From an uncultured Alphaproteobacteria bacterium (GTDB lineage: Bacteria; Pseudomonadota; Alphaproteobacteria; GCA-002720895), in assembly GCA_902607475.1 (NCBI GenBank), contig CACLKH010000008.1:1-40193 (forward strand): a stretch of 40,193 bases of DNA. Direction: 5' to 3'. The notes beneath the pieces are model-generated. The model worked only from the letters and a program-made list of their open reading frames with translations. It searched no databases and was not told the DNA's origin. Positions 1 through 40,193 of this stretch are shown here, one piece after another. Position 1 is the first letter of the stretch; each line of letters begins with the position of its first letter. Both the position numbers and the translations under genes were made by a program.

Positions 1-1517
1 TTGCAAGAAAAACTTGGATTGAAAGGAAATTTACTAAAAGACAAAGTAAAGATTTCTATAAAAAATATAAAAAGATTTTAAGAAAAAAAGATCATAATCA
101 AAGAATTGAAAGATTAACGTGGATTGGAAGAAACTATGAAGCAAGAAGAATGCTTCCTCTTATTGATAAGAGTAAAAGAAATTTATATTTTGCAAAAATT
201 GTTTTAAGAAGTAGAGCGGGAAATGCAGATCATGCAATATCTTTAGTAAACAGTAATCTATTAAATGATCAAGGCATGATATATGAAAGATTAAGATGGA
301 GAAGAAAAAGTAAATTATACAAAACAGCTTTTGAGTTGATAGAACATCTTCCAGATAATTTAAAATATGAAAAGAAATGGTGGTTTGAAATTTCAATTAT
401 AGTAAGAAAGTTAATTGAAAATAAAGAATATAAAAAAGCTTATAATTTAATAAAAGACTTCAGTTCAAAATCTACTGATTTACTTTCAGAATCAGAGTGG
501 TACGCAGGTTGGATTGCATATGAGTTTTTAAATTTAAATCATGAAATTTATATTAATCATTTTTTAAATTCTTATGAAAATACTACGCATAAAGGAGAAA
601 AGGCAAAGTCTGCATATTGGGTTGGCAAATCCTATGAAAAAATAAACAATAAAGAATTAAGTAATTTATGGTATGCAAATTCATCAAAATATGTAACGAA
701 ATTTTATGGGCAACTAAGTTTTGAGAAAATAAATAATAATAAACCTTTAATATCTAATGAAGAACTTTATGGAAAAAATCTCTTCATTAAAGATGATCTT
801 TATTTTGTTGAAAGTGATATATATAAAGCTAGTGAATTAATGTTAGCTAATGGAACAAGAAAAAATGCAAAAATATTTATTTCGCATTTAATAAACAAAA
901 GTGAAAGTCCGGGTCAACTACAAATAATAGCAAAGTTATCAAAAGATTTAGATAGATTAGATTTAGCAATCAAAGCAGCAAGGTATGCAGAAAAAAATAA
1001 TATTTACTTGTATCACTATGCTTATCCTTCGGCAAGTGATTTAGATATTTTCAATGACATTGAAAAAGAATTAGTATATGCGGTAATAAAGCAAGAAAGT
1101 GCTTTTGATCCTAAAGCTATAAGTAGAGTTGGTGCAAGAGGTATAATGCAAATAATGCCTGCTACTGGAAAAAAAATGTCAAAAAAATTGAAATTAAACT
1201 ATTCAAAAAAAAGATTAACAAGTGACGTGCAATATAACGCAAAAATTGGATCCTATTATTTGCATAGTTTAATAAAAGAATATGACTCATATTTACTAGC
1301 ACTTATCGGTTATAATGCTGGGCCGAGAAGAATAAAAAGATGGATAAAAAAATTTGGTGATCCAAGAAATAAAAATATAGATACAGCTAGTTGGATTGAA
1401 AAGATTCCAATTAAGGAAACAAGGTTATATGTAAAAATTGTTTTATCAAATTTGCAGGTTTATAGACAAAAAAATCAAAAGAGTAAAAATTTAAGTATTT
1501 TTTCAAAGAAAAATTGA
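1..1517 (+). CDS. slt: Soluble lytic murein transglycosylase, 5' end outside window
   Basis: Periplasmic enzyme that cleaves the glycan strands of peptidoglycan to 1,6-anhydromuramic products. The frame is open from base 3, well before the ATG at 150 used by the ORF track, and the upstream residues (ERLTWIGRNYEARRML) read like the helical U-shaped domain of Slt70, so the gene begins before the window. Most of the visible protein is alpha-helical superhelix. The catalytic SLT domain is at the C-terminus: AVIKQESAFDP holds the catalytic Glu (codon 1095-1097), followed by GARGIMQIMPATG and LIGYNAGPRRIKRW, all family hallmarks. The 3' end overlaps the convergent aminotransferase by 15 bases. The family call is secure; the assignment to Slt rather than another SLT-domain subfamily rests on the long helical N-terminal part. 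Confidence 0.9.
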   Translation, partial: ARKTWIERKFTKRQSKDFYKKYKKILRKKDHNQRIERLTWIGRNYEARRMLPLIDKSKRNLYFAKIVLRSRAGNADHAISLVNSNLLNDQGMIYERLRWRRKSKLYKTAFELIEHLPDNLKYEKKWWFEISIIVRKLIENKEYKKAYNLIKDFSSKSTDLLSESEWYAGWIAYEFLNLNHEIYINHFLNSYENTTHKGEKAKSAYWVGKSYEKINNKELSNLWYANSSKYVTKFYGQLSFEKINNNKPLISNEELYGKNLFIKDDLYFVESDIYKASELMLANGTRKNAKIFISHLINKSESPGQLQIIAKLSKDLDRLDLAIKAARYAEKNNIYLYHYAYPSASDLDIFNDIEKELVYAVIKQESAFDPKAISRVGARGIMQIMPATGKKMSKKLKLNYSKKRLTSDVQYNAKIGSYYLHSLIKEYDSYLLALIGYNAGPRRIKRWIKKFGDPRNKNIDTASWIEKIPIKETRLYVKIVLSNLQVYRQKNQKSKNLSIFSKKN

Positions 1518-2648
1518 ATTTAATTTTTTAATACCTTTAACAACATCCTTTTTTGGATATGAATAGCAGAAACGAACATATTTTTTTCCTTCAATAGAAT
1601 CAAAGTCAATACCAGGCGTTAAAACTAATCCATATTTTTTTAATAAACTTTTACATAGTTTTTGACTATCTTTGGATATTTTTGTTATATCAGCATATAA
1701 ATAAAAACTTCCCTCCGGTTTTATAACAGGTTGAAAACCAATTCTAGGTAAATTTTCGTATAACAAATGCATATTTTGCTCATAAGTTTTAACTATTTTT
1801 TTTAAATAACTATCATGATCTAGTGCAGAAATTGCTACATATTGAGATATTGTTGGAGGTGCTACAAATAAATTAGGTGCAAGATTTTTTATTGAAGAAT
1901 ATAAATTATCTGGACAAACAAGCCATCCAACACGCCAACCAGTTAAAAGAAAATATTTAGAGAAACTATTTATAATAATAGTTTGATTATTATACTTAAA
2001 AAAAGTATCAGAATTATTTGAAAAATCTATTCCATGGTAAATTTCATCAGCAATAATTCTGATATTATTTTTTTTACAAAATAAAGAAATTTTTTTTATC
2101 TCTTCTTTTTTTATAATTGCCCCGGTTGGGTTAAGTGGATTTGAAATTAATAATCCATTTATATTTTTATGTTTACAAATATTTTTAAAATTGTATTCAA
2201 AATTTTTTTTTGAATTACAAAAAATTGGTTTCATTTTAAGATCAAAAGCTTTTATCATATTTTTATATGCTGGGTAGTTCGGAACTGTGACGCCAATAGT
2301 ATCTCCCTTATCAAAAGCACTTAAAAAAGCTAATATAAAAGCACCTGAAGAACCAAATGTAATAATAATTCTATTAGGGTTGACTTTAGCTCTATATTTT
2401 TTTAAATAATAATTACTTATTTTCTTTTTCAACAAACTTAAGCCTAATGGACTTGTATAACTTACATTTGTTGTTTTTATTTTATTTAATGCTTGTTTAA
2501 ATGCAAAATTTGGCAATTTTGCTGTAGGCTGACCTGCTTCAAAATGTATAATTTCTTTTCCTCTTTTACTAAGAATTTGAGCTTCTTCAAACAAATCCAT
2601 TACTATGAAATTAGATACCTGACCTCTTTTTGATAAAAATTTATTCAT
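1503..2648 (-). CDS. Class I/II PLP aminotransferase (aspartate aminotransferase-like)
   Basis: Cytoplasmic PLP-dependent aminotransferase of fold type I, 381 aa, a full-length size for the family. Visible hallmarks are the substrate/cofactor loop SNPLNPTGAII near residue 170, the DEIYHGIDF motif with the PLP-ring Asp, and INSFSKYFLLTGWRVGW, where the Lys of SFSK should form the Schiff base and the following Arg belongs to the GWRVG phosphate/substrate motif. The substrate cannot be told from sequence; this subgroup includes aspartate and alanine/aromatic transaminases. It is divergent from the M48 protease gene with a 48-base, almost pure A/T gap, and convergent with slt. No operon partner suggests a specific pathway. 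Confidence 0.85.
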   Translation of the reverse strand: MNKFLSKRGQVSNFIVMDLFEEAQILSKRGKEIIHFEAGQPTAKLPNFAFKQALNKIKTTNVSYTSPLGLSLLKKKISNYYLKKYRAKVNPNRIIITFGSSGAFILAFLSAFDKGDTIGVTVPNYPAYKNMIKAFDLKMKPIFCNSKKNFEYNFKNICKHKNINGLLISNPLNPTGAIIKKEEIKKISLFCKKNNIRIIADEIYHGIDFSNNSDTFFKYNNQTIIINSFSKYFLLTGWRVGWLVCPDNLYSSIKNLAPNLFVAPPTISQYVAISALDHDSYLKKIVKTYEQNMHLLYENLPRIGFQPVIKPEGSFYLYADITKISKDSQKLCKSLLKKYGLVLTPGIDFDSIEGKKYVRFCYSYPKKDVVKGIKKLNSIFL

Positions 2649-2696
2649 AAAAAATAAAAAAAAAAAATAAAAAAAAATATACTATTAATAATCTAT

Positions 2697-4010
2697 ATGA
2701 AAAAGTTATTATTATTATTGTTTTTTTTATTTTCTATTTCATCCAATTCATTAGGATTTATTAGAGATTCAGAGATTGAAAATCTTATAAAAGAAATTGT
2801 TGGCCCAATCGCAGATGCGGCAGGACAAAAAAAAGAAAATTTAAAAATTTTTATTATAAATGATAATAAATTAAATGCATTTGTAACACCCGGACAAAAA
2901 ATCTTTATTTTTTCAGGTTTAATTACAAACTCAAAAAATGTAAATGCCCTTGAAGGAGTAATTGCCCATGAACTTGGACATATAACTGGAAGACATCATG
3001 TTAAAATATATGAACAACTTGAAAAAAGTAGAGCTATCACTTTAGCTGGTGTTATATTAGGAGGTGCTGTTTCTGCTCTGACTGGCGACGCAGATGCTGC
3101 TGCTGCTATAGCAGGAGGAGCAATAACAACATCCTCTAGATCTCTTTTAAGTTTTTCTAGAGTACAAGAAGGTTCTGCTGATCAAGCAGGTTTTTCATTT
3201 TTAAAAAATAGTGGAAAATCTTTATGTGGTATTATTAATTTCTTAGAACTTTTAGAAAATATGCAAGTTTCTTATCAAGAAAATGCTTATACACAATCAC
3301 ATCCTTTAACAAGGGAAAGAATAAGAGATGCAAAAAATGCAGCTAAAGATGAAAACTGTGAAATAAAAAATTCAGAATTATTAATTGATGAAAAATACAA
3401 ATTTGTTCAAGCAAAATTAATTGCTTTTACAGATCCGGAAAATACTTTAATTTCAATTAAAAATAATTCTAAATTTAATGATGATCAAAAAAATTATGCT
3501 TTAGCAATAGCTAATTATAAATCATTTAATTTAAAAAAAGGAAATGAATTAATAAATAAATTAATAAAAAAATATCCTTCTAACCCTTATTTTTATGAAT
3601 TAAAAGCTCAAATGCTTCGTGAAAATGGTTTTTTAAAAGAATCTTTAAATAACTATTTAATTGTAAATAAATTAATGCCGAATGATCCTTTAATACAAAT
3701 TGAATTAGCACATACACTGTTAAATCATGATTCAAAAAAAAATTTAGATAAAGCTATTCGAAATCTTGAAGAGGCAAAAAAAAAAGAACCTGAGAATAAT
3801 AAATTGTGGTATTTATTATCTGTAGCACAAGGAAAAAATTCAAAAATGGGTGAATCGAGGTATGCTTCTGCTTATTCATTTTATTTGAAAGGCGATGATG
3901 CAATGGCACTAAGTTTTATTGAAAGAGCAAAAAAAATTACAAAAAGAAATTCCTCAACATGGACTAAATTAATTAATTTAGAAAATAAAATTAATTTAAA
4001 AAAAAAATAA
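2697..4010 (+). CDS. Periplasmic M48 metalloprotease with TPR tail (BepA-like)
   Basis: Zinc protease of the BepA/YfgC type, which in other Gram-negative bacteria helps quality control of outer-membrane protein assembly. A signal peptide (MKKLLLLLFFLFSISSNSLG) directs it to the periplasm. The M48 domain has GVIAHELGHITGRHH with the HExxH zinc site at residues 91-95, and the third-ligand helix is SRVQEGSADQAG. An Ala/Gly-rich segment between them (GVILGGAVSALTG) is typical of the family. From about residue 220 the protein is built of tetratricopeptide-like helices (KAQMLRENGFLKESLNNYL). Length of 437 aa is normal. A TATACT -10-like element at about 2679-2684 could serve it; no clear ribosome binding site is visible. 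Confidence 0.88.
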   Translation: MKKLLLLLFFLFSISSNSLGFIRDSEIENLIKEIVGPIADAAGQKKENLKIFIINDNKLNAFVTPGQKIFIFSGLITNSKNVNALEGVIAHELGHITGRHHVKIYEQLEKSRAITLAGVILGGAVSALTGDADAAAAIAGGAITTSSRSLLSFSRVQEGSADQAGFSFLKNSGKSLCGIINFLELLENMQVSYQENAYTQSHPLTRERIRDAKNAAKDENCEIKNSELLIDEKYKFVQAKLIAFTDPENTLISIKNNSKFNDDQKNYALAIANYKSFNLKKGNELINKLIKKYPSNPYFYELKAQMLRENGFLKESLNNYLIVNKLMPNDPLIQIELAHTLLNHDSKKNLDKAIRNLEEAKKKEPENNKLWYLLSVAQGKNSKMGESRYASAYSFYLKGDDAMALSFIERAKKITKRNSSTWTKLINLENKINLKKK

Positions 4011-4012
4011 AG

Positions 4013-4039
4013 TTGATAAAGCAAGTTGTGTGGTAAAAT
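4013..4039 (+). promoter_or_regulatory. Predicted sigma70-type promoter for aroQ-accB-accC-aat
   Basis: TTGATA (4013-4018) and an extended -10, TGGTAAAAT (4031-4039), lie in the 62-base gap before aroQ, at the head of a run of four overlapping or abutting genes. Spacing between the hexamers is a short 15 bases, but the TGn extension can compensate. No experimental support. Confidence 0.4.
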
Positions 4040-4072
4040 TAATTTTTTGATTTATAGTATTTATTTTTTGAA

Positions 4073-4522
4073 ATGAAGAAAATTTTAGTTATAAACGGTC
4101 CTAATTTAAATTTATTAGGTGAAAGAGAGGTTGAGATTTATGGTAAAACTTCTTTAGAAGATATAGAAAATGAAACAAGAAAATTTGCTAAAATCAATAA
4201 GATAGATGTAGAATTTAAACAAAGTAATGAAGAATCAGAAATTATTAATTGGATTCAAGGTTGTATGAAAAACAACTACAAAGGTTTATTAATTAATGCA
4301 GGCGCCTATACTCATACTTCTATAGCAATATTTGATGCGCTAAAAGCAATTAAAATTCCAATTGTGGAAATTCATTTATCTAATATACATAAAAGAGAAG
4401 AATTTAGAAAAAAATCATTTATTTCTGAAGTAGCAGACGGAGTTATTTTTGGATTTGGTTCTTATAGCTACATTTTAGCAATAATGGCTATAAATAATTT
4501 ATTAACAAATAAAAATGATTAA
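4073..4522 (+). CDS. aroQ: Type II 3-dehydroquinate dehydratase
   Basis: Catalyses the reversible dehydration of 3-dehydroquinate to 3-dehydroshikimate in the shikimate pathway (cytoplasm, dodecamer in known members). Standard length at 149 aa. Motifs: ILVINGPNLNLLGEREVEIYG with the catalytic Tyr at 23, INAGAYTHTS with substrate-binding Asn/His, and VEIHLSNIHKREEFR with the catalytic His at 101. It starts the operon aroQ-accB-accC-aat; its stop overlaps the accB start by 8 bases (ATGATTAA), suggesting translational coupling. This aroQ-accB-accC order is common in alphaproteobacteria. Chorismate synthase of the same pathway is encoded separately at 29945-31027. Confidence 0.96.
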   Translation: MKKILVINGPNLNLLGEREVEIYGKTSLEDIENETRKFAKINKIDVEFKQSNEESEIINWIQGCMKNNYKGLLINAGAYTHTSIAIFDALKAIKIPIVEIHLSNIHKREEFRKKSFISEVADGVIFGFGSYSYILAIMAINNLLTNKND

Positions 4523-4904
4523 AGATTTAAACGATAAAAATCTATTAAAAAATTTATTAAAAGCTGTAAAAGAGCTTACTAAAGTTTTAAAAGAAACTAA
4601 TTTTTCAAAAAAAAATGAAAATAATGATAATCAAGGACAAATTGTAACTAAAAGAATACAAATTAAACACAATAATGCCTTAACATCTCCAATGGTGGGA
4701 ACTGTATATTTGTCACCAGAACCTAAAGCAAAGCCTTTTGTGCAACAAGGCCAAAATGTAAAAAAGAATGACACTTTATTAGTTATTGAAGCAATGAAAA
4801 CATTTAATCCGATAAAAGCTCAAAAATCAGGGAAGGTTGAAAAGATTTTAGTTAATGATGCTGAACCTGTTGAGTACGGACAACCATTAATTGTAATCAA
4901 ATAA
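4515..4904 (+). CDS. accB: Biotin carboxyl carrier protein of acetyl-CoA carboxylase
   Basis: Carries the biotin that accepts CO2 from biotin carboxylase and passes it to acetyl-CoA, the committed step of fatty acid synthesis. At 129 aa it is shorter than the roughly 155 aa E. coli protein; the shortening is in the linker. The N-terminal helix (KNLLKAVKELTKVLKETNF) is followed by a charged linker and the biotinyl domain from about residue 55. The biotinylation site is VIEAMKTFNPI with the modified Lys at 95, preceded by SPMVGTVYLSPEP (the extra 'thumb' typical of AccB). It overlaps aroQ by 8 bases and is 9 bases ahead of accC, so the two ACC subunits are made together. Confidence 0.95.
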   Translation: MIKDLNDKNLLKNLLKAVKELTKVLKETNFSKKNENNDNQGQIVTKRIQIKHNNALTSPMVGTVYLSPEPKAKPFVQQGQNVKKNDTLLVIEAMKTFNPIKAQKSGKVEKILVNDAEPVEYGQPLIVIK

Positions 4905-4913
4905 TTTAAATTA

Positions 4914-6257
4914 ATGTTCAAAAAAATTTTAATAGCAAATAGAGGAGAAATTGCATTACGAATTGTAAGAACTTGTAGAGATCTTGGAATTAAAACTGTA
5001 GCAGTGCATTCTTTAATTGACAAAGACTCAATGCATGTAAGACTTGCAGATGAAGCAATTTGTATAGGAAAATCTTCGATAAAAGATAGTTATTTAAATT
5101 CATTTGCAATTTTGTCGGCAGCAGAAATAACTAACTCTGATGCTATCCATCCAGGAGCGGGTTTTTTTTCGGAAAATTACGAGTTTGCTTCAATGGTAAA
5201 AAAACACAAAATAAATTTTATTGGCCCAACAACTGAACAAATTAAAAGTTTTGGTGACAAAATAACTGCCAAAAAATTAATGAAAAAAAATAAATTCCCT
5301 GTAATACCTGGGTCAGATAATTATTTAAAATCTATTGATGAAGCAATAATGATTGCAAAAAAAATTGGCTATCCTGTGATATTAAAAGCTGGTTCAGGTG
5401 GAGGCGGTAAAGGTATAAGGGTAATAAAAAATCGAAAAGAATTAATAGCAAACTTCACTATTGTAAAACAAGAAGTCAAAAATTCTTTTGGAAATGAAAA
5501 TATTTATTTAGAAAAATTTTTTGACAATCCTAGGCACATAGAAATTCAAATAGTTGCTGATAAAGGAGGTAATATTGTTCATTTAGGAGAAAGAGATTGT
5601 TCGATACAAAGAAATAAACAAAAAATTATTGAAGAAACGCCCTCTCCTACTTTATCAAATTCTGAAAGAAAAAAGATTTGCGCTTTAGTTATTAAAACAA
5701 TTAAAAAAATTGGCTATGAAAGTTTAGGAACTGTTGAATTGTTATATAAAAATAAAAAATTTTATTTTATGGAAATGAATACTAGAGTTCAAATAGAACA
5801 CACTATAACTGAAAGAATAACTGGGATAGATTTAATAAAACAACAAATTAAAATTGCAGCAGGGCAAAAAATAAGTTTTAAACAAAAAGATGTACAATTT
5901 TCTGGCCATTCAATTCAATGTAGAATAAATGCAGAAGATCCTCATAGCTTCATACCTTCTCCAGGAAGAATAGAGGAGTATCACTCGCCTGGCGGGCCAG
6001 GAGTTAGAATAGATTCTGCTTTGTATGCAGGCTGTATTGTTCCTCATCAATATGATAATTTAATTTCAAAAATAATAATTTATTCAAGAAATAGAGATGA
6101 AGCTATTTTACGACTCAAAAGATGTTTGATTGAATATGTAATAAACGGTGTAAAAACAAATATTCCTTTACATCTAAAAATTTTAAACAGTAAAGATTAT
6201 ATTAGAGGCAATTATCACATAAATTGGCTAGATAAATTTTTATCTATTAATTATTAA
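4914..6257 (+). CDS. accC: Biotin carboxylase subunit of acetyl-CoA carboxylase
   Basis: ATP-grasp enzyme that carboxylates the biotin of AccB. Full length at 447 aa. It opens with the Rossmann-like FKKILIANRGEIALRIVRTCRDLG; the ATP glycine-rich loop is AGSGGGGKGIRVI around residue 162; EKFFDNPRHIEIQIVAD and HLGERDCSIQRNKQKIIEETPSP are conserved; the metal and catalytic segment is FMEMNTRVQIEHTITE near residues 285-300. The C-terminal domain includes SGHSIQCRINAEDP. The stop codon is followed directly by the aat start (TAAATG), so the four genes look like one transcript. The carboxyltransferase subunits accA and accD are not in the window. Confidence 0.96.
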   Translation: MFKKILIANRGEIALRIVRTCRDLGIKTVAVHSLIDKDSMHVRLADEAICIGKSSIKDSYLNSFAILSAAEITNSDAIHPGAGFFSENYEFASMVKKHKINFIGPTTEQIKSFGDKITAKKLMKKNKFPVIPGSDNYLKSIDEAIMIAKKIGYPVILKAGSGGGGKGIRVIKNRKELIANFTIVKQEVKNSFGNENIYLEKFFDNPRHIEIQIVADKGGNIVHLGERDCSIQRNKQKIIEETPSPTLSNSERKKICALVIKTIKKIGYESLGTVELLYKNKKFYFMEMNTRVQIEHTITERITGIDLIKQQIKIAAGQKISFKQKDVQFSGHSIQCRINAEDPHSFIPSPGRIEEYHSPGGPGVRIDSALYAGCIVPHQYDNLISKIIIYSRNRDEAILRLKRCLIEYVINGVKTNIPLHLKILNSKDYIRGNYHINWLDKFLSINY

Positions 6258-6905
6258 ATGAACATTAATGAAGAAACAATTCTTAAGAGTTACTCTTTGG
6301 GTATATTCCCGATGTCAGAAAGTTTTGACGACCCAAATATATATTGGATTAATCCAAAAAAAAGAGGCGTGATTCCTATAAATGATTTTAAAATTTCAAA
6401 AAATTTAAGAAAAGAAATTAAAAAAAAAAAATTTGTAATAACAATTAATAAAGATTTCAATGGAGTTATTAAAAATTGTGCAAAAAAAACAAAAAACAGA
6501 CCATCGACGTGGATTAATAAAGAAATAATTAAATTATATTCGAATCTTCATAAAATAGGTCATGCGCATTCAATAGAGGCTTGGTATAAAAATAAGTTAG
6601 TAGGAGGCCTTTATGGTGTTTCATTAGGTTCTGCTTTTTTTGGAGAAAGTATGTTTAGCATTATGTCTAACTCTAGCAAAATATGTCTGATATTTTTGAT
6701 AGCTAATCTTAAAATTAAAAAATTTACATTATTAGATACTCAATTTGTTAACCCTCATTTAACAAAACTTGGTGCGGTAGAAATATCAAGAAAGAAATAT
6801 TTAAAAATGTTAGGAAATTCACTGAAAAAAAACGTAAATTTTAATAAAAAAATTTCTCAGTCCTCAATATACGATATCATACAATCTATGACCCAAACAT
6901 CATAA
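6258..6905 (+). CDS. aat: Leucyl/phenylalanyl-tRNA-protein transferase
   Basis: Transfers Leu or Phe from tRNA to the N-terminus of proteins beginning with Arg or Lys, creating N-degrons read by ClpS. 215 aa, normal for the family. Motifs: YSLGIFPMSE, then NIYWINPKKRGVIP, GHAHSIEAWYKNKLVGGLYGVSLGSAFFGESMFS (central GNAT-fold core) and LLDTQFVNPHLTKLGAVEISRKKYLKML. It begins immediately after accC with no gap. Its 3' end overlaps the convergent DUF2155 gene by 49 bases, the largest overlap in the window. clpS and clpA, the downstream partners, lie at 11777-14387. Confidence 0.93.
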   Translation: MNINEETILKSYSLGIFPMSESFDDPNIYWINPKKRGVIPINDFKISKNLRKEIKKKKFVITINKDFNGVIKNCAKKTKNRPSTWINKEIIKLYSNLHKIGHAHSIEAWYKNKLVGGLYGVSLGSAFFGESMFSIMSNSSKICLIFLIANLKIKKFTLLDTQFVNPHLTKLGAVEISRKKYLKMLGNSLKKNVNFNKKISQSSIYDIIQSMTQTS

Positions 6906-7255
6906 ACAGCATGATCTACAGCTGATATCGAAGGACTAGAAGAAAACATCCAGCCACTAAAAATTTTTTTTTCTTCTTTATCAAATTTTTTATCCCAAAT
7001 CTGAATAAATGCTGAGTTTTCTGGCGGGTCTTCAGGCAAAGATGCTTTGCAGGTACTAACAATAATTTTTAAAGTTCCAAAGTAGGTTTCTTCATTATCT
7101 TCAATTTTTATTTTAGATATTTTACCACTAACCTTATTCAAAGCTCCTAGAATAGTTGTTGAATTAACTATATTTGAATAAAAGATAAAAATAGTAAGTA
7201 TAAAAAAAAAAAAATATTTTTTTTTATTTTTTTTTATCTGGTGTCCATGATTCAT
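6857..7255 (-). CDS. DUF2155 domain protein, exported or membrane-anchored
   Basis: Matches the alphaproteobacterial DUF2155 family: ILGALNKVSGKISKIKI, TLKIIVSTCKASLPEDPPENSAFIQIWD and the highly conserved FSGWMFSSSPSISAVDHAVYDVWVIDC. Function of the family is not established. A basic stretch and hydrophobic segment at residues 8-33 (KKNKKKYFFFFILTIFIFY) look like a signal peptide or anchor. It lies directly after the NDUFA12 gene and overlaps it by 32 bases on the same strand; this pairing recurs in alphaproteobacteria, hinting at co-expression but not proving shared function. The overlap falls in long T/A homopolymers (7203-7240), so the start could be slightly downstream at a non-ATG codon. 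No other Met exists before the domain. Confidence 0.82.
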   Translation of the reverse strand: MNHGHQIKKNKKKYFFFFILTIFIFYSNIVNSTTILGALNKVSGKISKIKIEDNEETYFGTLKIIVSTCKASLPEDPPENSAFIQIWDKKFDKEEKKIFSGWMFSSSPSISAVDHAVYDVWVIDCMISYIED

Positions 7256-7592
7256 AATTCTTAATTCTCTTAATTTTTCTTTCTTTATTCAGAATGTGTC
7301 CAGTAGGTAAATATGCTTTTTCTGTACCTGTAAGATTTGGAGAAATCTTTTTCTGCCAATAAAAATTCTTTTTAGTTTTAAAATTAGGTACTTCTACTAT
7401 AACATGATGTAACCAAGCTTGCCAAATTGGTTCTAATTTTGTTGGGTCATTATCTTTTTTATACAAGACCCATCTTCTTTCTTTTTTAACACCGTGGCTA
7501 ATATTAGATTTGTAATATTTATTGCCATCTTGATCTTTTCCTACTAAATTACCTCTAAAAATTGTATATAAATATAAAGAAATATTTTTCAT
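7224..7592 (-). CDS. NDUFA12-type NADH:ubiquinone oxidoreductase subunit
   Basis: Accessory subunit homologous to mitochondrial NDUFA12 (17.2 kDa / B17.2) of respiratory complex I, found in alphaproteobacteria and acting at the peripheral arm on the cytoplasmic side. 122 aa. Diagnostic stretch: NLVGKDQDGNKYYKSN followed by RRWVLYKKDNDPTKLEPIWQAWLHH, then KAYLPTGHIL near the C-terminus. Strong lineage marker. It is the first gene of a two-gene minus-strand unit with DUF2155 and is divergent from nrdJ, sharing a 140-base control region. The main nuo operon is not in the window. Confidence 0.9.
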   Translation of the reverse strand: MKNISLYLYTIFRGNLVGKDQDGNKYYKSNISHGVKKERRWVLYKKDNDPTKLEPIWQAWLHHVIVEVPNFKTKKNFYWQKKISPNLTGTEKAYLPTGHILNKERKIKRIKNYESWTPDKKK

Positions 7593-7665
7593 TCTTCTAA
7601 TAATCTAAAAATAGCAAAAAAAATAAAAAAAATATTTTTTTTCTTGAAAAGTATGTTATAACTAT

Positions 7666-7678
7666 CAACATATAGTTG
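7666..7678 (+). promoter_or_regulatory. Putative NrdR box 1 upstream of nrdJ
   Basis: CAACATATAGTTG is an imperfect palindrome that resembles the NrdR box core (CWATATMTAGT, 10 of 11 positions by my alignment). It sits 55 bases before the nrdJ start and near a possible TTGAAA -35 at 7644-7649. An overlapping 20-base palindrome, AACATATAGTTGTATATGTT, could be the true element instead. NrdR represses ribonucleotide reductase genes when (d)ATP is sensed. Confidence 0.5.
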
Positions 7679-7696
7679 TATATGTTAACTACACCA

Positions 7697-7710
7697 TACT
7701 ATATGTAGTA
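7697..7710 (+). promoter_or_regulatory. Putative NrdR box 2 upstream of nrdJ
   Basis: TACTATATGTAGTA is an imperfect palindrome matching the NrdR core at 10 of 11 positions (CTATATGTAGT). Its centre is about 31.5 bases from that of box 1, i.e. three DNA turns, which is the characteristic arrangement of paired NrdR boxes. A flanking inverted repeat TAACTAC (7686-7692) / GTAGTTA (7708-7714) adds to the symmetry. Confidence 0.55.
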
Positions 7711-7732
7711 GTTATCTATTATATTATAATTT

Positions 7733-10700
7733 ATGAAAATTGAAAGAAAGTTTACTAAAGAGGGTGAATCTCCCTACAACGGAGTAACCTTTAAAAAAGT
7801 TAAATCTGAGATTAGAAATCCTGATGGTTCTTTAATATTTAAATTAGATGATGTTGAAGTCCCTATTAAATGGTCTCAAGTGGCAACAGATATAATTGCA
7901 CAAAAATATTTTAGAAAAAAAGGAGTGCCTAAATATCTAATAAAAATATCTGAAAAAAATATACCAAATTGGCTTTCAAGAAGTATGCCGGATGAAAATA
8001 AATTAAAAAAAATTCCTGAAAAAGAAAGATTTATCGCTGAAACTTCCTCTAAACAAGTTTTTGATAGAATTGCTGGTACTTGGACGTATTGGGGTTGGAA
8101 AGGTAAGTATTTTAATACTGAAGATGATGCTAAGACTTTTTATGATGAATTAAGATTTATTTTGTGTCAACAAATAGCCGCTCCTAATTCACCCCAATGG
8201 TTTAATACAGGGTTAAACTGGGCGTATGGTATTAATGGCCCAGCTCAAGGACATTTTTATGTAGACAATAAATCAGGGAAATTAAACTTATCAGAAACTG
8301 CGTATGAACATCCTCAACCACACGCTTGTTTTATTCAAAACGTAAGTGATGATCTTGTTAATGAAGGGGGAATAATGGATTTATGGGTAAAAGAAGCAAG
8401 GCTATTTAAGTATGGATCTGGAACTGGAAGTAATTTCTCCCGATTAAGAGGAGATGGGGAAAATTTATCAGGCGGTGGAAAATCATCAGGTTTAATGAGT
8501 TTCTTAAGAATTGGAGATAGATCAGCTGGGGCTATAAAATCTGGTGGCACTACTAGAAGGGCAGCAAAAATGGTAGTTGTTGATGTAGATCACCCAGATA
8601 TAGAAGATTTTGTTAATTGGAAAGTAAAAGAAGAACAAAAAGTTGCATCTTTAGTCGTGGGATCTAAAATTTGCGAAAAACATTTAAATGAAATAATGGA
8701 GGCTTGCTGGAATAATGAATTTGATGATGAAAAAAGATTCGATCCTAAAAAAAATTTAGTTTTAAAAGGAAAAATAATAGATGCAAAAAAGTCAATGGTT
8801 CCAGAAAATTATATTCAAAGAATATTAGAATTTGCAAAACAAGGATTTAAATCCTTAAAATTTCAAACATATGATACTGATTGGGATTCTGAAGCATATC
8901 TTACTGTTTCAGGACAAAATTCAAATAATTCTGTAAGAGTAACTAATGATTTTTTAAATTCCGTTTTAGAAAACAAAGAATGGAATCTTATTAGAAGAAC
9001 TGATCAAAAAATTCATAGATCAATTAATGCAAAAGATCTTTGGGAAAAAATAGGTTACGCAGCTTGGTCATGTGCAGATCCAGGAATACAATATGATACC
9101 ACAATTAATGAATGGCATACGTGCCCTAAAAGTGGAAGAATAAATGCCTCTAATCCCTGCTCTGAGTATATGTTTCTTGATAATACTGCATGCAACCTAG
9201 CTTCTATAAATTTAATTGAATTTTTGGATCATAATGGAAAATTTCAAATAGAAAATTTCAAACACACAATAAAACTTTTTACAATTGTATTAGAAATTTC
9301 AGTAATGATGGCTCAATTTCCTTCAAAAGAAATTGCTGAACTTTCTTATGAATTTAGAACTTTGGGTCTTGGGTATGCAAATATAGGAGGTTTACTGATG
9401 CAACAAGGATATAGTTATGATAGCAATGAAGGAAGAGCAATTTGTGCATCTATAACTGCTTTAATGACTGGTGAGTCATATAATATTTCTTCTAAAATAG
9501 CAAAGGAACTCGGTTCATTTAAGAAATTTAAAGATAATAGAAAAGATATGCTAAGAGTAATTAGCAATCACAGGTTAGCAGCCCATGGTGAAAAAAATAA
9601 TTATGAAAATTTATCAATTCTTCCAGTACCAATAGAAAAAGATCATTGTCCAGATAAAGAATTAGTTTTCGCTGCAAAGAAATCTTGGGATGATGCTTTA
9701 AATAATGGAGAAAAGTACGGATTCAGAAATGCACAAACAACAGTAATTGCGCCCACTGGTACAATTGGTCTTGTCATGGATTGTGATACAACAGGTATTG
9801 AACCTGATTTTTCAACGATAAAATTTAAAAAACTAGCTGGGGGAGGCTATTTTAAAATTATTAATAGATTAATACCTATTTCTCTAAAAAATCTTGGTTA
9901 TAGTAAATTTCAGATTGATGAAATAACTAAATATGCTGTTGGAAATGGTACGTTAGAAAATTGTAAAACAATTAATCATAAAACTTTAAAAGAAAAAGGT
10001 TTTACAAGTGAAATATTAAAAAAGATTGAAATAAAATTAAGAAACGCTTTTGATATAAAATTTATTTTTAACAAATTTATTATCGGTGAAGATTTTTGTA
10101 TAAATAATTTAAAATTAAAATCTGAAAATTTAAATGATCCATCTTTCAATATGCTTGAGCATTTGGGTTTCAGTGAAAATGAAATAGATGATGCAAATAC
10201 ATATTGTTGTGGATCAATGACATTGGAAAAAGCGCCACATATAAAAGAAGAGCATTTACCAATATTTGATTGTGCCAACCCTTGTGGAAAAATTGGAAAA
10301 CGTTTTTTATCAACTGAAAGCCATATTAAAATGATGGCTGCTGCGCAACCATTTATTTCTGGTGCAATTTCAAAAACAATCAACATGCCTAATAAAGCAA
10401 CTATTAAAGAATGTAAAAACTCTTATATACAATCTTGGAAATTAGGGCTAAAAGCTAATGCACTTTATAGAGACGGATCAAAATTATCCCAACCACTAAG
10501 CTCTGCTATTATTGAAGAGGAAGAACTGAAAGAAGAAAGTTCTCCAAAAGAAAAAACTATGCATGCAGCAGAAAAAATCGCTCAAGATTATGTAAAAGAA
10601 ATTGTAAGAACAAAAAGAAGTAGATTACCTGATAGAAGAAAAGGTTACACACAAAAAGCAATTGTTGCTGGACATAAAGTTTATTTAAGAACTGGAGAAT

Positions 10701-11314
10701 ATGATGACGGCTCAATTGGTGAAATATTTCTTGATATGCATAAAGAAGGAGCTGCGTTTAGAAGCTTGATGAATAATTTTGCAATCGCAATATCTATAGG
10801 ACTTCAATATGGTGTTCCTCTTGAAGAATTTGTTGAAGCTTATGTAAATACAAAATTTGAACCATCTGGTACAGTTCAAGGTAATGATTCAATAAAAATG
10901 GCAAGTTCTATTTTAGATTATGTTTTCAGAGAATTAGCTATATCATATTTGAATAAAAAAGACCTTGCACATTTTAATCCAGATCAAAAAATATCCATTA
11001 GTGAATCCAATATAAATAAAATACAAGAATTAAAAGCCGCTGCTATTAACGATTCATTATCAAGATATGCTAGTACTGGTTATGTGAGAAATAATTTTTA
11101 TGTTCTTTCAGGTGGTATGGAAAACATAGAAATTGAAAAAAATACAAAAAATAAAAAAGAAAAAATACAAAAAAATGTAGATGATTTAATAATAAAAGCA
11201 AAACTAAAAGGTTATGAGGGTGATGCGTGTGAGGAATGCGGAAATTTTACTTTAGTAAGAAATGGAACATGCTTGAAATGTGATACTTGTGGTGGAACTA
11301 CAGGATGTAGTTAA
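7733..11314 (+). CDS. nrdJ: Class II (adenosylcobalamin-dependent) ribonucleotide reductase
   Basis: Reduces ribonucleotides to deoxyribonucleotides using adenosylcobalamin to generate the thiyl radical; independent of oxygen. The 1193-aa length fits the long NrdJ form. Visible features: [17 protein letters not shown] near the N-terminus, [13 protein letters not shown], the active-site region [23 protein letters not shown] around residue 475, [19 protein letters not shown], and a C-terminal Cys-rich ribbon [27 protein letters not shown] that probably re-reduces the active site or binds zinc. No in-frame break. It is followed after 5 bases by a RidA-like gene. Two NrdR-like boxes precede it. 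It makes the cell dependent on vitamin B12; no cobalamin synthesis genes lie in the window. Confidence 0.96.
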
Positions 11315-11319
11315 AATAT

Positions 11320-11784
11320 ATGAAAAATTCTATAAAAAAAAGCCTGAATAACATGGGCTTTTCTTTACCAAAAAGTATTAAAGTAGCTGGCTCTTATGTG
11401 CCCTTCTTAAAAGAAAATAAATTTTTATTTATATCAGGTCAATTGCCAATAAAAAATAATAAAGTTTTATTTTTAGGAAAAATTAATGAAAAAAATAAAA
11501 AATATGGATATGAAGCAGCACAATTATGTGCTCTAAATATTTTAGGATTAATTAATATAGCAATAAAAGGTAATTTTAGTGAAATAATAAGGTGTGTTAG
11601 AATAAATGGTTTTGTTAATTGTGAAAAAAGTTTTTTGGAACACCCTTTTGTAATTAATGGAGCGTCAGATTTAATTAAAAAAATTTTAAAAAAAAAAGGA
11701 TTACATACAAGAACTGCAATTGGAGTTAGTAGTTTGCCATTTAATGCAAGCGTTGAGGTTGATGCAATTTTTTTAACTAAATAA
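11320..11784 (+). CDS. RidA/YjgF family protein
   Basis: Small trimeric RidA-fold protein, 154 aa. Members of the best-known subgroup deaminate reactive enamine/imine intermediates released by PLP enzymes. The sequence follows the alphaproteobacterial long variant: AGSYVPFLKENKFLFISGQLP, AAQLCALNILGLINIAI, CVRINGFVNCEKSF, VINGASDLI and HTRTAIGVSSLPFNASVEVDAIF. The Arg in RTAIG is at the position of the substrate-binding Arg of active RidA. It starts 5 bases after nrdJ and likely shares its transcript. The 3' end overlaps clpA (convergent) by 8 bases. Exact substrate is unknown. Confidence 0.86.
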   Translation: MKNSIKKSLNNMGFSLPKSIKVAGSYVPFLKENKFLFISGQLPIKNNKVLFLGKINEKNKKYGYEAAQLCALNILGLINIAIKGNFSEIIRCVRINGFVNCEKSFLEHPFVINGASDLIKKILKKKGLHTRTAIGVSSLPFNASVEVDAIFLTK

Positions 11785-14056
11785 TTTTTTCTTTCTTTTT
11801 TTCAGTTACAAAATCAAATTTTAATTTATTATTATTTTTTAAATTAATTTTTATTAAAATTCGTGATTTAAAATTATTAGATAATAAATAATCAGCTATT
11901 GGTTCTTTAATTTTTAATTGTATTAATCTTGCAAGTTGTCGCGCTCCATATATTTCACTATAACCATTTTTCACTAAAAAATTCTTTACACTTTTAGAAA
12001 TTTCAATTGCAATATTTTTTTCTTTCAATCTGCTTTTAAGTTGTGTAATAAATTTGTTAACAATTTTATGAACTGTTATAGGGGTTAATGAATCAAAAGA
12101 TATAATAGAATCTAATCTATTTCTAAATTCAGGTTTAAAAAAAAATTTAATTTCCTCTTCGTTATTCAATTTTTCTTTATTTGTTTTAAAACCCATCTTA
12201 CCTTTTGTTAGATTTTCACCGCCAATATTAGTTGTTAATATTAAGATTGTATTTTTAAAATTGACTGATTTTCCATTATTATCTGTTAATCTTCCATAGT
12301 CCATTACTTGAAGTAATATATTGAAAAGATCTTGATGAGCTTTTTCAATTTCATCAAATAATACTACTGAATGTGGATGTTGATCAACAGCTTCAGTAAG
12401 AAGGCCACCTTGATCAAAACCCACGTAGCCAGGGGGTGAGCCAATTAGTCTGGCAATACTATGTTTTTCTGAATATTCAGACATATCTAGTCTAATAAAT
12501 TTTGATTCTAAAGAATTTGATAACTGTTTTGCTAACTCAGTTTTTCCAACTCCTGTTGGACCAGTAAATAAAAAACAACCAACTGGTTTATCTGGTTCAG
12601 ATAATCCAGCCTGAGATACTTTTATTGAACGTGCTAAATCATCAACAGCTTTATCTTGTCCAAATATTAATTTTTTTATTTTTTTATCTAAATTTTTTAC
12701 TAATAAATTATTTTGATTACTAATACTTTTGAGAGGAATTTTTGCAATTCTTGAAATAGTATTAATTATATCTGAACCATTAATTAAGTTTTTTTTATTT
12801 TCAAAAGTTTTTTTATATGCTCCAGCTTCATCTATAATATCAATAGCTTTATCTGGTAATTTTTTTTCTGTAATATATCTATTTGCTAAATCAATAGCTA
12901 ATTGTAAAGCTTCATCTGTGTATTTTAAATTATGAAAATTTTCATAATATTTTTTAATACCTTGTAATATTTCGAAACATTCTTTTATAGATGGTTCTGA
13001 TATGTCTATTTTTTGAAATCGTCTTGAAAAAGCTTTATCCTTATCAAAATAATTTCTATATTCTTTATATGTTGTTGAACCTATACATCTAATTTGTCCA
13101 TTAGATAAAACTGGTTTTAAAATATTTGAAGCATCCATAGAACCTCCACTTGTAGCACCTGCTCCAACTATAGTGTGTATTTCATCAATAAATAAAATAT
13201 TATTTTTAGACAAACTCATATTTTTTATAACTTTTTTCATTCTTTCTTCAAAATCACCTCTATATTTTGTTCCAGCAATTAACCCTGCTAAATCTAATTG
13301 ATGAATCACTGATTTTTGCAAAAATTTAGGAACTTCATTATTAAAAATTTTAAGAGCTAAGCCTTCGGCTATCGCTGTCTTTCCTACACCAGGTTCACCA
13401 ACATATAAAGGATTATTTTTTAAACGTCTTGATAATATTTGTATTGTTCTTTCAATTTCATTATTTCTACCTATTAATTTATCAATTTTTTTATTTTTAG
13501 CTTTATTAATTAAATTGATAGTAAAACCATCATTTTTTTTTTCTTTTGGTTGATAAGTGTTAGGATATATAAATTTATCTTCCTTATTTTCTTTTTCTTC
13601 TTCTATTTCTTCTTCTTTATCTTCATTTTTTTCTATACCATGTGAAATAAAATTTAATGCGTCCAATCTTGACATATCTTGTTTTTGTAAAAAATAAACT
13701 GCATGCGACTCTCTTTCTGAGAAAAATGAAACTAACACATTTGCTCCATTAATTTTTGTACTTTCAGATGTATAAACATGTGATGCCGTTTTTTGCAAAA
13801 CTCTTTGGAAACTTGCTGATGGCTCAGCTTCTTGTACAGTCGCAGATGTTATGCTTTCTAATTCTTGATCAAGGTATTTTATTAAACTAATCTTAAGGTT
13901 TTTAACATCTACATTACAAGCTTTTAATACACTTAGTGCGTCTTCGTCATCTATTAAAGCAAGTAATAAATGCTCTAAAGTTACATATTCTTGTTGTCTA
14001 TCATTTGCATATGAAATGGCTCTTTTTATAGTTTTTTCTAAATTATCAGATAACAT
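11777..14056 (-). CDS. clpA: ATP-dependent Clp protease ATP-binding subunit ClpA
   Basis: AAA+ unfoldase that feeds substrates to ClpP and works with ClpS. I place the start at 14056 (MLSDNLEKTI, 759 aa) rather than 14098: the 14 extra residues of the track ORF lie inside clpS, and a GGAG ribosome binding site precedes the internal ATG. Clp N-domain repeats cover residues 1-145 (ANDRQQEYVTLEHLLLALIDDEDA); a charged Glu/Lys linker follows; AAA1 has GEPGVGKTAIAEG near 218 and FIDEIHTIVGAG; AAA2 has GPTGVGKTELAKQL near 498 and VVLFDEIEKAH. The start lies 4 bases beyond the clpS stop. clpP is not in the window. Confidence 0.95.
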   Translation of the reverse strand: MLSDNLEKTIKRAISYANDRQQEYVTLEHLLLALIDDEDALSVLKACNVDVKNLKISLIKYLDQELESITSATVQEAEPSASFQRVLQKTASHVYTSESTKINGANVLVSFFSERESHAVYFLQKQDMSRLDALNFISHGIEKNEDKEEEIEEEKENKEDKFIYPNTYQPKEKKNDGFTINLINKAKNKKIDKLIGRNNEIERTIQILSRRLKNNPLYVGEPGVGKTAIAEGLALKIFNNEVPKFLQKSVIHQLDLAGLIAGTKYRGDFEERMKKVIKNMSLSKNNILFIDEIHTIVGAGATSGGSMDASNILKPVLSNGQIRCIGSTTYKEYRNYFDKDKAFSRRFQKIDISEPSIKECFEILQGIKKYYENFHNLKYTDEALQLAIDLANRYITEKKLPDKAIDIIDEAGAYKKTFENKKNLINGSDIINTISRIAKIPLKSISNQNNLLVKNLDKKIKKLIFGQDKAVDDLARSIKVSQAGLSEPDKPVGCFLFTGPTGVGKTELAKQLSNSLESKFIRLDMSEYSEKHSIARLIGSPPGYVGFDQGGLLTEAVDQHPHSVVLFDEIEKAHQDLFNILLQVMDYGRLTDNNGKSVNFKNTILILTTNIGGENLTKGKMGFKTNKEKLNNEEEIKFFFKPEFRNRLDSIISFDSLTPITVHKIVNKFITQLKSRLKEKNIAIEISKSVKNFLVKNGYSEIYGARQLARLIQLKIKEPIADYLLSNNFKSRILIKINLKNNNKLKFDFVTEKKKEKII

Positions 14057-14060
14057 TTTT

Positions 14061-14387
14061 TTAATTTTTCTCCAAAATACAAAGCAAAGGAAAACCATTA
14101 TTCCTAGACGTATTAATAACTTTTAATATTTTTGTTTCAGCAATCTCAAATGTAAAAATACCACAGATAGCGGCTCCTTTATTATGTACTTCTAACATTA
14201 TTTTAGAAGCCTCTTCATGGTTCTTTTTAAAAAAATTTTTTAGCAAATAAACTACAAAATCCATTGGTGTATAATCATCATTTAACATAATAACTTTATA
14301 CAAAGATGGTTTTTTTAATTTTTTTTTAGTGCTTTTTTTTATTAAAACTTCGTTGTCTTGGTCTATATTTTTTATAAATTTTGGCAT
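14061..14387 (-). CDS. clpS: ClpS adaptor, N-degron recognition
   Basis: Binds proteins bearing N-terminal Leu, Phe, Trp or Tyr and delivers them to ClpA. 108 aa: a flexible N-terminal tail rich in Lys, then the core YKVIMLNDDYTPMDFVVYLLKNFF. The N-degron pocket residues are recognisable in LNDDYTPM and in VHNKGAAICGIFTFEIAETK, where the His after EV matches the pocket His of E. coli ClpS. Immediately upstream of clpA, the usual order. The nearest upstream gene, phosphomannomutase, is 49 bases away on the same strand, so a shared transcript or a weak internal promoter are both possible. Confidence 0.95.
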   Translation of the reverse strand: MPKFIKNIDQDNEVLIKKSTKKKLKKPSLYKVIMLNDDYTPMDFVVYLLKNFFKKNHEEASKIMLEVHNKGAAICGIFTFEIAETKILKVINTSRNNGFPLLCILEKN

Positions 14388-14436
14388 TAGATTTTATTTA
14401 TTAATAAAGAAATTATAAATATAAAAAAAAAAATAG

Positions 14437-15819
14437 TCAAAATTTTGGAACTTTAAAACTACATTTTTTTAAATTTTTTCTTAAATTTAATTTAACCTTG
14501 TTAAGATTTTTTTTGGTATATGCTTCACATCTAGCAACAATGATATTTTGAGTGTTAGATGCTCTAACTAGCCACCAACCATCTTTAGTTGAATATCTTA
14601 CGCCGTCTATAGCAATAAATTTTTTTTTCTCTTTTTTTAAATTTTTTTTTAATTTTTCAACAATTGTAAATTTTTCAGTTTCTGTAGTATTAAATCTTAA
14701 TTCAGGTGTATTATAAGATTTTTCCATATCACTAAATATTTTGGATAATGATTTATTAGAATCACAAAAAAGGTTTAAAAATCTAATTGATGCATAAATA
14801 GCATCATCAAATCCATAGTATTTATCAGCGAAAAAAATATGGCCGCTCATTTCCCCAGCAAAAATTGCTTTTGTTTCTTTCATTTTTTCTTTTATTAATG
14901 AGTGACCTGTCTTCCAAAAAAAAGGCTTGCCTTTTAATTTTTTAATTTCATTAAAAACAATTTGACTTGATTTTATATCTAAAATAATTTTCGACTTTGG
15001 TTTTTCTAAAAGAACATCTTTGGCTAAAAAAGCAACAATTTTATCTGCGTATATTATTTTACCTTCATTATCAACAACTCCTAATCTGTCTCCATCTCCA
15101 TCAAAAGCAAAACCAAAATCACATTTTTTTTTTTTTACTAAGTTTATTAATTGTTTTAAATTTTTTTCTATTGTTGGATCTGGATGATGAGCAGGAAAAC
15201 TACCATCAATTTTTTCATTAATAAGATAATGTTTTCCATTTAGTTTCTTGGTTAAACGAGAAATTATTTCACCACTTGATCCATTACCCGGATCCCAAGC
15301 AATTTTAATATTTTTCTTTACCTTTGCTGAATTAGTTAAAAAAAATAAATATTTATCTTTGATAGATATTTTATTTACTTTTCCTCTTTTATTTTTATAG
15401 AAATCCCCTTTAGATGAAATTTTTGCTATATTTAAAATATCTTTCCCAACAATACTTTTATTTTTTAATAACATTTTAAAACCATTATAATTGGGTGGGT
15501 TATGAGATCCTGTAATCATAATTCCACTATCTAATTTTTTTGAATACATAGAAAAATAAAGTAATGGCGTTGGAACAAGACCAATTTTAAATACTTCTAT
15601 TCCTTGTGATAACAAACCTTTTATAAGTTCTTTATGAATTTTAAGAGAACTATGTCTTCCATCGTAACCAATTACTACATTTTTATATTTATTTCTTTTT
15701 AAAAGAGTTGCAAAAGATTTTCCTAAATATAACGCATCTATTAAATTAAGATCTTTTCCAACAATACCCCTTATATCATATTCACGTAATATTGTTTTAT
15801 TGAAAGTGTGGCTGTACAT
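14437..15819 (-). CDS. manB: Phosphomannomutase/phosphoglucomutase
   Basis: Alpha-D-phosphohexomutase interconverting hexose-6-phosphate and hexose-1-phosphate for sugar nucleotide supply to lipopolysaccharide or other glycans. 460 aa, typical of the bifunctional PMM/PGM (AlgC-like) group. Four hallmark loops are present in order: phosphoserine loop GIMITGSHNPPNYNGFKM near residue 100; metal loop FAFDGDGDRLGVVD near 238; sugar-binding loop GEMSGHIFFADKYYGFDDA; and phosphate-binding loop DGWWLVRASNTQ near the C-terminus. Substrate preference between mannose and glucose cannot be settled by sight. Lies 17 bases downstream of a small membrane-protein gene, in an apparent five-gene minus-strand run. 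The symbol could equally be pgm or algC. Confidence 0.92.
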   Translation of the reverse strand: MYSHTFNKTILREYDIRGIVGKDLNLIDALYLGKSFATLLKRNKYKNVVIGYDGRHSSLKIHKELIKGLLSQGIEVFKIGLVPTPLLYFSMYSKKLDSGIMITGSHNPPNYNGFKMLLKNKSIVGKDILNIAKISSKGDFYKNKRGKVNKISIKDKYLFFLTNSAKVKKNIKIAWDPGNGSSGEIISRLTKKLNGKHYLINEKIDGSFPAHHPDPTIEKNLKQLINLVKKKKCDFGFAFDGDGDRLGVVDNEGKIIYADKIVAFLAKDVLLEKPKSKIILDIKSSQIVFNEIKKLKGKPFFWKTGHSLIKEKMKETKAIFAGEMSGHIFFADKYYGFDDAIYASIRFLNLFCDSNKSLSKIFSDMEKSYNTPELRFNTTETEKFTIVEKLKKNLKKEKKKFIAIDGVRYSTKDGWWLVRASNTQNIIVARCEAYTKKNLNKVKLNLRKNLKKCSFKVPKF

Positions 15820-15836
15820 TAAAAAATTTTAAATGC

Positions 15837-16055
15837 CTAAATACCTAATAGGTTTAATATAGGTTTAAATAAATTTAGAATTTTTGATAATGACAGTAAT
15901 GAACCTATTTTACCTGTATAAATAAAATAAATAATTACTCCTACAATAAAAAAAATAAATAAATATCTGATTTTTAGATTTGTATTTTTAAAAAATTTTA
16001 TTAATAAAAAAATTAATAAAAAAATTAATAATGAGATTAATACGAGTTTAATCAT
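15837..16055 (-). CDS. Small hydrophobic membrane protein, function unknown
   Basis: 72 aa with two predicted transmembrane helices, roughly residues 3-20 (LVLISLLIFLLIFLLIKFF) and 30-47 (YLFIFFIVGVIIYFIYTG), and a hydrophobic C-terminal tail. I recognise no family. The start ATG overlaps the end of the decarboxylase gene by 8 bases (ATGATTAA), the same coupling geometry as aroQ-accB, which supports it being translated. It could be a truncated version of membrane-anchored J-domain proteins found in alphaproteobacteria, but no J domain is present, so this is only a guess. Confidence 0.6.
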   Translation of the reverse strand: MIKLVLISLLIFLLIFLLIKFFKNTNLKIRYLFIFFIVGVIIYFIYTGKIGSLLSLSKILNLFKPILNLLGI

Positions 16056-17514
16056 TAGATCTTATTGATTTTAATATTTTATCATCTTTAGTAAATTCGC
16101 TTACGTTTAAACAAATTTTTTTTATATGTCTCAAATTAAAAAAAGGATTAAGTAAAATTCCTCTTAACCATCTTAAATTATTATATTTAACAACTGAAAA
16201 GAAAATATTATGTTTTTTGAACAAAAATTTTTGAAGATTTAAATTTAGCAAATCATTTTCATTTGCATTCTTATTTCTTACTTCATATCTAAAGCAAAGA
16301 ATATTCATTTGAGGTTCACAAGCAATCTTAATATTGTTTATTTCTAATAATTTTTTTTTAAATAAATTAGTATATTTAAATGAATTTTCTATAATTTCTG
16401 AATAACTAAAATTTCCTAAATGTTGAAGTGATAACCACAATTTTAAAACATCTGGGTATCTTGTTCCTTGTAAAGTTATTTCACCCTGATGATATTCATC
16501 TTTATTTTTCATTACATAAGGCAAAGGAGTAAAAAAATCCGAATAAAGATATTTTTTATTTTTTAATAATAGCACTGAACAAGTTTTAGTTATATACAAC
16601 CACTTCTGTGGGTTGAATGAAATTGAGTCTGAATTTTCAATACCACTTAATTTATTTTTAAATTTGTCTGAAAAAGTTAAAGCACCTCCATAAACCGCAT
16701 CTGTATGCATCCACAATTTATATTTATCAGCTATTTTTGATACTTCATTTAAATCATCGACACTTCCGGTAATAGTTGTTCCTGCTGTAGCGACTATACA
16801 AAATGGAAAACCTTTATCTTTAATTTTTTGTCTTATTAATTTATCTAAATCAGATATTTTCATTCTTCCATCTGCGTTTGTTTGAATAGGAATAACTGAT
16901 TTTGTGCCTAAACCAAGAACCATTGCTGCTTTTTGTATTGAAGTATGAGATTCTTCAGATGCAAAAATATATGGTTTTCTTTTTAAACCAATTAAACCTT
17001 TTTCAAATGAACCTAGAATACGATTTCTAGCTAATGCTATTGCTTGTATGTTTGATAACGAACCACCCGCAAGCATTACTCCACCGGAATCTTGGCCGAG
17101 ATTAAATTTATTTGCTAAATTTTTTGTAACTTTATTTTCAATTTCTGTAAGTATTGGAGCAGTTTCTTTGCTAAGCATATTATTATTAATCGTTGAGCAT
17201 ATTATATCCCCAACAATAGACATAGTTGTTGGCAACGAATCCATATGACCTAAATAATATGGATTAGAAGCATTCATTGAATTATTAATTATAATTTTTA
17301 TTTGTTTTAAAATTTTTGATTCAGAAATAGGTAAATCATTAAGATTAAATTTATCAAAATTTTTTATATTTTTTGGTAATGGTGGAAATTTTTCTGCGTT
17401 TGAAGATCTATTTAGTAATACATCGACTATTTTATAGATAAAATATTTTATTTCTTTAACATTCTTTCCATAAGGATTCACGAATGCCATTTTTTGAATA
17501 TTTTTTTTTACCAT
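16048..17514 (-). CDS. PLP-dependent group II amino acid decarboxylase
   Basis: Fold-type I decarboxylase family that includes glutamate, diaminobutyrate, aromatic-amino-acid decarboxylases and sphingosine-phosphate lyase. 488 aa. Visible motifs: GVMLAGGSLSNIQAIALARNR, FASEESHTSIQKAAMVLGLG with the PLP-stacking His, CIVATAGTTITGSVDDLNEV, LWMHTDAVYGGA near 270 (conserved Asp), and SISFNPQKWLYITKTCSVLLL near 303 with the Schiff-base Lys. The usual DxHK is NPQK here, which is a deviation. The start at 17514 is favoured by AGAGAAA upstream; the second Met at 17490 lacks one. It heads a minus-strand run and is divergent from an iron-binding protein gene with a Fur box between them. Substrate unknown. 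Confidence 0.85.
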   Translation of the reverse strand: MVKKNIQKMAFVNPYGKNVKEIKYFIYKIVDVLLNRSSNAEKFPPLPKNIKNFDKFNLNDLPISESKILKQIKIIINNSMNASNPYYLGHMDSLPTTMSIVGDIICSTINNNMLSKETAPILTEIENKVTKNLANKFNLGQDSGGVMLAGGSLSNIQAIALARNRILGSFEKGLIGLKRKPYIFASEESHTSIQKAAMVLGLGTKSVIPIQTNADGRMKISDLDKLIRQKIKDKGFPFCIVATAGTTITGSVDDLNEVSKIADKYKLWMHTDAVYGGALTFSDKFKNKLSGIENSDSISFNPQKWLYITKTCSVLLLKNKKYLYSDFFTPLPYVMKNKDEYHQGEITLQGTRYPDVLKLWLSLQHLGNFSYSEIIENSFKYTNLFKKKLLEINNIKIACEPQMNILCFRYEVRNKNANENDLLNLNLQKFLFKKHNIFFSVVKYNNLRWLRGILLNPFFNLRHIKKICLNVSEFTKDDKILKSIRSND

Positions 17515-17583
17515 TAAATTTCTCTAATTGATTATTAAAAGTAATTGAAAAAAATTATAAACCAAATAATATCTTATAATTAT

Positions 17584-17602
17584 GATAATGATTATCATTA
17601 TC
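17584..17602. promoter_or_regulatory. Fur box, near-perfect consensus
   Basis: GATAATGATTATCATTATC matches the classical 19-base Fur consensus (GATAATGATAATCATTATC) at every position except the central base, where the palindrome has no constraint. It lies immediately downstream of a TATAAT -10 (17575-17580), so bound Fur-Fe would cover the start of transcription of the iron-binding protein gene at 17623. It is about 70 bases before the divergent decarboxylase gene, whose possible -10 is TATAAT on the minus strand at 17559-17554. Confidence 0.85.
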
Positions 17603-17622
17603 AGTAAATACTAAAATCTTCA

Positions 17623-18660
17623 ATGTTTAATAAAAAAAAAACCTTAATTTCTATATTGGCCATCTTTTTTGTTAGTTTTATATTTATTATTTTAGAATCA
17701 AAAACAGAAAATGAATTAAATATATACTCAGGACGGAAATCACATTTGATAAAACCATTAATTAATGAGTTTGAAAAAAGTAAAAAAATAAAAATCAATA
17801 TAATAACAGGAAAATCTGATGCATTTATAGAAAGATTAAAACTTGAAGGAAAAAATACAAAAGCAGATATTTTACTAACAACTGATATTACTAGACTCTC
17901 AAGAGCAAAACAAAATAATTTATTTGAAAAAGTTAATTCAGAAATATTACGAAAAAATATTCCATCTAAATATATTAGTAAAGATAATGATTGGTTCGGA
18001 CTATCAGTTAGAGCGCGTCCAATAATTTTTTCAAAAGTTAGGGTAAATATAAATGACTTAGAAAATTATGAACAACTTGCTAATGAAAAATGGAAAAATA
18101 AAATTTGTATGAGATCATCAGCCAATGTATATAACCAATCTTTAATTGCATATATGATTTTAAATTTAGGGGAAAAAAAAGCTGAAGATTGGATAAAAAA
18201 TTTAGTAATCAATTTTGCAAAAAAACCTTATGGGGGTGATAGAGACCAGATAAAAGCTATCGCAAATGGTGAATGCGATATCACTGTTGCAAACACGTAT
18301 TATTTAGCGAATATGATTAACAGTAAAAACAAAAAAGATAGGGAAGCTGCTGAAAAAGTATCTATATTTTGGCCTAATCAAAGGAATATTGGAGCTCATA
18401 TAAATTTAAGTGGAGCTGGGGTAATTAAAGGTTCAAAAAATTACAAAAATGCGGTTATTTTTTTAGAATTTTTATCTTCTAAAAAGGCACAAGAAATATA
18501 TTCAAAAAATATACATGAATATTCAATCAGAAATGATGTTTTGCCTTCGGAAACTGTGTCAAAGTTTGGAAAATTTAAGGCGGATGATACAAAATTAGAA
18601 GAAATAGGAAAAAAAATTAAAATTGCTATATATCTAGCATCAAAACATAATTGGAGATAA
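17623..18660 (+). CDS. Fe(III) ABC transporter substrate-binding protein (FbpA/IdiA family)
   Basis: Periplasmic ferric-iron binding protein of the FbpA/FutA/IdiA class. 345 aa, with an N-terminal hydrophobic segment after KKK (residues 7-25) that is a signal peptide or anchor. The mature part begins ELNIYSGRKSHLIKPLINEFEK, the typical start of this family, and contains GKSDAFIERLKLEGKNTKADILLTTDITRL, GLSVRARPIIF and the paired iron-ligand tyrosines in DITVANTYYLANM. A Fur box directly upstream fits iron repression. The permease and ATPase genes are not adjacent, so the transporter partners must be encoded elsewhere. Confidence 0.92.
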   Translation: MFNKKKTLISILAIFFVSFIFIILESKTENELNIYSGRKSHLIKPLINEFEKSKKIKINIITGKSDAFIERLKLEGKNTKADILLTTDITRLSRAKQNNLFEKVNSEILRKNIPSKYISKDNDWFGLSVRARPIIFSKVRVNINDLENYEQLANEKWKNKICMRSSANVYNQSLIAYMILNLGEKKAEDWIKNLVINFAKKPYGGDRDQIKAIANGECDITVANTYYLANMINSKNKKDREAAEKVSIFWPNQRNIGAHINLSGAGVIKGSKNYKNAVIFLEFLSSKKAQEIYSKNIHEYSIRNDVLPSETVSKFGKFKADDTKLEEIGKKIKIAIYLASKHNWR

Positions 18661-18740
18661 ATTAAAATAAAAGAAGTAAGGAGCCGGTATATTTGAGGGA
18701 GAATTAATGGCCCCTTACTTAATTTTATAGAAATCTATAA
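18661..18740 (-). ncRNA. Candidate sigma-dependent small RNA with anti-Shine-Dalgarno loop
   Basis: The minus strand between the iron-binding protein gene and the protease gene has all parts of a short regulatory RNA. An ECF-type promoter (18747-18771) points left, and the predicted start is near 18740. Then come a small 6-bp inverted repeat (TATAGA/TCTATA), a 12-bp hairpin (18720-18674) and a U-rich tail, CTTTTATTTT. Predicted length is about 75-80 nt. The hairpin loop carries TCTCCCTCA, complementary over 9 bases to the ribosome binding site of the sigma factor gene (20098-20106). On the minus strand the stem has a G-U pair where the plus strand would have an A-C mismatch, so the RNA is more likely made from the minus strand. 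No known RNA family is recognised. Confidence 0.45.
18674..18720 (-). terminator. 12-bp hairpin, Rho-independent terminator of the candidate sRNA
   Basis: Arms AAGTAAGGAGCC (18674-18685) and GGCCCCTTACTT (18709-18720) flank a 23-base loop. Read on the minus strand all 12 positions pair (one G-U) and the stem is followed by CTTTTATTTT, a fair terminator tail. Read on the plus strand there is one A-C mismatch and a weaker AATTTTAT tail, but it could also stop transcription from the iron-binding protein gene that ends 13 bases before. Confidence 0.6.
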
Positions 18741-18746
18741 AAAATT

Positions 18747-18771
18747 AACGAAAATTGTAAAATTTTATTCC
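18747..18771 (-). promoter_or_regulatory. Predicted ECF-sigma promoter C, driving the candidate sRNA leftward
   Basis: On the minus strand the sequence reads TGGAATAAAATT, then CGTT with exactly 16 bases between GGAAT and CGTT. The pattern and spacing match two other sites beside the ECF sigma factor operon (20048-20072 and 21214-21238). GGAA(C/T) with CGTT is in keeping with known alphaproteobacterial ECF promoter elements. No ORF starts downstream on this strand, only the hairpin RNA. Confidence 0.55.
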
Positions 18772-18799
18772 ACTTTAATTAAAAAATTATTATTTAGTG

Positions 18800-18805
18800 T
18801 ATAAT
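18800..18805 (+). promoter_or_regulatory. Possible -10 element for the protease gene
   Basis: A consensus TATAAT stands 26 bases before the GTG start at 18832, so transcription would start near 18811-18813. That lies downstream of the TTG (18805) used by the ORF track and therefore favours the GTG as the true start. No convincing -35 is present, and the ECF-type pattern is absent on this strand. Confidence 0.35.
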
Positions 18806-18831
18806 TGATAATTGATATTAATTATTTAGTT

Positions 18832-20046
18832 GTGAAATTTTTTATATACTTTTTATTTTTTTTTCTTGTAATCCTGTGTTTCAATTCAAATACATTTTCT
18901 ATAGATTTTGAAACTGCAAAGAAAAATTTAGATAATAAAGAGTACAGTAAAGCGTATGATAATTTCAATAAGTGTACCTCTAATTGTTTAGAAACTGGTG
19001 ACTGTTCAGAAGAACACTTTTTATGCATGCTTGAAATTGGAAGAATGTTAGAACAAGGATTAGCAGAAAAAGATCTAACCAAAGAACAAAGATTAAATAA
19101 AGCAAAATTTTGGTACAAATATTGTTCCGATAAAGGATCAGAAATATGTGCACAAAAGAGTTCAACGTTAGAACCTAGAACGCAGTTTATTGTAAAAAAT
19201 ATTCAAGAAAAACTATTTGATTTGGGGTACCCAATTAAAAGGGATGATATACCAGGGGTTGAAACTTTTGCAGTTATTAAACAGTTTCAAGAAAAAGAAA
19301 ATCTTCCTGTTGAATTACCTACAGAGCCTGAAGAATGGTTAAAGTTAAATGATATGTTAACAAATGCGTTAGCTAATAAAAATAACAATCAAAATATTAA
19401 AATAGGAAAGCCTTCAGATTATGCTACTGGGATATGGGTAGGTGAAAATGATAATTTATATGTTTTAACTGCAGGGCATTTTGCAAATGGATGCGCAAAA
19501 ATAAGATCAAACGAATTAAGTTTGAGAGTCTATAAAATTGATAATTATAATGATCTTGCTTTACTAGAAAGTGATAATGCAATAAATAATAATCATATTC
19601 CTGCTGAATTGCCTTCAAAAGCAGGAATTGAAAATGAAAAAATTTATGTCTTTGGATACCCTAGACAAACAATTCTTGGAAAAAGCGAAACATCTGAAGG
19701 AGAAATTCTTTCGTTAACTGCAAAAGGTGATAGAAGTAGGATTGTTATTTCAGGAGATTTGCATGCACATTCAAGCGGTAGCCCTGTTATTAATGAAAAA
19801 GGCTTAATTATTGGAAGCGTTCATGCAAAGGCATCGCTGTGGAAACAAGTTAAAGAAAGATTAAACTTAGGTGTTAGTTCTAAAGGGCAAAATTTAGCAA
19901 TTTCAATTTACACAATTAAAAGCTTTCTTGATGAAAACAACATTAACTATTTGACAATCAACAAATCAGAAAAAAAAGATAGAGAAAAAATAATTTCAGA
20001 AGCAAAAAAATTCACAATACCTTTAGAATGTTGGGGTAAAAATTAA
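18832..20046 (+). CDS. Exported trypsin-like serine protease with peptidoglycan-binding-like domain
   Basis: Predicted periplasmic protease, 404 aa from a GTG start that gives a clean signal peptide (KFFIYFLFFFLVILCFNSNTFS); the track's TTG at 18805 lies at the likely -10 and adds nine residues. Order of parts: a Cys-rich helical repeat region (residues 25-110, resembling Sel1/TPR, with six or more cysteines); a peptidoglycan-binding-like segment (VKNIQEKLFDLGYPI...VETFAVIKQFQEKENLP, about 120-160); and a trypsin-fold domain from about 195. The triad is visible: His216 in VLTAGHFANG, Asp241 in YNDLALLES, Ser315 in AHSSGSPVINEKGLIIGSVHA. The stop is 1 base from an ECF-type promoter for the sigma factor gene. 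Substrate is unknown; an envelope-stress role is inferred from context. Confidence 0.75.
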   Translation: MKFFIYFLFFFLVILCFNSNTFSIDFETAKKNLDNKEYSKAYDNFNKCTSNCLETGDCSEEHFLCMLEIGRMLEQGLAEKDLTKEQRLNKAKFWYKYCSDKGSEICAQKSSTLEPRTQFIVKNIQEKLFDLGYPIKRDDIPGVETFAVIKQFQEKENLPVELPTEPEEWLKLNDMLTNALANKNNNQNIKIGKPSDYATGIWVGENDNLYVLTAGHFANGCAKIRSNELSLRVYKIDNYNDLALLESDNAINNNHIPAELPSKAGIENEKIYVFGYPRQTILGKSETSEGEILSLTAKGDRSRIVISGDLHAHSSGSPVINEKGLIIGSVHAKASLWKQVKERLNLGVSSKGQNLAISIYTIKSFLDENNINYLTINKSEKKDREKIISEAKKFTIPLECWGKN

Positions 20047-20047
20047 T

Positions 20048-20072
20048 GCAATAAAAATCTTCTATTTACGTT
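20048..20072 (+). promoter_or_regulatory. Predicted ECF-sigma promoter A, upstream of the sigma factor gene
   Basis: TGCAATAAAAAT followed by CGTT, with 16 bases between GCAAT and CGTT, starts right after the protease stop codon. Transcription would begin near 20079, giving a leader of about 30 bases with the ribosome binding site GAGGGAG. The same element with identical spacing precedes the gene at 21248. Its position implies that the sigma factor activates its own operon. Confidence 0.6.
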
Positions 20073-20097
20073 ATAAAAATTGAGGATAAATTAAAAA

Positions 20098-20106
20098 TGA
20101 GGGAGA
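20098..20106 (+). promoter_or_regulatory. Ribosome binding site of the sigma gene, predicted sRNA target
   Basis: TGAGGGAGA lies just before the ATG at 20108 and is an unusually strong Shine-Dalgarno for this window, where many genes have none. The same nine bases occur in the loop of the hairpin at 18694-18702 on the plus strand, so the minus-strand RNA from there carries the exact complement. Confidence 0.55.
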
Positions 20107-20107
20107 T

Positions 20108-20704
20108 ATGAAGAAAAAAAATACAACAATAAGGCAAGAGGCTCGTGAATGTTATGGAGATTTATTAAATTATACTAAGTTTAATTTAACCCTAAACCAT
20201 CACGATGCAGAGGATTTGGTTTCAGAAACATACATAAAATTTTTTAATTCATACGATAAAGGAAGAAGTAATTATAAAGAAGGTACAAATATTTTAGGAT
20301 ATTTAAAATTAATTGTTAAAAATTTATATATAGATAGGACTAGAAAAAAAAAAAGATCCCCAAACGTTATTTCTCTTCACAAAAAAACAGATGATGGAGA
20401 AATCATCAATTTTGATGAATATAAGTCACAAAAACTTGAAAAAGGTGAGGAAAATTTAAAAGATCCATTTGCTTTAAATGTAGATATTAAAAAAATTCTA
20501 GAAAAAATGGATAAATTACTTTCTCAAGAAGATAAAGAAATATTTTTCTTAATATTTGTAGAAGGATATAAATATAATGAAGTAGCAAAAAAACTCAAAA
20601 TTTCACAAGGAACAATAGGAAGTAGATTAAATAGAAATCTAAAAAAAATTAGGCAAGAATTAGACGAAAAAAACGTTGTTAAAATCAAGGAATTTAAAAA
20701 ATGA
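20108..20704 (+). CDS. ECF-family RNA polymerase sigma factor
   Basis: Alternative sigma factor of the extracytoplasmic function class, 198 aa. Region 2 is at residues 15-80: DAEDLVSETYIKFFNSYDKG with the core-binding and -10 helices, then LGYLKLIVKNLYIDRTRKKKRS. A polar linker with an Asp/Glu/Lys-rich stretch follows, and region 4 is at 135-185: LSQEDKEIFFLIFVEGYKYNEVAKKLKISQGTIGSRLNRNLKKIRQ, a clear helix-turn-helix. Its start overlaps nothing and has a strong GAGGGAG site. The stop overlaps the anti-sigma start by 4 bases (ATGA). No NepR or PhyR genes are nearby, so it is not the standard EcfG general stress system. SAR11 isolates are, to my recollection, very poor in sigma factors, so this one is notable. 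Confidence 0.9.
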   Translation: MKKKNTTIRQEARECYGDLLNYTKFNLTLNHHDAEDLVSETYIKFFNSYDKGRSNYKEGTNILGYLKLIVKNLYIDRTRKKKRSPNVISLHKKTDDGEIINFDEYKSQKLEKGEENLKDPFALNVDIKKILEKMDKLLSQEDKEIFFLIFVEGYKYNEVAKKLKISQGTIGSRLNRNLKKIRQELDEKNVVKIKEFKK

Positions 20705-21204
20705 AAATTGATGATAGTAAAATAATCAAGTTTATTAATAATGATCTTTCTAGATCAGAAAAAAATAAAATTCAATTATTAATAAATAATAATCCAAAAA
20801 TAAAATTTAGAGTTGAAGGCTTAAGGAATTTTAGTTCTATTCTTAAAGAAGAGTCTAAAGCTAATAAAAAAACAAAAATGCCTAAAAATTTATATGAAAA
20901 AATATCTGTCGAACAAAGTACTAAAAAAAGATATGTTTCAAATAATTTTAGTAATTTTTATAGAATAGCAGCTGGTATCCTTGCTTTTGTTTTAATAGGT
21001 TGGGTAATAACTATGCCAAATAAAACCTATTTGTCTCAAAAAAGTTATTTAACAGATAAAAATTATTATTCGTCTAAAATTTATTATACTAAATCTGAAA
21101 GAGACCAATTTCTTTCTAAATACGATAACTGCAAAGCCGATAAACAAAAAATGTTTGATGAAAACAATGAAGAAGTGTTTCCGGTAATTTGTAAAATAGA
21201 TTAA
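20701..21204 (+). CDS. Putative membrane anti-sigma factor
   Basis: 167 aa, translationally coupled to the sigma gene by an ATGA overlap. Residues 1-70 are charged and helical (KIIKFINNDLSRSEKNKIQLLINNNP...FRVEGLRNFSSILKEE), as in cytoplasmic anti-sigma domains, and can be read as a zinc-less version because the HxxxCxxC motif is missing. One transmembrane helix spans about 86-105 (FYRIAAGILAFVLIGWVITM). The periplasmic part (106-167) is short, Tyr/Lys-rich, and ends with two cysteines (144 and 164) that could form a disulfide. Gene order, topology and coupling support an anti-sigma role; no motif proves it. Confidence 0.7.
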   Translation: MKIDDSKIIKFINNDLSRSEKNKIQLLINNNPKIKFRVEGLRNFSSILKEESKANKKTKMPKNLYEKISVEQSTKKRYVSNNFSNFYRIAAGILAFVLIGWVITMPNKTYLSQKSYLTDKNYYSSKIYYTKSERDQFLSKYDNCKADKQKMFDENNEEVFPVICKID

Positions 21205-21213
21205 AAAAAGTTT

Positions 21214-21238
21214 GCAATAAAAATTCAAAAGTTTCGTT
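21214..21238 (+). promoter_or_regulatory. Predicted ECF-sigma promoter B, upstream of the small exported protein
   Basis: TGCAATAAAAAT followed by CGTT with 16 bases between GCAAT and CGTT; the first 12 bases are identical to promoter A and the spacing is the same. CGTT ends only 9 bases before the ATG at 21248, so the transcript would be almost leaderless, in keeping with the missing ribosome binding site. Confidence 0.6.
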
Positions 21239-21247
21239 CTATTAACT

Positions 21248-21514
21248 ATGAAAAATAAATTAATATACCCTATTTATGGTATTCTATTCATCTTCCTTCT
21301 TTCTGTTGGTAAACTAGCAATTTCAAAGCAACCAGTTGATACTGCATTTCCTGGCACAAGATGGTTAGAAATGGATAATTTTATTGGTGCAAGTAAAGCT
21401 AATATAGATGAGTTAAAAGAAGCAACAATTGAGCCAATTGAATTTGCTGAGGATATATCAATACCTGAGTTACCTAATTTACAAGATATCCCTCTTACAG
21501 AAGAAGATAAATAA
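21248..21514 (+). CDS. Small exported acidic protein, function unknown
   Basis: 88 aa, no family recognised. The N-terminus KNKLIYPIYGILFIFLLSVGKLAIS is a signal peptide or single anchor. The rest is short and acidic (ELKEATIEPIEFAEDISIPELPNLQDIPLTEEDK) with several prolines and looks unstructured. One Trp and a Gly-rich turn (FPGTRWLEMDNFIGASK) form the only compact-looking part. It sits 43 bases after the anti-sigma gene and has its own copy of the ECF-type promoter, so it is probably a member of the regulon; it could be a signal ligand, envelope protein or accessory regulator. No ribosome binding site is seen. Confidence 0.65.
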   Translation: MKNKLIYPIYGILFIFLLSVGKLAISKQPVDTAFPGTRWLEMDNFIGASKANIDELKEATIEPIEFAEDISIPELPNLQDIPLTEEDK

Positions 21515-21570
21515 TAATAAAATAGTTTGATTTTTTAATCTTTTATCATCAAATAAATAGCATTCTTAAA

Positions 21571-22677
21571 ATGAAGAAAGTTATTTATTTTGTATCAGAA
21601 GATTGGGTTTTTTTAAATCATCGTATAGAGCTAGCCAAAAAAATTCAAAAAAAAGGCTATAGAGTAATATTAGTTACAAACATAACTCATTATAAAAATC
21701 TTATTGAAAAAGAAAAAATAAAGGTTATTCCAATAAAAATTGAACGTGGAAGTTTAAATATTCGAAAATCTATTAGAACAATTTATAAATTGAGCAAAAT
21801 TTATAAAAAAGTAAATCCTGATATTGTTCATAATTTTGGTTTAAGACAAATTGTTCATGGTAATATTTCGGCACAAATTGCAGGAGTGAAAAAAACTTTT
21901 AATTCAATTATTGGATTAGGTAGTACATTTATTTCTGGTAATTTTTTTCTTAAATTTTTTATAACTAATTTATTACGATTTGTTTTATTTTTTAAAAGTT
22001 CACAAGTTTTAGTTCAAAATAAAGATGATTATATTTTTTTTAAAAAAAAAATATTGATTAGAAAAAAAAACTTACATTTCAATACAACGTCTGGGATAAA
22101 TTTAAAAAAATATACTGCTTCAAAAGAACCAAAAGGGAAAATAATTTTTCTATTTGCATCAAGAATTTTAAAAGACAAAGGTATAATGGAATTAATTAAA
22201 GCATCAAAAGAACTTAATAAAATTACAAAAAACTTTGAATTGTTTATTGCAGGAAATGTTGATAGTCAGAATCCCTCTTCTGTTTCGTATGAAGAAATCC
22301 AATCTTGGGAAGCTCTTGATTATTTAAAGTATATGGGACATGTAAATAATATAAATGATTTATATAAGAAAATTCATGTAGCAATACTTCCGTCTTATAG
22401 AGAAGGTTTGCCAAAAGGTTTGCTAGAAGCAGCTGCTTGTCGTAAACCAATTATAGCAACAGATGTCACTGGATGTAGAGATGTAGTTATAGATGGAAAA
22501 AACGGAATACTTGTAAATCCAAAAAATTCAGATGAATTATTTTTAGCAATGAAAAAAATGGTACAAAATAAAAAAATTAGATTGGCTATGGGTAAAGAAG
22601 GAAGAAATTTTGTGAAAAAAAATTTTTTACTAGAAAATACAGTTAAAAATTTAATTCATTTATATAAAAATTGTTAA
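21571..22677 (+). CDS. Glycosyltransferase family 4 (GT-B fold)
   Basis: Retaining sugar transferase, 368 aa, likely cytoplasmic and membrane-associated, acting in surface polysaccharide or lipopolysaccharide synthesis. The N-terminal half begins KKVIYFVSEDWVFLNHRIELAKKIQKKGYRV and has VNPDIVHNFGLRQIVHG, the usual acceptor-side domain. The donor domain includes IIFLFASRILKDKGIMELIKAS and the sugar-nucleotide signature PSYREGLPKGLLEAAACRKPIIATDVTGCRDVVIDGKNGILV with the EX7E motif near residues 277-285. Closest by feel to WbpX/PglA/CapM-type enzymes; donor and acceptor unknown. It stands alone on the plus strand, convergent with the 2OG oxygenase gene. Confidence 0.88.
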   Translation: MKKVIYFVSEDWVFLNHRIELAKKIQKKGYRVILVTNITHYKNLIEKEKIKVIPIKIERGSLNIRKSIRTIYKLSKIYKKVNPDIVHNFGLRQIVHGNISAQIAGVKKTFNSIIGLGSTFISGNFFLKFFITNLLRFVLFFKSSQVLVQNKDDYIFFKKKILIRKKNLHFNTTSGINLKKYTASKEPKGKIIFLFASRILKDKGIMELIKASKELNKITKNFELFIAGNVDSQNPSSVSYEEIQSWEALDYLKYMGHVNNINDLYKKIHVAILPSYREGLPKGLLEAAACRKPIIATDVTGCRDVVIDGKNGILVNPKNSDELFLAMKKMVQNKKIRLAMGKEGRNFVKKNFLLENTVKNLIHLYKNC

Positions 22678-22685
22678 AAATTTTT

Positions 22686-23330
22686 TTATGGTGCTTTTAT
22701 CTTCATGTTTGCATTTATAGCTACACATATTCTTGGACTATCTCCATAATATGTTCTAACACCGTGTCTTAAATAACTAGGAAAGAGATTCATCAAACCT
22801 GTTTTTGGTTTAATTAAATGTTCTCCAGGTAATAAACCTGGAAAAAAAGCAGTCAAATGTGGTAAATTTGGACTGAAAGCTTCAAACAAACCACATTTAT
22901 TTTCATCAAGTTCGTCTCCTGCATCAACATAATAAGTCCCTGACCATGTAGACATAGGATGTATATGGGCAATATTTGAATGTCCATTTCTATTTACATT
23001 TGCCCAACCATAAATATGAAAATCCATTGGAATAGTTTGTACAAATTCTAGTTTTTTAGTTGAAGACTCTATTAATTTTAAAAACAAATTATATAATTTT
23101 TCTATACTTTCACCTTCCCAACGAAAAAAGTCCCCTTCTGATTGCCAGCCACCTTGATTACTTTTGCTTGTTGTTGGAATTTCTTTTTCTTTTTTTAAAA
23201 TAATTTCTTTTAGCTCTTTATTCATTTCCTCAGTATTTGTTGTTTGGTATTGTACAATGGGGATGGAAAATACGTTCTCGTACTTTAGTTTTTTTTCATC
23301 AAAATCGATAATTTTTTTATTATCTGACAT
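22686..23330 (-). CDS. Putative 2-oxoglutarate/Fe(II) oxygenase (TIGR02466-type)
   Basis: 214 aa, double-stranded beta-helix oxygenase of the putative 2OG-Fe(II) family PF13759/TIGR02466. Recognisable stretches are NRNGHSNIAHIHPMSTWSGTYYVDAGDE, which should contain the first iron-binding His, and GLMNLFPSYLRHGVRTYYGDSPRICVAINAN, with the second iron His and the Arg that would bind 2-oxoglutarate. The substrate is unknown; relatives are often found in marine bacteria and phages. Its start codon follows the fhs stop without any gap (TAAATG), so it is probably coupled to fhs. Confidence 0.82.
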   Translation of the reverse strand: MSDNKKIIDFDEKKLKYENVFSIPIVQYQTTNTEEMNKELKEIILKKEKEIPTTSKSNQGGWQSEGDFFRWEGESIEKLYNLFLKLIESSTKKLEFVQTIPMDFHIYGWANVNRNGHSNIAHIHPMSTWSGTYYVDAGDELDENKCGLFEAFSPNLPHLTAFFPGLLPGEHLIKPKTGLMNLFPSYLRHGVRTYYGDSPRICVAINANMKIKAP

Positions 23331-25022
23331 TTAAAACAAACCTTGTATTAAGCCTTTTTCATCAATATAAATTGATTCAGCAGCTGGAGTTTTTGGCAGA
23401 CCCGGCATTAACATAATATCCCCGCAAATAACAACAACAAATTCTGCTCCAGCAGAAACTCTTATTTCTCTAACTGGTAAATTGTGTTCCTGTGGTAATC
23501 CACCATTATCCGGATCAGCAGTAAAACTATATTGAGTTTTTGCAATACAAACTGGAAATTTTTCATACTTAGTTCCTTTGAGATCTTCAAGTTGTTTTTT
23601 TGCAGTGGTGCTAATTTCAAGTTCTTTTGCACCATAAATTTCAGTAGAAACTTTTTTAATTTTTTCTTCTAATGATAAATTATCATCATACAAAGTTTTA
23701 AAATTTGATTTAGTTTTATCTAATGTGTCTACAACCTCATTTGCTAAATCCACTGCGCCATCTCCTCCAAACTCCCAATGCTTACTAGTAACTGCTTTTA
23801 TTCCTACTTTTTCACAAACTTTTCTTATAACATCCATTTCATCTTCTGTATCAGATACAAATGCATTAATTCCAACAACAACAGGAACACCGTATTTTTT
23901 TAAATTCTCGATATGTTTAAGCAAATTTTCAGATCCTTTTTTTACTGCTTCAACATTTTCTTTGTTAAGTTTTTCTTTATCAACTCCGCCATGCATTTTC
24001 AAAGCTCTAATAGTTGCAACTAAAACAGTTGCATCGGGTGCTAAATTTGCTTTTCTGCATTTAATATCTAAAAATTTTTCAGCACCAAGATCGGCGCCAA
24101 ATCCTGCTTCTGTAACAACGTAATCAGATATTTTTAACGCGGTTTTTGTAGCAATAATTGTATTACATCCGTGTGCAATATTTCCAAACGGACCACCATG
24201 AACAAAAACTGGGTTATTTTCAAGACTTTGAATTATGTTTGGCTTTATAGCATCTTTTAATAAAACTAACATAGACCCTATGACATTTAAATCCTTTGCA
24301 AGAACAGGGTCTTTATCACTAGTATAACCAACAAGTATGTTGCCTAATCTTCTTTCTAAATCTTTTAAATCGTCAGCTAATGTAAAAATTGCCATAATTT
24401 CTGATGCTGGGGTAATATTAAAACCGTCTTCCCTTGGAAAACCATTTCCAGGACCTCCAATACTGCATATAATTTGTCTTAATGCCCTATCGTTCATATC
24501 CATTGTTCTTTTCCAATTAACTCTTCTTGCATCAATTATTGGTTCTTTTCTCCAATTAATATGATTGTCAATTGCTGCTGATAATAAATTGTGAGCAGTA
24601 CTAATTGCATGGAAATCTCCTGTAAAATGTAAATTTAAATCTTCCATTGGAACTGCTTGTGCTTTTCCACCACCTGCAGCCCCACCTTTCATACCAAAAC
24701 AAGGCCCCAAACTTGGTTCTCTGATACAAACTGAGGAATTTTTTCCAATTTTACAAAGAGCATCTCCAATGCCGAGTGTAGTTGTTGTTTTTCCCTCACC
24801 AGCAGGAGTGGGTGTAATAGCAGTTACTAAAATTAATTTACCATTTTTGTTTTTATCTAAAGAATTTATATAATCAAAACTAAGTTTTGTTTTATAGTGC
24901 CCGTATTGTTCAAGATACTTTTCTGGAATATTTAATTTTTTTTCTGCAATTTCCACTATATTTTGAAGTTTTGCTTCTCTAGCAATTTCAATATCACTTT
25001 TATATTTTTTATTTTCTGCCAT
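23331..25022 (-). CDS. fhs: Formate-tetrahydrofolate ligase
   Basis: ATP-dependent formation of 10-formyltetrahydrofolate from formate, feeding one-carbon metabolism; in marine alphaproteobacteria it links to C1 oxidation. 563 aa, full length. The ATP-binding P-loop is [20 protein letters not shown] around residues 70-90. Conserved follow-ups: [81 protein letters not shown] and, near the C-terminus, [17 protein letters not shown]. It is divergent from pyrE with a gap of 30 bases and is followed directly by the 2OG oxygenase gene. Confidence 0.97.
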
Positions 25023-25052
25023 ATTTAAAATTAAATTAACTATATATAATAT

Positions 25053-25682
25053 ATGAATTTAGATAATTTTAAAAATAAAACAGCAAAAATTCTCTTAGAT
25101 ATTAAAGCAATAAATTTTCAACCAAAAAAACCTTTTAAACTTACATCTGGAAAACTAAGTCCTGTCTATGTTGATTGTAGAAAAATTATAAGTCATCTAA
25201 AAGAGAGAAGATTAATTATAAATATGGGATCAAAATTAATTAAAAAAAAAATAAATTTGAGAAATATAGATTATATTGCTGGAGGCGAGACAGCCGGAAT
25301 ACCTTATGCATCTTGGATATCAGAAAAACTTAATAAACCAATGATATATATTAGAAAAAAACCAAAAGGGTTTGGTAAATTGTCTCAAATAGAAGGTGAG
25401 ATTAAAAATAAGTCTCGAGTACTATTAATTGAAGACCTGTCTACCGATGGAAAAAGTAAAATTAACTTTTGTAATGCAATAAAAAAAGCTGGAGGAGAAA
25501 TAAAAAATATTTTTGTTATTTTTAATTACGGTATTTATTCAGATGCAGTTTTTAAAAGAAATAATTTAAAACTTCACTTTTTAACTAACTGGAAATTTGT
25601 TATTAAAAATCTTAAAAAGAAAAAAAGTTTGAAAAATGAAGAAATTTTAGAAATTGAAAATTTTCTATCTAAAAAAAATTAA
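25053..25682 (+). CDS. pyrE: Orotate phosphoribosyltransferase
   Basis: Joins orotate to PRPP to make orotidine 5'-phosphate in pyrimidine synthesis. 209 aa. Type I phosphoribosyltransferase hallmarks: [21 protein letters not shown] (orotate side), [34 protein letters not shown], and the PRPP-binding signature [15 protein letters not shown], slightly degenerate from VEDVxTTGxS. Stand-alone on the plus strand; its last 4 bases overlap the thiG stop (convergent). Confidence 0.93.
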
Positions 25683-26461
25683 TTTTTTTTTATTAAATGA
25701 ATTCTTCCTTTATTTGTTGTTGAGTTTTTTGCAAAAGATCTTTTTGGTATTCTCCCTGCTAAAAAAGCATTTCTTCCAGCTACTATGGCATCTGCCATTG
25801 CTTTTGCCATTAATTTTGGATTTTGTGCTTCTGCAACTGAAGTATTTAGTAAAACTCCATCACATCCTAATTCCATCGCAATAGCAACATCTGAAGCTGT
25901 GCCAACTCCAGCATCTACAATTACTGGAACATTTGATTCTTCTACAATTACTTTTATATTTTGTTGATTTTGTATCCCCATCCCTGATCCAATAGGTGCG
26001 GCTAGAGGCATAACGGCTGAACAACCAACATCTTCTAATTTTTTACAAACTATTGGGTCATCATTACAATATGGTAAAACGTTAAATTTTTTTTTTACTA
26101 ATTCTTTAGCAGCAGTAATAAGATTTTCTACATCTGGCAATAAATCTTCATCATTTCCTATTACTTCTAACTTTACAAAATTTGTTTTTAGTGCTTCTCT
26201 AGCTAATTCAGCTGTTAAAACAGCTTCTTTTATAGTGTAACATCCAGCAGTATTAGGAAGAATAAAATATTTTTTTTTTAAAATATCTATTATATTTTCA
26301 TTATATTTTTTTAAAGTTATCCTTCTAATTGCTACTGTAACAACTTCTGTTCTTCCAGCATTAAGAGATTCCAGCATAACTTGATGATTAGGGTATCTAG
26401 AAGTACCCATAAATAATCTAGATTTAAATTTTTTATTTCCAATAGAAAGAAAATTTTTCAT
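25679..26461 (-). CDS. thiG: Thiazole synthase
   Basis: Makes the thiazole phosphate half of thiamine from 1-deoxyxylulose 5-phosphate, dehydroglycine and thiocarboxylated ThiS. 260 aa, TIM barrel. Motifs: [70 protein letters not shown] (Schiff-base Lys region), [53 protein letters not shown]. Last gene of a thiO-thiS-thiG operon; 8 bases after thiS. Its DXP substrate comes from Dxs, encoded at 31032-32954. Confidence 0.97.
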
Positions 26462-26469
26462 AAGTTTTT

Positions 26470-26676
26470 TTATCCTCCTTTAAGAGGTTGAACAATTTCA
26501 ATTATGTCTCCAGATTTTATCTTATAACTTTCCCAGTTATTTTTTTCAACAACTTCTTCATTTACTGCAACTGCCATATTTTGGCTTTTAATTATTTTTA
26601 TTTCATTTAAAACTTTTGATAAAGTTTCTGAAAGGACAAAAGTATTTTCTCCATTAATTATCAATTTTTTTTTCAT
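26470..26676 (-). CDS. thiS: Sulfur carrier protein ThiS
   Basis: Ubiquitin-like protein whose C-terminal glycine is thiocarboxylated and donates sulfur for the thiazole ring. 68 aa with the required terminal Gly-Gly ([12 protein letters not shown]) and the conserved core [25 protein letters not shown]. Sits between thiO (4 bases) and thiG (8 bases). Confidence 0.96.
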
Positions 26677-26680
26677 TTTT

Positions 26681-27796
26681 CTAAATTACAAATCTTCCAG
26701 GTTTAAAGTTATTAAAATCATCTTCTATCTTACCATTTAAATAATAATTTTTTATAACGTTTGACGTTAATGGAGCCAAAAGTATACCGTTTCTATGATG
26801 TCCTGTCGCATATATCAAGCCCTTTATTTTCTTTGAAGGACCTATAATTGGAGCCTCGTCTCTAGTTGCTGGTCTTAAGCCCGACCAAGACTCAACAATT
26901 GATAGATCTTCTATTGCTGGCAATACTTCTCTTGCTATTTTTAACAAATTATAAATACCGCCCGCAGTTAAACTTTTATCAAAACCCATTTCTTCTTCTG
27001 TGGCTCCAATAATTAGATCAAAATTATCTCTAGGGACTAAATAAACATTCTCTCTCCATAGAATATGTTTTAAAAGTGAAGAGCTTTTTGGCATTTTGAG
27101 ACAAACCATTTGACCTTTTACAGGTCTTATCGGCACTTCCTTTATTTCTATATTTTTAATCCTATTAGTCCAAGCACCAGAACAAACTATTATTTCTTTC
27201 GTTTTTATTGTTTCATTTCTTGTTTTAACTCCAATTACTTGATCTTTATCCGTAATAATTTTTTTAACTTCCGTATTTTCTTTAAAAATACAGCTATTTT
27301 TATTTTTTTTTAATATTGTTATTAATGCATCTAAAATATAGCGATTATTTACATGATGATCCTCTGGCGAAAAAAAACCCGATAATACATTATTAGACAC
27401 ATACGGCTCTTTTTCTCTAATTTTATTTCCAGAAAGCCAGGAAACGTTTACTTTGTTATTTTTAAGAAAATTATAATTATTTCTTAATTTTTGTTCTTCG
27501 TTAATATCACACGCAATCATTAATGTGCCTTCTTTTCTATAACCAATGCATTTTCCAGACTTATTTTCAAGTTCTCTAGCAAACTTAGGCCATGCATATT
27601 GGCTCTTTTCAAATATAGGTAATAATTGTTTTTCAGATGGTTTCAAATCTAATCTTCCAGATAGCATTCCTGCTGCAGCCCAACTGGCTTCTTTACCTAA
27701 ATTTTTTTTATCGATAACTACAACTTTTTTTCCAATACCGACCAAGCGCCAAGCTATCGATAAACCTATAATTCCGCCACCTATAATTAAAACCAT
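26681..27796 (-). CDS. thiO: Glycine oxidase, thiamine biosynthesis
   Basis: FAD enzyme of the DAO family that oxidises glycine to dehydroglycine, the third thiazole precursor in aerobes. 371 aa. N-terminal dinucleotide fold MVLIIGGGIIGLSIAWRLVGIGKKVVVIDKK, then KEASWAAAGML, VCSGAWTNRI, and the C-terminal FAD-binding ESWSGLRPATRDEAPIIGPS and YATGHHRNGILLAPLT. First gene of the thiOSG unit. Only 65 bases separate it from the divergent hemA, too little for a TPP riboswitch, and none is visible. Confidence 0.93.
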   Translation of the reverse strand: MVLIIGGGIIGLSIAWRLVGIGKKVVVIDKKNLGKEASWAAAGMLSGRLDLKPSEKQLLPIFEKSQYAWPKFARELENKSGKCIGYRKEGTLMIACDINEEQKLRNNYNFLKNNKVNVSWLSGNKIREKEPYVSNNVLSGFFSPEDHHVNNRYILDALITILKKNKNSCIFKENTEVKKIITDKDQVIGVKTRNETIKTKEIIVCSGAWTNRIKNIEIKEVPIRPVKGQMVCLKMPKSSSLLKHILWRENVYLVPRDNFDLIIGATEEEMGFDKSLTAGGIYNLLKIAREVLPAIEDLSIVESWSGLRPATRDEAPIIGPSKKIKGLIYATGHHRNGILLAPLTSNVIKNYYLNGKIEDDFNNFKPGRFVI

Positions 27797-27861
27797 TGTC
27801 GTGTCTTAAAGTTATGTTACATTATTATTGATTATAATAATTATATATTCTTTTAATTATA

Positions 27862-29073
27862 ATGGATTATAAAAAATTTTTTTCAGACTCTATAAATAGC
27901 TTAAAAAAATCTGGTGAATATAGAATTTTCAGGAATGTAGAGAGAATAGCTGGTTCGTTTCCTAATGCTAAATTCAATGACTTAGTTAAAAAAGAAAATA
28001 TAGTTGTTTGGTGTAGTAATGATTACTTGGGTATGGGGCAACATCCATTTATTTTAGAAGCAATTGAAAGATCAATGAAAGAATTTGGGGCGGGATCTGG
28101 TGGTACAAGAAATATTTCAGGAACAAGCAATGCTCATATTGTTTTAGAAAATGAAATTTCTGAGATTCATGAAAAAGAATCATCTTTGATTTTTACTTCA
28201 GGTTATGTAGCAAATGACGCATCATTAAGTATTTTAGGTTCTAAATTAAACAAATGTGCATTTTTTTCTGATGAAAAAAATCATGCGTCAATAATAAATG
28301 GTATTAGAAATAGCAAAGCTGAAAAGTTTATTTTTAAACATAACAATATTAAGCATTTAGAAACTCTTTTAAAAAAAGTTGGTATTGATAGACCAAAAAT
28401 AATTGTATTTGAATCTGTATATTCGATGGATGGTGATTTTACTCCAATTGAATCTCTTGTAAAACTTGCAAAGAAATATAATGCATTAACATATCTTGAT
28501 GAAGTTCATGGAGTTGGTCTTTATGGATCACATGGGGGAGGTGTAGCTCAAGAACAAAAAATAATGCATGAAATTGATATTATTAATGGTACGTTAGCAA
28601 AGGCATTTGGACTAATAGGTGGCTATGTATCTTCAAGTAAAATAATTATTGATTTTATAAGAAGTTATTCTCCAGGTTTTATATTTACAACATCGATTCC
28701 TCCAGCAATTGCATCTGGTGCTATTGCGAGCATAAGATACGTAAAAGACAATCAGCAATTAAGGGATAAGTTAAAAGAAAAATGTTTATTAATTAAAGAA
28801 AAATTACTTGCGGCAAATATACCTTTTTTAAAAACTAAAAGTCATATAATTCCAATAATTATAGGTGATACTAAATTATGTAAAAAAGCTGCTGATGAAT
28901 TATTAGAAAAACATAAAGTGTATTTGCAGCCGATAAATTATCCAACAGTACCTAGAGGTAAAGAAAGATTAAGAATTACACCATCACCTTTACATACTGA
29001 TCAAATGATAGATGAATTAATAAATGCACTTAAATTTACCTGGAAAAAATTGAAATTAAAAAAAGCTGCATAA
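27862..29073 (+). CDS. hemA: 5-aminolevulinate synthase
   Basis: Condenses glycine and succinyl-CoA to 5-aminolevulinate (C4 route to heme), a marker of Alphaproteobacteria. 403 aa. Motifs: VWCSNDYLGMGQHPFILEA, GAGSGGTRNISGTSNAHIVLENEISEIH, DEKNHASIINGIR, YLDEVHGVGLYGSHGGGVAQ and the PLP Lys in IINGTLAKAFGLIGGYVSSS; C-terminal INYPTVPRGKERLRITPSPLH. Divergent from thiO over 65 bases of AT-rich DNA. Followed after 56 bases, including a 17-A run, by fabI. Confidence 0.97.
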   Translation: MDYKKFFSDSINSLKKSGEYRIFRNVERIAGSFPNAKFNDLVKKENIVVWCSNDYLGMGQHPFILEAIERSMKEFGAGSGGTRNISGTSNAHIVLENEISEIHEKESSLIFTSGYVANDASLSILGSKLNKCAFFSDEKNHASIINGIRNSKAEKFIFKHNNIKHLETLLKKVGIDRPKIIVFESVYSMDGDFTPIESLVKLAKKYNALTYLDEVHGVGLYGSHGGGVAQEQKIMHEIDIINGTLAKAFGLIGGYVSSSKIIIDFIRSYSPGFIFTTSIPPAIASGAIASIRYVKDNQQLRDKLKEKCLLIKEKLLAANIPFLKTKSHIIPIIIGDTKLCKKAADELLEKHKVYLQPINYPTVPRGKERLRITPSPLHTDQMIDELINALKFTWKKLKLKKAA

Positions 29074-29085
29074 AAAAAATAAACT

Positions 29086-29102
29086 AAAAAAAAAAAAAAA
29101 AA
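29086..29102 (+). repeat. Poly-A tract of 17 bases upstream of fabI
   Basis: Uninterrupted A17 in the 56-base gap between hemA and fabI, about 15 bases upstream of a TATAGT -10-like hexamer (29118-29123). It is the longest homopolymer I see in the window and is a candidate slippage site or UP-like promoter element. Confidence 0.7.
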
Positions 29103-29129
29103 TTATTATTTATTACATATAGTAAAAAA

Positions 29130-29942
29130 ATGATGAGCACATCTTTAATGAAAAATAAAAAAGGTTTGGTTATGGGTGTTGCTAATGATAGATCTATTGC
29201 TTGGGCTATAGCAAAAAGTTTATCTAATTCAGGTGCAAAAGTAGCATTAACTTATCAAGGAGAGGCTTTAAAAAAAAGAGTTACCCCCTTAGCAAAAGAA
29301 ATTAATTCGTCTATAGTTTTAGAATGCAATGTAGAAAATGACAATGACATTCCAAAAGTTTTTAATGAAATCAAAAAAAAATGGAAAACTATTGATTTTG
29401 TAGTCCATGCAATTGCTTTCTCTAGTAGAGAAGAATTAAAAGGAAAATATTTAAATACTACAAAAGATAATTTTAAAAAAACAATGGCTATTTCTTGCTA
29501 CTCGTTTACAGAAGTAGCAAGAGAAGCGGAAAAAATAATGACTAACGGTGGAACATTGTTAACTCTATCATATTTTGGATCAGAAAGGTTTATGCCACAT
29601 TATAATGTGATGGGAATTGCAAAATCAGCTTTGGAAGCCAGTATAAAATATTTAGCAAAAGACTTAGGTAAAAAAAAAATTAGAGTAAACGCTTTATCTC
29701 CTGGTCCGATTAAGACTCTTGCTGCATCAGCAATTGGGGATTTTAATTATATTTTAAAATGGAATGAAAATAATTCACCATTAAAAAGAAATATTACATC
29801 AGAAGATATATCTGGTTCTGCTCTTTATTTTTTAAGTGATCTTTCCTCAGGTGTGACTGGAGAAATACATCATGTGGACTCTGGTTATAATATAATTGGA
29901 ATGAAAGATTTAGATTCACCTGATATTTTTGAAGAAAAATAA
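29130..29942 (+). CDS. fabI: Enoyl-ACP reductase (NADH)
   Basis: Last reduction of the fatty acid elongation cycle. 270 aa, SDR fold with the FabI variant motif: [34 protein letters not shown] at the NADH site, [20 protein letters not shown], and the catalytic Tyr-x6-Lys in [16 protein letters not shown]-terminal [15 protein letters not shown]. The start could be the first or second Met, or Met7 (MKNKKG); none has a clear ribosome binding site. aroC follows after 2 bases, so the two are probably cotranscribed. Confidence 0.95.
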
Positions 29943-29944
29943 AA

Positions 29945-31027
29945 ATGCCTGGAAATAGTTTTGGTAAAATATTTAAATTTAGTACTTGGGGTGAAAGTCA
30001 TGGGCCAGCTATTGGTTGTACAATCGATGGTGCCCCTTCAAAAATTAGTATAAATGAAAAAGAAATTCAATTTTTTTTAAATCAAAGAAGACCAGGAAGT
30101 AATAAGTTTGTTACACAAAGAAAAGAAAAGGACAAGGTTAAAATTTTATCTGGTGTTTTTAATAATTATACTACAGGAGCACCGATATCTTTTATTATTT
30201 ATAATGAAGATCAAAAATCAAAAGATTATGAAAAATTAAAAAATAAATTTAGACCTGGACACGCTGACTACACTTATGAAAAAAAATATGGAATTAGAGA
30301 TTATCGTGGTGGTGGAAGATCATCAGCTAGAGAAACTGCGATGAGAGTTGCCGCAGGTGTTATAGCAAGAAAAATTTTATCATCAAAGCTTGGCAAAAAT
30401 TTTTCAATCCGTGGTGCTTTAATTCAAATGGGTTCTTTACATATAAATAGAGATAATTGGGATTGGAATTTTACAAAAAAGAATCCTTTTTGGTGCCCTG
30501 ATAAAAATATGATAAAAGTTTGGGAAAATTATCTTATGCAAATTAGAAAAAATGGTTCTTCTGTTGGAGCGATAATTGAATTAGAAGCTAGTGGGATTCC
30601 TGTAGGACTTGGTGAACCTGTTTATGATAAATTAGATGCAGATATAGCAAAAGCTTTGATGAGTATTAATGCTGTTAAAGGAGTCGAAATAGGAAGTGGT
30701 TTTGCATCTGCATTTATTCCTGGTGAAGAAAGTTCTGATGAAATGACTTTAAAAAAAGGAAAAGTTAAATTTAAATCTAATCATGCTGGTGGTGTTTTAG
30801 GTGGGATATCATCAGGCCAAAATATAATTGCTAGATTTGTTGTTAAACCAACTAGTTCAATTTTAAAATCTAAAAAAACAGTAACAAATAAATTAAAAAA
30901 AACATCTGTTTCAGTTGGTGGTAGACATGATCCGTGTGTTGGAATTAGAGCTGTACCAATTGGTGAAGCAATGTTGGCTTGCGTTTTAGCAGATCATTTT
31001 TTAAGAAACAAAGTTTTTCAATCTTGA
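29945..31027 (+). CDS. aroC: Chorismate synthase
   Basis: Converts EPSP to chorismate, the last common step to aromatic amino acids; needs reduced FMN. 360 aa. Signatures: [86 protein letters not shown], and near the C-terminus [21 protein letters not shown]. Full length and undisturbed. Linked closely to fabI, an arrangement often seen in alphaproteobacteria. Convergent with dxs with 4 bases between. Confidence 0.97.
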
Positions 31028-31031
31028 AATA

Positions 31032-32954
31032 TTAAACTAGATCAATTTCCTTTTTTGAATAATTGCTTCCAAGAGTTTGCAAAGCACAGTAAGCAATATC
31101 TTTTGATAAAAGATTTGCTTCTTCGTATTGTTCTTCAGGTTTGCCGTGTGGTAAAAATCTATCTGGGAAAAACAAAGATCTAAATTTAAGTCCACCATCC
31201 AATAAAGTTTCGTTACTCAAAAATTTAGTCACATGAGAAGCAAAGCCGCCGATTGATGCTTCTTCTACTGTTATTAATGTTTCATGTTCTATTGCTAATT
31301 GTTTTATTAATTTTGTATCTAGTGGTTTACAAAATCTCGCATCTGCTACCGTTGTTGATAATCCTTTTGCATTTAACATATCAGCAGCTTTTATACATTC
31401 ATAAAGTCTTGCACCATAAGATAAAATAGCAATTTTACTTCCTTCTTTAATAATTCTTCCCTTACCTATTTCTAATGGTATTCCTTCTGAAGGAATTGGT
31501 ACTCCTATACCATCACCTCTTGGATATCTAAAAGCTGATGGACGATCATTTATTTGAGCAGCTGTTGCAACCATATGGACCAACTCAGATTCATCTGAAG
31601 GCGCCATTAAAATAAAACCTGGTAAGCAACCTAAGTAAGATATATCGAAAGATCCTGCATGGGTTGCTCCATCAGCACCAACTTGGCCTGCTCTATCCAT
31701 AGCAAAACGAACAGGTAATTTTTGAATTGCCACATCATGAACAACTTGGTCGTAAGCTCTTTGTAAAAAAGTAGAATATATAGTTGCAAATGGTTTAAAT
31801 CCTTCTGTTGCAAGACCAGCTGCAAATGTTACTGCATGTTGTTCTGCAATTCCTACATCGAAACTTCTACTTGGAAATTCTTTTTGAAATAAATCTACAC
31901 CTGTACCTCCTGGCATTGCAGCAGTAATTGCAACAATTTTTTTATCTTTTTTTGCTTCGTTAATTAAACTATTTGCATAAACTTTTGTATATGAAGGTGC
32001 TTTAGATTCTGATTTTTGTTGTACTCCAGTTGCAACATTAAATTTATTTACACCATGATATTTATCATCAGATTTTTCTGCAGGTTTGTATCCTTTACCT
32101 TTTTTTGTAACACAATGAATAAGTATCGGACCATTCTTATATTTTTTTGCATTTTCTAATACAGGGATTAGACTTTTCAAATTATGTCCATCAACTGGCC
32201 CAACATAGAAAAAACCTAATTCTTCAAAAAGTGTTCCGCCAGTTACAAAACTTCTTGCAAGTTCCTCAGCTTTTTTTGCAGCTTTACCAATTCTATCAGG
32301 AAATGTTTTTGAAACAATTTTTCCTCCAAGATTTTTAAATGATTGGTAAGTGCCAGATGAAATTAGTCTTGAAAGATAATTACTTAATGCACCAACAGGT
32401 GGTGCAATTGACATATCATTATCATTAAGTATAACAACTAGCCTTGATTTTTCAGAACCTGCATTATTCATTGCTTCATAAGCCATGCCTCCGCTCATTG
32501 CCCCATCACCTACAACACAAATAACATGATTTTTTTTCTTCATTAAGTCTCTAGCTATAGCCATTCCTAAACCAGAAGACATTGCTGTTGAAGCATGTGC
32601 AGCACCAAATGGATCATATTCGCTTTCCGTCCTTTTTGTAAATCCATAAAGACCATTTTTTTGTCTAAGTGTTTTTATTTTATCTCTTCTTCCAGTTAAA
32701 ATTTTGTGCGGATAAGCTTGGTGTCCAACATCCCAAACAAGCCTATCATTTGGCGTATTAAAAACATAATGAATAGCAACTGTTAATTCTATTACTCCTA
32801 AACTTGCGCCTAGATGTCCTCCAGTTACTGAAACAGTATTTACAGTTTCGTTTCTTAATTCAACAGCTAAATCTTCCAAATTATTTTTAGATAATTTACG
32901 CAAATCTTTTGGAAAATTTATTTTATCTAATAAAGGAGTGTTAGTACCTTCCAT
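31032..32954 (-). CDS. dxs: 1-deoxy-D-xylulose-5-phosphate synthase
   Basis: TPP-dependent synthesis of DXP from pyruvate and glyceraldehyde 3-phosphate, entry to the MEP isoprenoid pathway and source of the thiazole carbon skeleton. 640 aa. Motifs: [39 protein letters not shown], the TPP motif [20 protein letters not shown]...[42 protein letters not shown] and [21 protein letters not shown]. Last gene of the HDAC-xseB-ispA-dxs run, 21 bases after ispA, the usual alphaproteobacterial order. Confidence 0.97.
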
Positions 32955-32975
32955 AAATTCAATATTATATTATAT

Positions 32976-33863
32976 TTATTTATTTCTTTCTACAATAAAT
33001 CTTGCAATCTCTCTAAGCATATCCGCTCTACTATCAAAAACTTCCAAGTGCTCAATTGCTTGGTTCCCAAGAATTTCTAGTTGTTTCTTCGCTCTTTCTT
33101 TACCTAAAATAGAAACAAAGTTTTTTTTACCAATTTTTTTATCTTTATTAACTTTTTTTCCTAATTTTTTTGTTGTACTTGTAACATCTAATAAATCATC
33201 TCTAATTTGATAAGCTAGTCCTATATCATGTGCATAACCTTGTAATGCAAATTTATATTTTTTTTCTGCTCTACCTAATATTGCTCCTGCGTTGCATGAA
33301 AATGCAATTAATGCTCCTGTTTTTAATCTTTGAATTCTTGTAATAACCCCTATACTTAGTTTTTTATTCTCTGCTTCAAGGTCCATCATTTGACCTGCAA
33401 CCATTCCATTTGCTCCAGCTGCTCTTGCTAATTCATAAATTAATTCACATCTAATCTTTGAATCATTATGAGTTAAATTATCAGATAAAATTTCAAAAGA
33501 TAACGTAAGTAAAGAGTCACCAGCTAAAATTGCTGTAGCTTCATTATACTTTCTATGTGTTGTAGGCAAACCTCTTCTTAAAAAATCATTATCCATTGAA
33601 GGCAAATCATCGTGAATTAGTGAATATGCATGGATCATTTCTATTGATGACGCTACTCGTAATGCATTTTTTTGATCAACGTCAAATAATTTTGATGATT
33701 GAATTACTAAATAAGGTCTTATTCTTTTTCCACTAGACAAAATTGAATAATTTATTGCCTCAAAAAGTTTTTTTTCTAGACCTTTTCCACTTGGTAAAAG
33801 TGATTTAATTGTTTTATCAACTTCTTTTTGCGCATTTTTTAAATTCAATTCTAAATCGCTCAT
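32976..33863 (-). CDS. ispA: Farnesyl (geranyl) diphosphate synthase
   Basis: Trans-prenyltransferase building C15 (or C10/C20) diphosphates from IPP and DMAPP. 295 aa. First Asp-rich motif IHDDLPSMDNDFLRRGLPTTHRKYNEATAILAGDSLL; second motif GLAYQIRDDLLDVTSTTKKLGKKVNKDKKIGKKNFVSILG; Lys-Arg IPP site SGKRIRPYLVIQSSKLF. The start overlaps the xseB stop by 4 bases (ATGA). Product length cannot be fixed by sight. Confidence 0.94.
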   Translation of the reverse strand: MSDLELNLKNAQKEVDKTIKSLLPSGKGLEKKLFEAINYSILSSGKRIRPYLVIQSSKLFDVDQKNALRVASSIEMIHAYSLIHDDLPSMDNDFLRRGLPTTHRKYNEATAILAGDSLLTLSFEILSDNLTHNDSKIRCELIYELARAAGANGMVAGQMMDLEAENKKLSIGVITRIQRLKTGALIAFSCNAGAILGRAEKKYKFALQGYAHDIGLAYQIRDDLLDVTSTTKKLGKKVNKDKKIGKKNFVSILGKERAKKQLEILGNQAIEHLEVFDSRADMLREIARFIVERNK

Positions 33864-34105
33864 ATTTTCTTTTCTATAGTAGAATCAATGTTATTAACCC
33901 TCACTTCATCTATCTTTTTTTTTGCTTCTTTTAACTTTCTTTCACAATGTTTTTTTAATAAAACTCCTCTATTATATAAATTAACTGCGTTTTCTAATGT
34001 TGAATTACCATCTTCAAAACTTTCAGTAATACCTTCTAACTCTTCTAAAGCCTCTTCAAATGAAAGATTATTAATATTATTTTTATTAATTTTTTTCATA
34101 TTCAT
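33860..34105 (-). CDS. xseB: Exodeoxyribonuclease VII small subunit
   Basis: Helical small subunit of ExoVII, which degrades single-stranded DNA. I choose the start at 34105 (MNMKKINKNN, 81 aa) instead of the track's 34135: it makes an ATGA overlap with the upstream deacetylase stop and has AGGA at the right distance, while the ten extra residues (MFGTCKRINF) lie within the upstream gene. Core: LSFEEALEELEGITESFEDGNSTLENAVNLYNRGVLLKKHCERKLKEAKKKI. xseA is not in the window. Confidence 0.93.
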   Translation of the reverse strand: MNMKKINKNNINNLSFEEALEELEGITESFEDGNSTLENAVNLYNRGVLLKKHCERKLKEAKKKIDEVRVNNIDSTIEKKI

Positions 34106-35028
34106 AAAATTAATCCTTTTACATGTTCCAAACAACTTTCTGATAAAGCTTTAATATTATAACCTCCTTCTAAACATGAAATCAATTTACCTTTACAATT
34201 TTTAGTAGCAAAATCATTTAATTTTTTAGTTATCCAGTAAAAATCATCTTTTATTAGTTTAAAATCTGCTAAAGGATCACTTATGTGTGCATCAAAACCC
34301 GCAGAAACAAAAATAATATCTGGTGAAAATTTTTCTAACTTTGGAAATATTATATCTTCGTATGATTTTTTAAATAATAAACTATCAGTTCCAGCAGGCA
34401 AAGGAACGTTAACTATATTGTTATTTATTCCTGTTTCTTCTTTAAAACCTGTTCCTGGAAAAATTCCCTCTTGATGCGTAGAAGCATAAAACATATCAGA
34501 ATTATTCCAAAACATTTTTTGTGTACCATTTCCATGATGAACATCAAAATCAATAACAGCACATTTCTTAACTTTATAATTTAACTTTGCATAATTAGCT
34601 GCTACTGCAACATTATTAAAAAAACAAAAACCCATAGCTCTTTCAGGTTCAGCGTGGTGTCCTGGTGGTCTTATAGGACAAAATGCATTCTTAAACTTTC
34701 CTTCAAAAATTATATCGACTGCTTTACAAACAGATCCTGTAGCTTTTAACGCGGCTTCAAGGCTATATTTACTTAAAATTGTATCAGCATCAATTCTAAA
34801 CAAATCCTTTTTTGGAGATTTATTTTTTATATCTTTAAAATAATTTTTGGAATGAACTGTAAAAAAATATTTTGGTTCAATTTTTTCCCCTTCAAACCAT
34901 TCTATTTTTTTTGACTTAAATTCTTTCAGAGTCTTATTAATAGCAATTAATCTTTCTTTACTTTCAGGATGATTCATTCCTGTATCATGTAGGATACAAT
35001 CTTTATGTGTTACAATAGCAGTGGACAT
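34102..35028 (-). CDS. Histone deacetylase family protein (class II-like amidohydrolase)
   Basis: Zinc amidohydrolase of the arginase/deacetylase fold, 308 aa; bacterial members act on acetylated polyamines or proteins. Motifs: HDTGMNHPESKERL, the active-site RPPGHHAEPERAMGFCFFNNVAVAA with the His-His pair, AVIDFDVHHGNGTQKMFW with zinc-binding Asp/His, SAGFDAHISDPLADF (zinc Asp) and CLEGGYNIKAL (catalytic Tyr region). First gene of the deacetylase-xseB-ispA-dxs unit, a conserved alphaproteobacterial cluster; substrate not known. Confidence 0.92.
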   Translation of the reverse strand: MSTAIVTHKDCILHDTGMNHPESKERLIAINKTLKEFKSKKIEWFEGEKIEPKYFFTVHSKNYFKDIKNKSPKKDLFRIDADTILSKYSLEAALKATGSVCKAVDIIFEGKFKNAFCPIRPPGHHAEPERAMGFCFFNNVAVAANYAKLNYKVKKCAVIDFDVHHGNGTQKMFWNNSDMFYASTHQEGIFPGTGFKEETGINNNIVNVPLPAGTDSLLFKKSYEDIIFPKLEKFSPDIIFVSAGFDAHISDPLADFKLIKDDFYWITKKLNDFATKNCKGKLISCLEGGYNIKALSESCLEHVKGLIL

Positions 35029-35085
35029 AATAAATAAATTTATCTTGAAAATACTTTTACTAAAATATTTATTGTTAAATGAATT

Positions 35086-36156
35086 ATGAAAAAAATTATT
35101 TTATCCATTTTTATATTTATATTTATATTTATAAATTATAGCATTGAAGTTTTGCAGGCAAATACTGAAAAACTTCCAAAAGTTTCAGTCAAAACTGTAA
35201 AAAAAGAATATATAAGTGAAACTTATATAGTTACTTCAAGAATTGCTCCATTTAAAAGCGATTTGATATCCGTCAAAAGTCCTGGGCCAATTGAAGATGT
35301 TTATGTTGAAGTAGGTGATTTTATTAAAAAAGGAGATGTATTACTTAAAATAGAAAATGATGAATTAGAAGCAGACAAAAATAATAAAGAAGGAGAATTA
35401 TCAGAAAGTTTAGCAAGATTAGAATTAGAAGAAAAAAAACTTGAAAGACTTAAAATTTTAATGAATTCTCCTTCTTTTAAAAGAGCAGAATATGAAGATC
35501 AAATAAATATTGTAAAAGCAGCTGAAGGAAATTTAATTAAAATTACATCTCAATATAATAAAGCTAAAATAATTTATGATGATGCAATTTTAAGAGCTCC
35601 ATATTCTGGTGTTATCTCAAAAAGATTAGTTACAAAAGGAAATTACGTTAATACTGGTACTCCTGTATTTGAATTAGTTAATAATGAACAATTTGAAATA
35701 GAGGCAAATATTCCTTCCGATAAAATTCCACTATTAAATAAAAAAAAAGAAGCTGAAATTATTTTTCCTGATGGAAAAATTTTAAAATCATCTTTTCGAT
35801 CAATTGTTCCAAAAGAAAATCCAAATACAAGAACAGTTATTGTAAGATTTAAGCCACTTTTTGACCAAAAAAAATCCAATCTTTTAATTAACCAAAATAT
35901 GAATCTAAAAATATTCTTAAAATCAAAAAAACAAATAAAAACAATAGTTAAAGATGCATTATTAATTAAGAATGGTAATACGGTTGTATACGTTATAGAA
36001 GATAACATTGCCAAATTAAAACCAATCAAAATTGGAATACCTTATCAAGATTCTATAGAAGTTATAGAAGGGTTAAAAGAAGGTGAAAAAATTGTTATTA
36101 GAGGAAATGAAAGGTTAAGACCAAATCAAAAAGTACAAATAAAGGAAGTTAAATAA
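35086..36156 (+). CDS. RND efflux periplasmic adaptor (membrane fusion protein)
   Basis: HlyD/AcrA-like adaptor, 356 aa. Signal peptide KKIILSIFIFIFIFINYSIEVLQA. Barrel-sandwich (lipoyl-like) part: SVKSPGPIEDVYVEVGDFIKKGDVLLKIEN and AILRAPYSGVISKRLVTKGNYVNTGTPVFELV, flanking a coiled-coil hairpin at about residues 100-165 (NNKEGELSESLARLELEEKKLERLKIL). The beta-barrel and membrane-proximal domain follow, ending GLKEGEKIVIRGNERLRPNQKVQIKE. Operon with the RND pump, which starts 1 base after its stop. No outer-membrane channel gene is adjacent. Confidence 0.93.
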   Translation: MKKIILSIFIFIFIFINYSIEVLQANTEKLPKVSVKTVKKEYISETYIVTSRIAPFKSDLISVKSPGPIEDVYVEVGDFIKKGDVLLKIENDELEADKNNKEGELSESLARLELEEKKLERLKILMNSPSFKRAEYEDQINIVKAAEGNLIKITSQYNKAKIIYDDAILRAPYSGVISKRLVTKGNYVNTGTPVFELVNNEQFEIEANIPSDKIPLLNKKKEAEIIFPDGKILKSSFRSIVPKENPNTRTVIVRFKPLFDQKKSNLLINQNMNLKIFLKSKKQIKTIVKDALLIKNGNTVVYVIEDNIAKLKPIKIGIPYQDSIEVIEGLKEGEKIVIRGNERLRPNQKVQIKEVK

Positions 36157-36157
36157 A

Positions 36158-39100
36158 TTGGATATTATTAAAAATTGTCTTAAAAGACCAATAATAATTT
36201 ATTCTCTGATAATATTAATTCTTTTTTCAGGACTTTTAGCATTATTTAAAATTCCAATTCAATTAACACCTGATGTAAGAAAACCTGTAATAGAGATAAC
36301 CACAAATTGGCAAGGCGGTTCCCCTAGTGAAGTAGAGAGGGAAATTGTTGTTAAGCAAGAAGATGTTTTAAAATCTGTAAAAGGAGTGGAAAGAATAAGA
36401 AGTAATGCTTATGACAAAAAATCAGAAATAAAATTAGAGTTTAGTTCTACAAAAAATTTTCAAACATCTTTATTAATGACATCAAATGCACTTGATAGAG
36501 TAAGAGGTATGCCTGAAGAAATCATGAAGCCAACTATAGAAACCTCTGGAAGTGAAGATTCACCTATTGCATGGATTATGCTAAGACCTATAAAAAAAAT
36601 TAATAAATCTATGTCAGAGTTTGGTGACTTAACAGATAATTTAGTTAAAACAGAATTAGAAAAAATTCCAGGCATTTCAAGGACTAATATTTTTGGAGGC
36701 AGCAAAACTGAAATGCAAGTTATTGTAGATCCTCAAAGATTATCTTTGTACAAGTTAACAATTTCAGATATTGCAAATAGTTTAATTTCATCCAATATTT
36801 CTCTAACCGCAGGTGAAGTGGATGAAGGAAAAAGAAAATATTTAATAAGAGCTGAAGGTCAATTAGATAGTCCTGAGAAAATAAAAAAAGTTGTTATAAA
36901 AGTAAACAAAGACGAACAAACTCAATTTTCATCAAAGATTTTTTTAGAAGATGTAGCAGAAGTTAAATACGGTATTAAAGAATCTGTCGCGTATATTCGA
37001 TCATTAGGAAGAGAGGTAATTGCTATAAATTTAGTAAGAGATGTAGGGGTAAATGTTTTAGAAACAATGAAAGAAGTAAAAGAAACAATAAAAAGATTAA
37101 ATCCCCAATTAAATAAAGAAGGCGTTGAACTTAAACAAGTTTATGACGAAACTATTTATATCAATTCTTCAATAAATTTAGTTCAACAAAATATAATTGT
37201 TGGAGGTTTGTTGGCTGCACTAATATTATTATTATTTCTAAACTCAGCTAGAGCTACACTGGTAATTGCAACTACAATACCTCTTACAATAATTGGAACT
37301 TTTGTTGCAATGGCTATATTAGGAAAATCCTTAAATGTAATAAGTTTAGCTGGATTAGCTTTTGCTGTTGGAATGGTCATCGATGCTGCGATTGTTGTTT
37401 TAGAAAACATTTTTAGACATAAAGAAATGGGAAAAAGTGATTATGATGCATCTTTGATTGGGGCAAAAGAAGTATGGAAAGCAGTTTTTTTGTCTGCATT
37501 AACAACTGTTCTAGTTTTCATTCCGTTACTAATTGTACAGGTAGAAGCTGGTCAGTTATTTAGAGATATATCTGTTGCAATTTGCGTTGCTATAAGTTTA
37601 TCACTAGTCTTAGCTATAACATTAATCCCAGTTATTTCTAATAGATTAAAACTTTTACAAACTGATAATAAAAAAAAAATTTGGAAATTTAATAATCCTA
37701 GAATATTAAACTCTCTTGCTTTAAATTTTTTATACAAATTTTATAAATATTTAGCCTGGGTCTTACCTTCTAAAAAGAGAGCTTCAATTACAATTTCAAC
37801 AATTATTTTAATTACTATTTTTGGAATTTTTTTTCTAGCACCTAAACTTGAATATTTACCAGAAGGAAATAAAAATTTAGTTTTTGGGGTATTAATTCCC
37901 CCTCCTGGATATAATCTTGAAACAACTAGTGAAATTGCTCAAAATATTGAAAATCAAATTAAACCTTACTTTGTTTTAGAAGAAGGAGGAGACGCAAGTG
38001 CAACTGAATACCCTAGAATAAACAACTTTTTCTTCGTATCAACTTCTACAAGAATTTTTATTGGTGCCTCTACTGAAGATCCAAATAATGTTAAAAAAAT
38101 TATTCCATTAATGGAAAAACTTGCTTTTCAAGAATCTGGAACTTTAGGATTTATTAATCAACCATCTATTTTTGGAAGGACAGCTGGAGGCAGTAGAAAG
38201 ATTGATATAAATTTTAGTGGCACTGATTTGAATGAAATTTTAGATATAACTAAAAAAGCTTTTTTTATTACTAATAAAGTGTTTCCTGAAAAACTTGGTA
38301 GGACCCAAATTAGGCCTAAACCAGGTTTGGAGCTTGGTGCCCCAGAACTTAGATTTATTCCAGATATGGAAAAATTATCTGAGAATGGAATTACAGTAAA
38401 AGAATTTGCCAATAGTATGGATGCCTTTAATGATGGTATGTGGATCGATGAAATTGTTGCTAATGGTAAAAATATGGATCTAAGAATAATTGGAAAAAAA
38501 AATCAAAAAACTAATTTTACTCAACAAATAGCAGATATCCCTATTGTTTCAAAATCCGGTATCACCATACCTCTTTCATCAGTTTCTAAAAACGAAATTA
38601 CATCAAGTGCTGTTTCAATTCGTCACATAAATTTTAAAAGAACAGTAAGTTTGCAAATTAGACCTCCTTCTCAAATTCCTTTAGAAGTAGCGATAAAAAT
38701 ACTAGATGATGCTGTGGTAAAAGATTTAAGTGATGAAGCATTTGAAAAAGGAATTACAATAAATTTATCAGGAACAGCTGATAAATTATCACAAACATTA
38801 GATTCAATGTCGTTAACAATTGCTATTGCTTTAATTCTTGTTTTCTTAAGTTTGGCTATACTTTTAGAAAGTTTTATTTTATCTCTAGTAATAATGATTG
38901 CAGTTCCACTTGCAACAGTTGGAGGTTTTATTGGTCTAAAAATTCTTAACTTTTTTACTTACCAAGCATTAGATATGTTGACATTGCTTGGTTTTTTAAT
39001 TTTGATTGGAATAGTAGTTAACAACTCAATTCTACTAGTACTTCAAACAGTAGATTCAATTAAAAAAGGAATGTCTAAAAAAGATTCTATTTTTGAGTCA

Positions 39101-39313
39101 GCAAGAACAAGGGTAAGACCTATTTTTATGTCTACATTAACTAGTATTTTTGGAATGTTCCCTTTAGTACTATTTCCTGGTGCTGGATCAGAATTATATA
39201 AAGGATTAGGTTCTGTTGTTATAGGAGGATTGTTTTTATCAGCAATTCTAATTCTAATAATTGTACCTGCATTACTAACTTTAACAATTGATGAAAATAA
39301 AATAATTAAATAA
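36158..39313 (+). CDS. RND efflux transporter permease (AcrB/HAE1 type)
   Basis: Inner-membrane proton-driven efflux pump, 1051 aa. Starts with TTG, backed by AAGGAAG nine bases upstream and by the typical N-terminus DIIKNCLKRPIIIYSLIILILFSGLLALFKIPIQLTPDV. Twelve-helix duplicated layout: helices after about residue 345 (NIIVGGLLAALILLLFLNSARATLVIATTIPLTIIGTF) and after about 885 (MSLTIAIALILVFLSLAILLESFILSLVIMIAVPLA), with large periplasmic loops (PEEIMKPTIETSGSEDSPIAWIMLRP). GLAFAVGMVIDAAIVVLENIFRHKEMG carries the helix 4 acidic residue used for proton relay. Substrate unknown (drugs, lipids or metabolites). Confidence 0.95.
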   Translation: MDIIKNCLKRPIIIYSLIILILFSGLLALFKIPIQLTPDVRKPVIEITTNWQGGSPSEVEREIVVKQEDVLKSVKGVERIRSNAYDKKSEIKLEFSSTKNFQTSLLMTSNALDRVRGMPEEIMKPTIETSGSEDSPIAWIMLRPIKKINKSMSEFGDLTDNLVKTELEKIPGISRTNIFGGSKTEMQVIVDPQRLSLYKLTISDIANSLISSNISLTAGEVDEGKRKYLIRAEGQLDSPEKIKKVVIKVNKDEQTQFSSKIFLEDVAEVKYGIKESVAYIRSLGREVIAINLVRDVGVNVLETMKEVKETIKRLNPQLNKEGVELKQVYDETIYINSSINLVQQNIIVGGLLAALILLLFLNSARATLVIATTIPLTIIGTFVAMAILGKSLNVISLAGLAFAVGMVIDAAIVVLENIFRHKEMGKSDYDASLIGAKEVWKAVFLSALTTVLVFIPLLIVQVEAGQLFRDISVAICVAISLSLVLAITLIPVISNRLKLLQTDNKKKIWKFNNPRILNSLALNFLYKFYKYLAWVLPSKKRASITISTIILITIFGIFFLAPKLEYLPEGNKNLVFGVLIPPPGYNLETTSEIAQNIENQIKPYFVLEEGGDASATEYPRINNFFFVSTSTRIFIGASTEDPNNVKKIIPLMEKLAFQESGTLGFINQPSIFGRTAGGSRKIDINFSGTDLNEILDITKKAFFITNKVFPEKLGRTQIRPKPGLELGAPELRFIPDMEKLSENGITVKEFANSMDAFNDGMWIDEIVANGKNMDLRIIGKKNQKTNFTQQIADIPIVSKSGITIPLSSVSKNEITSSAVSIRHINFKRTVSLQIRPPSQIPLEVAIKILDDAVVKDLSDEAFEKGITINLSGTADKLSQTLDSMSLTIAIALILVFLSLAILLESFILSLVIMIAVPLATVGGFIGLKILNFFTYQALDMLTLLGFLILIGIVVNNSILLVLQTVDSIKKGMSKKDSIFESARTRVRPIFMSTLTSIFGMFPLVLFPGAGSELYKGLGSVVIGGLFLSAILILIIVPALLTLTIDENKIIK

Positions 39314-39541
39314 TTAAAGACTTTTACAAATAGAAATTTTTATTATTCCTTTTTTTTTATTTGAACTTTGAAATAAACAATTACTTACTTCACAAAAAGC
39401 ATGAAAATCCTTTATTGACTGTGGATCAGTGGTTAAAACTTCTAAAATATCGCCTGTTTTTAGCTTTTTTAACACTTTTTCTGCTTTTAAAACCGGTATT
39501 GGGCATCTTAATCCTTTTACATTTAAAATTTTTTTGACCAT
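39314..39541 (-). CDS. TusA/SirA-like sulfur carrier protein
   Basis: 75 aa, the small persulfide carrier fold. LNVKGLRCPIPVLKAEKVLKKLKTGDILEVLTTDPQSIKDFHAFCEVSNC includes the family CPxP motif with the reactive Cys and the DPxSxxDxxxFC segment. May relay sulfur in tRNA thiolation or other sulfur transfer; no partner genes are next to it. It ends exactly where the RND pump gene ends (convergent stops with no bases between). Confidence 0.9.
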   Translation of the reverse strand: MVKKILNVKGLRCPIPVLKAEKVLKKLKTGDILEVLTTDPQSIKDFHAFCEVSNCLFQSSNKKKGIIKISICKSL

Positions 39542-39639
39542 AATTGGTATATATCAATACAAATATTTTAAAAAAAAATAAAATAAAATCTTGAAAAATT
39601 TTATCTTTTATAAAAGAATCATATAAAAAAATAAACAAA

Positions 39640-40068
39640 ATGTTAATAAGGGATATTTTAAAAAAAAAAGGTAGCAAAACTATAACAACTTCAAAAGAAA
39701 CAAAGGTAGTTGATATAGCACATATTCTAGCAAAAGAAAAAATAGGAGCTATTGTGATTTTAGAAAAAGAAAAAGTTATTGGTATTTTATCTGAACGAGA
39801 CATAGTTCGAGCATTTACTCAAAAAAAAACGGTAAGAAACACTCAAGCTCAAGAAATAATGACCAAAAATGTATTTATATGCGGTCTAGAAGATAATAAC
39901 GAAGATCTTTTAACTTTAATGGTTACTAAACATTTTAGGCATTTACCAGTTATAGACAAAAATAAACTTGTTGGCGTTGTTAGCATAGGCGATTTAGTAA
40001 AAGATAGAACAAAAAGATTAAAAAAAGAAATAGATCAACTTAAATCTTACGTTACTAAATCATATTAA
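39640..40068 (+). CDS. Tandem CBS-domain protein
   Basis: 142 aa composed of two CBS domains that usually bind adenine nucleotides. First: LKKKGSKTITTSKETKVVDIAHILAKEKIGAIVILEKEKVIGILSERDIVRAF; second: AQEIMTKNVFICGLEDNNEDLLTLMVTKHFRHLPVIDKNKLVGVVSIGDLVK, with the familiar RHLPV(I)D and GVVSIGD strands. C-terminal charged helix (RTKRLKKEIDQLKSYV). Stand-alone CBS pairs like this are common in alphaproteobacteria; the partner regulated by it is unknown. Confidence 0.9.
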   Translation: MLIRDILKKKGSKTITTSKETKVVDIAHILAKEKIGAIVILEKEKVIGILSERDIVRAFTQKKTVRNTQAQEIMTKNVFICGLEDNNEDLLTLMVTKHFRHLPVIDKNKLVGVVSIGDLVKDRTKRLKKEIDQLKSYVTKSY

Positions 40069-40143
40069 TTAAATAGATTAGACTTATAGATCATTTAAAC
40101 TTGATTTAATAGATTAGTAATATATTTTTTTATTTAATAAAAA

Positions 40144-40193
40144 ATGAAAACCATTAAAAACTTTCTCATTATAATTTTATTCACTTTAGTATT
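40144..40193 (+). CDS. Start of an exported protein, cut by window end
   Basis: ATG at 40144 opens MKTIKNFLIIILFTLV, two lysines followed by a hydrophobic run, typical of a signal peptide. Only 16 codons are visible, so the product cannot be named. No clear ribosome binding site. Confidence 0.4.
   Translation, partial: MKTIKNFLIIILFTLV

Follow-up and report, generated by a model that had tools for sequence, protein, structure and literature searches.

The window analysed here, a stretch of 40,193 nucleotides from an uncultured alphaproteobacterium, contains a gap of 171 bases (18661-18831) between the stop codon of a solute-binding protein gene and the GTG start codon of a trypsin-like protease gene, just as the preliminary description had measured it. 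On the minus strand of this gap lies a candidate sRNA gene, and 1.4 kb away, on the plus strand, is the gene of an ECF sigma factor, followed by genes for a probable membrane anti-sigma factor and for a protein of 88 aa (Table 1). The gap is 77-81% identical in three (G001, G002 and G003) of the four other genomes of the genus, with the same flanking genes every time, and the sRNA, the solute-binding protein gene and the sigma factor gene co-occur in these three genomes and in that of the window itself (G000). None of the three was found in G004 by sequence and protein searches, nor were the sRNA and the sigma factor found in G005; these absences are weak evidence because the two genomes are 79% and 54% complete, respectively. 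A search of contigs with the neighbouring gene returned one distant relative only. Directly upstream of the solute-binding protein gene, the sequence GATAATGATTATCATTATC (17584-17602) forms a near-perfect 19-bp Fur box, and G001 has a similar sequence upstream of the gene. Based on this Fur box, the gene probably encodes an iron-binding protein under Fur control, its best family matches being generic.

Table 1. Positions of the genes and sequence elements at the sRNA and sigma factor locus.
Feature	Position	Strand	Remarks
Solute-binding protein gene	17623-18660	+	Left flank of the gap
sRNA gene (candidate)	18665-18740	-	77-81% identical in G001-G003; uncertain 3′ end, located at the hairpin or past it
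Hairpin	18674-18720	-	5′ arm 18720-18709, loop 18708-18686, 3′ arm 18685-18674; z = -4.1; covariation
Invariant loop motif TCTCCCTCAA, predicted seed	18693-18702	-	Identical in four genomes
ECF-type promoter of the sRNA	18747-18771	-	-35 GGAAT (18771-18767), 16-base spacer, -10 CGTT (18750-18747); conserved G000-G003
Trypsin-like protease gene	18832 (GTG)	+	Right flank of the gap
ECF-type promoter of the sigma factor gene	20048-20072	+	GCAAT-N16-CGTT (GGAAT in G001, G002); conserved
Ribosome-binding site of the sigma factor gene, TGAGGGAGA	20098-20106	+	All 9 nt complementary to the sRNA loop
ECF sigma factor gene, proposed activator and target	20108-20704	+	TIGR02937, 72 bits (cut-off 42.9); Pfam sigma-70 regions 2 and 4
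Probable membrane anti-sigma factor gene	20701-21204	+	Overlaps sigma stop; single hydrophobic segment; unmatched in Pfam and NCBIfam
Third ECF-type promoter	21214-21238	+	GCAAT-N16-CGTT (GGAAG in G002); before the 88-aa protein gene; conserved
88-aa protein gene	21248-21514	+	N-terminal hydrophobic stretch; no family match; conserved ECF-type promoter of its own

The 12-bp stem and the C-rich loop of 23 nt first noticed in the gap were confirmed. The minus-strand fold of a 121-nt segment has an energy of -25.3 kcal/mol, compared to a mean of -13.9 for shuffled sequences, and none of 200 shuffles folded as well; its presence in three further genomes takes the hairpin well past a chance occurrence. 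Ten core stem pairs form in all four sequences, and three pairs have changed on both sides (U-A/C-G, G-C/A-U and C-G/U-A), while slid controls gave 0 or 1 such pairs; the compensatory change around a conserved loop that the preliminary description had proposed to look for is present among the four sequences available. The loop sequence UCUCCCUCA is without change across G000-G003. A covariance model matched 4 of 385 genomes of the class, all of them in this genus. The hairpin matched no named RNA family, in line with the preliminary description: Rfam gave no matches in the window at the gathering score, and relaxed thresholds gave weak, chance-level ones only. A mobile palindrome was ruled out, since the stem sequence has no second copy elsewhere in the genome.

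The preliminary description had taken wobble pairing as a sign of the transcribed strand, and this argument was sustained in part. In G000, one stem pair is G-U on the minus strand and A-C on the plus strand, and G003 adds another of this kind (U-G on the minus, A-C on the plus). The asymmetry favours the minus strand and is modest evidence, because one pair at the loop edge in G000 goes the opposite way. The hairpin might instead function on the plus strand, where it would end or protect the solute-binding protein mRNA, the conserved TTGATTTTATAG behind the stem serving as a weak U-tract and no independent sRNA being made. The gene ends at 18660, 13 bases before the stem, and the sequence that lies 3′ of the stem on the plus strand is better conserved than its counterpart 3′ of the stem on the minus strand. 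However, the core pairs are all standard on the minus strand while two of them become A-C on the plus strand, the 3′ tract is interrupted by A and G, and a terminator needs neither an invariant loop motif nor the opposing ECF promoter present in the four genomes. We regard this explanation as improbable. Far less credible still is a plus-strand mini-gene (18693-18730), in which GAGGGAGA and the seven-codon frame that starts with ATG behind it (MAPYLIL) would act as a translated leader or a decoy ribosome site. The peptide reads MAPYLIL in G000 and MTPYLIL in G001, with an identical site, but G002 has neither ATG nor GTG, G003 is shifted to a frame of 16 codons, and the codons change as stem pairing requires. 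This mini-ORF was rejected because it is lost in G002 and G003.

A minus-strand sRNA gene is thus the best reading of the gap, given the conserved ECF promoter, the covarying stem, the invariant loop and the lack of an Rfam family. Its 3′ end is less clear. The U-tract CTTTTATTTT that had been proposed to follow the hairpin is U-rich in the window's genome only and not in G001-G003, and a terminator scan of the region, which allows loops of at most 8, found none, so that the 3′ end of the sRNA and the originally proposed length of 75-80 nt are unproven. Directly before the stem, TTTCTATAAAATC (18719-18742, minus strand) hardly varies among the four genomes; it may belong to the RNA or represent a second -10-like element.

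The sigma-70 promoter originally assigned to the sRNA did not withstand comparison with shuffled sequence, the region giving 18 matches versus 17.1 expected by chance. A different promoter is indicated by the element GGAAY-N16-CGTT (GGAAT or GGAAC), which lies directly upstream of the RNA at the equivalent minus-strand position in all four genomes, with a constant spacer length and always 26 bases upstream of the stem. Judging from the position of its -10 CGTT, transcription would start near 18740, approximately 20 bases before the stem. Counting this one, three sites of the form GSAAY-N16-CGTT lie within 2.5 kb, before the sRNA, the sigma factor gene and the 88-aa protein gene, and all are conserved across the four genomes, deviating by no more than one base. 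Only 0.33 such sites are expected per window, and none of 300 shuffles of the window placed three in 2.6 kb. As read from the DNA, the motif is in its sequence and spacing of the published ECF promoter form: EcfG promoters are GGAAC-N16-CGTT with GCAAC variants (PMC7083833), and SigH/SigE promoters combine GGAAT/C with GTT or cGTT (PMC10012870). Genome-wide, GGAAY-N16/17-CGTT showed no enrichment over the reversed control, which argues that the regulon of the ECF sigma factor is probably small and allows no claim of a broad one.

The sigma factor that would recognize these promoters has a SigH-type model as its best NCBIfam match, and no other homologue of it was found in the window's genome. 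A protein search gave one homologue in each of the four genomes (70-79% identity among them) and none in G004 or G005. Based on its position and the layout of the operon, the product of the gene that follows is a probable membrane anti-sigma factor, possibly of a new type. The 88-aa protein is a probable member of the regulon of this sigma factor and likely a main protein output of it.

The sRNA loop points to a target within this same operon. UCUCCCUCA is complementary to UGAGGGAGA (20098-20106), one base before the ATG of the sigma factor gene, which ranks first by far among 44 candidate gene starts in the window (-16.6 versus -9.2 kcal/mol for the next). In three genomes, just 1 or 2 shuffled loops in 1000 equalled this pairing. 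The heptamer GAGGGAG has two occurrences in the 40-kb window, one complementary to the sRNA loop and the other in the sigma factor ribosome-binding site. Complementarity of the loop to the sigma factor mRNA start is conserved: the site TGAGGGAGA is exact in G001, giving 9 nt of perfect pairing as in G000, and G002 has AGAGGGAGA, which retains GAGGGAGA, with a seed of 8 nt. In G003 the site is altered to GTGGGGAGA and the pairing is rearranged; its own loop still pairs there (12 pairs, one bulge, -17.4 kcal/mol), better than the approximately -12 to -13 kcal/mol that the other three loops give at this site. The G003 pairing is weaker in the seed, and shuffled G003 loops equalled it in 5.7% of trials. 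It looks as if loop and target site coevolve, a pattern that comes from the one species represented by G003. In G001 (L047, around 4044-4090), the apparent ATG of the sigma factor gene follows CGTT by 9 bases and coincides in part with the pairing site ATGAGGGAGATT, and the sigma factor mRNA of this species may be nearly leaderless.

A C-rich loop is able to base-pair with numerous Shine-Dalgarno sequences, so that other targets are possible, and an sRNA dependent on the ECF sigma factor might act mainly on other mRNAs, either as a general anti-Shine-Dalgarno RNA or as an effector like GsrN, with the match at the sigma factor site being secondary. The ECF promoter evidence fits this explanation equally, and three other genes of G001, one of them ferredoxin-like, carry GAGGGAG before their apparent starts. 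GsrN of Caulobacter crescentus provides a precedent, being an alphaproteobacterial sRNA made under the ECF stress sigma factor SigT that places an unpaired C-rich loop on a G-rich leader, that of katG, which it activates, with no feedback on the stress sigma factor or on stress-response transcription (PMC5869019); its likeness to the present RNA lies in the C-rich loop under an ECF stress sigma factor. Against it, the sigma factor gene is the only real gene start in the window's genome with GAGGGAG before its ATG and the sole such start found in more than one genome, and its pairing energy stands far apart from the rest of the window. We therefore consider a principal role on other mRNAs unlikely, although less so than the plus-strand readings.

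From the conserved hairpin, the promoter motifs and the complementarity retained among genomes, we infer that the sRNA is made, that the sigma factor drives its synthesis and that pairing represses the sigma factor mRNA. In the proposed circuit, the sigma factor would be released from its probable anti-sigma factor, and in its free form would turn on its own operon, the 88-aa protein gene and the sRNA through the G[G/C]AAY-N16-CGTT promoters. The sRNA would fold into a single hairpin exposing UCUCCCUCA in its loop, which would pair with UGAGGGAGA of the sigma factor mRNA, block translation initiation and thereby close a negative feedback loop. The explanation that we favour, and judge reasonably probable, is that the sRNA depends on the ECF sigma factor and represses the mRNA of this sigma factor by placing its loop on the ribosome-binding site; such an sRNA would probably act as an inherent brake on the stress response. 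The preliminary description was supported in proposing an sRNA gene, its promoter and terminator proved wrong or unproven, and it had overlooked the ECF promoter, the link to the sigma factor and the likely target.

Matches to the Hfq profile PF17209 were found in none of five incomplete genomes, in which control profiles did match. The enterobacterial sRNA RybB, by comparison, depends on Hfq. With somewhat less assurance than for the feedback itself, we tentatively suggest that the locus represents a minimal self-limiting ECF module of a streamlined uncultured lineage, composed of a sigma factor, an anti-sigma factor and an adjacent sRNA made by the sigma factor, with silencing of the ribosome-binding site in one step, apparently free of Hfq, and with seed and target coevolving. 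If the feedback explanation is right, a small, apparently AT-rich and regulator-poor genome devotes one of its regulators to an RNA brake on what is apparently its only copy of such an ECF sigma factor, and the position of the brake beside the sigma factor operon makes both readable from DNA alone. The locus would then offer a ready test of RNA feedback on ECF sigma factors beyond the Hfq-based enterobacterial model, and an ECF promoter together with the ribosome-binding site of the sigma factor itself could be used to predict sRNA targets in uncultured bacteria.

Several published systems resemble parts of the proposed circuit. In Rhodobacter sphaeroides, StsR, an sRNA of 72 nt, lowers rpoE mRNA in an RpoE-RpoHII-StsR loop (PMC8307010). 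Like the RNA proposed here, it is a short sRNA under the control of an alternative sigma factor and acts in negative feedback by base pairing close to the start of an ECF sigma factor mRNA; unlike it, StsR is driven by RpoHI/RpoHII and not directly by RpoE, has its pairing site 10 nt into the coding region and is associated with Hfq (PMC8307010), whereas the present locus has an ECF-type promoter, a seed over the ribosome-binding site and an sRNA adjoining the sigma factor locus, with Hfq undetected in the five incomplete genomes. RybB of Escherichia coli is likewise an RNA of approximately 80 nt made under an ECF sigma factor, RpoE, and engaged in negative feedback, with reported regulation of rpoE (PMC12249550, PMC8081044). 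However, RybB chiefly targets mRNAs of outer-membrane proteins, and the level of rpoE mRNA was unchanged in one study (PMC8081044). No sequence relation to RybB was found, Rfam being unmatched. In the unrelated lineage of Acinetobacter baumannii, the ECF sigma factor SigAb has, according to the accessible text of PMC12153292, a tiny direct regulon consisting of its own operon, one gene and the sRNA SabS; that text reports no feedback on sigAb. The Rhizobiales sRNAs of the NfeR1 type, with the C-rich loop CCUCCUCCC, share anti-Shine-Dalgarno-like loops (PMC3927594, PMC10746234); compared with these sRNAs, the RNA described here has a single hairpin with UCUCCCUCA and no Rfam match. The type of circuit is therefore known from RybB/rpoE and StsR/rpoE, while the RNA family and the one-step, sigma-adjacent loop appear to be new relative to the published systems compared, and here the promoter, the predicted sRNA and its putative target are all in one locus.
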